Source of the DNA: Curtobacterium sp. HSID17257
GTDB taxonomy: Bacteria > Actinomycetota > Actinomycetes > Actinomycetales > Microbacteriaceae
Direction: 5' to 3'
Assembly: GCF_003989515.1 (NCBI RefSeq)
Contig: NZ_RBLU01000005.1
Location: 1 to 64,000 of the forward strand
Length of the DNA stretch: 64,000 nucleotides
Below are positions 1 to 64,000 of this stretch, one piece after another (the stretch's first letter is position 1; every line of letters begins with the position of its first letter). The notes beneath the pieces were generated by a model, which had not been told where the DNA came from, made no database searches, and saw only the letters and a list, made by a program, of their open reading frames with translations. The position numbers were made by a program, and so were the translations under genes.

Positions 1-131
1 TGCTGTGGGACCGGCTGGTGCTCACCGCCGTCGAGGCAGCCGGAGCCGTCGACGCTCTCGCTGCCGTCGACACGGACGCTGTCGCAACGGCGGCAGTGTC
101 CGACCACGCAGCGCACCACGCCACGGCCTGA
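1..131 (+). CDS. C-terminal end of an unidentified protein (5'-truncated by the window)
   Basis: An open frame enters from the left edge (first full codon at base 3) and ends at a TGA at 129-131. About 42 residues are visible: LWDRLVLTAVEAAG near the start, then an alanine-, valine- and aspartate-rich tail ending in HHATA. Codon use is GC3-rich like the neighbours, so it is probably a real gene end. I do not recognise the family. A frame merely open by chance at this GC content is the alternative. Confidence 0.45.
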   Translation, partial: LWDRLVLTAVEAAGAVDALAAVDTDAVATAAVSDHAAHHATA

Positions 132-190
132 CGGCGCCCCGTGCGTCGGCCTGACGGCGCCCCGCGCGCCGGCCTGGCCCGCGGCGGGCC

Positions 191-1276
191 TCAGTCGTCC
201 TCGCCGAGCAGCTCCTCGCGCACGCGCCTGATGTCCTCGAGCAGGGCGCCGATCAGCACCCAGTGGCGCGAGTTCGGCCGGACGACCTCGAGCGGCGCCG
301 TCAACGCGGGCTCCGTCGCCGTCGTGTCGTCCCCACCGGTGCCGGTGAAGCCGTCTCGCTCCGCGTGGTGCAGCCGCGTCGCCTCGACCCGTGCGCTGAG
401 GGCCCGGACGTCCGCCCCGACGCGGGCGACCTCGGTCGCGATGCTCCCCACCACCGGGTCCGACCGGAGGTCCGGCGCGGTGTTGTCGCGGATCGCCCGG
501 GTCATCCCGGTGACGCGCGTGACGAGCACGCGCAGGTGCTCGGCGATCGCCGTGTCGCGCTGCAGGATCGTCCGGTGCCGGCCGCCGCGCGGGTTCATCG
601 TCAGCGACTCGCCCGCAGCGGTGAGCGAGGCCTCGGCCCGCGCGTGCTGCTGCCGGAGCGCCCGCGCCTGCCGCAGGGCCTCGTCCCACCGGGCGGCGTC
701 CCAGCCCTCGGTGAGACCGATCGCGATCCGCTCGAACGCGGCGGCGGTGTCGCGCGCGAGTCGGGCGACCGCGAGGTGCGCCGGCTCGAGCAGGACCGGC
801 GGGACGATCACGGCGTTCACCGCCAGCGCGACGACCGCACCGATGACGGTCTCGAGGATCCGGTCGGCCGAGTAGTTCGGCGTGACGACCCCGGCGGTGA
901 GCACGAGCATGCCGCTGATGCCGACCTGGGTGGCGGAGGTCGGGGTCAACCGGAGCGCCCAGCTCAGCAGGATCGCGAGCACGATGACGACGAGCACGAC
1001 CCAGACCGAGTCGCCGAGCAGCAGGTGGAACGCGGTCGCGAGCACGACACCGAGCACCACGCCGGCGCTGCGCTCGAGTCCCTTCACGAAGGACTGGTTG
1101 ATGCTCGGCTGCACGACGAGCAGCGCGGCGATCGCGGCGAAGGTCGGGAACGGTCCGTCGATGAGGACACGGCACAGCAGCACCGCGGCGACCACCGCGA
1201 CCGCGGTCTTCACGACCTGCAGGAACGGCGTTCGGCTGGAACTGCGGAGACGCGCGACCGGGTTCACGTCGACCAC
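191..1276 (-). CDS. FUSC / aromatic acid exporter (ArAE) family membrane protein
   Basis: An integral membrane protein of about 361 residues. The N-terminal half has a run of hydrophobic helices with small-residue turns, including a segment reading PFPTFAAIAALLVVQPSI, typical of FUSC/ArAE proteins related to aromatic carboxylic acid exporters. The C-terminal half is a soluble helical domain rich in Arg, Glu and Ala, as expected for the cytosolic part. The GTG at 1276 is chosen as start because an upstream ATG at 1333 would crowd the divergent gene; the longer form adds 19 mostly basic residues. Substrate is unknown. Family assignment rests on hydropathy and residue pattern only. Confidence 0.75.
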   Translation of the reverse strand: MVDVNPVARLRSSSRTPFLQVVKTAVAVVAAVLLCRVLIDGPFPTFAAIAALLVVQPSINQSFVKGLERSAGVVLGVVLATAFHLLLGDSVWVVLVVIVLAILLSWALRLTPTSATQVGISGMLVLTAGVVTPNYSADRILETVIGAVVALAVNAVIVPPVLLEPAHLAVARLARDTAAAFERIAIGLTEGWDAARWDEALRQARALRQQHARAEASLTAAGESLTMNPRGGRHRTILQRDTAIAEHLRVLVTRVTGMTRAIRDNTAPDLRSDPVVGSIATEVARVGADVRALSARVEATRLHHAERDGFTGTGGDDTTATEPALTAPLEVVRPNSRHWVLIGALLEDIRRVREELLGEDD

Positions 1277-1347
1277 GGTAGCCACCAGCCGCACGCCGAG
1301 CCGTGCACGATGGCGACGAATCCGCCGTCGCACGGTTGACTGGTCCC

Positions 1348-2592
1348 GTGTGGCCCAACCACGAGCGCGTCATCCCGCAGGCCTTCGCCGGCTCCGGGAC
1401 CTCCGTCGTGGCCGCACGCGCGCACTCGGTCGAGCCGTCGGGCAACGGGTACCTCTACGGCTACGAGGTCGACACCGTGGACCGGGCCGGGCAGCGCGCC
1501 ACCGTCCTGACCTACGTCGACACCGGTGGCGCCCACGACCAGAACAGCGCCATCGTCACCGACCCCGCCACCGGTGAGCCCGTCTCGGTCTGGGCCTACC
1601 CGAACGACCCGGGGTTGCCGGTGCTGCCGCAGGTGACGTACCGCGACGCCGTCGCCGAGCTCCTCGCGGGCCTCGGCATGCCGGTGACCGATCCGGTGCT
1701 GTCGGTCGCCGCCTACCGCCCGGGCAAGCGTGCGGTGGTGCGCGTCGACGCTCCGGAGCGCGTGCTGTTCCTGAAGATCGTCCGCCCGCACCGAGTCGCG
1801 CCGATCGTCGAGACCCACGAACAGTTCGTCGCGGCCGGGCTGCCGGTCCCGCGGGTGCTGTCGAGCCGGGGCGACGGGCTGCTCGTGCTCGAGCGCATCC
1901 GCGGCGTGCCCGCGGGGAGCCGGATCACCGAGATCGCCGACGACCCGCGGTTCGTCGCGTCCCTCGCCGCCCTGACCGGCCGCATCGCGACGGTCCCGAT
2001 GACGCAGCAGGCGCGAGCCGACGCGATGGACCACGCGGACTGGCACCGCCGGACGCTCGTCGCCGCACTGCCGCAGGACGCCGCCGAGGTCGACGAGCTC
2101 TACGACGCCATCGGTCGCCGGTCCATCGGCTGGGGCGCCGCCACGAAGCAGGTCGTGCACGGCGACCTGCACCTCGAGCAGGTCTTCGTCGACGAGGACG
2201 AGCCGTGGCGCATCTCCGGTCTGCTCGACATCGACACCGCCGGCTGGGGCTTCCCGGTCCGCGACGTCGGGGCGGTCGTCGCCCACCTGGTCGTCACCGG
2301 GCTGTGGCACCGGTCCCGCGGGGACGCGGAGCGCGGGGCCGCGGCCGAGCGGCTCGCCGACGCCGTCGCCCGCGACTGGGTCGCCCGGAACCCCGGGGAG
2401 GCCGACCGCATCGGTCCGGCGATCGGCGCGCAGCTCCTGGCCCACGCGGGCGGGCAGGCCACGACCGGGTCGGAGAACGGGATCCGGACGGCCCAGCAGC
2501 TGTTGGCGGCGACCCGCGCCGCGCTCGCCGAGGCGACGCCGACCGTGCCGTCGGACGGCGTGCTCCGTCCGCGTTCCGCACCGCAGGTCTGA
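1348..2592 (+). CDS. Aminoglycoside phosphotransferase (APH) family kinase
   Basis: A protein of about 414 residues with an APH/choline-kinase-like fold at its C-terminal side. The catalytic loop HGDLHLEQ starts at residue 271, with the presumed catalytic Asp at 273. The metal-binding motif LLDIDTAGWG follows at 292-301. The first 100 residues are unlike the kinase core and may be a maltokinase-like or substrate-recognition cap. The phosphorylated substrate cannot be told from sequence, and nothing points to antibiotic resistance. The GTG at 1348 is preferred to the ATG at 1303 because it leaves room for the divergent FUSC promoter. A loose family I-like inverted repeat follows the stop. Confidence 0.8.
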   Translation: MWPNHERVIPQAFAGSGTSVVAARAHSVEPSGNGYLYGYEVDTVDRAGQRATVLTYVDTGGAHDQNSAIVTDPATGEPVSVWAYPNDPGLPVLPQVTYRDAVAELLAGLGMPVTDPVLSVAAYRPGKRAVVRVDAPERVLFLKIVRPHRVAPIVETHEQFVAAGLPVPRVLSSRGDGLLVLERIRGVPAGSRITEIADDPRFVASLAALTGRIATVPMTQQARADAMDHADWHRRTLVAALPQDAAEVDELYDAIGRRSIGWGAATKQVVHGDLHLEQVFVDEDEPWRISGLLDIDTAGWGFPVRDVGAVVAHLVVTGLWHRSRGDAERGAAAERLADAVARDWVARNPGEADRIGPAIGAQLLAHAGGQATTGSENGIRTAQQLLAATRAALAEATPTVPSDGVLRPRSAPQV

Positions 2593-2632
2593 CCCGGCCG
2601 TCTGCCGGACGCGGCCGGGCAGGCGGCGGGGA

Positions 2633-2690
2633 GTCGCGCCTCCCGACCGACGTCGGTCCCGGCCACGTCGGGTCGGACGGGAGGCACGAC
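2633..2690. repeat. Family I-like inverted repeat downstream of the APH kinase
   Basis: Arms at 2633-2651 and 2672-2690 are 19 nt long with two mismatches, around a 20-nt loop. They contain the GCCTCCCG/CGGGAGGC core of the recurrent family I palindrome, but in the opposite arm order to the other copies. It lies 41 bp after the APH stop codon, so it could end that transcript. Confidence 0.5.
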
Positions 2691-2727
2691 GCGCGCGGGT
2701 CCCGTCGAGTCGCCTCCGTCGGGGGTG

Positions 2728-3067
2728 CGGGAGTAAACTGTGCGCAGCACGCACCGTGTCGTCGCGTGCCGCGTCGTTTCCGGACGCGGCTGTCGGTCAC
2801 AGAACCGACGCGGGGACCGGATCCGTGGGCGTCCGACGGGCACCACGTGCGTGCGACGGCGCCGGCTCCCGGCGCGGATCGTCGTGTCGAGCACCCGCGG
2901 GGTGCCGGCCGCACGAGCCGCAGGAGTCCACCGGACGTCCCACGACGGGACCGGCGCACGAGCGGGCCAGGGTGGCCCGTGGACCGGGGTCGCACCAGAC
3001 GCCGGTCGAGGACTTCCCGCCACGACGGCGGCTCGCCCGTGCGGAACGGGCGCAAGAAGGAGGAGCG
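2728..3067 (+). promoter_or_regulatory. Candidate structured 5' leader of the SNF2 helicase gene, with promoter
   Basis: The 475 bp between the kinase stop (2592) and the helicase start (3068) hold no convincing gene. A -10-like TAAACT lies at 2734-2739. Seven perfect or near-tip hairpins then follow one another: 2769-2789 (7 bp), 2792-2809 (6 bp), 2859-2875 (7 bp), 2891-2905 (6 bp), 2937-2951 (5 bp), 2963-2979 (7 bp) and 3034-3052 (7 bp). The last ends just before the AAGGAGGAG ribosome-binding site at 3057-3065. This arrangement suggests a regulatory RNA leader of about 320 nt. The family is unknown; signature sequences of RNase P RNA, tmRNA and SRP RNA were not found. Confidence 0.45.
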
Positions 3068-5194
3068 TTGGCTCGATCAGGCACCCGGCGAGCAGCCGGC
3101 GGGACGCGGACCGCGTCGCGCCGCACCCGGCCGCTGGACAACGACGGTGTCATCCCGGTGCTCGCCCGCGCGGTGCGCGAGGTCGAGGCCGCGGCGCAGC
3201 GCGGACCGCTCAAGGCGTCCAACCGGTCGAAGTTCCAGGCGGTGGCCCTGCTGATGCGCGAGGAGCGTGCGCGGGTCAAGGCCGACCCGGAGCTCACCGA
3301 CGCGCAGCGTGCCGAGCAGCTCAAGCGTCTCGACGGCGTCGCCACGATCCTGGCGAAGACCGCGGCGCGCGACACCAGCGTGATCCAGCTGCTGACCGAG
3401 GAGGCCTCGGTCAGCGAGGCGACGCGGACGGTCAAGCGCGACATGATGATCGCCGGCGGCATGGAGCTGCAGCCCGAGGAACTCGTCATCGCGGCGGAGC
3501 CCTCGCCCGTGGTCGAGTCGCCCGTACGCGCGGTCGTGCCGCAGGCGGTCGTGCAGCGGCAGCTCGCCAACCCGTTCCTGCCGCCGGACTTCGCCCTCGC
3601 CGACCAGCCCGTCGCGCACCCGCGTCGCCTGGCGAACTGGGAGCTGTTCGGTCCGCTGTTCAAGTCGTTCGAGTACGGCGCGGGCGGGGGAGCGGCGTCG
3701 ATGCAGCTGCCCGAGCCGACGTCGCTGCACTCGCGCTCCGGCACCACGCTGATGAAGCACCAGGCGGAGCTCGTCGCCGCCGCGTCGCACGGACACCGGA
3801 CCTTCCTGCTCGCCGACGAGCCCGGCCTCGGCAAGACCGCGCAGTCGCTGCTCGCCGCCGACGCCGCGAACGCCTTCCCGCTGCTGGTCGTCGTGCCGAA
3901 CGTCGTGAAGACGAACTGGGCGCGCGAGGCCGAGCGCTGGGTGCCGAACCGCACCGCCACCGTCATCCACGGCGACGGCGACGACCTGGACGGCTTCGCC
4001 GACATCGTCATCGTGAACTACGAGATCCTCGACCGGCACGCCGGGTGGCTCGGGTCCTTCGGGTTCAAGGGCATGGTCGTCGACGAGGCGCACTTCATCA
4101 AGAACAAGGAGTCGCAGCGCTCCCGGTTCGTGCTGCAGCTCGCCGAGCAGATCCGTTCGCGGGTGTCGTCGCCGCTGTTCATGGCGTTGACCGGTACCCC
4201 GCTGATCAACTCGGTCGAGGACTTCCGCACGATCTGGGAGTTCCTCGGCTGGATCGACGACAAGAAGCCCCGCGCGACGCTCATGAACGAGCTCGAGGAC
4301 ATCGGGCTCACCCCGGCCGACCCCGGCTTCTTCGTCGAGGCGCGCAAGGCCGTCATCGACCAGGGCATCGTCCGACGCCGCAAGGTCGACGTCGCCGCCG
4401 ACATCCCCGCCCGACGCATCGCCGACATCCCGGTCGAGCTCGACGGTGACGAGGGCCGCTCGATCCGCGACGCCGAGCGGGAGCTCACCGCGAAGCTCGT
4501 CCGCCGCTACCACCAGGCGCTCGACGCCCGCACCGGGCAGGACCCGGTCGTCGGCATCGACCACAAGCTCGTGCGCCAGGTCGCGCGGTGGGAGCTCGAG
4601 GACCAGGACGCGTCGTCGACCGGCGAGAACGTGTTCTCGATGGTGCGGCGCATCGGTCGCGCCAAGGCGCAGCTCGCGGCGGACTACGCGGCGCAGCTCG
4701 CGTCGAACGTCGGCAAGGTCGTGTTCTTCGCCAAGCACCTCGACGTGATGGACCAGGCGGAGGAGGTCTTCGCCCGTCGGCACCTGAAGACCGCGACGGT
4801 CCGCGGCGACCAGACGCCCGCGCAGCGCACGGCCGAGATCGACGCGTTCGTGAACGACCCCGACGTGGCCGTGATCGTCTGCTCGCTCACCGCCGCCGGC
4901 GTCGGCCTGAACCTGCAGGTGGCGTCGAACGTCGTGCTCGCCGAGCTGTCGTGGACGTCGGCCGAGCAGACCCAGGCGATCGACCGGGTGCACCGCATCG
5001 GGCAGGAAGAGCCCGTCACCGCGTGGCGCATCATCGCGGCGCAGACGATCGACACCAAGATCGCCGAGCTCATCGACTCGAAGGCGTCCCTGGCCGCCCG
5101 CGCGCTCGACGGCTCCGACGAGGAGATCGCCGACTCGGGCGACATCCAGCTCGACGCGATGGTGGCGCTGCTGACGGAGGCGCTCGGGGGCTGA
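3068..5194 (+). CDS. SNF2-family DEAD/DEAH-box helicase/ATPase
   Basis: A protein of about 708 residues starting with TTG at 3068, 3 nt after a strong AAGGAGGAG ribosome-binding site; the upstream continuation of the frame is biased like leader sequence and was rejected. Residues 1-220 are a basic and helical N-terminal region of unknown role. The SNF2 ATPase follows: Walker A in LADEPGLGKT near 248-258, DEAH box in VVDEAHFIKN near 337, motif III LTGTPL, and a C-terminal helicase domain with VHRIGQ near 641. The family moves along double-stranded DNA and remodels bound proteins or forks. The target is unknown. A convergent terminator palindrome follows at 5257. Confidence 0.85.
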   Translation: MARSGTRRAAGGTRTASRRTRPLDNDGVIPVLARAVREVEAAAQRGPLKASNRSKFQAVALLMREERARVKADPELTDAQRAEQLKRLDGVATILAKTAARDTSVIQLLTEEASVSEATRTVKRDMMIAGGMELQPEELVIAAEPSPVVESPVRAVVPQAVVQRQLANPFLPPDFALADQPVAHPRRLANWELFGPLFKSFEYGAGGGAASMQLPEPTSLHSRSGTTLMKHQAELVAAASHGHRTFLLADEPGLGKTAQSLLAADAANAFPLLVVVPNVVKTNWAREAERWVPNRTATVIHGDGDDLDGFADIVIVNYEILDRHAGWLGSFGFKGMVVDEAHFIKNKESQRSRFVLQLAEQIRSRVSSPLFMALTGTPLINSVEDFRTIWEFLGWIDDKKPRATLMNELEDIGLTPADPGFFVEARKAVIDQGIVRRRKVDVAADIPARRIADIPVELDGDEGRSIRDAERELTAKLVRRYHQALDARTGQDPVVGIDHKLVRQVARWELEDQDASSTGENVFSMVRRIGRAKAQLAADYAAQLASNVGKVVFFAKHLDVMDQAEEVFARRHLKTATVRGDQTPAQRTAEIDAFVNDPDVAVIVCSLTAAGVGLNLQVASNVVLAELSWTSAEQTQAIDRVHRIGQEEPVTAWRIIAAQTIDTKIAELIDSKASLAARALDGSDEEIADSGDIQLDAMVALLTEALGG

Positions 5195-5256
5195 GTGCTC
5201 GGGGGCGCTCGTGCTCGTGCGGGGCGCCATGTCGCGCGCTGGCGCGAGGTGCTCCC

Positions 5257-5316
5257 GCACAACACGAAGCGGCTCGAACCACGGAATCCCGTGGTTCGAG
5301 CCGCTTCTGGTTGTGC
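5257..5316. terminator. Bidirectional terminator palindrome, family II
   Basis: An 18-bp perfect stem (5267-5284 with 5289-5306), loop AATC, is enclosed by a second 7-bp stem (5257-5263 with 5310-5316). It sits between the convergent helicase and mycoredoxin genes. There is no U-tract. The same architecture recurs near lexA at 63254-63313. Confidence 0.8.
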
Positions 5317-5334
5317 TGCGTGCCGCGTGCCGCG

Positions 5335-5607
5335 TCAGATGCGCGACTGCACCTCGGCCAGGGACGGGTTCGTCGCCGTGCTGCCGTCCGGGAAGACCAG
5401 CGTCGGCACGGTCTGGTTGCCGCCGTTGACCTCGGCGACGAGCTCGGCCGTGCCCGGGGTGTGCTCGATGTCGACCTCGCGGAAGGGCACACCAGCCTTG
5501 GTCATCTGGTTCTTCAGCCGGGCGCAGTAGCCGCACCAGGTCGTCGTGAACATCGTGACGCCGCCGGCCTCGGGCACGAACGCGTCGCGGGTGACTGTCT
5601 CGCTCAT
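5335..5607 (-). CDS. Mycoredoxin (glutaredoxin-like protein)
   Basis: A 90-residue thioredoxin-fold protein. The active site is WCGYC with cysteines at 25 and 28, followed by the cis-proline loop TVP at 66-68. CGYC and the short length match actinobacterial mycoredoxins, which use mycothiol to reduce mycothiolated proteins in the cytosol. ATG at 5607 is the start; further upstream the frame runs into the divergent CYTH gene. It ends against the bidirectional terminator it shares with the helicase gene. Confidence 0.85.
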   Translation of the reverse strand: MSETVTRDAFVPEAGGVTMFTTTWCGYCARLKNQMTKAGVPFREVDIEHTPGTAELVAEVNGGNQTVPTLVFPDGSTATNPSLAEVQSRI

Positions 5608-5668
5608 GACGCCCAGGCTAACCCCGCCGGTTCGGGGAACCCCGGTGACCCCTGGTAGACAAGAGCGC

Positions 5669-7201
5669 GTGACGGACACCCACCTCGAGATCGAGCGTAC
5701 GTACGACATGCCCGAGGGCGACGCCCTGCCGGACCTCGTCGGCGTCGGCAGCATCGCCCGGACGGAGCACCAGGAGCAGTTCGAGCTCGACGCCACCTAC
5801 TGGGACACCGAGCGGTACGACCTCGTCGCGTCGCGCGTGACCGTCCGACGGCGCACGGGCGGCCCGGACGCCGGCTGGCACATCAAGCGCGCCGCGTCGG
5901 ACACCGTCCGGCACGAGCAGCACTTCCCCCTGACCGAGGACGCCGACACTGTGCCCGACGAGGTCCTCGCCGCACTCTTCACCGAGCGCCGTGGTCGCGG
6001 CCTGCGTCCCGTCGTCCGCATCACCACCATCCGGGTGGTCACCCGGCTGCTCGACGAGGACGACGACCAGGTCGCCGAACTCGCCGACGACCGCGTGGTC
6101 GCCCGGCGCCTGGACGACCAGGCACCCGCGACCCCGAACACCTGGCGCGAGGTCGAGGTCGAGGTGGTCGAGGGCGTCGACGAGCAGGTGGCGCACGAGC
6201 TGTTCGCATCGCTCGACGGGCGCTTCGCCGACATCGGCGCGCACCCCGCGGCGGTCACCTCGAAGCTCGCGCGGGGCCTCGAGGGTGCCCCCGCTGCGCG
6301 GCTCCGGACGGCGGAGAAGCCCGAGAAGCACACCGCCGCACGGGCGCTCACCAAGCGCCTGCGCAAGCTGCGTGGGGCCCTGCTCACCCTGGAGGCACAG
6401 CTCCGGTCCGGCGCGGACGCCGACCTCCGCGAGACGGCCCGGACAGCCCTGGACATCGCCGCCGTGCTCGGCTCGTACCGCCCGGCCTTCCCCGCCACCT
6501 CGGCTGCCGACCGCGCCGCCGAGGCCGCTGACTCCCTGGCCGCCGTGACGGCACGAGCCGCGCTGGCCGACTACCTCGTGGAGCGCCTCCCGTACGCGTC
6601 CACACCGGCGCAGGACCTGCTCGTGGACGCGATGACCCGGGAGCGGGTGCTCGCCGCCACCCGTGAGCGCCGCGCCGTCGCGGTCGGCGAGGTCACGGCG
6701 TTCCTCCACTCGGAGCCGTACCTCGAACTCCTCGACGCCCTCGACGACGCGGTCGAGCGGCCGGCCCCGACCCAGTGGGCGCTGCGGTCGCCGAAGCACG
6801 TCGCGCAGGACGTCTCGGCGATCGAGAAGCCCCGTGTCCGCGAACTCGTCCGGAACGCCGTCGGGGACGACGACGAGAGCGTCGGGCTCGTCGACCGCGA
6901 GGCCGCCGAGCGTGCCGCGACGGAAGAGGCCTGGCGGGCCGCGACGCGCGCCCGGGCGGCGATGGACGTCCTCGGTGACGACGCCTTCCCGCACGCGCTG
7001 TGGAAGCGGATCGGGGACGCCGCGGACGTGCTCACCGAGCGGGTGCGCTCGCTCCACGCCCTCGACGTGCTCCGCGTGCACTCCGGCATCGCCGAGCGTG
7101 GCGGCGAGGGCACGTTCGGCTACGGCGTGCTCGCGGGGGACCGTGTGCGGCTCGCGGAGGACTCCTACGACCAGGCGGTGCACGCGCTCAACCGCGTCTG
7201 A
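5669..7201 (+). CDS. CYTH-CHAD domain protein, apparently degenerate
   Basis: About 510 residues. A CYTH (triphosphate tunnel) domain spans roughly 1-200: LEIERTYD at 6-13, VRRR, WHIKR and EVEVEV strands are recognisable. A helical CHAD domain spans roughly 210-510. CYTH enzymes carry ExExK at the N terminus; here the lysine is replaced by Thr11. CHAD domains normally open with a His/Arg-rich helix that binds polyphosphate; here the matching helix (DLRETARTALDIAAVLGSYR) lacks the histidine and most arginines. It may therefore have lost inorganic triphosphate or polyphosphate chemistry. GTG at 5669 follows a TAGACA box by 7 nt, suggesting a leaderless mRNA. Confidence 0.8.
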   Translation: MTDTHLEIERTYDMPEGDALPDLVGVGSIARTEHQEQFELDATYWDTERYDLVASRVTVRRRTGGPDAGWHIKRAASDTVRHEQHFPLTEDADTVPDEVLAALFTERRGRGLRPVVRITTIRVVTRLLDEDDDQVAELADDRVVARRLDDQAPATPNTWREVEVEVVEGVDEQVAHELFASLDGRFADIGAHPAAVTSKLARGLEGAPAARLRTAEKPEKHTAARALTKRLRKLRGALLTLEAQLRSGADADLRETARTALDIAAVLGSYRPAFPATSAADRAAEAADSLAAVTARAALADYLVERLPYASTPAQDLLVDAMTRERVLAATRERRAVAVGEVTAFLHSEPYLELLDALDDAVERPAPTQWALRSPKHVAQDVSAIEKPRVRELVRNAVGDDDESVGLVDREAAERAATEEAWRAATRARAAMDVLGDDAFPHALWKRIGDAADVLTERVRSLHALDVLRVHSGIAERGGEGTFGYGVLAGDRVRLAEDSYDQAVHALNRV

Positions 7202-7230
7202 GCCCGGCGCGCGGGTAGCGCGCAGCGGGC

Positions 7231-7263
7231 TGCCGGTAGCGCGCCGACGGCGCGCTACCGGCA
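7231..7263. terminator. Terminator hairpin after the CYTH-CHAD gene
   Basis: A 15-bp perfect stem with a 3-nt loop (7231-7245 with 7249-7263). It lies between convergent genes and probably ends transcription from both sides. No U-tract is present. Confidence 0.75.
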
Positions 7264-7274
7264 GTCGGCCCCGC

Positions 7275-9449
7275 TCAGCCGGCGGCGATCGGCTCCGCGG
7301 AGGCCGCCGCAGCGTTCACGTCGGCCAGGCCGAGCACGTCGAGCAGCCAGGCGAGCTCGAACGCCCGCTCACGCCAGGAGTCGTACCGGCCGCTCACCCC
7401 GCCGTGCCCCGCGGCCATCTCGGTCTTCAGCAGCACCGGAGCACCGACTTCGCGGAGCTTCGCGGTCCACTTCGCCGGCTCCACGTAGAGCACACGCGTG
7501 TCGTTGATCGACGTCACGGCGAGGATCTGCGGGTACTGCACGTCCTCGCGCACGTTCTCGTACGGCGAGTACTCGCTCATGTACCGGTAGACCTCGGCAT
7601 CGTGCAGCGGGTCGCCCCACTCGTCCCACTCGATCACGGTGAGCGGCAGGTCCGGGTCGAGGATGCTGGTCAGCGCGTCGACGAACGGCACGGCGGCCAG
7701 GATGCCCGCGAAGCGCTCGGGCGCCAGGTTCGCGACGGCACCCATCAGCAGACCACCGGCGCTGCCGCCCTCGGCCACGAGACGGTCGGCGCTCGTCCGG
7801 CCGCTCTCGATGAGGTGCTCCGCGACCGCGACGAAGTCGGTGAAGGTGTTCTTCTTCGTCAGTGTCTTGCCGTCCTCGTACCAGTGCCGACCCATCTCGC
7901 CGCCACCCCGCACGTGGGCGACCGCGAAGACGACCCCACGGTCGAGCATCGACAGGCGCATGACGCTGAAGCCCGGGTCGATCGAGTGCTCGTACGAGCC
8001 GTACCCGTACAGGTGCAGCGGCGCCGGGGTGTCGGCATCGACCGCGTCGCGGCGCCAGACGAGCGAGATCGGTACCTTCGTGCCGTCCGGGGCGGTCGCC
8101 CAGTCACGCTCCTGCACGTAGTCGGCCGGGTCGTAGCCGCCGAGGACGGGCTGTCGCTTGAGCACTGTGACCTCGCCGGTCGCCAGGTCGAGGTCGCTGA
8201 CCTCGGACGGGGTCACGAAGGACGTGTAGCCGATGCGCAGGGTCGGTTGCTCCCACTCCGGGTTGCCGCCGAGCCCCGCCGAGAACAGCGCTTCGTCGAA
8301 GGGGACCTCGTGCGCGTCGCCGTACCCGTCGCCCTCGATCGGGATGACCGCGACGCGGGGGAGCGCCTCGGCCCGGTACTCGAGCGCCAGGTGACCGGCG
8401 AAGGCGTCCACGGACTCGATTCGGCGCTCGGAGTGGTGCGCGACGACGACACGACGGTCGTGCTCCGAGGTCGGGTCGTCCGCGGGGACGTCGACGAGCT
8501 CGAAGTTCTCGGCACCGTCGTTGTGCAGTACCAGGAAGCGGTCGCTCCCACCGACGATGGCGTGCTCGATCTCGTACTCGACGCCGTCACGCCGCGGCCA
8601 GACGACCCGGAACTCGCCGGTCGGGTCGGCCGCGTCGAGCACCAGCGCCTCGGACGTGATCTTCGACCCGAGCTCGATGACGATGTACTGCGACGAGCGG
8701 GTGACGCCGACGCCGACCCAGTAGCGGTCGTCGGGCTCCTCGAACACCACGACGTCGTCGCCGGTGGCGCTGCCGACCGCGTGCCGCCAGATGCGGTCCG
8801 GACGCCAGGACTCGTCGACCGTCGGGTAGAACACGTACTGCCCGGACGGGTCGAAGGTGGCGCCCGATCCGGTGTCCGGGATCTCGTCGCCGAGGTCGGT
8901 GCCCGTCGTGAGGTCGCGCACGTGCAGCGTGTAGCGCTCGTCGCCCTCGACGTCCACGCCGTAGAGCAGGCGGGTGCCGTCGTCGCTGATGTCGTAGCTG
9001 CCGAGCGAGAAGAAGTCGTGCCCCTCGGCCAGGGCGTTGCCGTCGAGGACGACCTGCTCACCGGGCAGGGCCGCAGCGCCCTCGTCGACCCTGGGCGGCG
9101 TCCAGTCGTCCGGGCCGCTGATCGGCGCGCGGCACTGCACGCCGTACTGGCTGCCCTCGGCCGTGCGCGTGAAGTACCACCAGTCGCCCATGCGCACCGG
9201 CACGGAGAGGTCGGTCTCCTGCACGCGGTTCTTCACCTCGGCGAAGATGCGGTCGCGGAGGCTCGCGAGGTGCGCCGTCCGTGCCTCGGTCCACGCGTTC
9301 TCGGCCTCGAGGTGGGCGAGGGTCTCCGGTGACTCCTTGTCCCGCAGCCACTCGTAGTCGTCGACGAAGTCGATGCCGTGGTGGGTCCGCGTGACGGGCC
9401 GCTTGGCGGCGGTCGGCGGGGTGGCCTGGGCGTGCTCGCTGCTCACCAC
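7275..9449 (-). CDS. S9 family prolyl oligopeptidase / oligopeptidase B-like
   Basis: A 724-residue serine peptidase of the usual length for this family. An N-terminal helix region and a beta-propeller (roughly 80-420) precede an alpha/beta-hydrolase domain. The nucleophile is Ser563 in GGSAGG; Asp650 (INDTR) and His682 (AAGHGG) complete the triad at the expected spacing. It is expected to cleave short peptides in the cytosol; no signal peptide is seen. The start is one of two adjacent GTG codons at 9449 and 9446, embedded in the end of the Fic gene (TGGTGA), so translation is probably coupled to Fic. Confidence 0.9.
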   Translation of the reverse strand: MVSSEHAQATPPTAAKRPVTRTHHGIDFVDDYEWLRDKESPETLAHLEAENAWTEARTAHLASLRDRIFAEVKNRVQETDLSVPVRMGDWWYFTRTAEGSQYGVQCRAPISGPDDWTPPRVDEGAAALPGEQVVLDGNALAEGHDFFSLGSYDISDDGTRLLYGVDVEGDERYTLHVRDLTTGTDLGDEIPDTGSGATFDPSGQYVFYPTVDESWRPDRIWRHAVGSATGDDVVVFEEPDDRYWVGVGVTRSSQYIVIELGSKITSEALVLDAADPTGEFRVVWPRRDGVEYEIEHAIVGGSDRFLVLHNDGAENFELVDVPADDPTSEHDRRVVVAHHSERRIESVDAFAGHLALEYRAEALPRVAVIPIEGDGYGDAHEVPFDEALFSAGLGGNPEWEQPTLRIGYTSFVTPSEVSDLDLATGEVTVLKRQPVLGGYDPADYVQERDWATAPDGTKVPISLVWRRDAVDADTPAPLHLYGYGSYEHSIDPGFSVMRLSMLDRGVVFAVAHVRGGGEMGRHWYEDGKTLTKKNTFTDFVAVAEHLIESGRTSADRLVAEGGSAGGLLMGAVANLAPERFAGILAAVPFVDALTSILDPDLPLTVIEWDEWGDPLHDAEVYRYMSEYSPYENVREDVQYPQILAVTSINDTRVLYVEPAKWTAKLREVGAPVLLKTEMAAGHGGVSGRYDSWRERAFELAWLLDVLGLADVNAAAASAEPIAAG

Positions 9450-10675
9450 GCCACCCTATGCGCCCGGGCCTCGACACCTGCTCGCACGCGCTCGGTGAAC
9501 GCGTCGAGCTCGGCCACCACCGCCGGCGCGATCCACGCTCGGCGCCGACGACGGTCGGTCACCGGTCGCAGGACCCCGGCCCGGCAGAGGTCGGCGACCG
9601 TGGTCTCGAGCAGCGGCTCGACCGGCCCCCTGGCGACGCCCTGCGCGACCGAGCGGCGGAGGAGGTCCTCGGCGTGGTCCTCGGTCAGGACGGCGTCCTG
9701 CTCGAGTGCCCGCCCGAGCACCGCGTGCGGGCCGGAGGCGCAGGTCGTCGCCGCGCGGTCCTGCGCCACCTCGTCGAGCAGCAGACCCGTCACGAGCGCC
9801 TCGTCCGAACCGGTGCCCACGGCGATCGCCACCTCGCGGACCCACTCGTCGACGTGCCCGTCGCGGTACTGCGTCAGGTGACGGAAGTACCTGCCGCGCT
9901 CGGCGACCAGGACGGACGAGACCGGTGGGCTCGCCCGTCGCGTCGCTCCCCGACGGCGCAGCACCGCGGCGACGAGCGCGCGGCCCGTCCGACCGTTGCC
10001 GTCGGTGAACGGGTGGACCGACTCGAACTGCGCGTGTGCGATCGCCGCCTGGGCCACCGGGTGCAGGTCGTCCCGCTCGAGGAACGCGAAGAGATCGCCC
10101 ATGAGCGCGGGGACGAGGTCGGGCGGCGGCGGGACGTGGTCGGCGTCACGCGGTATGCGTCCGCCGCCGATCCAGTTCTGCACGGTGCGGTAGCGGCCGG
10201 CGTGCGGACCGTCCACGGGGTCACCGCGCAGCAGCCCGCGGTGCGCGTCGAGGAGCGCGCCCTCGTCGAGGTGGCCGGCCCCGGCTGCCCGGACCAGGCG
10301 CTCGAGGGCGTCCCCGGCCTGCACCATCGCCGAGGCGCTCGTGTTCGCCCGCACACCCACCATGGCCCGTGCGACGTCCTCGGCCGTGGCGTCCTCGTGC
10401 TCGATGCGCGAGGTCGCGGCCGCCTCGGTACGGGTGAGCAGCCGGTGCAGGGGATCGGGACCACCGTCGTCGTCGAGGGCTCGGAGCGCATCGAGGCTCC
10501 GGTCGAGCAGCGCCGCGGTCGCGTCGTCGGGCTCCCAGCAGGCGTCGGCGATGCGCGGTGGGACGGAGGCCGTGACGGTCGAGGTCGTCCGGACGTCGCG
10601 GTCGCCGCGGAGGGCGCTGCGCCACGGGCGGACGACGGTGCCGTGCGCGGGCCAGGTCGGTCGGGGTCGGGACAC
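9443..10675 (-). CDS. Fic family protein (putative AMP-transferase)
   Basis: About 410 residues. An N-terminal Fic_N-like segment (WPAHGTVVRPWR at 8-19) leads to the Fic core, whose motif HPFTDGNGRTGR at 221-232 retains the catalytic His and the ATP-binding residues. TSRIEH at 88-93 resembles the self-inhibitory helix (S/T)xxxE(G/N) of class II Fic proteins, with Glu92 as the inhibitory residue but His in the last position. A C-terminal winged-helix-like region follows. GTG at 10675 is preceded by AGGAGG at the ideal distance. The gene overlaps the S9 peptidase start. The target protein is unknown. Confidence 0.88.
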   Translation of the reverse strand: MSRPRPTWPAHGTVVRPWRSALRGDRDVRTTSTVTASVPPRIADACWEPDDATAALLDRSLDALRALDDDGGPDPLHRLLTRTEAAATSRIEHEDATAEDVARAMVGVRANTSASAMVQAGDALERLVRAAGAGHLDEGALLDAHRGLLRGDPVDGPHAGRYRTVQNWIGGGRIPRDADHVPPPPDLVPALMGDLFAFLERDDLHPVAQAAIAHAQFESVHPFTDGNGRTGRALVAAVLRRRGATRRASPPVSSVLVAERGRYFRHLTQYRDGHVDEWVREVAIAVGTGSDEALVTGLLLDEVAQDRAATTCASGPHAVLGRALEQDAVLTEDHAEDLLRRSVAQGVARGPVEPLLETTVADLCRAGVLRPVTDRRRRRAWIAPAVVAELDAFTERVRAGVEARAHRVAW

Positions 10676-10780
10676 GGCGCCTCCTGGGGACTCGTCGATC
10701 GTGGGTGACGAGACGGTAGGACAGCCCAGCGCGCCGACACCAGGAATCCGGATTTCGCGGGTGACGACGGTGGGCCGCCG

Positions 10781-10786
10781 TACCGT
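10781..10786 (+). promoter_or_regulatory. -10 box TACCGT of the amidohydrolase gene
   Basis: TACCGT ends 6 nt before the ATG at 10793, so transcription should begin at or next to the start codon (leaderless mRNA). Confidence 0.5.
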
Positions 10787-10792
10787 GGTGGC

Positions 10793-11992
10793 ATGCGCAA
10801 CTCCTTCGTCGTCACCGGGGCCCACGTCGTCCCCGTCACCGCCCCGCCCTTCGACGGGGGTGCCGTCGTCGTCGAGGACGGCCGCATCACCGCGGTCGGC
10901 CCCGACGTCGCGCCTCCGCCCGGCCTGCCCGTGGTCGACGCCGCCGGCGCCTGGCTCGTCCCCGGCTTCGTCGAGTCGCACGGCCACGTCGGCATCCACG
11001 AGGAGGCGAACGGCTGGGCCGGCAACGACACCAACGAGATGACCGACCCGAACCAGGCCGCGGTCCGGGCGATCGACGCGGTCGACATCGACGACGAGGG
11101 GTTCCGCGACGCGCTGTCCGGCGGCATCACGAGCATCGTCGTGAAGCCCGGGTCGGGCAACCCGATCGGCGGGCAGACCGTCGCGATCAAGACCTGGGGC
11201 GGACGGACGATCGACGAGCAGCTCGTCTCCGACGCCGTGAGCGTGAAGAGCGCGCTCGGCGAGAACCCGAAGCGGGTGTACGGCGACAAGGGGAAGACGC
11301 CGTCGACGCGGCTCGGCGTCGCCAAGGTCATCCGCGAGGCCTTCGTCGCCGCCCAGGACTACCGCACCGCGCGGGACGCAGCCGCGGCGAAGGGGGAGCC
11401 CTTCACCCGCGACCTGACGAAGGAGACGCTCGTCCGGGTGCTCGACGGCGAGCTCGCCTGGGACCAGCACGTGCACCGGCACGACGACCTCGCGACCGCA
11501 CTCCGCCTGGCGGACGAGTTCGGCTACCGGCTGGTCGTGAACCACGGCACCGAGGCCCACAAGATCGCGGGCCTGCTCGCCGAGCGCGACGTCCCGGTCA
11601 TCTACGGCCCGTTGTTCACGAGTCGCTCGAAGGTCGAGCTCCGCGACCGCGGCATCCCGAACGTCGTGGCGCTCGCCGCCGCCGGCGTCCGGGTGGCGAT
11701 CACGACGGACGCGCCGGTCGTACCGATCGCGATGCTGGTCGACCAGGCCACCGCGGCCGTGAAGGAGGGCCTGCCCTGGCAGACCGCGCTCGAGGCCCTC
11801 ACGACGAACCCCGCGGACTTCCTCGGATTCGGCGACCGAGTCGGCCGCATCGCGTCGGGCTTCGACGCCGACCTGGTCCTGTGGGACGGCGACCCGCTCG
11901 CCGCGACCAGCCGCGCGACGCGCGTCTGGATCGAGGGCGCGTCCGTCTACGAGTGGGCCGACGGGACGGGCGTCACCACGCCGCGCTGGTGA
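10793..11992 (+). CDS. Amidohydrolase superfamily protein (imidazolonepropionase-like)
   Basis: A 399-residue metal-dependent hydrolase. A short beta-sandwich segment precedes a TIM barrel whose first metal site is SHGH at 62-65. Further ligands are expected in VVNHGTEAHK, in the following His-containing strands and in ITTDAP, where the Asp is the catalytic residue. A C-terminal strand region ending in WDGDPL closes the beta-sandwich, as in imidazolonepropionase and isoaspartyl dipeptidase relatives. No histidine-degradation gene is nearby, so the substrate is open. It is divergent from the Fic gene and followed by two palindromes. Confidence 0.85.
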   Translation: MRNSFVVTGAHVVPVTAPPFDGGAVVVEDGRITAVGPDVAPPPGLPVVDAAGAWLVPGFVESHGHVGIHEEANGWAGNDTNEMTDPNQAAVRAIDAVDIDDEGFRDALSGGITSIVVKPGSGNPIGGQTVAIKTWGGRTIDEQLVSDAVSVKSALGENPKRVYGDKGKTPSTRLGVAKVIREAFVAAQDYRTARDAAAAKGEPFTRDLTKETLVRVLDGELAWDQHVHRHDDLATALRLADEFGYRLVVNHGTEAHKIAGLLAERDVPVIYGPLFTSRSKVELRDRGIPNVVALAAAGVRVAITTDAPVVPIAMLVDQATAAVKEGLPWQTALEALTTNPADFLGFGDRVGRIASGFDADLVLWDGDPLAATSRATRVWIEGASVYEWADGTGVTTPRW

Positions 11993-11998
11993 CCCGGT

Positions 11999-12045
11999 GA
12001 CGGACTGGAGGCCCGTGGCGGCCCCGCCACGGTCCTCCCGTCCGC
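11999..12045. repeat. Family I palindrome, copy A (imperfect)
   Basis: Arms around GGAGGCCCGTGGCGG pair with two mismatches across a short loop. It begins 6 nt after the amidohydrolase stop codon. It belongs to the GACGGACGGGAGGC family and probably acts as a terminator. Confidence 0.65.
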
Positions 12046-12047
12046 AA

Positions 12048-12109
12048 GACGCAACCTCGGCGGTTGCTCGCAACGCCGTACCGCTGCGAGCAACCGCCGA
12101 CGTTGCGTC
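12048..12109. repeat. Family III palindrome, copy 1
   Basis: Arms of about 25 nt (12048-12072 with 12085-12109) contain GACGCAAC and CGGCGGTTGCTCGCA, with one internal mismatch region and a 12-nt loop. It follows copy A directly, between the convergent amidohydrolase and aminotransferase genes. A related element follows aspA at 21365-21424. Confidence 0.75.
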
Positions 12110-12130
12110 CCGCGGAGGGGGCGCCGAGCG

Positions 12131-13021
12131 TCAGGCGTCGCGGGACAGCAGGAAGTCGTTGATGCGCTCGGTCATCGGCAGGTCCATCGACCGCGCGACG
12201 CCGTTCACCGACCGGATCGGTGCCGCCTGGCGCACACTCGACAGCAGCCAGAGGGCGTCGGCGCCCTCGAGGTCGGCCAGGGTGAGCAGCTCGTACGACG
12301 TCGCGATGCCCTCGCCCTCGGCGAAGCGGAAGACGTCGGCCTGCGTCGTCCCGGCCAGGATCCCGATGTCGGTCCGCGGCGTCACGAACCGCCCGTCGAC
12401 CGACACCAGGAGGTTCGCGCGGGTGCCCTCGAGCACGTAGCCGTCGGTCGACACGAAGAGCGCGTCGTCGGCGCCGCGACGCTCGGCCTCGCGGAGCGCC
12501 GCCATGTTCACCGCGTAGGACAGCGTCTTCGCGCCCTGCAGCAGCCACGGCGAGGTCCGCTCGACGTCGTGCCGGTAGCCGCGGTCGAGCGTCACGACGG
12601 CGATGCCCTCGGTGCGTGCGGCGGACTGGTCGCCGGACGGCGCCGCGTAGACCCAGCCGGTCGGACGGCCCGAGCCCTCGACGCCGCGCGTCATCACGGT
12701 CTTCGCGAACGCCTCGCGCACCGGGTCGAGCCGGGCGCACGCCGCCTCGATCGCCTGTCGCCACGCGTCGAGGTGCGGCGCCGGGAGGTCGAGCATCGCG
12801 GCGGACCGGACGAACCGAGCCAGGTGCGGTTCGAGTGCCTGCGGCCGACCGTCCACCACGGTGATGGTCTCGAACACCCCGTCGCCGCGGATCGCACCGA
12901 GGTCCTGCACCTGCAGGTGCTCCTCGAGCGGCTTCGCCCACGTGTACGCGTCGGCCTCGGGGTCGTGCGGGGCGGCGTCGCGCGAGGGCTGGTTGAGGAC
13001 GGCGAGGACGGTGTCGGTCAT
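12131..13021 (-). CDS. Class IV aminotransferase, aminodeoxychorismate lyase-like
   Basis: A 296-residue PLP enzyme of fold type IV. The Schiff-base lysine is Lys165 in LQGAKTLSYA, and the PLP-contacting segment LEGTRANLLV follows near 197. GAIRGDGVFETI at 42-53 is the conserved entry motif. The sequence fits aminodeoxychorismate lyase (last step to p-aminobenzoate for folate) better than branched-chain or D-amino acid aminotransferases. The thyA-dfr pair later in the window uses folate, but it is too distant to support this. ATG at 13021 follows a TTGGAT box by about 6 nt. Confidence 0.8.
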   Translation of the reverse strand: MTDTVLAVLNQPSRDAAPHDPEADAYTWAKPLEEHLQVQDLGAIRGDGVFETITVVDGRPQALEPHLARFVRSAAMLDLPAPHLDAWRQAIEAACARLDPVREAFAKTVMTRGVEGSGRPTGWVYAAPSGDQSAARTEGIAVVTLDRGYRHDVERTSPWLLQGAKTLSYAVNMAALREAERRGADDALFVSTDGYVLEGTRANLLVSVDGRFVTPRTDIGILAGTTQADVFRFAEGEGIATSYELLTLADLEGADALWLLSSVRQAAPIRSVNGVARSMDLPMTERINDFLLSRDA

Positions 13022-13055
13022 GGCACCATCCAACCGCAGCGCCGGGCCGGGGGCG

Positions 13056-13406
13056 TCAGTCGCGGCCGGGGAGCGCGCCCATGAGCTTCCACACGGCGGG
13101 CGTCAGCTCGGGGTGCTGCAGGGCGATGCGGCGGAGCCGGTGGTACTCCTCACCGAGTTCGGTGCCCTGCCCGGAGGCCGGGTGACCCGCCCAGTGCGCG
13201 CTGCGCTGCCCGATCGCCGCGTCGAGCTCGACCGCGTCCGCCCGGAGGATGAGCACGACCTGCTCGTCGACGGTCGGGAGCGTGGGCATGAACTCCCACG
13301 GGTCCTCGCCCGCGCGGCTGCGGTGCTCGACGATCATCGAGATCTCCTCGGCGGCCTCGGCGCGCAGCACTTCGAGGCTGCGCCCGGTCCTGCGGGGCTC
13401 AGCCAT
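13056..13406 (-). CDS. Conserved-looking hypothetical protein, 116 residues
   Basis: A small soluble, acidic, mostly helical protein. It has a basic N terminus (AEPRRTGR), a segment IVEHRSRAGEDPWEFMP, and a C-terminal stretch EEYHRLRRIALQHPELTPAVWKLMG. No signal peptide or membrane segment is seen. ATG at 13406 is the only reasonable start that avoids the divergent Nudix gene. It may be co-transcribed with the aminotransferase 34 bp downstream. I do not recognise the family. Confidence 0.65.
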   Translation of the reverse strand: MAEPRRTGRSLEVLRAEAAEEISMIVEHRSRAGEDPWEFMPTLPTVDEQVVLILRADAVELDAAIGQRSAHWAGHPASGQGTELGEEYHRLRRIALQHPELTPAVWKLMGALPGRD

Positions 13407-13490
13407 GGTGCCCCCGCAGCCCGCCTGCCATGCCAGCGATCGTACGCCAGCACGGAGCGTCCACCGGACACGTCCGCCAGACTGGGGACC

Positions 13491-13997
13491 GTGACCGAAC
13501 GCGACGAGACGAAGTCCCAGCACGCCCCGGTCGTGGTCGTCTACCTGCTCCGTGACGGCGCCGACGGCCCAGAGGTGCTGCTCGGCGAGAAGCGCCGCGG
13601 GCTCGGTTCGGGACGGCTGGTCGGGCCGGGCGGCAAGCGGGAGCCGGGGGAGCCGCCGGTGGCGGCAGCGGTCCGCGAGGTGGCGGAGGAGGTCGGCCTG
13701 CGCCTCGAGACGGCCGACCTGGAGGCGCGTGGCACGTTGGACTACCGGTTCCCGTTCCGTCCGTCCTGGTCCCAGGTCTCGGACGTCTACGTGTGCCGCC
13801 GCTGGCAGGGAGAGCCCTCGGGCAGCGACGAGCTGGAGCCGCGGTGGGTCCCGGTCGACGCGGTGCCGTACGACGCGATGTGGGACGACGCGCGCTACTG
13901 GTTGCCGGGGGTGCTGGCCGGCGGGAGCGTCCGGGCGCGCTTCACCTTCGCGGAGGACAACGCGACCGTCTCGGGCTTCAGCGGCGCAGGCGTCTGA
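13491..13997 (+). CDS. Nudix hydrolase (MutT/8-oxo-dGTPase-like)
   Basis: A 168-residue protein with a complete Nudix box: Gly48, Glu54, then REVAEEVGL at 62-70. The strand LVGPGGK precedes it, and DYRFPF with SQVSDVYVC follows, as in MutT-type enzymes that clean 8-oxo-dGTP. The Nudix family is broad, so the substrate is uncertain. GTG at 13491 follows a CAGACT box by 7 nt. The stop codon lies inside a 20-bp tandem repeat. Confidence 0.85.
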   Translation: MTERDETKSQHAPVVVVYLLRDGADGPEVLLGEKRRGLGSGRLVGPGGKREPGEPPVAAAVREVAEEVGLRLETADLEARGTLDYRFPFRPSWSQVSDVYVCRRWQGEPSGSDELEPRWVPVDAVPYDAMWDDARYWLPGVLAGGSVRARFTFAEDNATVSGFSGAGV

Positions 13998-14053
13998 CGG
14001 GCGGCGCGGCCCACTGACAGGCGGCGCGGCCCACTCGCGGGCTGCGCGGGGGT
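13994..14053. repeat. 20-bp tandem repeat spanning the Nudix stop codon
   Basis: Two copies differ at one base (13994-14013 and 14014-14033). A third, weaker copy runs to the stop codon of the convergent gene at 14054. The unit contains CTGAC and GGCGGCGCGGCCCA, so each good copy carries a TGA. Confidence 0.7.
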
Positions 14054-14353
14054 CTAGCGGGCGCCGGCGCGGCCCTGCTGCACGCGGGTGCTGCCGGTGC
14101 GCGCCTCCTCGGCGGCTGCCATGACGTCGGCGTCCCCGCTGCGGCCGCCGAGCGGGCGGACGAAGAAGTCGACGATCCCGGCCGCGATCGCCCCGAGGAC
14201 GGCGAACATCGCCCAGCCGACGAACAGTCCGGCGGTGTTCCGGCCGTCGGCGGGCGCGAGGAACACGCTCGCCGCGTAGAGCACGGCCGCGATCACGAGG
14301 AACGCGACGACGGCGGTGACGAGGACGCGGTGCCAGGCGGTGCGCGGGTGCAT
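14054..14353 (-). CDS. Small two-helix membrane protein, 99 residues
   Basis: Two hydrophobic segments (about 10-32 and 44-66) are joined by a short polar loop, and a charged cytosolic tail follows. No family is recognised. It lies 53 bp downstream of the larger membrane protein on the same strand, so the two are probably co-transcribed and may work together. Confidence 0.65.
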   Translation of the reverse strand: MHPRTAWHRVLVTAVVAFLVIAAVLYAASVFLAPADGRNTAGLFVGWAMFAVLGAIAAGIVDFFVRPLGGRSGDADVMAAAEEARTGSTRVQQGRAGAR

Positions 14354-14406
14354 GCCGATCAGGATACGCGCGGTCCGGGGAACGACCGAGCGGGGGACGG
14401 AGTCGC

Positions 14407-16008
14407 TCAGCGCTCGGCGTGCCGTCCGTGCTGGCGCTCCTCGGGCGCGGCGGTCCGCGTCGTGCGGGATCCTGCCGGGGCCGGGCGGCGACCGGACGCG
14501 TCCACGCGGGGGACGGGACGGGTCCGTGGGCCGCTGGACGAGCCTCCCGGCCGACCGGGGCCGGACCGGTCCGCCTGCCGCACCACGGGGATGCGTCCGG
14601 TCGGGGTGGTCTCCTGCTCGAGCCCGTCCCGGCCGCCGGTGAAGACGTCGCCGGAGGCGCGGTCGTCCTCCCAGTCGTCGTCGCGCAGGACGCTCAGCGT
14701 GCCGGTCTCGGTCGAGGTCAGGCCGTGGCGTTCGAGCTCGGCGTCCCGCTGCTTCCCGAGGAACTCGCGGTTCGCGGTCTGCGCGTCCTGGAACATCGTC
14801 GTGCGGTCGTTCACGATCGCGGAGATCCGGCGGCGTTCCCACCACTGCTTGCCGATGAACATCAGCACGAGCCCGGCGGCGGCGTAGCAGGCCATGGTGA
14901 CCAGCCCGCGGCCGAACCCGGGGCCGACGCCGTAGATCTCGTGCTTGATCATGTCGACCATGCTCGAACCGACCACGACGTGGTTGAGCCACGCGAACGG
15001 TTCCGGCATGAACCACTTCGGGTACGCGCCGCCGGAGGACGGCATCGAGAGGAAGACGAAGCAGATCATCGCGGGTGCGGCGATGAAGCGGCCGACGAAG
15101 TAGCTCAGGCCGTTCACGGCGAGGCCGATCGCGACGATCCAGCCCCAGGCGATCAGGACGAGTTCGATCCAGTGCCCGTGGATCGCCCCGACGACGGGTC
15201 CGGCGAGCGTGTTCGTGATGAGCGAGATCACGAGGCCGCCGACGACGATCACGGTCATCCGAGTGCGGTGCCGCAGCGGGCCGCCCATGATGCCGATGAA
15301 CATCGCGACCATGTAGCCGCCGATGCACCAGGCGAGCATGACGTACATCGCGACCGTGCCGTACTCGTCGTACGCGGGCAGCGGCGCGAGCTCGGTGACG
15401 GTCGGGGCGGCGACGCCGATGCCGGTGAGCACGGAGGTCAGCGTCGCCGGGACGAGCGAGGCGACCTGGAACTGGTGGGCGCTGGCCTTGAAGACCTCGT
15501 TGGCGGACGGGTCGTAGGCGACGGCCATCGTGCCGGCGAGGACGTCCTGCTTCGCCCGGGCGAGCGAGTCGTAGACGTGGAAGACGTACTCGCCGGGCAG
15601 GGCCTTGTCGACGGCGGCGACGAGCGTCGGGTCGCTGCCGACCAGCGCCACGGGGACGTCGTGCGGGTGCGGGGCGTGGAAGGCGAAGACGTAGCAGAGG
15701 CAGAAGCCGACGATGAAGAACAGCGGCATCCACAGCTGCAGCCCGATGAGCTGCAGCGAGGGGTGGAGCGTGCCGTACCAGCGGCGGTAGCGACTGATCT
15801 TCTGCGGCTCGGGCACCGGCGCCTGACGCACGCGTGCCGCGCGGTGACCGCTGCCGCGACTACCGGCGACCGGTGCGCCGCGGCGGGGCTTCGAGCCGCC
15901 GCGGGTCGAGGGGCGGGTCTGCCGGGGCTTCGGCGCGGACGACCGCGGCACTCCGTCGCGATCGGGGAGGTCGCTGTTCCTGGGGACGTCGTTCCGCGGC
16001 TCGCTCAC
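14407..16008 (-). CDS. ABC-2/YhgE-like membrane protein with long polar tails
   Basis: About 533 residues. A polar, arginine- and proline-rich N-terminal tail of about 70 residues precedes a first membrane helix near 90-115. An extracytoplasmic domain of about 130 residues follows, then a group of five or six helices and a charged, low-complexity C-terminal tail of roughly 130 residues. One helix followed by a large external domain and a C-terminal helix cluster is the layout of YhgE/Pip, DUF3533 and ABC-2 permease relatives. No ATPase partner is adjacent. GTG at 16008 (SEPRND) is preferred to ATG at 16044. Function is unknown. Confidence 0.65.
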   Translation of the reverse strand: MSEPRNDVPRNSDLPDRDGVPRSSAPKPRQTRPSTRGGSKPRRGAPVAGSRGSGHRAARVRQAPVPEPQKISRYRRWYGTLHPSLQLIGLQLWMPLFFIVGFCLCYVFAFHAPHPHDVPVALVGSDPTLVAAVDKALPGEYVFHVYDSLARAKQDVLAGTMAVAYDPSANEVFKASAHQFQVASLVPATLTSVLTGIGVAAPTVTELAPLPAYDEYGTVAMYVMLAWCIGGYMVAMFIGIMGGPLRHRTRMTVIVVGGLVISLITNTLAGPVVGAIHGHWIELVLIAWGWIVAIGLAVNGLSYFVGRFIAAPAMICFVFLSMPSSGGAYPKWFMPEPFAWLNHVVVGSSMVDMIKHEIYGVGPGFGRGLVTMACYAAAGLVLMFIGKQWWERRRISAIVNDRTTMFQDAQTANREFLGKQRDAELERHGLTSTETGTLSVLRDDDWEDDRASGDVFTGGRDGLEQETTPTGRIPVVRQADRSGPGRPGGSSSGPRTRPVPRVDASGRRPAPAGSRTTRTAAPEERQHGRHAER

Positions 16009-16146
16009 TCGGCGCTCTGCTCCTTCTGCTGGTCGGAGCATCACGGTACGCCGAGGGCGCTCACCGCGCGCCGAGAGCTGTCGGTTCCGGACCGGCTGCG
16101 GCCGTAGCTGCGCCGGACCGGCGGCGCTGGACCGGCAACGCCCGGG

Positions 16147-24586: not shown

Positions 24587-25422
24587 TGCAGGTCGGCGCG
24601 CCCACCATCGAGCTGAACGACGGCCACCGCTTCCCGGAGCTCGGCCTCGGCACGTACGGGCTGAACGGCGACGAGGGCACCGCAGCGGTCGGCGCCGCGA
24701 TCACGAGCGGCTACCGGCTGCTCGACACCGCGCTGAACTACGGCAACGAGGACGCCGTCGGTCGTGCCGTCCGCGAGTCCGAGGTCGACCGCGAGGACCT
24801 CGTCGTCACCTCGAAGCTGCCCGGCCGGCACCACGGCTACGACGAGGCGCACCGCTCGATCGACGAGACGCTCGGGAACCTCGGGCTGGACCGCGTCGAC
24901 CTGTACCTCATCCACTGGCCGAACCCCTCGGTCGGCAAGTTCGTCGACACGTGGAAGGCGTTCGTCGACCTCCGGGACAGCGGCAAGGTCCGCTCGATCG
25001 GCGTCTCGAACTTCACGCCGGAGCACCTTGAGGCGATCATCGACGCGACCGGCGTCGCGCCGGCCGTGAACCAGGTCGAGCTGCACCCGTACTTCCCGCA
25101 GGCCGAGCTCCGGAAGGTGCACGCCGAGTACGGCATCGTCACCGAGAGCTGGAGCCCGCTCGCGAAGCAGTCCGAACTGCTCACCGAGCAGCCCGTGCTC
25201 GACGCGGCGTCCGCCCACGGCGTGACGCCCGGTCAGGTCGTGCTGCGCTGGCACGTCCAGCTCGGCGCGGTGCCGGTGCCGAAGTCCGGCGACGCGAACC
25301 GGCAGCGCGAGAACCTCGACGTCTTCGGCTTCGAGCTGACCGACGACGAGGTCCGCGCGATCTCGGGGCTCGAGCGCGGTCGCCTCTGGGACGGCGACCC
25401 GGACACGCACGAGGAGATGTAG
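24586..25422 (+). CDS. Aldo/keto reductase
   Basis: A 278-residue TIM-barrel oxidoreductase. The catalytic tetrad is intact: Asp47, Tyr52, Lys77 and His110. VRSIGVSNF and the C-terminal VPKSGDANRQREN (NADPH-binding) are typical of the 2,5-diketo-D-gluconate reductase group. It is expected to reduce carbonyl compounds with NADPH; the substrate is unknown. It overlaps the FKBP gene by 1 nt of its start codon, and a family I palindrome follows 13 nt after the stop. Confidence 0.92.
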   Translation: MQVGAPTIELNDGHRFPELGLGTYGLNGDEGTAAVGAAITSGYRLLDTALNYGNEDAVGRAVRESEVDREDLVVTSKLPGRHHGYDEAHRSIDETLGNLGLDRVDLYLIHWPNPSVGKFVDTWKAFVDLRDSGKVRSIGVSNFTPEHLEAIIDATGVAPAVNQVELHPYFPQAELRKVHAEYGIVTESWSPLAKQSELLTEQPVLDAASAHGVTPGQVVLRWHVQLGAVPVPKSGDANRQRENLDVFGFELTDDEVRAISGLERGRLWDGDPDTHEEM

Positions 25423-25435
25423 CGGCTGCCGCCCT

Positions 25436-25483
25436 GACGGACGGGAGGCACGTGGCGGGTCCGCCACGTGCCTCCCGTCCGTC
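25436..25483. repeat. Family I palindrome, copy D (perfect 23-bp arms)
   Basis: Arms 25436-25458 and 25461-25483 pair perfectly with a 2-nt spacer. The inner part reads CACGTGGCGG instead of CCCGTGGCGG, with the opposite arm changed to match. Confidence 0.85.
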
Positions 25484-25520
25484 ACGCGTCGCGTCGCCCC
25501 CGGTGGTCTCCCGGCGGGAC

Positions 25521-25526
25521 TACACT
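25521..25526 (+). promoter_or_regulatory. -10 box TACACT of the HelD-like gene
   Basis: TACACT lies 30 nt before the GTG at 25556, leaving a short 5' leader that includes GAAGGGTGG as a possible ribosome-binding site. Confidence 0.45.
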
Positions 25527-25555
25527 GGACACCCCTGTTTCCCGAAGGGTGGCGT

Positions 25556-27802
25556 GTGTCCGAACCGACCGAGACCGACCGCGAACGTACCTACGTCGAC
25601 GGTCTCTTCACCCGTCTCGACGAGCTGACGGCCGAGGCCGAGCAGCGCCTCGCCGAGACCCGCCGCCAGGCGGTGGGCGGCAACCACCAGAGCCGCAGCG
25701 AGCGTGACGCCTACGCACGCCTCTACGAGGACACGATCGCCACGCTCGACCGCGTCGGCGACCGCCTGGTCTTCGGTCGGCTCGAGGTGTCCGAGCCGGA
25801 GTCGCCCGACGACACGTTCCGGTACATCGGCCGCGTCGGCCTCCGCGACGTCGAGCACCGACCGCTCCTGCTCGACTGGCGCGTCCCCGGTGCGAGCGCC
25901 TTCTACCAGGCGACCGCAGCGCACCCGATGGGCATGCGCGCCCGCCGCCACCTGACGCTCGAGGGCCGCACGGTCGTGAACGTCGAGGACGAGGTCTTCG
26001 ACGCGACCCTGTACGACGACGAGCGCACGCACCTGCAGGGCGAGGGCGCGCTGCTCGCGGCGGTCACCGCCGAGCGCACCGGTCGGATGACCGACATCGT
26101 CGCGACGATCCAGGGCGAGCAGGACCGCATCATCCGCTCCGCGCTCGAGGGTGTCCTCATCGTGCAGGGCGGCCCCGGCACGGGCAAGACCGCCGTGGCG
26201 CTGCACCGCGCCGCGTACCTGCTCTACACGCACCGCGACCGGCTCCGGGGCTCCGGCGTGCTCATGGTCGGGCCGTCCCCGGCGTTCCTGACGTACATCG
26301 AGCAGGTGCTGCCGTCGCTCGGCGAGACCGGCGTGGTGATGGCCTCGCTCGGGTCGCTGTACCCGGGCGTGCACGCGACGACGCACGACCACGGGGACGT
26401 CGCCGCGGTGAAGGGCTCGGCGCAGATGGCGTCGCTGCTCCGCCGTGCCGTCCGCTCCCGCCAGGTCGTCCCGGCCGAGTCGGTCGTGCTCGACGTCGAG
26501 GGGGAGCGGCTCACGGTGCCGCCGCAGCTCGTCGCCGACGCCCTCAAGCGGGCGCAGGACCGCGGGAAGCCGCACAACGTCGCCCGGGTCACCTTCAACA
26601 AGATCGCCCTCGACGCGATGACCCGCCTGCTCGCCGACCAGCTGCGCGCCCGCGGAACGACGGTGGACGAGGCCGACGAGAAGGTCCTGCGCGAGGACAT
26701 CCGCAGCTCGTACGACGCCCGGGTCCTGCTCAACACCGCCTGGCTGCCGCTCCCGCCGGAGAAGTTCCTCGAGGACCTCTACGCGCGCCCGAACTGGCTC
26801 GCCTCGCTGACGCCCGACTGGACCCCCGCCCGCCGTGCACTGCTCCAGCGACCGCGCGGCGCCGGCTTCACGATCGAGGACGTCCCGCTCCTCGACGAGG
26901 CCGCCGAGCTCCTCGGCCCGTTCGACCCCACCGGCGGTGCCGCCAAACGCGCCGCCAAGGCCAGCCACAACCGCGACGTCGAGAACGCCCGTCTGGCGAT
27001 CGAGAACATGGGCGTGGAGGGCATCGTCTCCGCCGAGCAGGTCGCCGGGGCCTTCGCGGAGGGCGGCGACCCGCGCACCACGGCCGAGCGTGCAGCCGAG
27101 GACCGCGAGTGGACCTACGGGCACATCGTCGTCGACGAGGCCCAGGAGCTCTCGCCGATGCAGTGGCGGGTGCTCGCGCGCCGCAACCCGCTGCGGTCGT
27201 TCACGATCGTCGGCGACATGGCGCAGGGGTCCTCGCCGGCTGCCGCGCGCACCTGGGACGACGTCGTCGGTGCCCTCGCTCGCCGCCGTCGTGGTCGCGC
27301 GCCCGTGGTGCCGCTCGACCACCGGATCGAGGAGCTCACGGTGAACTACCGCACCCCGCGGTCCATCGTGCAGGCCGCGGGTTCGTTCGCCGACGCCGCC
27401 GGGCTGGCGGTCACCAGGACCGAGGCCGTGCGTGACGGCGACCCGGTGGACCGCGTGTCGGTGCGCCGCGCGGCGCTGCTGGACACGGTCGCCGAGCGCG
27501 TCGAGGCCGAGCGCGGCCGGATCGGGTCGGGCACCATCGGCGTCATCGTCCCCGAGGCCGACGTCGCCGCCGTGCGCGAGCGCCTGGCGCGGACCGACGC
27601 GGACGTCCGGGGGCTCGGTTCGCCGCGACCGGGGTCGGTGACGGTCCTGACGGGGGCGGACGCGAAGGGCCTCGAGTTCGACGGCGTGCTGTTGGTCGAC
27701 CCCGACCGGGTCGGTGCGGACGCGGCACGCGCCGCGGCCGCGGTGTACGTCGCCATGACGCGGCCGACGCGACGGCTGGTCGTGGTCGACGTCGCCGACT
27801 GA
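25556..27802 (+). CDS. HelD-like UvrD/Rep superfamily 1 ATPase
   Basis: A 748-residue protein. A coiled N-terminal arm (about 1-80) precedes the split helicase core. Walker A is GGPGTGKT with Lys211; a DEAQE-type motif II lies in VVDEAQELSPMQW near 525; motif IV-VI elements include the NYRTPRS segment and the AMTRPT segment near the end. The N-terminal arm, and a large insertion between motifs, match HelD, which removes stalled RNA polymerase from DNA in Gram-positive bacteria, rather than UvrD or PcrA. Start choice lies between two overlapping GTG codons. Confidence 0.85.
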   Translation: MSEPTETDRERTYVDGLFTRLDELTAEAEQRLAETRRQAVGGNHQSRSERDAYARLYEDTIATLDRVGDRLVFGRLEVSEPESPDDTFRYIGRVGLRDVEHRPLLLDWRVPGASAFYQATAAHPMGMRARRHLTLEGRTVVNVEDEVFDATLYDDERTHLQGEGALLAAVTAERTGRMTDIVATIQGEQDRIIRSALEGVLIVQGGPGTGKTAVALHRAAYLLYTHRDRLRGSGVLMVGPSPAFLTYIEQVLPSLGETGVVMASLGSLYPGVHATTHDHGDVAAVKGSAQMASLLRRAVRSRQVVPAESVVLDVEGERLTVPPQLVADALKRAQDRGKPHNVARVTFNKIALDAMTRLLADQLRARGTTVDEADEKVLREDIRSSYDARVLLNTAWLPLPPEKFLEDLYARPNWLASLTPDWTPARRALLQRPRGAGFTIEDVPLLDEAAELLGPFDPTGGAAKRAAKASHNRDVENARLAIENMGVEGIVSAEQVAGAFAEGGDPRTTAERAAEDREWTYGHIVVDEAQELSPMQWRVLARRNPLRSFTIVGDMAQGSSPAAARTWDDVVGALARRRRGRAPVVPLDHRIEELTVNYRTPRSIVQAAGSFADAAGLAVTRTEAVRDGDPVDRVSVRRAALLDTVAERVEAERGRIGSGTIGVIVPEADVAAVRERLARTDADVRGLGSPRPGSVTVLTGADAKGLEFDGVLLVDPDRVGADAARAAAAVYVAMTRPTRRLVVVDVAD

Positions 27803-27843
27803 CGCCAGGTCCGCCGGTCGCGGCGACCGACGCCAGGTCCGTC
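27803..27843. repeat. Direct repeat GACGCCAGGTCCG
   Basis: GACGCCAGGTCCG occurs directly after the HelD-like stop and again about 28 bp later, with CGG or TCGG following. It fills the space before the family I copy E. No function is evident. Confidence 0.4.
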
Positions 27844-27881
27844 GGGGGCGGCGGCCGGCACCGACCACCCGTACCGGTCGT

Positions 27882-27925
27882 CGGACGGGAGGCGCGTGGC
27901 GGCCCCGCCACGCGCCTCCCGTCCG
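27882..27925. repeat. Family I palindrome, copy E (perfect 21-bp arms)
   Basis: Arms 27882-27902 and 27905-27925 pair perfectly. The inner part reads GCGCGTGGCGG. It lies between the convergent HelD-like and emfourin genes and could end both transcripts. Confidence 0.85.
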
Positions 27926-27954
27926 GATCGGGGACGCGTCGTGACGCGCGGCGC

Positions 27955-28230
27955 TCAGCTGAGGGGTTCGCCCTCGTCGCGCACGCGCGTCACGAGGGCG
28001 GCCCACGGGCCGTCGAGCTGGCTGCCGGGGATCGTGACGGTGGTGCGGGCGACGCTCACCGTCCAGGTGAAGTCGTCGGGCACCGCCTGCCGTCGCCGGA
28101 CCGGGGCCTCGCGCGGGAGGGCGCCGACCAGGTCGTCCCAGGCGTCCGGGTCGTCGCACGAGTCGGTGTCGATCCGCCAGCCCCGAGAGAGGCCGGCGAA
28201 CCCACCACTGCGGCGGACGACGATCTGCAT
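27955..28230 (-). CDS. Emfourin-type inhibitor of an M4 metalloprotease
   Basis: A 91-residue cytosolic protein. It opens with MQIVVRRSGGFAGLSRG and has VPDDFTWTVSV and PWAALVTRV further on, matching my memory of the emfourin (M4in) family, a slow tight-binding inhibitor of protealysin-like enzymes. It starts 17 bp after the stop of an M4 metalloprotease gene on the same strand, the gene order described for protealysin and emfourin in Serratia. The pair probably forms a cytosolic enzyme-inhibitor operon. A profile search would settle the family. Confidence 0.8.
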   Translation of the reverse strand: MQIVVRRSGGFAGLSRGWRIDTDSCDDPDAWDDLVGALPREAPVRRRQAVPDDFTWTVSVARTTVTIPGSQLDGPWAALVTRVRDEGEPLS

Positions 28231-28247
28231 GCTCCGGTTCTACGCCG

Positions 28248-29300
28248 TCACGGACCGGTGAGCACGCCGACGCTCCGCCAGGCGTCCTCGACCGCGGCGT
28301 GCTCCGTCGAGCCCTGCCCGAACCGTGCCGCGGCGGCGTCGACGGTGACCCGGGCGAAGCCGGCGAAGTCGATGTCCTCGGTCGTCTCCGGCGAGGTCAG
28401 GGCGTCCCACCAGACGGCTCCGGCGCCCTGCCACGCGTACCCGCCGACGGCCGTCGCGGCGAGGAAGAACGCGTGGTTCGGGATGCCCGAGTTCAGGTGC
28501 ACGCCGCCGGAGTCCTCGGTGGTCTCGACGAAGTCGGCCATGGTCGCCGGCTGCGGGTCCTTCCCGAGCACCGGGTCGTCGTACGCGGTCCCCGGCGCCC
28601 GCATCGACCGGAGTGCCACGCCGTGCACGGCGTCGGTGAAGAGCCCCTCGCCGATGAGCCACGTGGCCTGGTCGGCGGTCTGCCCGGCGGCGTACTGCGC
28701 GACGAGCGAGCCGAAGACGTCGCTGACCGACTCGTTCAGGGCGCCGGACTGCCCCTGGTACGTCAGGTCGGCCGTGTACTGCGTGACGCCGTGCGCGAGC
28801 TCGTGGCCGATGACGTCGAGCGCGACCGTGAAGCGCCGGAACACCTCGTCGTCCCCGTCGCCGAACACCATCCGCTGACCGTCCCAGTAGGCGTTGTCGT
28901 AGTCCTGCCCGTAGTGCACCGTGGCGTCGAGGGGGAGTCCGGCGCCGTCGATCGACACCCGGCCGAACACGTCGAGCCAGAACGCGTGCGTCGCGCCGAG
29001 GCCGGCGTACGCCTCGTCGACCGCGGCGTCACCCGAGTCCGGGTCGCCCTCGCGCCGGACGACCGTGCCGGGCAGGGTCGTCGTGCCGTGGGCGTCGGCG
29101 ACGGTGCGCTGCGGCGATCGGTCGACCGTGCCGCTGATGCCCTGCGACCGGACGCGGTGCTCGTGCTTCGGTGCGGCGACGACGTCCATCTCGGCGAGGG
29201 CGGTGCGTGCCGCCGAGGCCGCGCGGGGGTGCTCCGACGCGGCGGCGACGGCGCGCAGCAGGTACGGCGGGACGACGGAGTGGCGACGGGTGGCGGTCAT
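28248..29300 (-). CDS. M4 family (protealysin-like) zinc metalloprotease
   Basis: A 350-residue thermolysin-type protease. HELAH at 166-170 supplies two zinc ligands and the catalytic Glu, and Glu190 in GALNES is the third ligand. GGVHLNSG with His268 matches the thermolysin His231 region. There is no signal peptide; the propeptide is short and carries VVPPYLLRAVA at 9-19, like the PPL motif of protealysin precursors. Short precursor plus emfourin neighbour suggests intracellular activation and control. ATG at 29300 is the start. Confidence 0.9.
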   Translation of the reverse strand: MTATRRHSVVPPYLLRAVAAASEHPRAASAARTALAEMDVVAAPKHEHRVRSQGISGTVDRSPQRTVADAHGTTTLPGTVVRREGDPDSGDAAVDEAYAGLGATHAFWLDVFGRVSIDGAGLPLDATVHYGQDYDNAYWDGQRMVFGDGDDEVFRRFTVALDVIGHELAHGVTQYTADLTYQGQSGALNESVSDVFGSLVAQYAAGQTADQATWLIGEGLFTDAVHGVALRSMRAPGTAYDDPVLGKDPQPATMADFVETTEDSGGVHLNSGIPNHAFFLAATAVGGYAWQGAGAVWWDALTSPETTEDIDFAGFARVTVDAAAARFGQGSTEHAAVEDAWRSVGVLTGP

Positions 29301-29376
29301 GGCGCCATGGAACCACCGACGACCGACGACAGCGCGGTGCCGACACCGTTCCGCGACGACGGGCCGGGCGGTCGGC

Positions 29377-30441
29377 TCAGTCCTGCCGGCGGTGCGCCAC
29401 GAGCGCCAGGGCGTACGACTCCCACCACTGCCCGGCCGCTGGCCCGCCGTTGCAGGTGCCGTCGCTGAGCCCGGGGGTCTTCACCCACAGCAGGGCGTCG
29501 AGGCGAGAGGACCCCGCAGTGACGTGCGGCGCCTGTCCGAGTCCCGCACCCTTGGGGTTGCACCAGGTCCCGCGCCACCCCTGCCCGTTCCGCGAGACGT
29601 CGATCACGAAGTGCGGGTCGCCGCCGATCGCGTCCGCCAACCGGTCGGCGTACGCACGTTCCGAGTCGACCCGGTAGAAGTTCGAGACGTTCGTCGCGAA
29701 GCCCTGCGTCCGGTCCACCCCGGCCTGCCGCAGCCACCGCGCCATCGTGGCGACGGGCACCCGGTCCTCGTTGCCGCCGTCGAGGTACACCGTGAGCCCG
29801 TGCCCGGAGAGCTCGTGCACCGCGCGGTCGAGCAGCCGCAGCCGGTCCTGGCCGAGGCGCTCGCAGACGTGGATCTGCGCGATCGAGTCCGGTTCGACGA
29901 GCACGACCGCGTGCGACCCCGCCATCGCCCGGACGGCCGACCGCACCCACGGCAGGTAGGCGTCCTCGGCGGTGCCGCCCGCGGAGTAGCTGCCGCAGTC
30001 GCGGTTCGGGATCGCGTAGAGGACGAAGACGGGTGTGCGGTGCTGCTGCTCGGCGCTCCGCACGACCCGTCGGACGACGCTGCGGGTGGCCGACTCGGAG
30101 GGGTCCGTCAGCCAGGTCGCCACCGGCTGGTCCGCGATCTGGTCGATCTGGTCTGCGGTGGTGCGCTCGCCGTCCGCCCGGGCGTCTGCTGCGCGGCGGG
30201 CCGCCTGGTTGTCCTGCTCCGGTTGGCGCGCCAGGCCGCCCGGGAACGCCGCCGCGGCCGACTCGCGAGCGGCGCGCGGCGTCTCCGTGCCCGCACCACC
30301 ACGTCCACCGCCGTCCGGTCCGGTCACCGTGCTGAGCACGAGCGCAGCGACGGCCACCGCGACGACGGCTCCCACGGCGAGCACCGTCCACTGTCGTCGT
30401 CCGCTGCCCCTGGTGCGGCCGTCCGTCCCCTGCTCCGGCAT
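29377..30441 (-). CDS. Glycoside hydrolase family 6 (endoglucanase-like), membrane-anchored
   Basis: About 354 residues. A basic N terminus and one hydrophobic segment (about 18-40) form a signal anchor, followed by a Gly- and Ala-rich linker. The GH6 domain spans 95-354. NRDCGSYSAGG holds the proposed catalytic acid Asp148, LVEPDS holds Asp185, and WVKTPGLSDGTC with GPAAGQWW lies at the C terminus. It should hydrolyse beta-1,4-glucans outside the cell, consistent with a plant-associated lifestyle. ATG at 30441 is chosen over an upstream frame with no ribosome-binding site. Confidence 0.9.
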   Translation of the reverse strand: MPEQGTDGRTRGSGRRQWTVLAVGAVVAVAVAALVLSTVTGPDGGGRGGAGTETPRAARESAAAAFPGGLARQPEQDNQAARRAADARADGERTTADQIDQIADQPVATWLTDPSESATRSVVRRVVRSAEQQHRTPVFVLYAIPNRDCGSYSAGGTAEDAYLPWVRSAVRAMAGSHAVVLVEPDSIAQIHVCERLGQDRLRLLDRAVHELSGHGLTVYLDGGNEDRVPVATMARWLRQAGVDRTQGFATNVSNFYRVDSERAYADRLADAIGGDPHFVIDVSRNGQGWRGTWCNPKGAGLGQAPHVTAGSSRLDALLWVKTPGLSDGTCNGGPAAGQWWESYALALVAHRRQD

Positions 30442-30544
30442 GCGTCCATGCTGGCAGGAGGGCACGGCGTCGTGCCAGCGTGGCCCGGCGTCCGCCCAGG
30501 TGGAGCGCGGCCCGCTGCCAGGAGCCGGCAGTGATACTGACCGG

Positions 30545-30991
30545 ATGTTCCGGAAGCTCCTGCTGCTCGCCCTCACCGCCGGCTACGCCTGGGTGATCTG
30601 GCGGATGACGCTGACGCCGCGGGTCTTCACGCACGCGCAGGACGAGCTCGTGCTGCACGTCATCGCCTGGCTGCAGCAGCTGCCGCACGGCGCGTGGTTC
30701 AGCTACGACCGGGTCGAGTTCCTCGCGAACATCGGCATGTTCGTCCCCGTCGGGATGATCGCGGCGCTGTGGCTCCCGCGCCGCTGGTGGCTGCTGGGTG
30801 CCGTGGTCGCGGTCGCGTTGTCGGTCGGCATCGAGCTCGCGCAGGCCGCGTACCTGCCCTACCGCGTCGCGGACCCACGGGACGTCCTGTCGAACGGCCT
30901 CGGCGGGCTGCTCGGCGCCACGCTCGTCGGACTCGTCCGCAGCCTGCTCCCGGCGCCGCGACGGCAGCGCCTGCGCGCCCGCACCGTCTGA
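30545..30991 (+). CDS. VanZ family membrane protein
   Basis: A 148-residue protein with four hydrophobic helices. The conserved VanZ features are visible: an N-terminal helix, then NIGMFVPVGM, then IELAQAAYLPYRVADPRDVLSNGLGGLLG. The family includes VanZ of glycopeptide resistance, but most members, such as this stand-alone one, have unknown roles. It ends 8 bp before the rpsO promoter. Confidence 0.85.
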   Translation: MFRKLLLLALTAGYAWVIWRMTLTPRVFTHAQDELVLHVIAWLQQLPHGAWFSYDRVEFLANIGMFVPVGMIAALWLPRRWWLLGAVVAVALSVGIELAQAAYLPYRVADPRDVLSNGLGGLLGATLVGLVRSLLPAPRRQRLRARTV

Positions 30992-30998
30992 TCTCTGG

Positions 30999-31004
30999 TA
31001 GTCT
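30999..31004 (+). promoter_or_regulatory. Extended -10 (TGGTAGTCT) of rpsO
   Basis: TGG precedes TAGTCT. The predicted leader of about 80 nt contains a small hairpin at 31044-31058 and an AAAGGGG ribosome-binding site before the ATG at 31091. S15 is known to regulate its own leader in several bacteria, so this is a possible site. Confidence 0.55.
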
Positions 31005-31090
31005 CGTCCGGTTGCCGTCGAACGGCCGCGGACAAAGAGCGCTCACACATCCGGTGTGGGCACCGCGCAACGACCGAAAGGGGATCATCC

Positions 31091-31360
31091 ATGGCACTTG
31101 ACGCGAAGGTCAAGCAGGAGATCATCGAAGAGTACGCGACCCACCCGGGCGACACCGGATCCCCCGAGGTCCAGGTCGCCGTTCTGACGCGTCGCATCAA
31201 CGACCTGAACGAGCACCTCAAGGAGCACAAGCACGACCACCACTCGCGTCGTGGTCTGCTGCTCATGGTCGGTCAGCGTCGCCGTCTCCTCGGTTACCTC
31301 TCCGACGTCGACATCAGCCGCTACCGTGCGCTCATCGAGCGCCTCGGCCTGCGTCGCTAG
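31091..31360 (+). CDS. rpsO: 30S ribosomal protein S15 (uS15)
   Basis: An 89-residue protein with the full S15 signature: [19 protein letters not shown], then [19 protein letters not shown], and a basic C terminus ending GLRR. It binds 16S rRNA early in small-subunit assembly. In many bacteria pnp follows directly; here two other genes intervene. A strong terminator follows at 31385. Confidence 0.98.
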
Positions 31361-31384
31361 TCGACTCGCAGACACTGCGTGACC

Positions 31385-31421
31385 GAACGCCCCGGTCCTC
31401 CTCGTGAGGACCGGGGCGTTC
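31385..31421 (+). terminator. rpsO terminator
   Basis: A 16-bp perfect stem (31385-31400 with 31406-31421), loop CTCGT, starts 24 nt after the rpsO stop. It is followed by CTCGTTCC rather than a U-tract. Confidence 0.85.
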
Positions 31422-31515
31422 CTCGTTCCCCGGCTGCCGAGGGCCGGGAATGGTTGCGTCGCCGACGCGGTTCGGTACGCTGTTCATGCAAACGCATCGA
31501 AAGTGGGGAATCGCC

Positions 31516-32136
31516 ATGACCACCATCGCCGTCGTCTCCGCCGGGCTCTCCGAGCCCAGCTCCACCCGCCTGCTCGCAGACCGGCTCGCCGCGTCAGCGG
31601 TCGCCGCCGTCTCGGCGGACCAGCCGGGAGGCACGGTGGACCTCCGCCACGTCGAGCTGCGTCCGATCGCCCACGAGATCGTCGACGCGATGCTCACCGG
31701 GTTCGCCGCGCCGGGCCTGGCCGCCGCCCAGCGCACGGTGCTCGAGGCCGACGCGCTCGTCTTCGTCACCCCGGTCTTCACCGCGGGCATCAGCGGTCTG
31801 GCGAAGTCGTTCCTCGACGTGCTCGACAAGGACGGCGTGACCGACCTGCCGGTGCTGCTCGCCGCGACCGGGGGGACCGCACGGCACTCGCTCGCGATCG
31901 ACCACGCCCTGCGCCCGGTGTTCGCGTACCTGCGCGCCGCGGTGGTGCCGACCGGCGTCTTCGCCGCGACCGACGACTGGGGGAGCGAGGCGGACTCCGC
32001 CGCACTGGACGCACGCATCCGCCGGGCCGGGGCCGACCTGGCCTGGGCGATCCGGGCCTCCCGGCGGACGCCGCAGCAGGACGCGCTCGCCGCGCCGACC
32101 GACTTCGCGTCCCTGCTCGGTGGCCTCGGCCACTGA
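31516..32136 (+). CDS. NADPH-dependent FMN reductase family flavoprotein
   Basis: A 206-residue flavodoxin-like protein. TTIAVVSAGLSEPSSTRLLADRL is the FMN phosphate-binding start of this group, and FVTPVFTAGISGLAKSFLDVLD is the second FMN loop. It resembles the actinobacterial CE1759 type of FMN reductase. It would use NAD(P)H to reduce flavin or quinones. It is a single gene between rpsO and pnp, probably from a promoter at TACGCT near 31477. Confidence 0.82.
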   Translation: MTTIAVVSAGLSEPSSTRLLADRLAASAVAAVSADQPGGTVDLRHVELRPIAHEIVDAMLTGFAAPGLAAAQRTVLEADALVFVTPVFTAGISGLAKSFLDVLDKDGVTDLPVLLAATGGTARHSLAIDHALRPVFAYLRAAVVPTGVFAATDDWGSEADSAALDARIRRAGADLAWAIRASRRTPQQDALAAPTDFASLLGGLGH

Positions 32137-32162
32137 GCAGGCGACCCCCGGACGCCGGTCGA

Positions 32163-33371
32163 TCAGTACCAGTGCGGGTTGACGCTCATCTCGTGGTTCC
32201 ACGCCGCGCAGGGGGAGCCGTAGGCGTCGTGGATGTACGCCAGTCCCCAGTTGATCTGCGTCGCCGCGTTCGTCCGCCAGTCCGCCCCGGCGACGCCCAT
32301 CTTCCTCGCCGGCAGTGACTGCGGGATCCCGTACGCGCCGCTCGAGGCGTTGAGGGCGTTGGCGCGCCAGCCGGACTCCTGGTTCCAGAGGGACACCAGG
32401 CACGAGAACTGGTCGCCGCCCCAGCCGTAGGCGCCGATGGCGCTGCGGGCGTAGGCCTGCGCTCCGGCCGGGTCGACGGTGACCCCGCCCGTGCTCGGGT
32501 AGGACGTGTCCGAGCCGCCGCTGGTCGGGGCCGGTGAGGACGGTGACGGCACGGCAGCGGCTGCTGCTGCCTCGGCGGCGGCTCGTTCGCGCGCCCGCTG
32601 CTGGGCGGCCTGCTGCGCGGCGACCTGCACGCCGAGCTCGTACTGCTGCTCGGTCGCGGCGGTGGTGTCCTTCAGCGCGGCCAGTTGTGCGTAGAGCTCG
32701 TCGCTGTGCTGCTGCGTGTCCGCGACGGCCCGTGCGGCTGCGTCGGATGCGGAGCGGGCCGTGGCGGAGCGCTGCTCGGCCGCGGCGGCGAGGCTGCTCC
32801 GCTCGGACTCCGCGCGCTCGGCCTGGTCGTGCAGCGACTCGGCGGTGTGGCCGGCGACCGAAGCGTCCTCCAGCACGCCCTCCCACGTGCTCGAGAGCTG
32901 GTCGACCGCGCCGAGCTGGTAGAGCAGCTGGTCCGGGTCGTGCGTGGTGGCGATGCGGGTCGTCATGGCGTTCTGGCTGCCGTCGCGGTAGAGCGTCGCG
33001 GCCAACTGCCCGGCTCGGTCCTGCGCCTGGGCGGCGGTGCGCTCGGCGTCGTCGGCCTGGGTCCGCAGGGTCGAGGCGGTCTGCGTCGCCGAAGCGAGGT
33101 CCGCCTCGGCGCGGTCGGCGGCCGCGGAGGCGTCGAGGGCTGTCTGCGACTTCGCGGCGGCGTCGGCCTGCACCGACTGCAGCGCCGCCTGCACCTTCGT
33201 CGCCTCGGCGGCGGCGGCCTCCTCGTTCCCCTTCGCCTGCTGCACGTCCTGCCAGGTGGGGTACTGCGTCGTCGCGGCGTCCGCGGGCAGGGCGGTGGCG
33301 ACCGGTGCGACGAGCGCGCCCACGACCACGGCGGTCGCGACGAGCACGGACCGGGAGGGGCTGGTGCGCAT
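32163..33371 (-). CDS. Secreted coiled-coil protein with a C-terminal lytic transglycosylase-like domain
   Basis: A 402-residue precursor. A Sec signal peptide occupies about 1-33 (AxA cleavage region ALPADAAT). A long Ala/Gln/Glu coiled coil of about 230 residues follows, then a Ser/Pro/Gly linker (about 280-305). The C-terminal domain (about 315-402) reads WGGDQFSCLVSLWNQESGW, SSGAYGIPQ and INWGLAYI, like actinobacterial Rpf/SLT-related wall-lytic domains, with the Glu of NQESGW as the likely acid. It probably trims or senses peptidoglycan, as NlpC/P60 coiled-coil proteins do. Substrate specificity is not proven. Confidence 0.82.
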   Translation of the reverse strand: MRTSPSRSVLVATAVVVGALVAPVATALPADAATTQYPTWQDVQQAKGNEEAAAAEATKVQAALQSVQADAAAKSQTALDASAAADRAEADLASATQTASTLRTQADDAERTAAQAQDRAGQLAATLYRDGSQNAMTTRIATTHDPDQLLYQLGAVDQLSSTWEGVLEDASVAGHTAESLHDQAERAESERSSLAAAAEQRSATARSASDAAARAVADTQQHSDELYAQLAALKDTTAATEQQYELGVQVAAQQAAQQRARERAAAEAAAAAAVPSPSSPAPTSGGSDTSYPSTGGVTVDPAGAQAYARSAIGAYGWGGDQFSCLVSLWNQESGWRANALNASSGAYGIPQSLPARKMGVAGADWRTNAATQINWGLAYIHDAYGSPCAAWNHEMSVNPHWY

Positions 33372-33428
33372 GGCGGCAGGCTACCGGGGACACGCCCGTT
33401 CGCCAGGAGCAACGCCCGCCCGGCGCCT

Positions 33429-33447
33429 GAGGACTGGTAAAGTCCTC
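33429..33447 (+). promoter_or_regulatory. pnp promoter with a hairpin over the -10 box
   Basis: The extended -10 TGGTAAAGT (TAAAGT at 33438-33443) lies inside a 7-bp inverted repeat, GAGGACT and AGTCCTC. The 306-bp gap between the secreted protein and pnp otherwise contains a leader of about 225 nt with the repeated 12-mer TCCGGACGTCAC (near 33466 and 33481). Leader processing by RNases is known for pnp elsewhere. Confidence 0.5.
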
Positions 33448-33677
33448 ATCGTCCGGGGACCGTTCTCCGGACGTCACGCTCCGGACGTCACACTCGCGGA
33501 GCTGGCACACAACACTGCGCAGACCGGGCACGGAGCTGGTCATCGGTGGTGGCTCGCGGGCCGTTCGGAGTCCCGAGTGCTTCTACTGCTGGCCAGACAT
33601 GCGCCCCGACCCCTCGGCGCGCACGCACCACGAGTGCCGTCGCCCAGGTCTGCCGAACACGTCAAGGAGGCACCCTT

Positions 33678-35951
33678 TTGGAGGGTCCCGAGATCAAGTT
33701 CGCCGAAGCCGTCATCGACAACGGCAAGTTCGGCAAGCGCGTCGTCCGGTTCGAGACCGGCCGCCTCGCACAGCAGGCCCAGGGCGCGGTCGCCGCGTAC
33801 CTCGACGAGGAGACCATGCTCCTCTCGGCCACCAGCGCCGGCAAGCACCCGCGCGAGGGCTTCGACTTCTTCCCGCTGACGGTCGACGTCGAGGAGCGCT
33901 CGTACGCCGCCGGCAAGATCCCCGGCTCGTTCTTCCGTCGCGAGGGCCGTCCGAGCACCGAGGCGATCCTCGTCTGCCGGCTCATCGACCGGCCGCTGCG
34001 TCCGTCGTTCGTCGACGGCCTGCGCAACGAGGTCCAGATCGTCATCACCGTCCTGAGCATCGCGCCGGACGAGTTCTACGACGCGCTCGCGATCAACGCG
34101 GCGTCCGCGTCGACCCAGATCTCCGGTCTGCCGTTCTCCGGCCCGATCGCCGGTGTGCGCCTCGCACTGATCGGTGACCAGTGGGTCGCGTTCCCGAAGG
34201 CCTCGCAGCTGGCCGACGCCGTCTTCGACCTCACCGTCGCGGGCCGTGTCGTCACCGACGAGCAGGGCAACGAGGACGTCGCCATCATGATGGTCGAGGC
34301 CGAGGCGACCGAGCACGCCTGGGGTCTCATCCAGGGCGGGGCGACCAAGCCCGACGAGGCGATCGTCGCGCAGGGCCTCGAGGCGGCCAAGCCGTTCCTC
34401 AAGGTCCTGGTCGAGGCGCAGGCGAAGATGGCCGCGCAGTCGGCCAAGGAGATCCAGGACTACCCGGTCTTCCCGCCGTACGCGCCCGAGGTCTACTCCG
34501 CGGTCGAGGCACTCGCCCTCGACGAGCTGAAGGACGTCTACCAGATCGCCGGCAAGGTCGAGCGTCAGGACAAGGACGACGCCCTGAAGGCCCGCGTCAA
34601 GGAGGCCGTCGCCGCCAAGGTCGAGGCCGGGGAGCTCCCCGACAGCGCCGTCGGCCAGGTCGGTGCCGCCTACAAGTCGGTCACGAAGAAGGTCGTCCGC
34701 GGCCGCATCCTGACCGAGCAGGTACGCATGGACGGTCGCGGCCTCGCCGACATCCGTCCGCTCGACGCCGAGGTCGCCGTGATCCCGCGCGTCCACGGTT
34801 CCGCGGTGTTCCAGCGCGGCGAGACGCAGATCCTCGGCGTCACCACGTTGAACATGCTCAAGATGGAGCAGCAGATCGACTCGCTGTCGCCCGTCACGAA
34901 GAAGCGCTACCTGCACCACTACAACTTCCCGCCCTACTCGACCGGTGAGACCGGCCGTGTCGGTTCGCCGAAGCGTCGCGAGATCGGGCACGGCTTCCTC
35001 GCCGAGCGCGCCCTCGTGCCGGTGCTGCCGTCGCGCGAGGAGTTCCCGTACGCCATCCGCCAGGTGTCCGAGGCGCTGAGCTCCAACGGCTCGACGTCGA
35101 TGGGCTCGGTCTGCGCGTCGACGCTGTCGCTCCTCAACGCCGGTGTGCCGCTGCGCGCCCCGGTCGCGGGCATCGCGATGGGCCTCGTCTCCGACACCGT
35201 CGACGGCCAGACCCGCTACGCGGCGCTGACCGACATCCTCGGTGCCGAGGACGCCCTCGGTGACATGGACTTCAAGGTCGCCGGCACGTCGGAGTTCGTC
35301 ACCGCGATCCAGCTCGACACGAAGCTCGACGGCATCCCGTCGTCGGTCCTCGACGCCGCGCTGAAGCAGGCCAAGGAGGCCCGCTCGGCCATCCTCGGTG
35401 TCCTCAACGAGGCCATCGACGGACCGGACGAGATGGCCGACACCGCCCCGCGCGTGATCTCGGTCAACATCCCGGTCGACAAGATCGGCGAGCTGATCGG
35501 CCCGAAGGGCAAGACGATCAACGGCATCCAGGACGAGACCGGCGCCGACATCTCGATCGAGGACGACGGCACCGTCTACATCGGCGCCGTCGACGGCCCG
35601 TCGGCCGAGGCCGCACGCGCTCAGGTCAACGCGATCGCGAACCCGACGAACCCGGAGATCGGGGACCAGTTCCTCGGCACGGTCGTCAAGATCGCGACGT
35701 TCGGTGCCTTCGTGTCGCTGCTCCCGGGCCGCGACGGTCTGCTCCACGTCTCCGAGGTCCGCAAGCTCGCCGGTGGCAAGCGTGTCGAGAACGTCGAGGA
35801 CGTCCTCGGCGTCGGCCAGAAGGTCCTGGTCGAGGTCACCAAGGTGGACGACCGCGGCAAGCTCTCGCTCGCGCCGGTCGTCGCGGACGAGGTCGACACC
35901 GAGGGCCGCGAGGGTCACGAGAAGCACACCGAGGACAACGCCGAGGGTTGA
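33678..35951 (+). CDS. pnp: Polyribonucleotide nucleotidyltransferase (PNPase)
   Basis: A 757-residue protein of normal length. TTG at 33678 is preceded by AAGGAGG at 7 nt and begins [15 protein letters not shown]. Two RNase PH domains (about 10-150 and 340-560) flank a helical domain. A KH domain ([15 protein letters not shown]) and an S1 domain ([18 protein letters not shown]) follow. The second RNase PH core has [17 protein letters not shown]. It degrades RNA 3' to 5' with phosphate and can add tails. A 21-bp terminator stem follows. Confidence 0.97.
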
Positions 35952-35974
35952 TCCCTCGCGCCTCGCGCTGCTGA

Positions 35975-36020
35975 CACGGCAACGGCCGCCGCTCCTGCTG
36001 GAGCGGCGGCCGTTGCCGTG
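35975..36020 (+). terminator. pnp terminator (21-bp stem)
   Basis: Arms 35975-35995 and 36000-36020 are perfectly complementary with loop TGCT. It starts 23 nt after the pnp stop. No U-tract follows. Confidence 0.88.
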
Positions 36021-36040
36021 TGTGCGGCGCTCTGCGGGCG

Positions 36041-36109
36041 CGAGACTCGGGCTGTGCGACGGTTCTCGGGCCCCGGAGCACGAGAACCGTCGCTGACGCC
36101 GAGACTCGG
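36041..36109. repeat. 13-bp hairpin flanked by direct repeats CGAGACTCGG
   Basis: A perfect 13-bp stem (36056-36068 with 36081-36093) and 12-nt loop is bordered by CGAGACTCGG at 36041-36050 and 36100-36109. It lies between convergent pnp and PEBP genes and may serve as the reverse terminator. Confidence 0.65.
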
Positions 36110-36148
36110 CGCCCGGCCCTCCGGCGGCGGGCGCTCCCGCGGCGAGCG

Positions 36149-36676
36149 TCAGGACGCGGGCGTCTCCTGCGTGCCGGTCAGCTGCGCGCGGCCGAGCAGG
36201 TGCTCCCGGAGCAGGAAGCCGACGACGGCCGGGGTGGCATCGGCGGGCGCCTCGAGCACCGGCACGTCGAGTGCGCTGACGGTGAAGACGTAGCGGTGGG
36301 GTCCGTGGCCGGCGGGCGGTGCAGCGCCGAGGAAGGTGTCGGTGCCGTACTCGTTGCGGCGGCGCAGTGCCTCGGCGGGCAGCAGCGCGTCGTCGGTCCC
36401 GGCGCCCTGCGGCAGCGAGGTGGTCGACGCCGGGACGTCCGTCAGGCTCCAGTGCCAGAAGCCCGAGCCGGTCGGCGCGTCGGGGTCGTACACGGTGAGG
36501 ACGTAGCTCTGCGTGCCCTCGGGTGCGCCGGACCACTCGAGCGCGGGGGAGCGGTCCTCGCCGCCGACGTCGGAGCCGCGCGCCCAGTCGGGCAGCGCGC
36601 CACCGTCGGTGAAGTCGGGGCTCGTCAGGGTGAACGTGGGGACCTCGGGGAGGTTCCAGTTGGGGTCGTTGGCCAT
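36149..36676 (-). CDS. PEBP / YbhB-YbcL family (Raf kinase inhibitor-like) protein
   Basis: A 175-residue single-domain PEBP fold protein with no signal peptide. The ligand-binding signature is present: DRSPALEWSG, then SYVLTVYDPDAPTGSGFWHW, and GPHRYVFTVSAL. Bacterial members are cytosolic and their ligands are mostly unknown. ATG at 36676 follows a TTGGCT box by 7 nt. Confidence 0.88.
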   Translation of the reverse strand: MANDPNWNLPEVPTFTLTSPDFTDGGALPDWARGSDVGGEDRSPALEWSGAPEGTQSYVLTVYDPDAPTGSGFWHWSLTDVPASTTSLPQGAGTDDALLPAEALRRRNEYGTDTFLGAAPPAGHGPHRYVFTVSALDVPVLEAPADATPAVVGFLLREHLLGRAQLTGTQETPAS

Positions 36677-36729
36677 GCGTTCCAGCCAACACCCGCGGGC
36701 TGTCCCGAGGGTGGGACGTACGAGGGTGG

Positions 36730-36775
36730 GACGGACGGGAGGCGCGTGGCGGCGCCGCCCTCCGCCTCCCGGCAG
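36730..36775. repeat. Family I palindrome, copy F (decayed)
   Basis: The left arm (36730-36752) matches the family consensus exactly through GCGCGTGGCGG. The right arm has several changes that break pairing. It lies 20 nt past the TetR stop on the minus strand. This is the only clearly decayed copy. Confidence 0.6.
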
Positions 36776-36794
36776 CGCCGAGGCGCCAGCGAGG

Positions 36795-37463
36795 TCAGCG
36801 CGTGATGACGCGCTCGACGACCCGTCCGAGCGCTGCCGTCGCGGCGATCGCGTCGCCGGCGTACGCACCGGCCATCACGCCGTCGCGCGCGAGCATGAGC
36901 TCGTCGGCACCGTCACCCGGCATCGGGTGTCCGGCGCGCTGCAGCAGCGCGAAGAGCTGTTCCGTGTACCAGTCACGGTGTGCAGCGACGACCTGGCGGA
37001 CCGGGTCGCGGGGGTCGTGGTACTCCGCAGCCGCGTTCAGGAAGGCGCAGCCACGGAAGTCGGGGCGTCCGACGTCGTCGGAGACCGCTGCGACCCAGGC
37101 GCGGACGGCCTCGACCGGGGTGGCTGCCTCGTCGACCAGCCGCGTGAACGCCTGCTGCACCCGCTCGTCCTGCGCGCGGATGTAGGCCAGGATCAGGTTG
37201 TCCTTCGACCCGTAGTGCTTGTAGAACGTCGCCTTCGTGACGCTCGCCTCGGAGATGAGGCGGTCGACGCCCACGCCCCGGATGCCCTCCTCGTAGAAGA
37301 GCTTCGACGCGGTCTCGAGGATGCGGACCTTCGCGCCGCCGGAGCGGGGAGTCGGGGGGACGCTCGACCCGTCCGGCGACGCGAGGTTCGTGCTCGGGCC
37401 CGGGAGACGCTGGACGGTCGGTTGGGGGGAATCGACCGTCACAGCGCTGCTCCTCGGACTCAT
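36795..37463 (-). CDS. TetR/AcrR family transcriptional regulator
   Basis: A 222-residue repressor-type protein. A polar, disordered N-terminal tail of about 42 residues precedes the TetR helix-turn-helix (about 46-92), with GVGVDRLISEASVTKATFYKHYG as the recognition region. The ligand domain contains FRGCAFLNAAAEY, seen in TetR_C proteins that respond to electrophiles or drugs. A 32-bp palindrome upstream suggests self-regulation. Target genes beyond itself are unknown; the M16 operon is divergent and close. Confidence 0.9.
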   Translation of the reverse strand: MSPRSSAVTVDSPQPTVQRLPGPSTNLASPDGSSVPPTPRSGGAKVRILETASKLFYEEGIRGVGVDRLISEASVTKATFYKHYGSKDNLILAYIRAQDERVQQAFTRLVDEAATPVEAVRAWVAAVSDDVGRPDFRGCAFLNAAAEYHDPRDPVRQVVAAHRDWYTEQLFALLQRAGHPMPGDGADELMLARDGVMAGAYAGDAIAATAALGRVVERVITR

Positions 37464-37570
37464 CGGCTCCGCGGGGGAGTGGGGGGACTCCGCCGCGCAG
37501 GACTGATGTCCCGAGCCACCGGGTCGGAATCTAGGGGGGCTTCCGACCCGATGTGACGACTGTACCACAG

Positions 37571-37602
37571 GGAGGACAGACAGACGAGTCTTTCTATCCT
37601 CC
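37571..37602. promoter_or_regulatory. 32-bp operator-like palindrome for the TetR regulator
   Basis: Two 15-nt halves (37571-37585 and 37588-37602) around a GA centre pair at 13 of 15 positions. The core is CAGAC-GA-GTCT. On the minus strand a TACAGT -10 box lies near 37552-37557, so the palindrome would cover the -35 region of the tetR promoter, a typical autorepression layout. Confidence 0.6.
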
Positions 37603-37673
37603 TCGTCCGTACCCCACTTCGAGGTACGCGCCGTGAGGCTGTGGAAACTGGATGGCGAGCCCGCACGGGTCAG

Positions 37674-37679
37674 TAGGCT
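37674..37679 (+). promoter_or_regulatory. -10 box TAGGCT of the M16 protease gene
   Basis: TAGGCT is 8 nt before the ATG at 37688; a leaderless or nearly leaderless transcript is expected. Confidence 0.5.
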
Positions 37680-37687
37680 CTCCTGCG

Positions 37688-39022
37688 ATGAACCAGCCAG
37701 TGCCGTTGCCGCTCGAGGCCCAGGACACGTCCTTCCTGACGTCCGGTGGTGCCTTCGTCCGTCGATCCGTGCTGCCGTCCGGTGTCCGGGTCCTGACCGA
37801 GTCGGTCCCGGGAGCGAGTTCGACCAGCCTCGGCTTCTGGGTCGGTGTCGGTTCCCGCGACGAGCGCGAAGGCCAGTTCGGGTCGACGCACTTCCTCGAA
37901 CACCTGTTGTTCAAGGGCACCGGACGACGCAGCGCACTCGACATCGCCATCGCGTTCGACTCCGTGGGCGGTGAGCACAACGCCGCGACCGCCAAGGAGT
38001 ACACCTGCTACTACGCCCGCGTCCGGGACACCGACGTCCCGATGGCGGTCGAGGTGATCGGCGACATGGTCACCGGTTCGGTGCTCGACGCGGACGCCTT
38101 CGCGGTCGAACGCGGTGTCATCCTCGAAGAGCTGGCGATGGCCGCCGACGACCCGGCCGACGTCGCGGGCGAGGCCTTCTTCGCCGCGGCGTTCGACGGG
38201 CACCCTCTCGGGCGTCCGATCGGCGGGACACCCGAGAGCATCCGTGCCGTCGGGCGCGACGAGGTGCTCGACCACTACCGCGAGCACTACGCGCCGAACG
38301 GCATCGTCGTCACCGCGGCCGGTGCCGTCGACCACGACCGCTTCCGCGAACTCGTCGAGCGCGTGTTCCGCGACGCTCCGAAGGCCTCGCCGCTCGCCCG
38401 ACGGACGCCGCAGACGGTGGCCGACCCCGCCGTGGCGCGCCTCGCGGTCGCGCACCGCCCGACCGAACAGGTCAGCATGCTCCGCGGCTCCCAGGGCCTC
38501 GACCTGCGCGACGACCGCCGCCCGGTCCTCAGCGTGCTCAACGCCGTGCTGGGCGGTGGCATGAGCTCCCGCCTGTTCCAGGAGGTCCGGGAGCGCCGCG
38601 GCCTCGCCTACGCCGTGTCGTCCTTCGCCCCGGCGTACCTCGACAACGGCGCGTTCGGCGTCTACGCAGGCTGTGCTCCGGACAACGTCGCCGGTGTCGT
38701 CGAGATCATCGACGCCGAGTTCGCCCGCATGGTCGACGACGGCATCACCGAGGACGAGCTCCGCCGCGCCAAGGGGCAGATCGAGGGTGCCCTGACGCTC
38801 TCGCTCGAGGACTCCGACGCGCGCATGACGCGGCTCGGGCGATCCGAGCTCGGCACCGGTGAGTTCACCGACCTCGGTACCGCGCTGCAGCGGGTCGACC
38901 GGGTCACCACCGGCGACGTGCTCGACCTGGCGCGCGACCTGCTCACCCGGCCGACCATCACCTCGGTGGTCGGTGCCGTGCAGCGGGACGAGCTCGCAGC
39001 GGCCCTCGGCGTCGAGGGGTGA
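37688..39022 (+). CDS. M16 family zinc peptidase (processing-peptidase-like)
   Basis: A 444-residue protein with the inverted zinc motif HFLEH at 68-72 and a third ligand in the ERGVILEELAMA helix. Two similar M16 domains occupy the N- and C-terminal halves; GLAYAVSSFAPAYLDNGAFG belongs to the second. In actinobacteria this gene often follows pnp at a distance, as here. It is probably a cytosolic peptidase. The last bases overlap the next gene (GTGA). Confidence 0.9.
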   Translation: MNQPVPLPLEAQDTSFLTSGGAFVRRSVLPSGVRVLTESVPGASSTSLGFWVGVGSRDEREGQFGSTHFLEHLLFKGTGRRSALDIAIAFDSVGGEHNAATAKEYTCYYARVRDTDVPMAVEVIGDMVTGSVLDADAFAVERGVILEELAMAADDPADVAGEAFFAAAFDGHPLGRPIGGTPESIRAVGRDEVLDHYREHYAPNGIVVTAAGAVDHDRFRELVERVFRDAPKASPLARRTPQTVADPAVARLAVAHRPTEQVSMLRGSQGLDLRDDRRPVLSVLNAVLGGGMSSRLFQEVRERRGLAYAVSSFAPAYLDNGAFGVYAGCAPDNVAGVVEIIDAEFARMVDDGITEDELRRAKGQIEGALTLSLEDSDARMTRLGRSELGTGEFTDLGTALQRVDRVTTGDVLDLARDLLTRPTITSVVGAVQRDELAAALGVEG

Positions 39023-39630
39023 CGGACGTGTCGCACTACCTGTACCTCGTCCGGCACGGTGAGCACCAGGACGCCGAGCACGGGCTCCGTGACGGCAAGC
39101 TCTCCGAACGCGGGAAGCGTCAGGCGGTGCTCGTGGCCGACCGGCTCGGCGGGGTGCCCTTCGACGGTGTGTACCACTCGCCGCTCGACGCCCCGAGCGA
39201 GACGGCGGCGTACCTCGCGCAGCGGCTGCCCTCGATCCAGCCCGAGCCCTCGACGCTGCTCTTCGACTGCATCCCGTCCGGGCCGACACCGGACATGCCG
39301 CACGCCTACCAGGGCTGGTACGGCGGTGTGACCGAGGAGGAGATCGTCGCCGGGCAGGCCCAGATGGGCGACGCCGTGGCCGAGTTCTTCACGCCGGCGC
39401 GGGAGGACCGCCACGACCTGCTCATCACCCACAACGCGGTGATCGGCTGGTTCGTCCGCGAGGCCTTCCAGGCCCCGGAGTGGCGCTGGATGGGCACGAA
39501 CGTGGCGCACACCGCGCTGACGATCATCCGGATCCGCTCGGCGAAGCCGGCCGAGGTGGTCACCCTGAACGACCTGGCGCACCTGCCGGTGGAGCTCCGC
39601 ACGGGGCTGCCGGTCGAACAGCCCGTCTAG
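39019..39630 (+). CDS. Histidine phosphatase superfamily (phosphoglycerate mutase-like) protein
   Basis: A 203-residue protein. The phosphohistidine motif is LVRHGEH with His13, and the second catalytic His lies in LLITHNAVIGW near 138. WRWMGTNVAHTALTII follows. It removes phosphate from small molecules or proteins; no specific substrate is indicated. The GTG start overlaps the M16 stop by 4 nt, so both are co-translated. Confidence 0.88.
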   Translation: MTDVSHYLYLVRHGEHQDAEHGLRDGKLSERGKRQAVLVADRLGGVPFDGVYHSPLDAPSETAAYLAQRLPSIQPEPSTLLFDCIPSGPTPDMPHAYQGWYGGVTEEEIVAGQAQMGDAVAEFFTPAREDRHDLLITHNAVIGWFVREAFQAPEWRWMGTNVAHTALTIIRIRSAKPAEVVTLNDLAHLPVELRTGLPVEQPV

Positions 39631-39680
39631 CGTCCCGCCACGGACCGGGGCACGGGTCCGGCCTGGAGGCGCGACACCGG

Positions 39681-40187
39681 TCAGCGCACCGGCAGGCGGT
39701 ACCAGGCGGTCGCGTTCGGGTTGTCGTTGAACGCCGCGACGCGCCGGTAGCCGCGGCTCCGGTACATCGCACCCGCGGCGACGAGCGAGTCGTTCGTGTC
39801 GAGGACGACGCTCGTGGCGCCGAGGTCGCGCGCGGCGTGTTCCAGGGCGTCCATCACCGCGGTGCCGACGCCCCGTCCACGCCCGGCGGGGGCGACGTAG
39901 ACGTGCTTGACCTCGAACCACGCGTCGTCGCGCTCGCCCCCGTCACCCGGATGAGCAGGGATCCGTCGCAGGCCACCGCAGCCGACCGGGCGCGACCCGT
40001 CGTCGTCCACCTCGTACGCCACCACGAACACGCCGTCCGGCGCCGTGAACTCGACGGCCGGGGTGCGCTTCCGCGAGTACGAGCCCTGTGCGCTCGGGAA
40101 CGTCGCCTCGCGCTCGTCGAGGTAGGCGTCGAGCAGGGCGTCGACCTCGGGCGCGTCGGCGGGGACGGACCTGACCTGGAGCGGCAT
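39681..40187 (-). CDS. GNAT family N-acetyltransferase
   Basis: A 168-residue acetyltransferase. The acetyl-CoA loop reads VAPAGRGRGVGTAVM, preceded by FEVKHVYV, and ATSVVLDTNDSLVAAGAMYRSRGYRRV is the C-terminal half of the fold. The acceptor is unknown. ATG at 40187 is 6 nt downstream of a TAGGAT box on the minus strand that overlaps the dapB box. Confidence 0.88.
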   Translation of the reverse strand: MPLQVRSVPADAPEVDALLDAYLDEREATFPSAQGSYSRKRTPAVEFTAPDGVFVVAYEVDDDGSRPVGCGGLRRIPAHPGDGGERDDAWFEVKHVYVAPAGRGRGVGTAVMDALEHAARDLGATSVVLDTNDSLVAAGAMYRSRGYRRVAAFNDNPNATAWYRLPVR

Positions 40188-40193
40188 GCGTCG

Positions 40194-40203
40194 ATCCTAG
40201 GAT
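40194..40203. promoter_or_regulatory. Palindromic bidirectional -10 element ATCCTAGGAT
   Basis: TAGGAT reads rightward at 40198-40203 (7 nt before the dapB ATG) and leftward at 40199-40194 (6 nt before the GNAT ATG). The two -10 boxes share two bases in a perfect 10-bp palindrome, so both genes would start leaderless transcripts from one site and should compete for polymerase. Confidence 0.65.
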
Positions 40204-40210
40204 GGAGCCC

Positions 40211-40963
40211 ATGGTCACTCCCGTCGCCGTCGTCGGCGCCACCGGTCGTCTCGGGGGCCTGGTGGCCTCCGTCGTGGAGTCGCTCGACGGCTTCGAGCTC
40301 GTCGCGTCGCTGTCCTCGCGGGACGCCGTGCACGAGGCCCCGCCGTCGGTGTTCGGCGGCGCGACCGTCGTCGTCGACGTCACCGTCCCCGCGCTGAGCC
40401 CCGCGATCGTCGAGCACGCCCTGGCGAGCGGCGCGAACGTCCTCGTCGGGACCTCGGGCTGGTCGCTCGACCGCCTGGCGAAGCTCCGCGCCGGACTCGA
40501 GGCACGACCCGACCAGGGTGCCCTCGTCGTCCCGAACTTCTCGATCGGCTCGGTGCTCGCGACGCACCTCGCCACGATCGCCGCGCCGTGGTTCCCGTCC
40601 GTCGAGATCGTCGAGACCCACCACGCGGGCAAGGTCGACAGCCCGTCGGGGACCGCCGTCCGGACCGCCGAGCTCATCGCGGACGCCCGCCGTGAGGTCG
40701 GACCCGTCGACGCCCCGCACGTCGACCAGCGTGCCCGTGGGCAGCAGGTGGCGAGCGTCCCGATCCACTCGCTCCGTCTGCCGGGCGTCACGGCCGTGCA
40801 GGACGTGCTGCTCAGCGGCCCGGGCGAGACCGTCACGATCCGCCACGACACGACCGACCACGTGGCGTACGTCGCCGGCATCCGCGCTGCGTTGTCCGCC
40901 GTGGTCGGTGCCCGCGGGCTGACCGTCGGGCTCGGCAGCGTCCTCGGCATCGGTCAGCCGTGA
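40211..40963 (+). CDS. dapB: 4-hydroxy-tetrahydrodipicolinate reductase
   Basis: A 250-residue enzyme of the lysine/diaminopimelate pathway. The nucleotide loop is VVGATGRLGG at 7-16. The signature ETHHAGKVDSPSGTA starts at residue 135, with His137/His138 and the lysine for substrate binding. It reduces the DapA product with NAD(P)H. ATG at 40211 is chosen over ATG at 40202 because of the -10 spacing. GTGA overlap links it to the next gene. Confidence 0.95.
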   Translation: MVTPVAVVGATGRLGGLVASVVESLDGFELVASLSSRDAVHEAPPSVFGGATVVVDVTVPALSPAIVEHALASGANVLVGTSGWSLDRLAKLRAGLEARPDQGALVVPNFSIGSVLATHLATIAAPWFPSVEIVETHHAGKVDSPSGTAVRTAELIADARREVGPVDAPHVDQRARGQQVASVPIHSLRLPGVTAVQDVLLSGPGETVTIRHDTTDHVAYVAGIRAALSAVVGARGLTVGLGSVLGIGQP

Positions 40964-41427
40964 CCCCGATCTGGCGGTCCCTCCGCTCACCGTTCTGGGG
41001 GGCGGCGCTGATGACCCTGCTGCTCGCGCTGTACATCGGACTCGTCGCGCAGCGTGCGGTCGCGTTCGTGCAGACCGGCCAGCCGATCGGCATCGGCATC
41101 GGCGTCGCGCTGTTCGTCGTCGCCGCGATCGGTGCGCTGCTGCTCGTGCTCGAGGTCCGCTTCGGCGTGCGCATCACCCGGCTCGGAGCCCGGCTCGAGC
41201 AGGAGGGCGCGACCCCGGACGAGGTCGTCCCCGTCCGCCCGTCGGGCCGGCCGACCCGGGACGCCGCCGACGAGCTGTTCCCGCGCTACCGGGACGCGGT
41301 CGAGGCCGACCCGGAGGACTGGCGCGGCTGGTACCGCCTGGGCATCGTCTACGACGCTGCCGGCGACCGCAAGCGGACGCGGGCGGCGATGCGGGCCGCG
41401 CTGGCGAAGGCGACGGCGACCCGCTGA
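40960..41427 (+). CDS. Membrane protein with a single TPR-like C-terminal unit
   Basis: A 155-residue protein. Two hydrophobic helices (about 12-32 and 42-66) precede a cytosolic region ending in ADPEDWRGWYRLGIVYDAAGDRKRTRAAMRAAL, which has the spacing of one tetratricopeptide repeat. It is translationally coupled to dapB. The function is unknown. Its stop codon lies in the first bases of a family I palindrome. Confidence 0.75.
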   Translation: MTPIWRSLRSPFWGAALMTLLLALYIGLVAQRAVAFVQTGQPIGIGIGVALFVVAAIGALLLVLEVRFGVRITRLGARLEQEGATPDEVVPVRPSGRPTRDAADELFPRYRDAVEADPEDWRGWYRLGIVYDAAGDRKRTRAAMRAALAKATATR

Positions 41428-41473
41428 CGGACGGGAGGCCCGTGGCGGTGTCGCCACGGGCCTCCTGTCCGTC
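41426..41473. repeat. Family I palindrome, copy G (22-bp arms overlapping a stop codon)
   Basis: Arms 41426-41447 and 41452-41473 pair throughout, with one G-T wobble. The first two bases of the left arm are the GA of the preceding gene's TGA, so the terminator starts on the stop codon. Confidence 0.85.
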
Positions 41474-41475
41474 GG

Positions 41476-41537
41476 GTCGTCGGGTCGTTCTGTCGTCGGG
41501 TCGTTCCGGTCGTCGGGTCGTTCCCGTCGTCGGGTCA
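41476..41537. repeat. Four tandem 16-17-bp units GTCGTCGGGTCGTTCC
   Basis: Units begin at 41476, 41492, 41509 and 41526. They end exactly on the stop codon of the convergent epimerase gene (41535-41537). They follow copy G with only 2 bp between. Origin by slippage is likely. Confidence 0.75.
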
Positions 41538-42446
41538 GAAGGCGGCGTCGACCGCGTCCTCGGCACGCTCGTACCGGAACCGGTAGCCGGACCTGGTGAG
41601 CTTCCGAGGCACCATCCGCTGGCTGGAGAGCAGCATCTCGTCCGCCGCCTCGCGGAGCAGCGTGCGCAGGGCGAAGGCCGGCACGCTGAACAGGTAGGGG
41701 CGGTGCAGGTCGTCGGCGACACGACGGGTGATGCGGTTCGACACCGCGGCCTCCGGTCCGGCCAGGTTGACGGGGCCGCGCACGTCGGCGGCGTCGGGGC
41801 TGGTCGCGAGGTGCACGATCGCGCCGACCTCGTCCTCGAGCGCGATCCACGGCCAGAACTGTCCGCCGGTGCCGAGCTTGCCGCCGAGCCCCGCCTTCGT
41901 GAGGGGGACGAGGGGTGCGAGCGCGCCACCGCCCTGCCCGACCACGATGCCGGTGCGGAGCAGGACGACGCGGACGCCCTCGGGGGCGGCGGTCGCGGCG
42001 GCCTCCCACTTCGTGCAGACGTCGGCGAGGAAGCCCCGGCCGGCTTCGGCGTCGTCGTCGAGGACGTCGACGGGACGGTCGCCGTAGACGCCCGAAGCCG
42101 AACCGGACAGGAAGAGCGCCGGCGGGTTCGCGGCGTGGCGCATCGCCTCGACGAGGGTCTCGGTGGCCTGGACCCGCGAGTCGAGGATCTGCTGCTTGTA
42201 GGACGCGGTCCACGGCAGCTTGCCGATGTTCGCTCCGGCGAGGTTGATCACGACGTCGGCGCCGTCGAGCACCGCCGGGTCGAGCGGCCGGGTGCCGGGG
42301 GACCAGCGGAACGCGCTCGCGGTGCGGGGTTCGCTGCGGGTCAGCGTGGTGACGTGGTGTCCGGCCTCGCGCAGGGCACGGACGAGGGGGGTCCCGATGA
42401 AACCGGACGCACCGGCGACGAGGATCGAGAGCGGCTGGGTCGACAT
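41535..42446 (-). CDS. TIGR01777-type NAD(P)-dependent epimerase (SDR family)
   Basis: A 303-residue extended short-chain dehydrogenase-like protein. The dinucleotide loop is VAGASGFIGTPLV near 10-22. VVINLAGANIG, the FLSGSASGVYG segment and the C-terminal helix ending in EDAVDAAF match the YfcH/TIGR01777 group. The role of the group is unclear. ATG at 42446 has a minus-strand TACCGT box 7 nt upstream. Confidence 0.9.
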   Translation of the reverse strand: MSTQPLSILVAGASGFIGTPLVRALREAGHHVTTLTRSEPRTASAFRWSPGTRPLDPAVLDGADVVINLAGANIGKLPWTASYKQQILDSRVQATETLVEAMRHAANPPALFLSGSASGVYGDRPVDVLDDDAEAGRGFLADVCTKWEAAATAAPEGVRVVLLRTGIVVGQGGGALAPLVPLTKAGLGGKLGTGGQFWPWIALEDEVGAIVHLATSPDAADVRGPVNLAGPEAAVSNRITRRVADDLHRPYLFSVPAFALRTLLREAADEMLLSSQRMVPRKLTRSGYRFRYERAEDAVDAAF

Positions 42447-42453
42447 GGGGGCC

Positions 42454-42459
42454 ACGGTA
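42454..42459 (-). promoter_or_regulatory. -10 box TACCGT of the epimerase gene
   Basis: On the minus strand TACCGT is 7 nt from the ATG at 42446, pointing to a leaderless transcript divergent from thyA. Confidence 0.5.
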
Positions 42460-42507
42460 CTCAGCCGGCTCCGGGCTTCGCCGCGTGGTCCCGCCGCTTG
42501 GTGGACG

Positions 42508-42513
42508 TAGGCT
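42508..42513 (+). promoter_or_regulatory. -10 box TAGGCT of thyA
   Basis: TAGGCT ends 6 nt before the GTG at 42520, the usual distance for a leaderless start. Confidence 0.55.
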
Positions 42514-42519
42514 CTCCGT

Positions 42520-43359
42520 GTGAGCGAGACCGTGCAGCCCGATCCCACCGTCCCCACCCCGGCCGTGCCGACTCCCTACGAGGACCTGCTGCGTCGGGTG
42601 CTCGAGGAGGGCACGCCGAAGGGCGACCGCACCGGCACCGGCACGCGCAGCATCTTCGGGGCGCAGCTCCGCTACGACCTGTCGCAGGGCTTCCCGCTGG
42701 TCACGACCAAGCGGGTGCACTTCAAGTCCGTGGCGTACGAGCTGCTCTGGTTCCTGCGCGGCGACGGCAACGCCCGCTGGCTGCAGGAGCACGGCGTCCG
42801 CATCTGGAACGAGTGGGCGCACGAGGACGGCGACCTCGGCCCGGTGTACGGCGTGCAGTGGCGCTCGTGGCCGACCCCGTCCGGCGAGCACGTCGACCAG
42901 ATCGCCCAGGTCATCGAGCAGATCCGCACGAACCCGGACTCCCGGCGACTCATCGTGTCGGCGTGGAACGTCGCCGACGTGCCGGAGATGGCGCTCGCCC
43001 CGTGCCACGCGTTCTTCCAGTTCTCCGTCAACGACGGCAAGCTCTCGTGCCAGCTGTACCAGCGGAGCGCGGACATGTTCCTCGGTGTGCCGTTCAACAT
43101 CGCCTCGTACGCGCTGCTCACCCACATGATCGCCGCACAGACCGGGCTCGAGGTCGGCGACTTCGTGTGGACCGGCGGCGACTGCCACGTGTACGACAAC
43201 CACGTCGAGCAGGTCCGCGAGCAGCTCTCCCGCACGGCGTACCCGTACCCGACGCTCGAGATCGCCCCGCGCGACTCGATCGACGACTACGTGTACGAGG
43301 ACTTCACCGTCGTCGGGTACGAACACCACCCCGCCATCAAGGCCGCGGTCGCCGTCTGA
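42520..43359 (+). CDS. thyA: Thymidylate synthase
   Basis: A 279-residue enzyme that makes dTMP from dUMP with methylenetetrahydrofolate. Landmarks are [18 protein letters not shown]-like [12 protein letters not shown], the catalytic Cys162 in [11 protein letters not shown], and the dUMP-binding [18 protein letters not shown]. Codon TGA overlaps the ATG of the reductase gene, so both enzymes of the cycle are coupled. Confidence 0.97.
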
Positions 43360-43865
43360 TGGGCTGGACCGAGCCCGTCCGTGGCGTCGGCATGGTCTGG
43401 GCCCGCACGGCGTCCGGCGTCATCGGTGCCGACGGGGGCATCCCGTGGCACGTGCCCGAGGACCTCGCGCACTTCCGGCAGGTCACCGGTGACGGGGTCG
43501 TCGTGATGGGCCGGCGCACCTGGGACTCGTTGCCGCCGCGGTTCCGGCCGCTGCCCGGACGGCGGAACGTCGTGCTGACGCGGGACGCCTCGTGGTCGGC
43601 CGAGGGTGCCGAGGTCGTGCACGACCTGGCGACCGCACTCGACACCGACGAGCCCGTGTGGGTGATCGGCGGGGGAGCGGTGTACGCCGACGCGCTGCCG
43701 TTCGCCGACCGGGTCTCCGAGACGATCGTCGACGTCGAGGTCCCGGGCGACACCCGCGCGCCGGCGCTCGACGACGCGTGGGAGCTCGCCGACGAGGGAC
43801 CGTGGCAGGAGTCCCGCGTCGACGGCACCCGCTACCGCTTCCTGGAGTGGCGCCGCCGCGCGTAG
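43359..43865 (+). CDS. dfrA: Dihydrofolate reductase
   Basis: A 168-residue enzyme restoring tetrahydrofolate after ThyA. GVIGADGGIPWHVPEDLAHF carries the Met20-loop region and active-site acid, VVVMGRRTWDSLP the NADPH contact, and VIGGGAVYADAL the second dinucleotide loop. Its ATG overlaps the thyA stop. The symbol folA would be equally right. A nested palindrome follows. Confidence 0.95.
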   Translation: MGWTEPVRGVGMVWARTASGVIGADGGIPWHVPEDLAHFRQVTGDGVVVMGRRTWDSLPPRFRPLPGRRNVVLTRDASWSAEGAEVVHDLATALDTDEPVWVIGGGAVYADALPFADRVSETIVDVEVPGDTRAPALDDAWELADEGPWQESRVDGTRYRFLEWRRRA

Positions 43866-43896
43866 CGCTGCGCGGTCGCGGCCCGGCCCTGCCGGA

Positions 43897-43967
43897 GCGT
43901 CGAACCACGGAACCGACGTCGAACCAGCCGCTGACGCTGGTTCGACGTCGGGAACGTGGTTCGACGC
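43897..43967 (+). terminator. Nested double palindrome after the dihydrofolate reductase gene
   Basis: An outer 13-bp stem (43897-43909 with 43955-43967) encloses an inner perfect 15-bp stem (43914-43928 with 43936-43950). Both arms contain CGTCGAACCA, so the element also reads as a direct repeat. A likely terminator without U-tract. The remaining 130 bp up to dapA hold the dapA promoter and a weak CGGGAG/CTCCCG inverted repeat. Confidence 0.8.
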
Positions 43968-44084
43968 GGTGGACCGCCGCCGGTGCCGGGCGGGACCGGC
44001 CGCGACGGGAGCGAGCCGCGCCTCCCGACCGTCCGAACGCCGCGCACCGTCCGACCGGACGGCGGCCCCGGCGCACATCCCCGG

Positions 44085-44090
44085 TACGCT
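44085..44090 (+). promoter_or_regulatory. -10 box TACGCT of dapA
   Basis: TACGCT is 7 nt from the GTG at 44098; a second GTG at 44092 is too close, which decides the start. Confidence 0.55.
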
Positions 44091-44097
44091 GGTGCGC

Positions 44098-45075
44098 GTG
44101 TCCCCGCGTGAGAATCCCTTCGGTCAGGTCCTCGTCGCCCTCGTGACGCCGTTCACGGCCGACGGCGAGGTCGACTGGCCCGGCGTCGAGCAGCACATCG
44201 ACGACTGCATCACCGCCGGCGCCGACGGCATCGTCGTCACCGGGACGACCGGCGAGACGAGCACGCTGACCGACCCCGAGAAGCTCCGGCTGGTCGAGGT
44301 CGGCAAGTCCGTCGCCGCGGGCCGCGCGAAGATCATCACAGGCGGCGGCTCGAACGAGACCGCGCACGCGATCCACCTCTACAAGCAGAGCGAGAAGGCC
44401 GGCGCCGACGGCGTGATGATCGTCACGCCGTACTACAACAAGCCGACGCAGTCGGGCGTGCTCACGCACTTCCGGATGATCGCCGACGCGACCGACCTGC
44501 CGGTGATCCTGTACGACATCCCGGGTCGCACCGGCATCCCGATCACGTACGAGACCATCGTGCGGGCGTCGCACCACCCGAACATCCTCGCCGTGAAGGA
44601 CGCCAAGGGCGACTTCGCCGAGGTCTCCCGGGTGCTGAACAACACCGACCTCATGTACTTCTCGGGCGACGACACGAACGTGCTCCCGCACCTGTCGATC
44701 GGCGCGACCGGTCTGATCGGTGTGACGGCGAACATCACGAGCACGCCGTACCGCACGATCGTCGACGCCGTGAACCGCGGCGACCTCGCGACCGCGACCG
44801 CCGAGCACAAGCGCGTCGAACCACTCGTCCGCGCGATCATGACGCACGTCCCCGGCACCGTCGCCGCGAAGTACGTCCTGCACGGGCTCGGCCGCATCGG
44901 GAGCCCGCGCGTCCGACTGCCGCTCGTCGGCCCCGAGGACACCGAGGCCTACGCCATCGAGACCTCCCTCGAGGCGGTCCGGAACATCCCCGGCGCCGAC
45001 TTCTCGAACTTCCGCCCCGACCGCAACGCGGCGGCCGGCGGCGCACTGCCGAAGGTGCCAGGCACCACACGTTAG
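44098..45075 (+). CDS. dapA: 4-hydroxy-tetrahydrodipicolinate synthase
   Basis: A 325-residue TIM-barrel aldolase, first committed step to diaminopimelate and lysine. The Schiff-base lysine is Lys167 in ILAVKDAKGD. GTTGETSTL at 49-57 carries the pyruvate-contacting threonines, and Tyr139 (ILYDIPGRTG) is the proton relay. dapB and dapF lie in the same window but in other transcripts. rnj follows after 44 bp and is probably co-transcribed. Confidence 0.96.
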   Translation: MSPRENPFGQVLVALVTPFTADGEVDWPGVEQHIDDCITAGADGIVVTGTTGETSTLTDPEKLRLVEVGKSVAAGRAKIITGGGSNETAHAIHLYKQSEKAGADGVMIVTPYYNKPTQSGVLTHFRMIADATDLPVILYDIPGRTGIPITYETIVRASHHPNILAVKDAKGDFAEVSRVLNNTDLMYFSGDDTNVLPHLSIGATGLIGVTANITSTPYRTIVDAVNRGDLATATAEHKRVEPLVRAIMTHVPGTVAAKYVLHGLGRIGSPRVRLPLVGPEDTEAYAIETSLEAVRNIPGADFSNFRPDRNAAAGGALPKVPGTTR

Positions 45076-45119
45076 GAAGACCGCGGCGCCGCAGCGCGTC
45101 GCACGACAGTCAGGACCGA

Positions 45120-46796
45120 ATGCCCACCCAGCTCTCCACACCGCAGCCGCTCGAACCCGGCACCCTCCGCGTCATCCCCGTCGGGGGCCTCGGCGAGATC
45201 GGTCGCAACATGACCGTCTACGAGTTCGACGGCAAGCTGCTGATCGTCGACGCCGGCGTGCTCTTCCCCGAGGAGCACCAGCCGGGCGTCGACCTCATCC
45301 TCCCCGACTTCGGGCCGATCCGGGACCGCCTCGACGACGTCCTCGGTGTCGTGCTCACCCACGGGCACGAGGACCACATCGGCGCCGTCCCGTACCTGCT
45401 CAAGCTCAAGGGCGACATCCCCCTGATCGGCTCCACGCTGACCCTCGCGCTCGTCGAGGCGAAGCTCAAGGAGCACCGGATCAAGCCCTACACGCTCGTC
45501 GTGCAGGAGGACCAGACCGAGCAGCTCGGCCCGTTCCACCTCGAGTTCGTGGCCGTGAACCACTCGATCCCGGACGCCCTCGCCGTGGCGATCACCACCC
45601 CGGCCGGCCGCGTGCTGCACACGGGTGACTTCAAGATGGACCAGCTCCCGCTGGACGACCGCATCACCGACCTCCGCGCCTTCGCCCGTCTCGGCGAGCA
45701 GGGCGTCGACCTGTTCCTGCCGGACTCGACCAACGCCGACGTCCCCGGGTTCACCGCACCCGAGCGCGACATCGGACCGGTGCTCGAGAACGTCATCTCG
45801 CGCGCCCGCAAGAAGGTCGTCGTCGCGAGCTTCTCGTCGCACGTGCACCGCGTGCAGCAGGTCCTCGACGCCGCCGCCGCGACCAACCGCAAGGTCGCGT
45901 TCATGGGCCGGTCGATGATCCGCAACATGAACATCGCCGCCGAGCTCGGGTACCTCCGGGTGCCGGACGACGTGCTCATCGACACGAAGAAGGCGAAGAA
46001 CGTCCCCGACGACCAGATCGTCTACATGTCGACGGGGTCGCAGGGCGAGCCGATGGCCGTGCTCGCGCGCATGGCGAACCTCGAGCACCAGATCGAGATC
46101 GGCGAGGGCGACACCGTCATCCTCGCGTCGAGCCTGATCCCGGGCAACGAGAACGCCGTCTACCGGGTGATCGACGGCCTGACGAAGCTCGGCGCCAAGG
46201 TCGTGCACAAGGGCAACGCGAAGGTGCACGTCTCCGGACACGCGTCCGCCGGCGAGCTCCTGTACTGCTACAACATCCTGCGTCCGCGGAACGTCCTGCC
46301 CGTGCACGGTGAGCACCGTCACCTGTACGCGAACGCCGACCTGGCGATCCAGACGGGCGTCCCGCCGCGCAACGTGATCCTCGGGCAGGACGGCATCGTC
46401 GTCGACCTCAAGGACGGCGTGGCCAGCGTCGCCGGCCAGCTCGACATCGGCTACGTCTACGTCGACGGGTCGACCGTCGGCGAGATCACCGACGCCGACC
46501 TCAAGGACCGCCGCGTCCTGGCGGAGGAGGGCTTCATCTCGATCTTCTGTGCCGTCGACTTCACGACCGGCCAGTGCGTGGTCGGCCCGGAGATCCAGTC
46601 CCGCGGCTTCGCCGAGGACGACTCGGTCTTCGACGACGTCCGCCCGCAGATCGCGAAGGCGCTCGCCGACGCGGCCGGCAACGGCACGCGCGACGCACAC
46701 GCGTTCCAGCAGGTCGTCCGCCGCACCGTCGGCCGCTGGGTGAACACGAAGCACCGCCGCCGTCCGATGATCGTCCCGGTGGTCATCGAGGCGTAG
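45120..46796 (+). CDS. rnj: Ribonuclease J
   Basis: A 558-residue metallo-beta-lactamase/beta-CASP nuclease. LTHGHEDHIGA at 79-89 holds zinc ligands, further ligands are in AVNHSIPDA and LHTGDFKMD. beta-CASP elements GRSMIRNMNIA and STGSQGEPMAVL follow, and VHVSGHASAGEL supplies the last His. It trims RNA 5' to 3' and cuts internally. dapA-rnj adjacency is standard in actinobacteria. Confidence 0.96.
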   Translation: MPTQLSTPQPLEPGTLRVIPVGGLGEIGRNMTVYEFDGKLLIVDAGVLFPEEHQPGVDLILPDFGPIRDRLDDVLGVVLTHGHEDHIGAVPYLLKLKGDIPLIGSTLTLALVEAKLKEHRIKPYTLVVQEDQTEQLGPFHLEFVAVNHSIPDALAVAITTPAGRVLHTGDFKMDQLPLDDRITDLRAFARLGEQGVDLFLPDSTNADVPGFTAPERDIGPVLENVISRARKKVVVASFSSHVHRVQQVLDAAAATNRKVAFMGRSMIRNMNIAAELGYLRVPDDVLIDTKKAKNVPDDQIVYMSTGSQGEPMAVLARMANLEHQIEIGEGDTVILASSLIPGNENAVYRVIDGLTKLGAKVVHKGNAKVHVSGHASAGELLYCYNILRPRNVLPVHGEHRHLYANADLAIQTGVPPRNVILGQDGIVVDLKDGVASVAGQLDIGYVYVDGSTVGEITDADLKDRRVLAEEGFISIFCAVDFTTGQCVVGPEIQSRGFAEDDSVFDDVRPQIAKALADAAGNGTRDAHAFQQVVRRTVGRWVNTKHRRRPMIVPVVIEA

Positions 46797-46813
46797 GCAC
46801 CCGCTCTGCACCC

Positions 46814-46866
46814 GGCCAGGAGGCTCGGCGCGCGTTCCCCGGGAACGTTCGCCGAGCCTCCTGGCC
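46814..46866 (+). terminator. rnj terminator
   Basis: A perfect 17-bp stem (46814-46830 with 46850-46866) encloses an inner CGTTCC/GGAACG hairpin. The arms contain AGGAGGC, partly like family I. It begins 18 nt after the rnj stop. Confidence 0.82.
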
Positions 46867-46965
46867 GTTGCTGTCGCGTCGCGGCCTCGGGGACGGCGTC
46901 CGGCTCGGCCGGGCGGCCACCCTGCGTCATCCCTCAGGCTGATGCTCCCTCGGTATGTCAGCCAA

Positions 46966-46971
46966 TACCGT
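46966..46971 (+). promoter_or_regulatory. -10 box TACCGT of the ABC cassette
   Basis: TACCGT lies 6 nt before GTG at 46978 and supports that start over an ATG at 46942. Confidence 0.5.
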
Positions 46972-46977
46972 CCGAGG

Positions 46978-47985
46978 GTGACCGTCCTGCGTCGCTGGGT
47001 GTGGCCCGGCCTGAAGTTCCTCGTGTTCGCCGCCATCGCGGTGTCGCTCGTGCGCCTCGCCTTCTTCGCGGCGCAGCCGGACGACGCCGAGACGTTGCCG
47101 ACCGCGCAGCTCGAGGACCCGACCGTCACCGTGCAGACGGGCGACGTCGTCAACGACGTCGAGGCGACCGGGACGATCGAGTCCGTCGCGTCGACGCCGG
47201 TGCGTTCGACCGCGGAGGGCACCGTCAACAAGGTGTTCGTGACGAACGGCACGCAGGTCCAGCAAGGAGCACCGATCATCGACCTGCGGGTGGAGACGCC
47301 CGCGACGGGGACGACCGAGGACGGTGAGCCGCTCCCCGCGACCGTGACCTTCGCGACCGTCGTCGCGTCGTCGTCCGGCACCGTCTCCGGACTCGACCTC
47401 GTGGCGAAGCAGCCCGTCGCGATCGGTGACACCGTTGCGCGCGTCGCCCCCGAGGCGTACCGCGTCACCGCCACCCTCAAGGCAGCGCAGCTCTACCGGT
47501 TGACGTCGCGTCCGTCGGACGCGACCGTGACGATCACCGACGGACCGGCGCCGTTCACCTGCACGAACCTGTCGCTCAGCTCCGCGGCGGCCGCGGGCAG
47601 CACCGCGACACCGGGCGCCGAGGGCACGGAGGACGCCCAGGCGACGGGCGGTGGCGCGACGCAGCTGCGGTGCGACGTCCCGGGCGACGTCACCGTGTTC
47701 CCCGGGCTCGAGGTCACGGTCGCCGTGTCCACCGGGTCGGCCGAGGGCGTGCTCACCCTGCCGACCACCGCCGTGCAGGGGACCGCCCAGCGCGGCGTCG
47801 TCACCGTGGTCGACGACGAGGGGAAGCGCTCCGAGCGCCAGGTCACCCTCGGGCTCAATGACGGCGAGACCGTCGAGGTCAGGGACGGACTGACGGAGGG
47901 CGACACGGTCCTGCAGTTCGTCCCCGGCAAGGAGGCGAAGCCCGACGAGGAGTCCACCGAGGACGGGACGGTGACGGGCGGATGA
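46978..47985 (+). CDS. Membrane-fusion (HlyD/MacA-like) adaptor protein
   Basis: A 335-residue protein anchored by one N-terminal helix (about 9-32). A biotinyl-lipoyl-like pair of segments follows: VEATGTIESVASTPVRSTAEGTVNKVFVTNGTQVQQG, with its partner around SGTVSGLDLVAKQPVAIGDTV. A beta-barrel-like end contains VLTLPTTAVQG. It lies directly before an ATPase and a FtsX-like permease, forming a MacAB-like set. In a Gram-positive cell it would act outside the membrane without an outer-membrane channel. Overlap with the ATPase gene is 4 nt. Confidence 0.85.
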   Translation: MTVLRRWVWPGLKFLVFAAIAVSLVRLAFFAAQPDDAETLPTAQLEDPTVTVQTGDVVNDVEATGTIESVASTPVRSTAEGTVNKVFVTNGTQVQQGAPIIDLRVETPATGTTEDGEPLPATVTFATVVASSSGTVSGLDLVAKQPVAIGDTVARVAPEAYRVTATLKAAQLYRLTSRPSDATVTITDGPAPFTCTNLSLSSAAAAGSTATPGAEGTEDAQATGGGATQLRCDVPGDVTVFPGLEVTVAVSTGSAEGVLTLPTTAVQGTAQRGVVTVVDDEGKRSERQVTLGLNDGETVEVRDGLTEGDTVLQFVPGKEAKPDEESTEDGTVTGG

Positions 47986-48692
47986 GCCTCGTGCACGTCC
48001 GCGACCTGCGGAAGTCCGTCGTCCTGCCGGACGGCTCGACGCTCGAGATCCTCCGCGGTGTCGACCTGGACGTCGCGGCGGACAGCCGCGTGGCGATCGT
48101 CGGCCGCTCGGGGTCGGGCAAGTCGACGCTCCTCAACGTCCTCGGCCTGCTCGACACCCCGACCGACGGGCTGCACGAGTTCGACGGGCAGGACGTCGGA
48201 CGCGCCGGGTCCGTCCGACGCGATCACGTGCGCGGTGCGGACGTCGGGTTCGTCTTCCAGCAGTTCAACCTGCTCCAGGGCCGCACCGCGGTCGAGAACG
48301 TCGAGGTCCCGTTGCTCTACGCGACCGGTCGGGCGTTCTGGTCGCGCCGACGCCTGGCCCTCGAGATGCTCGACCGGGTCGGCCTGGCGGACCGCGCCGA
48401 CACGCAGCCGCACCGGCTCTCCGGCGGCGAGCAGCAGCGGGTCGCCATCGCCCGGGCGCTCGTCCGGGCTCCCCGGCTCATCCTGGCCGACGAGCCGACC
48501 GGAGCGCTCGACGTCGACACCGGACGGGTGGTCATGGAGCTGCTCGAGACCGTCGCGGCCGAGACGGGCGCGGCACTCGTCACCATCACGCACGACGCAG
48601 CGGTCGCGGCGCGGGCGGACGTCGTGCACCGCATCGACCACGGACTCGTGGTTGACGACGTGGACGTCGCGACCGGGGCGGTGGCGGCGTGA
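47982..48692 (+). CDS. ABC transporter ATP-binding protein (MacB/LolD type)
   Basis: A 236-residue ATPase. Walker A is GRSGSGKST at 41-49, Q-loop FVFQQFNLLQ, signature LSGGEQQR near 145, Walker B RLILADEPTG, and the H-loop TITHD. Sequence and size match the three-gene cassettes that power MacB-like mechanotransmission rather than import. It overlaps both neighbours by 4 nt. Confidence 0.93.
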   Translation: MSLVHVRDLRKSVVLPDGSTLEILRGVDLDVAADSRVAIVGRSGSGKSTLLNVLGLLDTPTDGLHEFDGQDVGRAGSVRRDHVRGADVGFVFQQFNLLQGRTAVENVEVPLLYATGRAFWSRRRLALEMLDRVGLADRADTQPHRLSGGEQQRVAIARALVRAPRLILADEPTGALDVDTGRVVMELLETVAAETGAALVTITHDAAVAARADVVHRIDHGLVVDDVDVATGAVAA

Positions 48693-49957
48693 ACCGGCTG
48701 CTCACCACGGTCGTCGGGACCGTCGTCGAGTCCTGGCAGGAGCTCCGCGTGCACCGGGGCAGGGTCGTGCTCAGCCTGATCGGGGTCACCATCGCGGTGG
48801 CGTCGCTCGCGGTCGTCGTCGGCTTCGGAGCACTCGCGGAACGGGTCACGGCAGCCTTCAACGAGCAGTACGGCGGGCGACCGGCGACGTACCAGGTCAC
48901 CGGGACGTCCTCCGCTGCCTCCTCCGCTGGCTCCTCCGCTGGGGACGGCACCGGGGCAGCAGCGGCCGCGGACGCCGACGCCCTCGACCGGGAGCTCCGC
49001 GCCGGGGCCGAGCGCTACCACGTCCGCTTCGCGACCGAGGCCTCCTGGACCCAGCGTCCGGTGCAGTTCCCGGACGGGGTCACCCTGGCGCAGGGCGTCA
49101 CGGTCGACCCCGCGTACGCCGAGATGCACCGCGTGCGCGTCGACGACGGCTCCTGGTTCACCGAGGACGACCGGGACCGCCTCGCGCCGGCGCTCGTCGT
49201 CAACCAGGCGTTCCTGGACCGACTGGGCAGCCCGGACGTCGTCACGCACCCGGTCGTGCGCCTGCCGGGGACGCCCGACGTCACCGCCGTCGTGATCGGC
49301 CGGTACGTGTCGTCGGAGTACGACACCGAGCCGATGTTCTACCAGCTCGCGGACTCCGTCGCGACGGCGAACGCGGTGGCCTCGCCCGACGACGGCTCGC
49401 AGCGGCTCTTCGAGGTCTGGGTGCCCGAGCACGACGGCAAGGCGGTGGCGGCGCGCATCGCCTCGGACGCGGAGCGGGCGCTCGGTCCCGGGTGGACGGT
49501 CGACGCGACCCGGTCCGACGCGGCCGGTTCGGTCGACGGTGATCCCCTCGGCGCGTTGCGCTGGGTGATCGCGGGGGTCGCGGTCCTGGTCCTGGTGCTC
49601 GGTGGGCTCGGGCTCCTCAACGTGTCGCTCGTGAGCGTCCGGCAGCGGATCCGTGAGATCGGCATCCGTCGCGGCGTCGGTGCCACCGCCGGGCGGATCT
49701 TCGTGGCCGTGCTGCTCGAGAACGTGCTCGGCACGCTCGTCGCCGGTGGTGTCGGGGTGATGGTCGGCGCGGCGGTGCTCGGCAACGGGACGGTCCGTGG
49801 CCTGATCACGAACGGGGTCGACGTCGGGGGAGCACCCTTCCCGGTGGAGGCTGCGCTGATCGGGGTCGGCTCGGCGTTGCTGGTCGGGGCGCTCGCCGGG
49901 TTCCTGCCCGCGATCGTGGCGGTGCGGGTCAAGGTCATCGACGCGATCCGGTACTGA
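48689..49957 (+). CDS. MacB/FtsX-like ABC transporter permease
   Basis: A 422-residue permease with the MacB layout: one N-terminal helix (about 28-50), a large extracytoplasmic domain (about 55-290) and three C-terminal helices. SVRQRIREIGIRRGVGATAGRI is the cytosolic loop contacting the ATPase. Within the external domain, three 12-bp units (48908-48943) encode a Ser-Ser-Ala-Gly/Ala repeat. Likely exports or extracts an amphiphile or peptide; cargo unknown. The cassette separates rnj from ftsK. Confidence 0.88.
   Translation: MNRLLTTVVGTVVESWQELRVHRGRVVLSLIGVTIAVASLAVVVGFGALAERVTAAFNEQYGGRPATYQVTGTSSAASSAGSSAGDGTGAAAAADADALDRELRAGAERYHVRFATEASWTQRPVQFPDGVTLAQGVTVDPAYAEMHRVRVDDGSWFTEDDRDRLAPALVVNQAFLDRLGSPDVVTHPVVRLPGTPDVTAVVIGRYVSSEYDTEPMFYQLADSVATANAVASPDDGSQRLFEVWVPEHDGKAVAARIASDAERALGPGWTVDATRSDAAGSVDGDPLGALRWVIAGVAVLVLVLGGLGLLNVSLVSVRQRIREIGIRRGVGATAGRIFVAVLLENVLGTLVAGGVGVMVGAAVLGNGTVRGLITNGVDVGGAPFPVEAALIGVGSALLVGALAGFLPAIVAVRVKVIDAIRY
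48908..48943 (+). repeat. Three tandem 12-bp units inside the permease gene
   Basis: The unit TCCTCCGCTGGC (last bases vary) occurs three times in frame, giving SSAA-SSAG-SSAG in the external domain. In-frame unit length means copy-number change would not break the gene. Confidence 0.75.
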
Positions 49958-50088
49958 CCGCGCGGGGCGTCCGGTCGGCGCGTCCGGTCGGGGCGCGCGC
50001 ATCTGCCCGGCGCCCGCCACGGGGCGGGTGTGCGCGGGTGGGGCGTCGGGTCGCGGCGGGGCATCCACGGAATGTCCCGAGCGGGGAT

Positions 50089-50094
50089 TAGGCT
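50089..50094 (+). promoter_or_regulatory. -10 box TAGGCT of ftsK
   Basis: TAGGCT ends 7 nt before the ATG at 50102, which fixes the start and suggests a leaderless mRNA. Confidence 0.5.
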
Positions 50095-50101
50095 CCGTCG
50101 C

Positions 50102-53100
50102 ATGGCCGGAGGCACCAAGTCGACCACGCGCTCGCGCGCGTCCACGTCGTCCCGCGGGAGCGGGTCGCGCGGAACGTCGCGCACGCAGGCGACGACGAAG
50201 AAGCTGCCGCAGGCCGCACCCACCCCGGTGTTCCGCGAGCAGAACCCCGTCGTGACCGCCTGGCTCGCGATGGCGCACGGCGTCGGCGCGCTCTTCCGCC
50301 TGCTCGGCAAGGAGACCCTCGCCAAGGACGAACGACGAGACGGCTTCCCGTTCCTGCTGTTCGTGCTCGCGCTCGCGGGCGGGGTCGTCGAGTGGCTCAA
50401 CCCCACGAACCCGCTGTCCGTCACGCTCGACGCCTACACGTTCGGCGGGCTCTTCGGGCGGCTGGCGGTCGCGCTGCCCGTCATCATGATCGTCTTCGCG
50501 GGGTGGCTGTTCCGGCACCCCGCATCGGTGCACGACAACACCCGGATCGGCATCGGTCTCGGCCTGATGCTGGTGTCCATCGCGTCGCTCTGCCACGTGT
50601 TCGGCGGGCAGCCGAGCGCGTCCGACGGCATGGTCGCCCTCGCCGCCGCGGGTGGTGTGCTCGGCTGGGTCGTGATCAGCTGGTTGGTCGCGGTCGCCAC
50701 CGTGTGGGTGGCGGTGCCGGTCGCGGTCGTGCTGCTCGTGCTGTCGCTCTTCATCATCACGAAGACGCCGCCGAACAAGACCGGTCGTCGCCTGCACGAG
50801 CTGTACGCGTACCTGTTCGGTGCGCCGGCCCCCGCGGCAGAGGACGACACCGTCACCGAGTCCGACGCGGCCCCGGCCGCGCCACGAGCGCGCACGTCGA
50901 AGCGGCGCACGAAGGACCAGATCGACTTCCCGCTCTTCGAGGACCTCGGGTTCGAGGACGAACAGCGCGCCGACGGCGGGGACGACCCCGCGAGCACCGT
51001 CCCCTGGTGGCGACGGAACAAGTCCGGGCGCGAGGAGGACCCGGCGTACGACAGCCCCGTGCTGCCCGCGTCGGCGACGCAGGCGGCCCCCGGTGCCGGA
51101 GCGGCTGCGAGTGCGGCTGCCCCTGCCGGGAGCCCGAACGCCGGCGCCGCTGCCGGCCTCGTTGACCACACGCCCGCGGTACCCGCCTCGGTGAACCTCA
51201 ACGACTCGGTCGAGCACGACGCCGTGCACGGCGAGCAGCAGGTCGAGCAGGACCTCGCCGTCGCCGAGCAGGCCCTCCGCGACTTCGGCACCCCGGTGCC
51301 CGAGCAGCCCGCGGCGGTCGCCCGACCTGATGCCGGAGTCTCCCCGGTGGTCTCGCCGACCGCGCCCGAGCCCGAGGCGGCCGACGACGGCCTGCCCGCC
51401 GCCACCGCCGCCGCCGACGAGGACCCGGCGGCCCCGTACCGCCTGCCCGCGGCGACCACGCTCAGCGCCGGCACCCCCTCGGTCGCCAGGAGCCAGGCGA
51501 ACGACGACATCGTCGCGGCGATCACCGGCGTGCTCACCGAGTTCAAGGTGGACGCCAAGGTCACGGGCTTCTCCCGCGGGCCGACGGTCACGCGCTACGA
51601 GATCGAGCTCGGCCCCGGCGTGAAGGTCGAGCGCGTCACCGCGCTGTCGAAGAACCTGTCGTACGCGGTCGCCTCGAACGAGGTCCGCATCCTGTCCCCG
51701 ATCCCCGGCAAGAGCGCCATCGGCGTCGAGATCCCGAACACGGACCGCGAGATCGTCTCCCTCGGTGACGTCCTGCGCTCCGGCGCCGCCACCAAGTCGA
51801 AGCACCCGATGACCATCGGCGTCGGCAAGGACGTCGAGGGCGGGTTCGTCGTCGCCAACCTGGCGAAGATGCCGCACCTGCTCGTCGCGGGGTCCACGGG
51901 CTCCGGCAAGTCGGTGTTCATCAACTCGATGATCACGTCCCTGCTGATGCGCGCGAAGCCGTCCGAGGTCCGCATGGTCCTCGTCGACCCGAAGCGCGTC
52001 GAACTGTCGATCTACGCCGGGGTCCCGCACCTCATCACGCCCATCATCACGAACCCCAAGAAGGCCGCCGAGGCGCTGCAGTGGGTCGTGAAGGAGATGG
52101 ACATGCGGTACGACGACCTGGCGTCCTTCGGGTTCCGGCACGTCGACGACTTCAACAAGGCCGTCCAGAACGACGAGATCGTGCTGCCCGCCGGCAGCGA
52201 GCGGAAGCTCAAGCCGTACCCGTACCTGCTGGTCGTCGTGGACGAGCTCGCGGACCTCATGCTCGTCGCCCCCCGCGACGTCGAGGAGTCGATCGTCCGC
52301 ATCACCCAGCTCGCCCGTGCCGCCGGCATCCACCTCGTGCTCGCCACGCAGCGCCCGTCGGTCGACGTCATCACCGGTCTCATCAAGGCGAACGTCCCGT
52401 CGCGCGTCGCCTTCGCGGTGACGAGCGTCACCGACTCGCGGGTCATCCTCGACCAGCCGGGCGCGGACAAGCTCATCGGGCAGGGCGACGGGCTCTTCCT
52501 GCCGATGGGCTCGTCGAAGGCCGTCCGCGTGCAGGGCGCCTGGGTGCAGGAGAGCGAGGTCGCCGAGGTCGTCGCGCACGTCACGCGGCAGGCCCGGCCC
52601 GAGTACCGGCAGGACGTCCAGGCGGTGGTCGAGCGCAAGGAGATCGACGCCGACATCGGCGACGACCTCGAGCTGCTCCTCGCCGCCGTCGAGCAGGTCG
52701 TCTCGACCCAGTTCGGCTCGACGTCGATGCTGCAGCGCAAGCTCCGCGTCGGCTTCGCGAAGGCGGGTCGCCTGATGGACCTCATGGAGTCGCGCGACAT
52801 CGTCGGTCCGTCCGAGGGATCCAAGGCCCGCGACGTGCTCGTCACGCCCGACCAGCTCCCCGGGGTGCTCGCGAAGCTCCGCGGCGAGGAGCCGCCGGCT
52901 GCCGAGGCACCGTCGGCGCGGCCGGGAGGCGCCACACCCGTCGACGGGGCCGGCGCCGGACCTTCCGTGGTCGGTTCCGGGGCTCCTGCCGGGCCTGGTG
53001 CCTCCGGCTCCGGCGGCCACGACGACGACCGCTACGGCTCGGACCCGGTGGCGGACATGACCCGCGGGTACCCTGAGGTCGAGGACGACGGCCCGGACGA

Positions 53101-53131
53101 GGACGCGTGGGGACTGACGGGCAGGGAGTGA
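50102..53131 (+). CDS. ftsK: FtsK/SpoIIIE family DNA translocase
   Basis: A 1009-residue protein. After a basic tail, four membrane helices lie within about 50-225. A polar Ala/Pro/Glu linker runs to about 460. The motor domain follows: Walker [13 protein letters not shown] near 600, Walker [12 protein letters not shown] near 710, and the RecA-like end. A gamma winged-helix domain ([22 protein letters not shown]) reads KOPS-like sites, and a Gly/Pro-rich tail ends the protein. It pumps DNA through the division septum. An earlier ATG at 50030 is rejected by promoter position. Confidence 0.95.
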
Positions 53132-53136
53132 GCGAC

Positions 53137-53772
53137 ATGACGAGCTCGGAGACCACACACGGCGCCCGGTTCCCGTGGCGCGGACGGCTGATCCGCAAGG
53201 GCGAGGGCCCGGCGTCGACCGCCAACGTGGCGAACGTCATCACCGTGGTGCGGATCCTCATGGCGCCGCTGTTCTTCGTGATGCTGCTCGCCGACGGCGG
53301 GCAGGACACATCGCTGCGCGTCTGGGCGGCCGTCGTGTTCGTCGTCGCGATCGTGACGGACAGCGCGGACGGCATCATCGCCCGGCGCCAGAACCTGGTG
53401 ACGGACTTCGGCAAGCTCGTCGACCCGATCGCCGACAAGGTCCTGATCGGCGGCGCTCTCGTCGCGCTGTCGATCCTGGGCGAGCTGCCGTGGATCGTCA
53501 CCGTGCTGATCATGGTGCGGGAGATCGGCATCACCGTGTTCCGCTTCGCCGTGCTGTCCGACCGGGTGATCCCGGCCAGCCGTGGCGGCAAGATCAAGAC
53601 CGTGCTGCAGGCCGTCGCGATCACCCTCGCGCTCTTCCCGTGGTGGAACATCGTCGGTGACCTCGCGCACTGGGTGAACGGCATCCTGATGACCGCCGCG
53701 CTCCTGGCGACCCTGCTCAGCGGTGCGGACTACCTGTGGCAGGCATGGAAGCACAACCGCAGCGCGGCGTGA
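53137..53772 (+). CDS. pgsA: CDP-diacylglycerol--glycerol-3-phosphate 3-phosphatidyltransferase
   Basis: A 211-residue membrane enzyme of phosphatidylglycerol synthesis. The CDP-alcohol phosphatidyltransferase motif is complete: DSADGIIARR followed by G and DPIAD at the right spacing. Four to six helices surround it. ATG at 53137 has GGAG 8 nt upstream; a GTG at 53128 overlapping the ftsK stop is the alternative. It is coupled to cinA by GTGA. Confidence 0.94.
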   Translation: MTSSETTHGARFPWRGRLIRKGEGPASTANVANVITVVRILMAPLFFVMLLADGGQDTSLRVWAAVVFVVAIVTDSADGIIARRQNLVTDFGKLVDPIADKVLIGGALVALSILGELPWIVTVLIMVREIGITVFRFAVLSDRVIPASRGGKIKTVLQAVAITLALFPWWNIVGDLAHWVNGILMTAALLATLLSGADYLWQAWKHNRSAA

Positions 53773-54296
53773 GCACCGCCGACGGCCCCGCGCAGTCGGA
53801 CTCGGCAGCGGATCTCGCTCGCCGCGTCGTGGCGGCCCTCACCTCCCGCGGGGAGACCGTCGCGGTCGCCGAGTCCCTGACGGGCGGGCTCGTGGTGTCG
53901 GCGCTCATCGGCGTCCCCGGCGCGAGCGCGGTCGTCCGCGGCGGGGTCGTCGCGTACGCCACGCCCGTCAAGGCGTCGGTGCTCGGCGTCGACGTGGACC
54001 TGCTGGCCACCAACGGCGCGGTCGACCCGGAGGTGGCCCGACAGATGGCCTCGGGGGTCCGGACCGCGCTGGCGGTCGACGGCGTCCCCGCGACGTGGGG
54101 GATCAGCACGACCGGGGTCGCCGGACCGGACCCGCAGGACGGCAAGCCGGTCGGCACCGTCTTCGTCGGCATCGCATCCGCGGAACGCAGTGTCGCGGCA
54201 GAGTTGCACCTCGACGGAGACCGGGCAGCAATCCGGTCCGCGACCGTCTCCGAACTCCTGGCACGGATGACGACCGAGGTCGACAGCGGGGAATAG
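53769..54296 (+). CDS. CinA family protein (nicotinamide-nucleotide amidohydrolase, PncC-type)
   Basis: A 175-residue stand-alone C-terminal CinA domain. VAVAESLTGGLVVSALIGVPGAS is the conserved catalytic strand and loop, and GISTTGVAGPDPQDGKPVGTVFVGI the second signature. Such domains deamidate nicotinamide mononucleotide. GTG overlaps the pgsA stop. The ftsK-pgsA-cinA order is typical of actinobacteria. Confidence 0.92.
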   Translation: MSTADGPAQSDSAADLARRVVAALTSRGETVAVAESLTGGLVVSALIGVPGASAVVRGGVVAYATPVKASVLGVDVDLLATNGAVDPEVARQMASGVRTALAVDGVPATWGISTTGVAGPDPQDGKPVGTVFVGIASAERSVAAELHLDGDRAAIRSATVSELLARMTTEVDSGE

Positions 54297-54450
54297 GTCC
54301 TGTTGCCACTGGGTTACATCCCACGCAATCTCCAGCAGAGCGGCAGCCGACGTGGTTAGCATGCTGCGAACGGCAACGCTACTGTTGCTGAACCCGACCC
54401 CGGTCACCCGGACCAGGCGGGCGCGGAGACGACAGGAAGGAGGAGTCCAC

Positions 54451-54759
54451 ATGGTTCTCGTTCGTCAGGAGATCGGCGACGTGCTTCGGGACTTCCGCTT
54501 GCAGAAGGGCCGGACCCTCCGTCAGGTCGCATCCAAGGCCAGTGTCGCGCTCGGGTACCTCAGCGAGGTCGAGCGCGGTCAGAAGGAAGCGAGTTCCGAG
54601 ATCCTCGCCTCGGTCGCGGACGCACTGGACACCCCGATCTCGACCATCATGCGCGAGGTGGGCGACCGTCTCGCAGTCGTCGAGGGACTCACCCCGGTCC
54701 CCGACACGCTGCCCGACGACCTCGTCGCCGAGTTCGACAACGACCTCGCGGTGCGCTGA
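54451..54759 (+). CDS. clgR: XRE-type regulator, ClgR-like
   Basis: A 102-residue helix-turn-helix protein. IGDVLRDFRLQKGRTLRQVASKASVALGYLSEVERGQKEAS covers the HTH. Position between cinA and recA, and the conserved YLSEVERGQKEAS, match ClgR, the actinobacterial activator of clp protease genes. An AAGGAGGAG ribosome-binding site at 54436-54444 selects the ATG at 54451. The 154-bp gap upstream probably holds its promoter; I see no clear operator there. Confidence 0.88.
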   Translation: MVLVRQEIGDVLRDFRLQKGRTLRQVASKASVALGYLSEVERGQKEASSEILASVADALDTPISTIMREVGDRLAVVEGLTPVPDTLPDDLVAEFDNDLAVR

Positions 54760-54771
54760 CGCACCACCCAT

Positions 54772-54807
54772 CGAACGCCCTCGCCGGACTCCCGGCGGGG
54801 GCGTTCG
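54772..54807 (+). terminator. clgR terminator
   Basis: A 16-bp stem (54772-54787 with 54792-54807) with one G-T wobble and a 4-nt loop starts 13 nt after the clgR stop. It is followed within 5 bp by the promoter of the next gene. Confidence 0.82.
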
Positions 54808-54811
54808 TCGT

Positions 54812-54817
54812 TACGCT
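54812..54817 (+). promoter_or_regulatory. -10 box TACGCT of the DUF3046 gene
   Basis: TACGCT lies 6 nt before the ATG at 54824, so the gene after the clgR terminator probably has its own leaderless promoter. Confidence 0.55.
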
Positions 54818-54823
54818 GGTCCG

Positions 54824-55048
54824 ATGCGCGTGAGTGAGTTCTGGCGAGCCGTCGACCAGGTGTTCGGCGAGGCCTACGGGGCCGTCGTGTCCCGCGACGT
54901 CGTGCTCGAGGAGCTCGGAGGGCGCTCGGCGGCCGATGCGCTCGACGCCGGTGTCGACGCCAGGCGGGTGTGGGAGGCCCTCTGCGACTCGCAGGACGTC
55001 CCGCTCGACAAGCGGCACGGCAAGGGCTTGGCGGAACCGCGCGACTGA
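54824..55048 (+). CDS. DUF3046 family protein
   Basis: A 74-residue protein: MRVSEFWRAVDQVFG at the start, then VLEELGGRSAADALDAG and RRVWEALCDSQDVP, ending in a basic segment. This is the small actinobacterial protein usually found beside recA. The role is unknown. The two Trp residues and the short acidic helices suggest a protein-binding module. Confidence 0.85.
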   Translation: MRVSEFWRAVDQVFGEAYGAVVSRDVVLEELGGRSAADALDAGVDARRVWEALCDSQDVPLDKRHGKGLAEPRD

Positions 55049-55081
55049 GCTGTCCATCCGAAACTGTGTTCGGCGTGTTGC

Positions 55082-55097
55082 TCGAACGCGTGTTCGA
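55082..55097. promoter_or_regulatory. LexA (SOS) box of recA
   Basis: TCGAACGCGTGTTCGA is a perfect palindrome matching the actinobacterial/Bacillus SOS box GAAC-N4-GTTC. A TAGGTT -10 box at 55105-55110 follows, so LexA would sit over the -35 region. lexA is in the same window. The recA leader from there to 55306 is about 190 nt. Confidence 0.9.
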
Positions 55098-55305
55098 TCG
55101 GTGCTAGGTTCCTGCACAACGGCGCTGACCCGGACCCTCGTCCACAGATCGCGCGGCTGCAGGCAGTGATGTCGGTGGCCCGCCCTAGGTTCGAGGGCAT
55201 CGGGAACAGCCCGAAGCCTTGTCGCCGAACACCAGCCCTGCACCACCGGCTGGGGTGGACGCGACAGCCTACAGGCGGCCGACACCGAGCACGAAGGAGC
55301 ACCCC

Positions 55306-56364
55306 ATGCCATCACCCGCAGACCGCGAGAAGGCCCTCGAGACCGCACTCGCCCAGATCGACCGGCAGTTCGGCAAGGGGACGGTCATGCGTCTCGGCTC
55401 GGACGAGCGCGCACCGGTCGCCACCATCCCGACCGGGTCCGTCGCACTCGACGTCGCGCTCGGCATCGGTGGCCTCCCGCGCGGCCGCATCATCGAGATC
55501 TACGGCCCGGAGTCGTCGGGTAAGACGACCCTGACGCTGCACGCCATCGCCAACGCCCAGCGCGCCGGTGGCATCGCGGCCTTCATCGACGCGGAGCACG
55601 CGCTCGACCCCGAGTACGCGAAGAAGCTCGGTGTCGACATCGACGCCCTGCTCGTCTCGCAGCCCGACACCGGTGAGCAGGCGCTCGAGATCGCCGACAT
55701 GCTCGTCCGCTCGGGTTCGATCGACCTGATCGTCGTCGACTCGGTCGCCGCCCTGGTGCCCCGCGCCGAGATCGAGGGCGAGATGGGTGACTCGCACGTG
55801 GGTCTCCAGGCCCGCCTCATGTCCCAGGCCCTGCGCAAGCTCGCCGGTGGTCTGAACCAGACGCAGACCACGATGATCTTCATCAACCAGCTGCGCGAGA
55901 AGATCGGCGTGTTCTTCGGAAGCCCGGAGACGACCGCCGGTGGTAAGGCGCTCAAGTTCTACGCGTCGGTCCGCCTCGACATCCGCCGCATCGAGACGCT
56001 GAAGAGCGGGACCGACGCCGTCGGCAACCGCACCCGCGTCAAGGTCGTCAAGAACAAGATGGCTCCGCCCTTCAAGCAGGCCGAGTTCGACATCCTGTAC
56101 GGCACGGGCATCTCGCGCGAGGGCTCGCTGCTCGACTTCGGTGTCGACCACGGCATCGTGAAGAAGTCGGGTGCCTGGTACACCTACGACGGCGACCAGC
56201 TCGGGCAGGGCAAGGAGAACTCGCGGTCCTTCCTGATCCAGAACGCGGACATCGCCGCCGAGATCGAGGGCAAGATCCTCGCGAAGCTCGGCGTGGGTGG
56301 CGCCAAGGCCGATGCTCCGGTGGAGTCGATCGCGCCGAAGCTGGCGGAGCGCAAGGGCGCGTGA
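55306..56364 (+). CDS. recA: Recombinase RecA
   Basis: A 352-residue RecA of normal length. Walker A GPESSGKT at 67-74, Walker B in [15 protein letters not shown] loops L1 ([16 protein letters not shown]) and L2 ([13 protein letters not shown]). It forms filaments on single-stranded DNA for recombination and triggers LexA self-cleavage. AAGGAGC before ATG 55306 sets the start. It is coupled to recX by GTGA. Confidence 0.98.
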
Positions 56365-57431
56365 CCGGCGCAGACGACCACGACGAGGGCCTCGCTCCGG
56401 TCACCGACCTGTTCGGAGCGCGGTCCCGTCGTGGTCGCCGCACGTCCCCGGTCGACCTGGAGCCGGTCGATCCGGAGCCGGTCGGATCGCACCCGACCAC
56501 GGAGCACGCAGGCGCGAGGGACGTCCATCGGTCGTCCGACGACGACTGGGCACCCGACTCGATGCTGCTCGGCGACGACGAGCGGCGGTTCGCACCCGTG
56601 CTCAGCCGCGTGCGGTCGGGCGACGCCGACACCGACGCTGGCGCTGACGCCGACGGCGACGGCGATGACGGGAACGTGGCCGAGGCAGCGACGGACGCTC
56701 GCGACGAGGACGGTGCGACCGTGCCGTCGGCGATCCCCTTCCGCGGGCAGCAGCCCGAGGCCGAGTGGGTGTCCCCGGTGGTCGGCGACGGTTCGGGCCG
56801 GAGTGCACGTGCCGAGCAGCACGGGTACGACGACGACACCGCGGACGCTGCGACCGCATCCGTGTTCGCCATCGCGAGCGGCGACGAGATCGACCCGGCC
56901 GACGCCCCGCGACCCCTCGACGAGCAGCGCGCCGACGCCGAGCGCGTCAGCATGCGGGCGCTCGGTCGCAAGGGGGTCAGCGAGTCGGAGATGCGTCAGC
57001 TGCTGACGAAGCAGGACCTCGACGGCGACGTGGTCGAGCACGAGGTCGCGCGCCTGGTGCGGGTGGGCCTGCTCGACGACGTGGCCCTCGCGACCGACCT
57101 GGTCGACCGACTGCACGAGCGCAAGGGCCTCGGGCGTCAGGGCGTCGTCGCCGAGCTGCGCCGACGCGGGATCGACCAGGCAGCGATCGACGCGGCGCTC
57201 GACGCAGCGGCGGACGACGCGGACGACGAGTTCGTGCGGGCGAACGAGCTCGCCGAGAAGCGGGCACGCCAGCTCCGTGGTCTCGACCGTGCCACCGCGG
57301 AACGGCGGCTCAGCGGGTTCCTGATGCGGAAGGGCTACGGCGCGGGAGTCGTCCGCGTCGCCGTGGAGCGGGCACTCGACGGCCCGCCGCGCCGCTCACC
57401 GTCGGGCGGCGGTACCGTCCGCTTCGAGTAG
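56361..57431 (+). CDS. recX: RecX regulatory protein with a long acidic N-terminal extension
   Basis: A 356-residue protein. The three-helix RecX repeats occupy only about 195-345 ([48 protein letters not shown]). The first 190 residues are low-complexity and strongly acidic, with a [17 protein letters not shown]-type run. Most RecX proteins are 150-270 residues. RecX blocks RecA filament growth; the acidic tail might imitate DNA. The GTG start overlaps the recA stop. Confidence 0.9.
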
Positions 57432-57511
57432 CGTCACCGGGCCCGCGCGGTCAGGCCCGGCATGCCGATCCGTGTCCGGTACGGGCCGCCTCGACGGGCC
57501 CGAGGTCGACC

Positions 57512-57517
57512 TACACT
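57512..57517 (+). promoter_or_regulatory. -10 box TACACT of miaB
   Basis: TACACT ends 9 nt before the ATG at 57527, so miaB probably has its own short-leader or leaderless promoter after recX. Confidence 0.45.
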
Positions 57518-57526
57518 GGGACGATC

Positions 57527-59020
57527 ATGGCCACCGTCGAAGCCCGCCCCAGAACCTACGAGGTCCGCACCCACGGGTGCCAGATGAACGTCCACGACTC
57601 GGAGCGCCTGAGCGGGTCGTTGCAGGCCGCCGGGTACGTCGCGGCGGACGACGGTCAGGCGGACGTGGTCGTCATCAACACCTGCGCCGTGCGCGAGAAC
57701 GCGGACAACCGGCTCTACGGCAACCTCGGGCAGCTCGCCGGCATCAAGCGCGAGCACCCCGGCATGCAGATCGCGGTCGGTGGGTGCCTGGCGCAGAAGG
57801 ACAAGAACGTCATCCTCGAGAAAGCGCCGTGGGTCGACGTCGTCTTCGGGACGCACAACATGGGGTCGTTGCCGACCCTGCTCGAGCGGGCGCGGCACAA
57901 CGACGAGGCGCAGATCGAGATCCTCGAGGCGCTCGACGTGTTCCCGTCGACGCTGCCGACGAAGCGCGACTCGACGCACAGCGGCTGGGTGTCGATCTCC
58001 GTCGGGTGCAACAACACGTGCACGTTCTGCATCGTCCCGTCCCTCCGCGGCAAGGAGAAGGACCGCCGCCCGGGCGACGTGCTCGCCGAGATCCAGGCGC
58101 TCGTCGACGACGGCGCGATCGAGGTCACACTGCTCGGGCAGAACGTCAACTCCTACGGCGTCGAGTTCGGCGACCGTCAGGCGTTCGGCAAGCTGCTCCG
58201 CGCAACCGGGCAGATCGACGGACTCGAGCGGGTGCGGTTCACGAGCCCGCACCCGGCCGCCTTCACCGACGACGTCATCGACGCCATGGCCGAGACGCCG
58301 AACGTGATGCCGCAGCTGCACATGCCGCTGCAGTCCGGGTCGGACCGCGTCCTCAAGGCGATGCGGCGGAGCTACCGGAGCGAGCGGTTCCTCGGCATCC
58401 TCGACCGCGTGCGGGCGAAGATCCCGCACGCCGCGATCTCGACCGACATCATCGTGGGGTTCCCCGGCGAGACGGACGAGGACTTCGAGGACACCCTGCG
58501 CGTCGTCGAGCAGTCGCGGTTCGCCTCGGCCTTCACGTTCCAGTACTCGATCCGGCCGGGCACGCCCGCGGCGACGATGCCCGACCAGCTGCCGAAGGAG
58601 GTCGTGCAGGAGCGCTACGACCGACTCATCGCGCTGCAGGACCGCATCACGGCCGAGGAGCACGCGAAGCAGGTGGGTCGGAGCGTCGAGGTCCTCGTCG
58701 CCACGGGCGAGGGCAAGAAGGACGAGACCACCCACCGTCTGTCCGGCCGCGCCGAGGACTCGCGCCTCGTGCACTTCGCCGTGCCGGACGGGTCAGAGGT
58801 CCCGCGTCCCGGCGACGTCGTGACCGTCGACGTCACCCGGGCCGCGCCACACTTCCTCATCGCCGACAACGAGGGACCCCTGCGGATCCGCCGCACCCGC
58901 GCCGGCGACGCCTGGGACCGGGCACAGGCCGAGAGCTGCGGCGTGCCCACCCCGTCCGCTCCGGGCGCGGAGCCGCGACCGGTCTCGCTGGGCCTGCCGA
59001 GCCTCCGTGTCGGACGCTGA
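57527..59020 (+). CDS. miaB: tRNA-2-methylthio-N6-dimethylallyladenosine synthase
   Basis: A 497-residue radical SAM methylthiotransferase. The N-terminal cluster uses Cys18, Cys53 and Cys87; the radical SAM motif CNNTCTFC has Cys161, Cys165 and Cys168. A TRAM domain with [22 protein letters not shown] ends the conserved part. It adds a methylthio group to the A37 base modified by MiaA, the next gene. The reading frame overlaps miaA by 14 nt. Confidence 0.96.
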
Positions 59021-59975
59021 CGCGGCGGCCACGGCGGTCGGACGGAGCCAGGATGGAACCCCCGACCTGATCGCGGTCGTCGGCGCGACCGGCACCGGCA
59101 AGTCCGAGGTCGCGCTGACCGTCGCCGAACGGCTGCGGGCGAGTGGGCGGCCCGCCGAGGTCGTGAACGCCGACGCCATGCAGCTCTACCGCGGCATGGA
59201 CATCGGGACCGCGAAGCTCCCGCTCGAGGACCGGCGGGGCATCCCGCACCACCAGCTCGACGTCCTCACGGTCACCGACGAGGCGAGCGTCGCGGCGTAC
59301 CAGCGCGACGCACGCGCGGACGTCGAGCGGATCACGGCGGACGGCGGCACCGCAGTGCTCGTCGGGGGCAGCGGGCTCTACGTGTCCGCCGTCCTGTTCG
59401 ACCTCGCGTTCCCCGGCACCGATCCGGAGCTCCGCGCCGAGCTCGAGCGCGAACACGCCGAGCACGGACCGAACGCGCTCCTCGCGCGCCTGCGCGCCCT
59501 GGACCCGGTCGCGGCGGCCGACGTCGACGCTCGCAACCCCCGCCGTCTGATCCGAGCCGTGGAGATCGCGAGCCGGTCCGAGGTCGTGACCCCGCGCCTC
59601 CCGTCCGCGCCCCGCGCATGGCGACCCGCTCGGGTGCTGCACCTGCACCGCGAGCGGAGCGGACTCGTCGCGTCGCTGCACGCGCGCGCCGAGCGCATGT
59701 TCCGCGACGGGCTCGTCGACGAGGTGGAGGCGCTCCGGGAGGACGGCCTCGAGGACGGTCGCACCGCGCGCGCCGCGATCGGGTACTCGCAGGCGCTCGA
59801 CGTGCTGCACGGTCGCGCCACGACGGCCGAGGCGGTCGAGGCGACGGCGGTCGCGACGCGGAAGTACGCCAGGCGGCAGGTGTCCTGGTTCAAGCGGTAC
59901 GACGCCGAGCTCGTCGACGTCAGCGGCGCCGACGTCGTGGGGCTGCAGGCGGTGGCCCGTAGGATCGTGCCGTGA
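59007..59975 (+). CDS. miaA: tRNA dimethylallyltransferase
   Basis: A 322-residue enzyme transferring a dimethylallyl group to A37 of tRNA. P-loop GATGTGKS at 26-33, [18 protein letters not shown], and [10 protein letters not shown] near the end match the family. Its last bases overlap dapF, whose -10 box lies inside this gene. Confidence 0.95.
59960..59965 (+). promoter_or_regulatory. Internal -10 box TAGGAT of dapF within miaA
   Basis: TAGGAT ends 6 nt before the dapF GTG at 59972. dapF may therefore be transcribed leaderless as well as by read-through from miaA. Confidence 0.45.
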
Positions 59976-60862
59976 CCGAGCTGCACTTCACGAAGGGCCA
60001 GGGGACGGGCAACGACTTCGTCCTGTTCGCCGACCCGGACGCCACGGTCGACCTGACCCCCGAGCGCATCCGCGCCATCGCCGACCGACGCTTCGGTGTC
60101 GGGGCCGACGGGGTCATCCGGGCCGTGCGCTCGGACGCGATCCCCGAGGGCCGCGCCCTGGTCGCCGTCGAGCCGGCCGCGACGTGGTTCATGGACTACC
60201 ACAACGCCGACGGCTCGGTGGCGGAGATGTGCGGGAACGGCATCCGCGTGTTCGCCCGGTACCTGACCGAGTCCGGACTCGTCGACCTCGCTCCGGGCGA
60301 GACGCTCACGGTCGGGAGCCGCAAGGGGCTCGTCGACGTGCAGCGCACCACGAACGGCTTCTCCGCGGACCTCGGGCGCTGGGGGCTCGGCATCGAGGGC
60401 GGCGGAGCGAACGACGTGACCGTGCGGGCGAAGGAGCTTGACGGCGCACGACCCGGACTCGGCATCGACGTCGGCAACCCGCACGTCGTCGTGGCGGTGG
60501 CGACGGAGGACGAGCTCGCCGAGGTCGACCTGACGTACGTCCCCGTGCTCGACCCGGCTCCGGCGGCGGGCGCGAACGTCGAGTTCGTGCTGCCGGGTGA
60601 CCCGCTCGTCAAGGACGGCGTGGGGGAGATCACCATGCGCGTGCACGAGCGGGGGAGCGGCGAGACGCTGTCCTGCGGCACCGGTGCGGTCGCTGCGGCG
60701 CTCGCGACGCGGTACTGGGCGGGACCCTCGGCGCCGGACACCTGGCGGGTGCGGGTGCCGGGCGGGGTCGTCACGGTCCGGATGTTCGCGGCCGAGGACG
60801 GCGAGCACGTCGCCCTGGCGGGGCCGGCCGAACTCGTGTTCTCGGGGGACCTGACGGTCTGA
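59972..60862 (+). CDS. dapF: Diaminopimelate epimerase
   Basis: A 296-residue two-base epimerase making meso-diaminopimelate. The two catalytic cysteines are Cys87 (EMCGNGIR) and Cys235 (LSCGTGA). [11 protein letters not shown] opens the protein. It overlaps miaA by GTGA-type coupling and ends in front of a convergent methyltransferase gene. Confidence 0.96.
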
Positions 60863-60886
60863 CGCAGTCGCGCAGTCGCGCAGTCG
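60863..60886. repeat. Three 8-bp tandem units CGCAGTCG after dapF
   Basis: Units begin at 60863, 60871 and 60879, right after the dapF stop. The element CGGCCGTGCAA-like sequence occurs twice just beyond, up to about 60915. The 78-bp gap to the convergent gene holds nothing else clear. Confidence 0.65.
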
Positions 60887-60940
60887 CGTGGCCGTGCAAC
60901 TGCGCGGCCGTGCAATCGCGCAGACGCTCAGTGCGCCGCC

Positions 60941-61555
60941 CTACTCGGCGGTCCGGTGCACCCGGATCACGCGGAACCCCTTGTCCGTCGACGCCCGCGC
61001 GACCTGGAAGCCGTCACCGAGCGCGCCGCCGAGCCACCGCTGCAGGGAGTCCCCGCCGAGGTCCTTCGACACCACCAGCCAGGCGTCCCCACCGACCTCG
61101 AGCCGGGGCAGCCAGGTCAGCAGGATCGCGTGCAGTTCGTCCTTGCCCACACGGATGGGCGGGTTCGACCAGATCGTCCGGAAGCGCAGGTCCGCGGGGA
61201 CGTCGTCCGGCAGTCCGACCGTGACGTTCGACACCCCGGCAGCGGTGGCGTTGCCTCGCGCCAGGTCGAGGACGCGCTCGTTGACGTCCACACCCCAGAC
61301 CTGGGCATCCGGTGACTCGAGCGCCATCGTGATGGCGATCGGCCCCCACCCGCAGCCGACGTCGAGCAGCGCGCCCTCGGACGCGGGGGGCGGCACCGAG
61401 CCGAGCAGCACCCTCGTGCCGCGGTCGACGCCGTCCGGGCTGAAGACCCCGGCCGCTGTGGACAGCGTGAGCGGCCGCCCGGCGAGCGTGACGTGCACCT
61501 GGCGCTCACGGATCTCCGATGACGGGTTCGCGGAGAAGTAGTGCTCGTTCGCCAT
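60941..61555 (-). CDS. Class I SAM-dependent methyltransferase, RsmC-like
   Basis: A 204-residue protein equal to the C-terminal catalytic domain of RsmC/RlmG. SAM loop DVGCGWGPIA at 65-74, then VWGVDVNERVLDLAR, and catalytic NPPI at 131-134, which flips an amino base for N2-guanine methylation in rRNA. The start YFSANPSSE is typical of the actinobacterial form. Target RNA is unproven. ATG at 61555 follows a TACGGT box by 6 nt. Confidence 0.9.
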   Translation of the reverse strand: MANEHYFSANPSSEIRERQVHVTLAGRPLTLSTAAGVFSPDGVDRGTRVLLGSVPPPASEGALLDVGCGWGPIAITMALESPDAQVWGVDVNERVLDLARGNATAAGVSNVTVGLPDDVPADLRFRTIWSNPPIRVGKDELHAILLTWLPRLEVGGDAWLVVSKDLGGDSLQRWLGGALGDGFQVARASTDKGFRVIRVHRTAE

Positions 61556-61561
61556 GGAAGA

Positions 61562-61567
61562 ACCGTA
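61562..61567 (-). promoter_or_regulatory. -10 box TACGGT of the methyltransferase gene
   Basis: On the minus strand TACGGT lies 6 nt before the ATG at 61555 (leaderless), divergent from hflX. Confidence 0.5.
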
Positions 61568-61601
61568 CCGGGCACCCCGTGTGTCCCGGGCGTGGCGGCG
61601 G

Positions 61602-61607
61602 TACCCT
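61602..61607 (+). promoter_or_regulatory. -10 box TACCCT of hflX
   Basis: TACCCT ends 9 nt before the ATG at 61617; GGAG in between could still act as a ribosome-binding site if transcription starts early. Confidence 0.45.
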
Positions 61608-61616
61608 GTGGAGAAG

Positions 61617-63155
61617 ATGACGGAAACCACCATGAACGACGGACGATCCGACGACAGCGCCGAGGGTGTCGTGGAGCGCGTCCTCCGCAATGCCGAGACC
61701 CGGGCCACGTCGGCGATCTTCGCTCCGGCCCAGGCCATCCAGACACGATCGGTCGACGAGCACGGCTGGTCCGGTGACGGCGACCAGTACGAGCGCGAGG
61801 ACCGCGCCGCCCTGCGCCGGGTCACCGGCCTCTCCACCGAGCTGGAGGACGTCACCGAGGTCGAGTACCGGCAGCTCCGGCTCGAGCGGGTCGTCCTGAT
61901 CGGCGTCTACCCGCAGGGTGACGCCCAGGACGCCGAGAACTCCCTGCGCGAGCTCGCCGCCCTGGCCGAGACCGCGGGTGCGGTGGTCCTCGACGGACTG
62001 CTGCAGCGCCGACCCAACCCGGACCCGGCGACCTACCTCGGCAAGGGCAAGGCCGAGGAGCTCGCGATGGTCGTCAAGGCGACCGGCGCCGACACGGTCG
62101 TCGCGGACACCGAGCTCGCCCCCTCGCAGCGCCGTGCGCTCGAGGACGTCGTGAAGGTGAAGGTGATCGACCGCACCGCGGTGATCCTCGACATCTTCAG
62201 TCAGCACGCGACCACCCGCGAGGGCAAGGCCCAGGTCGAGCTCGCGCAGCTGCAGTACCTGCTGCCGCGTCTGCGTGGTTGGGGTGAGTCGATGTCCCGC
62301 CAGGCCGGTGGTCAGGTCTCCGGTGGCGCCGGCATGGGCTCGCGCGGACCCGGTGAGACGAAGATCGAGCTCGACCGTCGTCGCATCAACACGCGGATGT
62401 CGAAGCTCCGGCGGCAGATCGCCGGCTTCCGACCCGCTCGCGAGGCCAAGCGTGCCGACCGACACCGCAACGAGGTGCCCAGCGTCGCGATCGCCGGGTA
62501 CACGAACGCCGGCAAGTCCTCGCTGCTGAACCGTCTGACGAGCGCGGGCGTCCTGGTGCAGAACCAGCTGTTCGCGACCCTCGACGCCACCGTCCGCCGC
62601 ACCGAGAGCAGCGCCGGCCGGGAGTTCACGTTCGTCGACACGGTCGGCTTCGTGCGCAACCTGCCGCACCAGCTGGTCGAGGCGTTCCGCTCGACCCTCG
62701 AGGAGGTCGGCGAGGCCGACGTCATCGTGCACGTAGTGGACGGGTCGCACCCCGACCCGGCGGCGCAGCTCGCGACGGTCCGCGACGTGATGGGCGACGT
62801 CGGTGCACGCGACATCCCCGAGGTCGTCGCGTTCAACAAGGCGGACCTGATCGACGAGGCACAGCGACTCGTCCTGGTCGGGCTCGTCCCGGACGCGGTG
62901 TTCGTGTCCGCCCGGACGGGCGAGGGCGTCCCGGAGCTCCTCGCCGCGATCGAGGCCCGACTGCCCGAGCCGGACGTCGAGCTCACCGTGGTGATCCCGT
63001 ACGACCGCGGCGACCTGGTGTCGTCGCTGCACGACGCCGGCGCGGTCGAGACGACCGACTACGTCGAGGACGGCACCCGCCTGCGGGTGCGCGTCTTCCA
63101 GCGCCAGGTCGCGGAGCTCGACCCGTACGTGGTCGCGCCGGTCGCGACCGCCTAG
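61617..63155 (+). CDS. hflX: GTPase HflX
   Basis: A 512-residue GTPase. The HflX N-terminal domain is followed by a Gly-rich linker (GGAGMGSRGPGETKIELDRR) and the G domain: G1 GYTNAGKS near 294, G3 DTVGF, G4 FNKADL. HflX splits stalled or inactive ribosomes. A disordered N-terminal tail of about 60 residues is longer than in Gram-negatives. A family I palindrome follows the stop. Confidence 0.96.
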   Translation: MTETTMNDGRSDDSAEGVVERVLRNAETRATSAIFAPAQAIQTRSVDEHGWSGDGDQYEREDRAALRRVTGLSTELEDVTEVEYRQLRLERVVLIGVYPQGDAQDAENSLRELAALAETAGAVVLDGLLQRRPNPDPATYLGKGKAEELAMVVKATGADTVVADTELAPSQRRALEDVVKVKVIDRTAVILDIFSQHATTREGKAQVELAQLQYLLPRLRGWGESMSRQAGGQVSGGAGMGSRGPGETKIELDRRRINTRMSKLRRQIAGFRPAREAKRADRHRNEVPSVAIAGYTNAGKSSLLNRLTSAGVLVQNQLFATLDATVRRTESSAGREFTFVDTVGFVRNLPHQLVEAFRSTLEEVGEADVIVHVVDGSHPDPAAQLATVRDVMGDVGARDIPEVVAFNKADLIDEAQRLVLVGLVPDAVFVSARTGEGVPELLAAIEARLPEPDVELTVVIPYDRGDLVSSLHDAGAVETTDYVEDGTRLRVRVFQRQVAELDPYVVAPVATA

Positions 63156-63173
63156 TCCCCGGACCCCCACCGG

Positions 63174-63221
63174 GACGGACGGGAGGCGCGGTGCCGGCTG
63201 GCACCGCGCCTCCCGTCCGTC
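63174..63221. repeat. Family I palindrome, copy H (perfect 22-bp arms)
   Basis: Arms 63174-63195 and 63200-63221 pair perfectly with loop GGCT. The inner part reads GCGCGGTGCC, unlike other copies, with the opposite arm changed to match. It begins 18 nt after the hflX stop. Confidence 0.85.
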
Positions 63222-63253
63222 GTCGGCCGCGTCCCGACGCCGGGTTCACCCCG

Positions 63254-63313
63254 GCACGAGAGCAAGCAGCCCGCGCCACGGAGTTCCGTGGCGCGGGCTG
63301 CTTCGTGTCGTGC
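63254..63313. terminator. Family II terminator palindrome near lexA
   Basis: A perfect 18-bp stem (63264-63281 with 63286-63303), loop AGTT, is enclosed by a 6-bp outer stem (63254-63259 with 63308-63313). It lies 13 nt from the lexA stop and matches the element at 5257-5316 in architecture and outer sequence. Confidence 0.85.
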
Positions 63314-63326
63314 GGTTGCCGACGCG

Positions 63327-63971
63327 TCAGACGGAGCGGAGCACCGCGACGACCTTGCCGAGCACGGTGGCCGCGTCGCCGAGGATCGGCTCGAAGGCGG
63401 TGTTGCGCGGGAGCAGCCACGTGTGGCCGTCGCGCTGACGGAAGACCTTGACGGTCGCCTCCTCGTCGAGCATCGCGGCGACGATGTCCCCGTTGTCCGC
63501 GGTCTGCTGCGAGCGGACGACCACCCAGTCGCCGTCGCAGATCGCCGCGTCGATCATCGATTCTCCGACGACCTTGAGCATGAAGAGGTCGCCCGTGCCG
63601 ACCAGCTGTCGGGGGAGCGGGACGATCTCGTCGACGTGCTGCTCGGCCGTGATCGGGACACCGGCGGCGATGCGTCCGACGAGGGGGACGAGGGTCGTGG
63701 CGTCGACGTCCGGGGTGTCGACGTCGGGGGTCGGCTCGTCGACGAGCACCTCGAGCGCGCGGGGGCGGTTCGGGTCACGCCGGATCCACCCGCCGAGCTC
63801 GAGCTGGCCGAGCTGGTGGGAGACGCTCGAGAGCGAGGAGAGGCCGGCGGCGTCGCCGATCTCCCGCATGCTCGGCGGGTAGCCCCGGCTGGCGATCGAC
63901 GCACGGATCGCGTCGAGGATCGCCTGCTGCTTCGCCGTCAACGGCTTCTGGACCCGCAGTTCGTCCGCCAC
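63327..63971 (-). CDS. lexA: LexA repressor
   Basis: A 214-residue SOS repressor. The winged-helix DNA-binding domain has [24 protein letters not shown] at about 31-54. Self-cleavage occurs at Ala103-Gly104 in IAAGVP; Ser138 (GESMID) and Lys175 (TVKVF) form the catalytic dyad. It represses recA through the box at 55082. GTG at 63971 is the start; its own promoter lies largely outside the window, so autoregulation cannot be seen. Confidence 0.95.
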
Positions 63972-64000
63972 GTCGTCTCGCCCTTCGTCGGTGCCGGGCG

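Follow-up and report, generated by a model that had tools for sequence, protein, structure and literature searches.

A predicted junction fold with compensatory changes in the leader of an SNF2-family helicase gene of Curtobacterium

Metabolite riboswitches, as a rule, are found upstream of several genes and have a core that is kept across phyla, and ompA and aprE represent the type of 5′ stem-loop that stabilises an mRNA. For the leaders of ribosomal protein L31, five apparently unrelated hairpin motifs are reported (PMC7247131). The ANTAR RNAs are described as two stems with hexanucleotide loops that carry A at position 1 and G at position 4 (PMC8164766). In titles and abstract openings, a scope outside which many subscription journals lie, neither a bacterial SNF2 leader nor leader RNAs of Curtobacterium are described.

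The DNA considered here is a 64-kb stretch (the window) from Curtobacterium, a plant- and soil-associated bacterium, with a GC content of 72%. A gap at 2593–3067 separates a phosphotransferase-like gene from an SNF2-family helicase gene, all on the same strand:

1303–2592, same strand as the SNF2 gene: phosphotransferase-like gene (APH, E = 5.9e-18)
3068–5194, + strand: SNF2-family helicase/translocase gene, 708 aa, with an Arg-rich N-terminal tail (SNF2-rel_dom, E = 5.4e-25; Helicase_C, E = 4.5e-14)

The named relatives of the helicase include those from C. pusillum, C. flaccumfaciens and C. luteum, at 84–100% identity, and the next nearest come from Frondihabitans and Frigoribacterium (67–70%). 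The nearest solved chain is 1z63, a snf2/rad54-family helicase (E = 6.1e-31). The protein resembles solved snf2/rad54-type helicases and the phage-defence helicases DpdE, ZorD and DrmD, mainly in the motor part, and its scores against the NCBIfam defence models were far under the curated cut-offs. Its first 200 residues were matched in 274 of 299 family genomes. A basic tail was present on all N-termini inspected (four from Curtobacterium and nine others): the N-terminal 28 residues of 64 Curtobacterium sequences have a mean net charge of +0.18 per residue, and the tails of the nine other genera range in charge from +3 to +8, compared with −13 for the whole protein. Behind the gene, and before a convergent, glutaredoxin-like gene on the minus strand (5335–5607), inspection by eye showed an inverted repeat of 19 perfectly matched bp around a 4-nt loop (window 5266–5307), probably a two-way terminator.

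The gap contains a leader of ≈320 nt between a TAAACT box and the SNF2 gene. The fold of this leader was derived from RNAalifold on 57 leaders together with a hand-corrected structure; in it, helix P1 encloses P1a and P4, P1a encloses P2 and P3, and P5 follows. The leaders were taken from 65 genus loci (L009–L075, minus L010 and L011, which coincide with L074 and L075). Alignment A1 holds 57 distinct leaders, after removal of the duplicates L019 and L060, and is also without L027, L045, L070, L071, L072 and L073, for which the pattern failed to place the core start. Alignment A2 holds 30 of 36 non-redundant cores; L062–L067, which have insertions in P4, were left out. The features are as follows:

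2692–2742, + strand: promoter-like region, with a −10-like TAAACT at 2734–2739 inside GGGAGTAAACTG and without a TTGACA-like −35
2747–2883 (137 nt), + strand: leader core (P1, P1a, P2, P3, P4 and P5; model R1), from the covariance model and covariation
2747–2754 with 2847–2854, + strand: helix P1; 99.6% of cells paired, near-invariant, one-sided changes only
2759–2765 with 2810–2816, + strand: helix P1a, around P2 and P3; changes on both sides in 3 of 7 pairs
2768–2790, + strand: hairpin P2; changes on both sides in 2 of 7 pairs, 96.2% of cells paired
2792–2809, + strand: hairpin P3; changes on both sides in 3 of 7 pairs, six double changes on the tree with the pair kept in all six
2825–2846, + strand: hairpin P4, with a variable tip and insertions in one clade; changes on both sides in 4 of 10 pairs, 88.2% of cells paired
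2855–2883, + strand: hairpin P5; upper stem paired in 96.1% of cells and mostly invariant, lower stem paired in 90% and without compensatory change
2884–3010, + strand: variable linker including hairpin P6 (2964–2978); little conserved, with most of it deleted in L057 and L058
3011–3052, + strand: ribosome-site-proximal part, with GACTTCC at 3011–3017, P7 at 3017–3031 and P8 at 3034–3052
3057–3074, + strand: Shine-Dalgarno sequence, TTG start (3068) and a small hairpin, GAGC-GTTG-GCTC, around the start; letters unchanged in A1

The earlier note had described this region as a row of seven independent local hairpins within 2769–3052, with a very strong ribosome-binding site before a TTG start. 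That hairpins are dense here was confirmed. When a hairpin is defined as a perfect Watson–Crick stem of at least 5 bp with a loop of 3–10, there are eight that do not overlap (2769–2789, 2792–2809, 2859–2875, 2891–2905, 2937–2951, 2963–2979, 3017–3031 and 3034–3052), a moderate excess over what the high GC content gives. Segments of 284 nt taken over the 64 kb (step 71) contained 3.5 hairpins on average; 8 of 898 (0.9%) contained eight and none more, in a background that kept the segments overlapping the leader region itself. The mean in dinucleotide shuffles was 4.46, and eight were reached in 9 of 500. The folding energy was mildly low (z = −1.8 for 2747–2883 and −2.2 for 2747–3067), and this predicted quantity alone is weak evidence for a structured leader. 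However, the fold that is conserved is not a row of local hairpins: P1 forms a long-range helix around P1a, P2, P3 and P4, and two of the local hairpins (2891–2905 and 2937–2951) sit where relatives vary or have deletions. The strong ribosome-binding site and the start proved to be real, since the alignment placed the start in 64 of the 65 genus loci, as TTG in 62 and GTG in two. The frame stays open as far back as 2756; an N-terminally longer SNF2 protein that would run through the leader was rejected: an in-frame stop occurs within 335 nt upstream in 44 of 64 relatives, and the conserved TTG/GTG start and ribosome site also contradict it.

The promoter-like region was aligned in 59 of 62 leaders that had been picked for AGTA(A/C)ACTG, so the invariance of the box is partly by construction; the remaining three leaders read CTAAACTG, GTAAACTG and CTAGACTG at the position of the box. 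Near-invariant in the 59 are GCGCGG, TCGCC and GGAGTA. The block as a whole reads GCGCGG, TCGCC and GGAGTAAACTG, with GCACGCAC downstream of it, and a site search found no two-box sigma-70 site at the leader. Within the 42 bp 5′ of the −10 box (2692–2733), GCGCGG and TCGCC match the leader core in their degree of conservation. No −35 consensus is present there, and the blocks may represent an operator or a site for an alternative sigma factor. Only 7 nt separate the end of the −10 box (2739) from the beginning of the core (2747), and transcription would start at ≈2745–2747. The conserved box argues against a transcription start near 3068. The start lies 325–344 nt from the box in 50 of the 59 leaders, 368–393 nt in seven and ≈260 nt in two, in which the middle is mostly deleted.

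Downstream of the variable linker, conservation resumes strongly with GACTTCC (present in 56 of 57 leaders), two hairpins, AGGAGGAGC and TTGGCTCGATCAGG. The ribosome site lies ≈185 nt away from the core. P7 is paired in 83.4% of cells and P8 in 98.6%, and neither has any double change that keeps a pair; P6, within the linker, is paired in 99.3% and is almost invariant, without covariation. P1, P6, P8 and the start-codon hairpin barely vary and are hence outside the reach of covariation, while P4 and the lower stem of P5 have many breaks. The invariance of the start-codon hairpin speaks neither for nor against it. In the predicted ensembles of the 57 leaders, the Shine-Dalgarno sequence is about half accessible (mean unpaired probability 0.54, range 0.25–0.90), and no result of the analysis suggests the thermosensor-like leader that the earlier note had also put forward, in which a weak, melting hairpin would sequester this site. 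GACTTCC was considered as an anti-Shine-Dalgarno sequence and rejected, as the predicted pairing is weak (mean pair probability 0.05, maximum 0.82, in the same 57 leaders). An alternative pairing near the Shine-Dalgarno sequence, GGGCG-CGCCC, is possible in 93% of cells and overlaps P7 and P8 in its letters.

Compensatory changes in relatives, which the earlier note had named as its own test, were found both by shuffling and on the tree. In the 30 cores of A2, 94.6% of 1456 cells at the 49 pairs are paired, and changes on both sides occur in 12 pairs and 67 cells. Shuffled nulls gave a mean of 26.6 such cells and never reached 67 (0 of 500); the number of covarying pairs (mean 9.8) reached 12 in 47 of 500. 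The covariation score of the core, 0.206 against 0.136 in shuffles, was likewise reached in 0 of 500, and pairing fell to 22–53% when the partner columns were displaced by one to three positions. Because the relatives share ancestry, changes were also counted on a FastTree tree of the 57 leaders. Double changes fell on 15 branches, with the pair kept in 12, compared with 3.5 and 1.7 upon random re-pairing; single changes kept the pair 114 times and broke it 69 times, compared with 84 and 122. Re-pairings as extreme numbered 0 of 2000 each for double changes, kept pairs and breaks. P4 has six double changes on the tree, of which three kept the pair, and 35 single changes that broke one. A script for an all-pairs test similar to R-scape, with 60 simulated null alignments that preserve the phylogeny, found 0 of 52,003 column pairs significant at E ≤ 0.05; such a shallow set may give the test little power, but we count it as negative. 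G-U cells outnumber A-C cells by 107 to 32 in the core, an excess expected if the RNA of the + strand is selected.

Leader DNA was matched in 61 of 66 genus genomes, mostly from window position ≈2674–2687 onwards, so that conservation does not extend to the DNA immediately 3′ of the phosphotransferase-like gene. The covariance model R1 found the core once in its own genome (E = 4.4e-20; next match, E = 7.4) and in 61 of the 66 genus genomes, each time at the SNF2 leader by coordinates, with one weak match elsewhere (E = 0.07). Among 120 family genomes only three matched, all of them Curtobacterium. R1 misses five of the 66 (G002, G024, G043, G044 and G057). G057 is without a clear DNA match to the leader region; in the other four, judged by eye, the leader has diverged and the ribosome site and a TAnnnT-type box are retained. 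In Curtobacterium ammoniigenes (G002, locus L070), which is among those missed, the ribosome site is kept and the 5′ end is quite different, as if replaced.

In other genera of the family, two further recurring motifs precede SNF2, by eye just 3′ of a TAnnnT box. The complex motif (model R2) consists of P1, a nine-nt loop, a CUCGA stem, a UUGC loop and P3, and the simple one (model R3) of P1, a GUC bulge and a CCRG/CYGG stem; the internal loops UUGC and GUC are nearly fixed. The initial choice and trimming of both motifs was done by eye. The simple type was aligned from 11 of 14 sequences (A5; L114, L119 and L120 dropped after A3) and the complex type from 10 of 17 (A6; L096, L098, L121 and L128 never aligned, L102, L108 and L130 dropped after A4). 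In these alignments, changes on both sides occur in 7 of 16 pairs for R2 (20 cells, 6.8 expected) and in 7 of 12 pairs for R3 (17 cells, 9.4 expected). Shuffles reached the cell counts in 0 of 500 each and the pair counts in 9 and 31 of 500, respectively. The enlarged alignments (A7 and A8) gave 59 changed cells against 19.0 (R2) and 51 against 19.4 (R3), counts that lean towards the structure, as these alignments were fitted to the models' own structures with training members included. G-U and A-C cells number 29 and 7 in R2, again the excess expected of a selected + strand RNA; the 27 and 22 of R3 leave the strand undecided.

Searches of 199 family genomes with each model yielded 19 matches for R2 at E ≤ 1.4e-5 and 21 for R3 at E ≤ 3.9e-4, the limits to which positions were checked. 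By coordinates or by reading of the locus, all 19 of the former and 20 of the latter, 39 of 40 in total, lie just upstream of SNF2, and the single off-target R3 match lies inside an unrelated ORF. Fourteen of the 39 are in genomes that contributed training sequences and 25 in genomes outside the training. On the Curtobacterium leader, the best scores of R2 and R3 were 8.3 and 7.0 bits, on the other strand, and 6.9 and 5.7 bits on the + strand, which we took as not found. As far as the models tell, therefore, three separate structures occupy one place. At the level of the order, R2 matched 3 of 198 genomes at E ≤ 0.001, none at SNF2: G355, of the same family, far from its own SNF2 gene, and G398 and G433, of other families. 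All three matches overlap open frames of at least 190 codons and were rejected as chance, which indicates that the E-values of such short models are optimistic.

Two side observations come from the SNF2 orthologues of other families. In L298 (984–1358) and L302 (1039–1413), both of family f10 of the same order, the orthologue comes immediately after an RNase P RNA gene (RF00010). The leaders L288, L289, L292 and L299 have in common a TCACCATC-type stretch 126–198 nt before a start-like site, with a similar one, by eye, in L295; this stretch may be a further leader motif.

No Rfam covariance model reached its gathering score in the 64-kb window or in 20 related loci, and a lax threshold gave a single match in 2580–3120 (E = 3.3, other strand). 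No intrinsic terminator-like site, as an attenuator would have, was found in 2560–3110. Nor does the gap 2593–3067 contain a conserved small ORF that could be a uORF or encode a leader peptide. Start-codon columns common to at least 80% of the 57 leaders number three. One candidate, a GTG in P1 present in 57 of 57 rows, starts a frame that in 47 of 57 rows has no stop before the end, and was rejected: its phase relative to the SNF2 start is scattered over all three values (13, 29 and 15), and 46 of 57 rows are also open in the next frame but one, as expected of chance open frames in GC-rich DNA.

Taken from aligned sequences, these results indicate that a conserved, covarying fold is very probably tied to this one SNF2 gene. 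Of the proposals in the earlier note, that of a cis-regulatory leader RNA thus stands with regard to a structured leader with compensatory changes, and falls with regard to the seven hairpins. Compensatory changes for one fold, and a position on the same strand before one gene, are what a leader acting in cis should display, with the all-pairs test on the negative side, and we infer that the leader is likely to act in cis on helicase expression. That it does so as a gene-specific element responsive to some protein, which we leave unnamed, has in our estimate a little under an even chance. With one gene, one copy and structures that differ between genera, the system resembles r-protein leaders more than riboswitches. 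Transcribed together with SNF2 from the promoter with the −10 box at 2734–2739, the ≈320-nt leader would fold over its first ≈137 nt into a junction, with P1 around P1a/P2/P3 and P4, followed by P5. The Arg-rich tail is a plausible candidate RNA contact, judging by its composition, which makes binding by the helicase itself the first guess for the leader-bound protein; a basic tail also suits DNA binding, which counts against this reading. Surplus helicase bound through its tail would then lower translation or shorten the lifetime of the mRNA, in the manner of r-protein leaders. It is the simplest form of protein control, and we put it forward tentatively. More speculative, and rather doubtful at present, is the extension to the family, that an SNF2-family gene conserved through the Microbacteriaceae controls itself via a leader of at least three builds (the junction in Curtobacterium, the UUGC-loop hairpin and the GUC-bulge hairpin in other genera), of which only the gene and the promoter-proximal position are constant.

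The position of the fold is equally what a 5′-end stabiliser would require, in which P1 closes the presumed end of the transcript and guards a long mRNA from 5′-end-dependent decay, with no ligand regulation. The core begins at 2747, 7 nt after the −10 box, the motifs of other genera also follow closely behind TAnnnT (by eye), and since the requirement would be for a stem of any sequence, the variety of structures among genera fits a stabiliser. However, a plain stem would be enough for this purpose, and a junction with fixed internal letters and near-fixed UUGC and GUC loops exceeds the need; a simple stabiliser accounts for the position and not for the elaborate conserved internal letters, and we regard it as rather unlikely, although it is the strongest of the rivals to a protein-responsive leader. 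A riboswitch, with a small-molecule ligand at the junction and the downstream hairpins as a switch that opens or closes the ribosome site, would explain the multi-helix junction with its conserved letters and could make use of the GGGCG-CGCCC pairing, but the presence of a single copy before a single gene, the confinement of the core to one genus among the genomes searched, the other structures elsewhere in the family and the lack of an Rfam match make it improbable.

The leader might also belong to a stand-alone small RNA, 6S-like for example, that is made from its own promoter and has SNF2 merely downstream. It has a promoter-like box of its own and a compact 5′ fold, and the RNase P loci show that an RNA gene can sit at this place. 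Against this, 2560–3110 holds no terminator-like site, conservation is shared by the core and the ribosome-site-proximal part, and nearly all of the strong family-motif matches stay with the SNF2 gene; with the elements so tied to one gene across the family, the free small RNA that the earlier note had also proposed becomes quite improbable. The high GC content, the negative all-pairs test and the modest folding z would all fit chance hairpins in GC-rich DNA, or a conserved DNA element, with no RNA function at all. This reading we consider very improbable, as the compensatory changes beat shuffles, slides and tree-aware re-pairing, and G-U exceeds A-C in the core.

A cis-acting leader thus remains the preferred reading. 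Together, the three motifs are new, covariance-supported RNA motifs on one conserved gene, without an Rfam match in the window and 20 related loci. If the leader binds the helicase, self-control by interchangeable RNA folds would not be limited to ribosomal proteins, and the leader would provide a handle on the role of the SNF2 protein; if self-control is true, this would be a system like that of the r-leaders, for a helicase outside the ribosome.

Among known systems, the ANTAR-target RNAs are alike in being actinobacterial RNAs with two neighbouring hairpins, here P2 and P3; an assignment to this class was rejected, as the loops of P3 (4 nt) and P2 (7–8 nt, both by eye in A2) are not hexanucleotides. 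Metabolite riboswitches share the 5′ multi-helix junction and the distal hairpins near the ribosome site; unlike them, this leader precedes one gene, with its core in one genus among the genomes searched and no Rfam match. The 5′ stem-loop stabilisers also have a stem at the transcript end, presumed in our case, whereas the present leader is far more elaborate and has conserved letters. The r-leaders, such as those of L31, come closest: they too are structured 5′-UTR domains that belong to a single gene and take several apparently unrelated forms across lineages (PMC7247131). The gene here encodes an SNF2 helicase rather than an r-protein, which places the leader outside that class; no rRNA mimic is known for it, and the binding of a protein is putative here.
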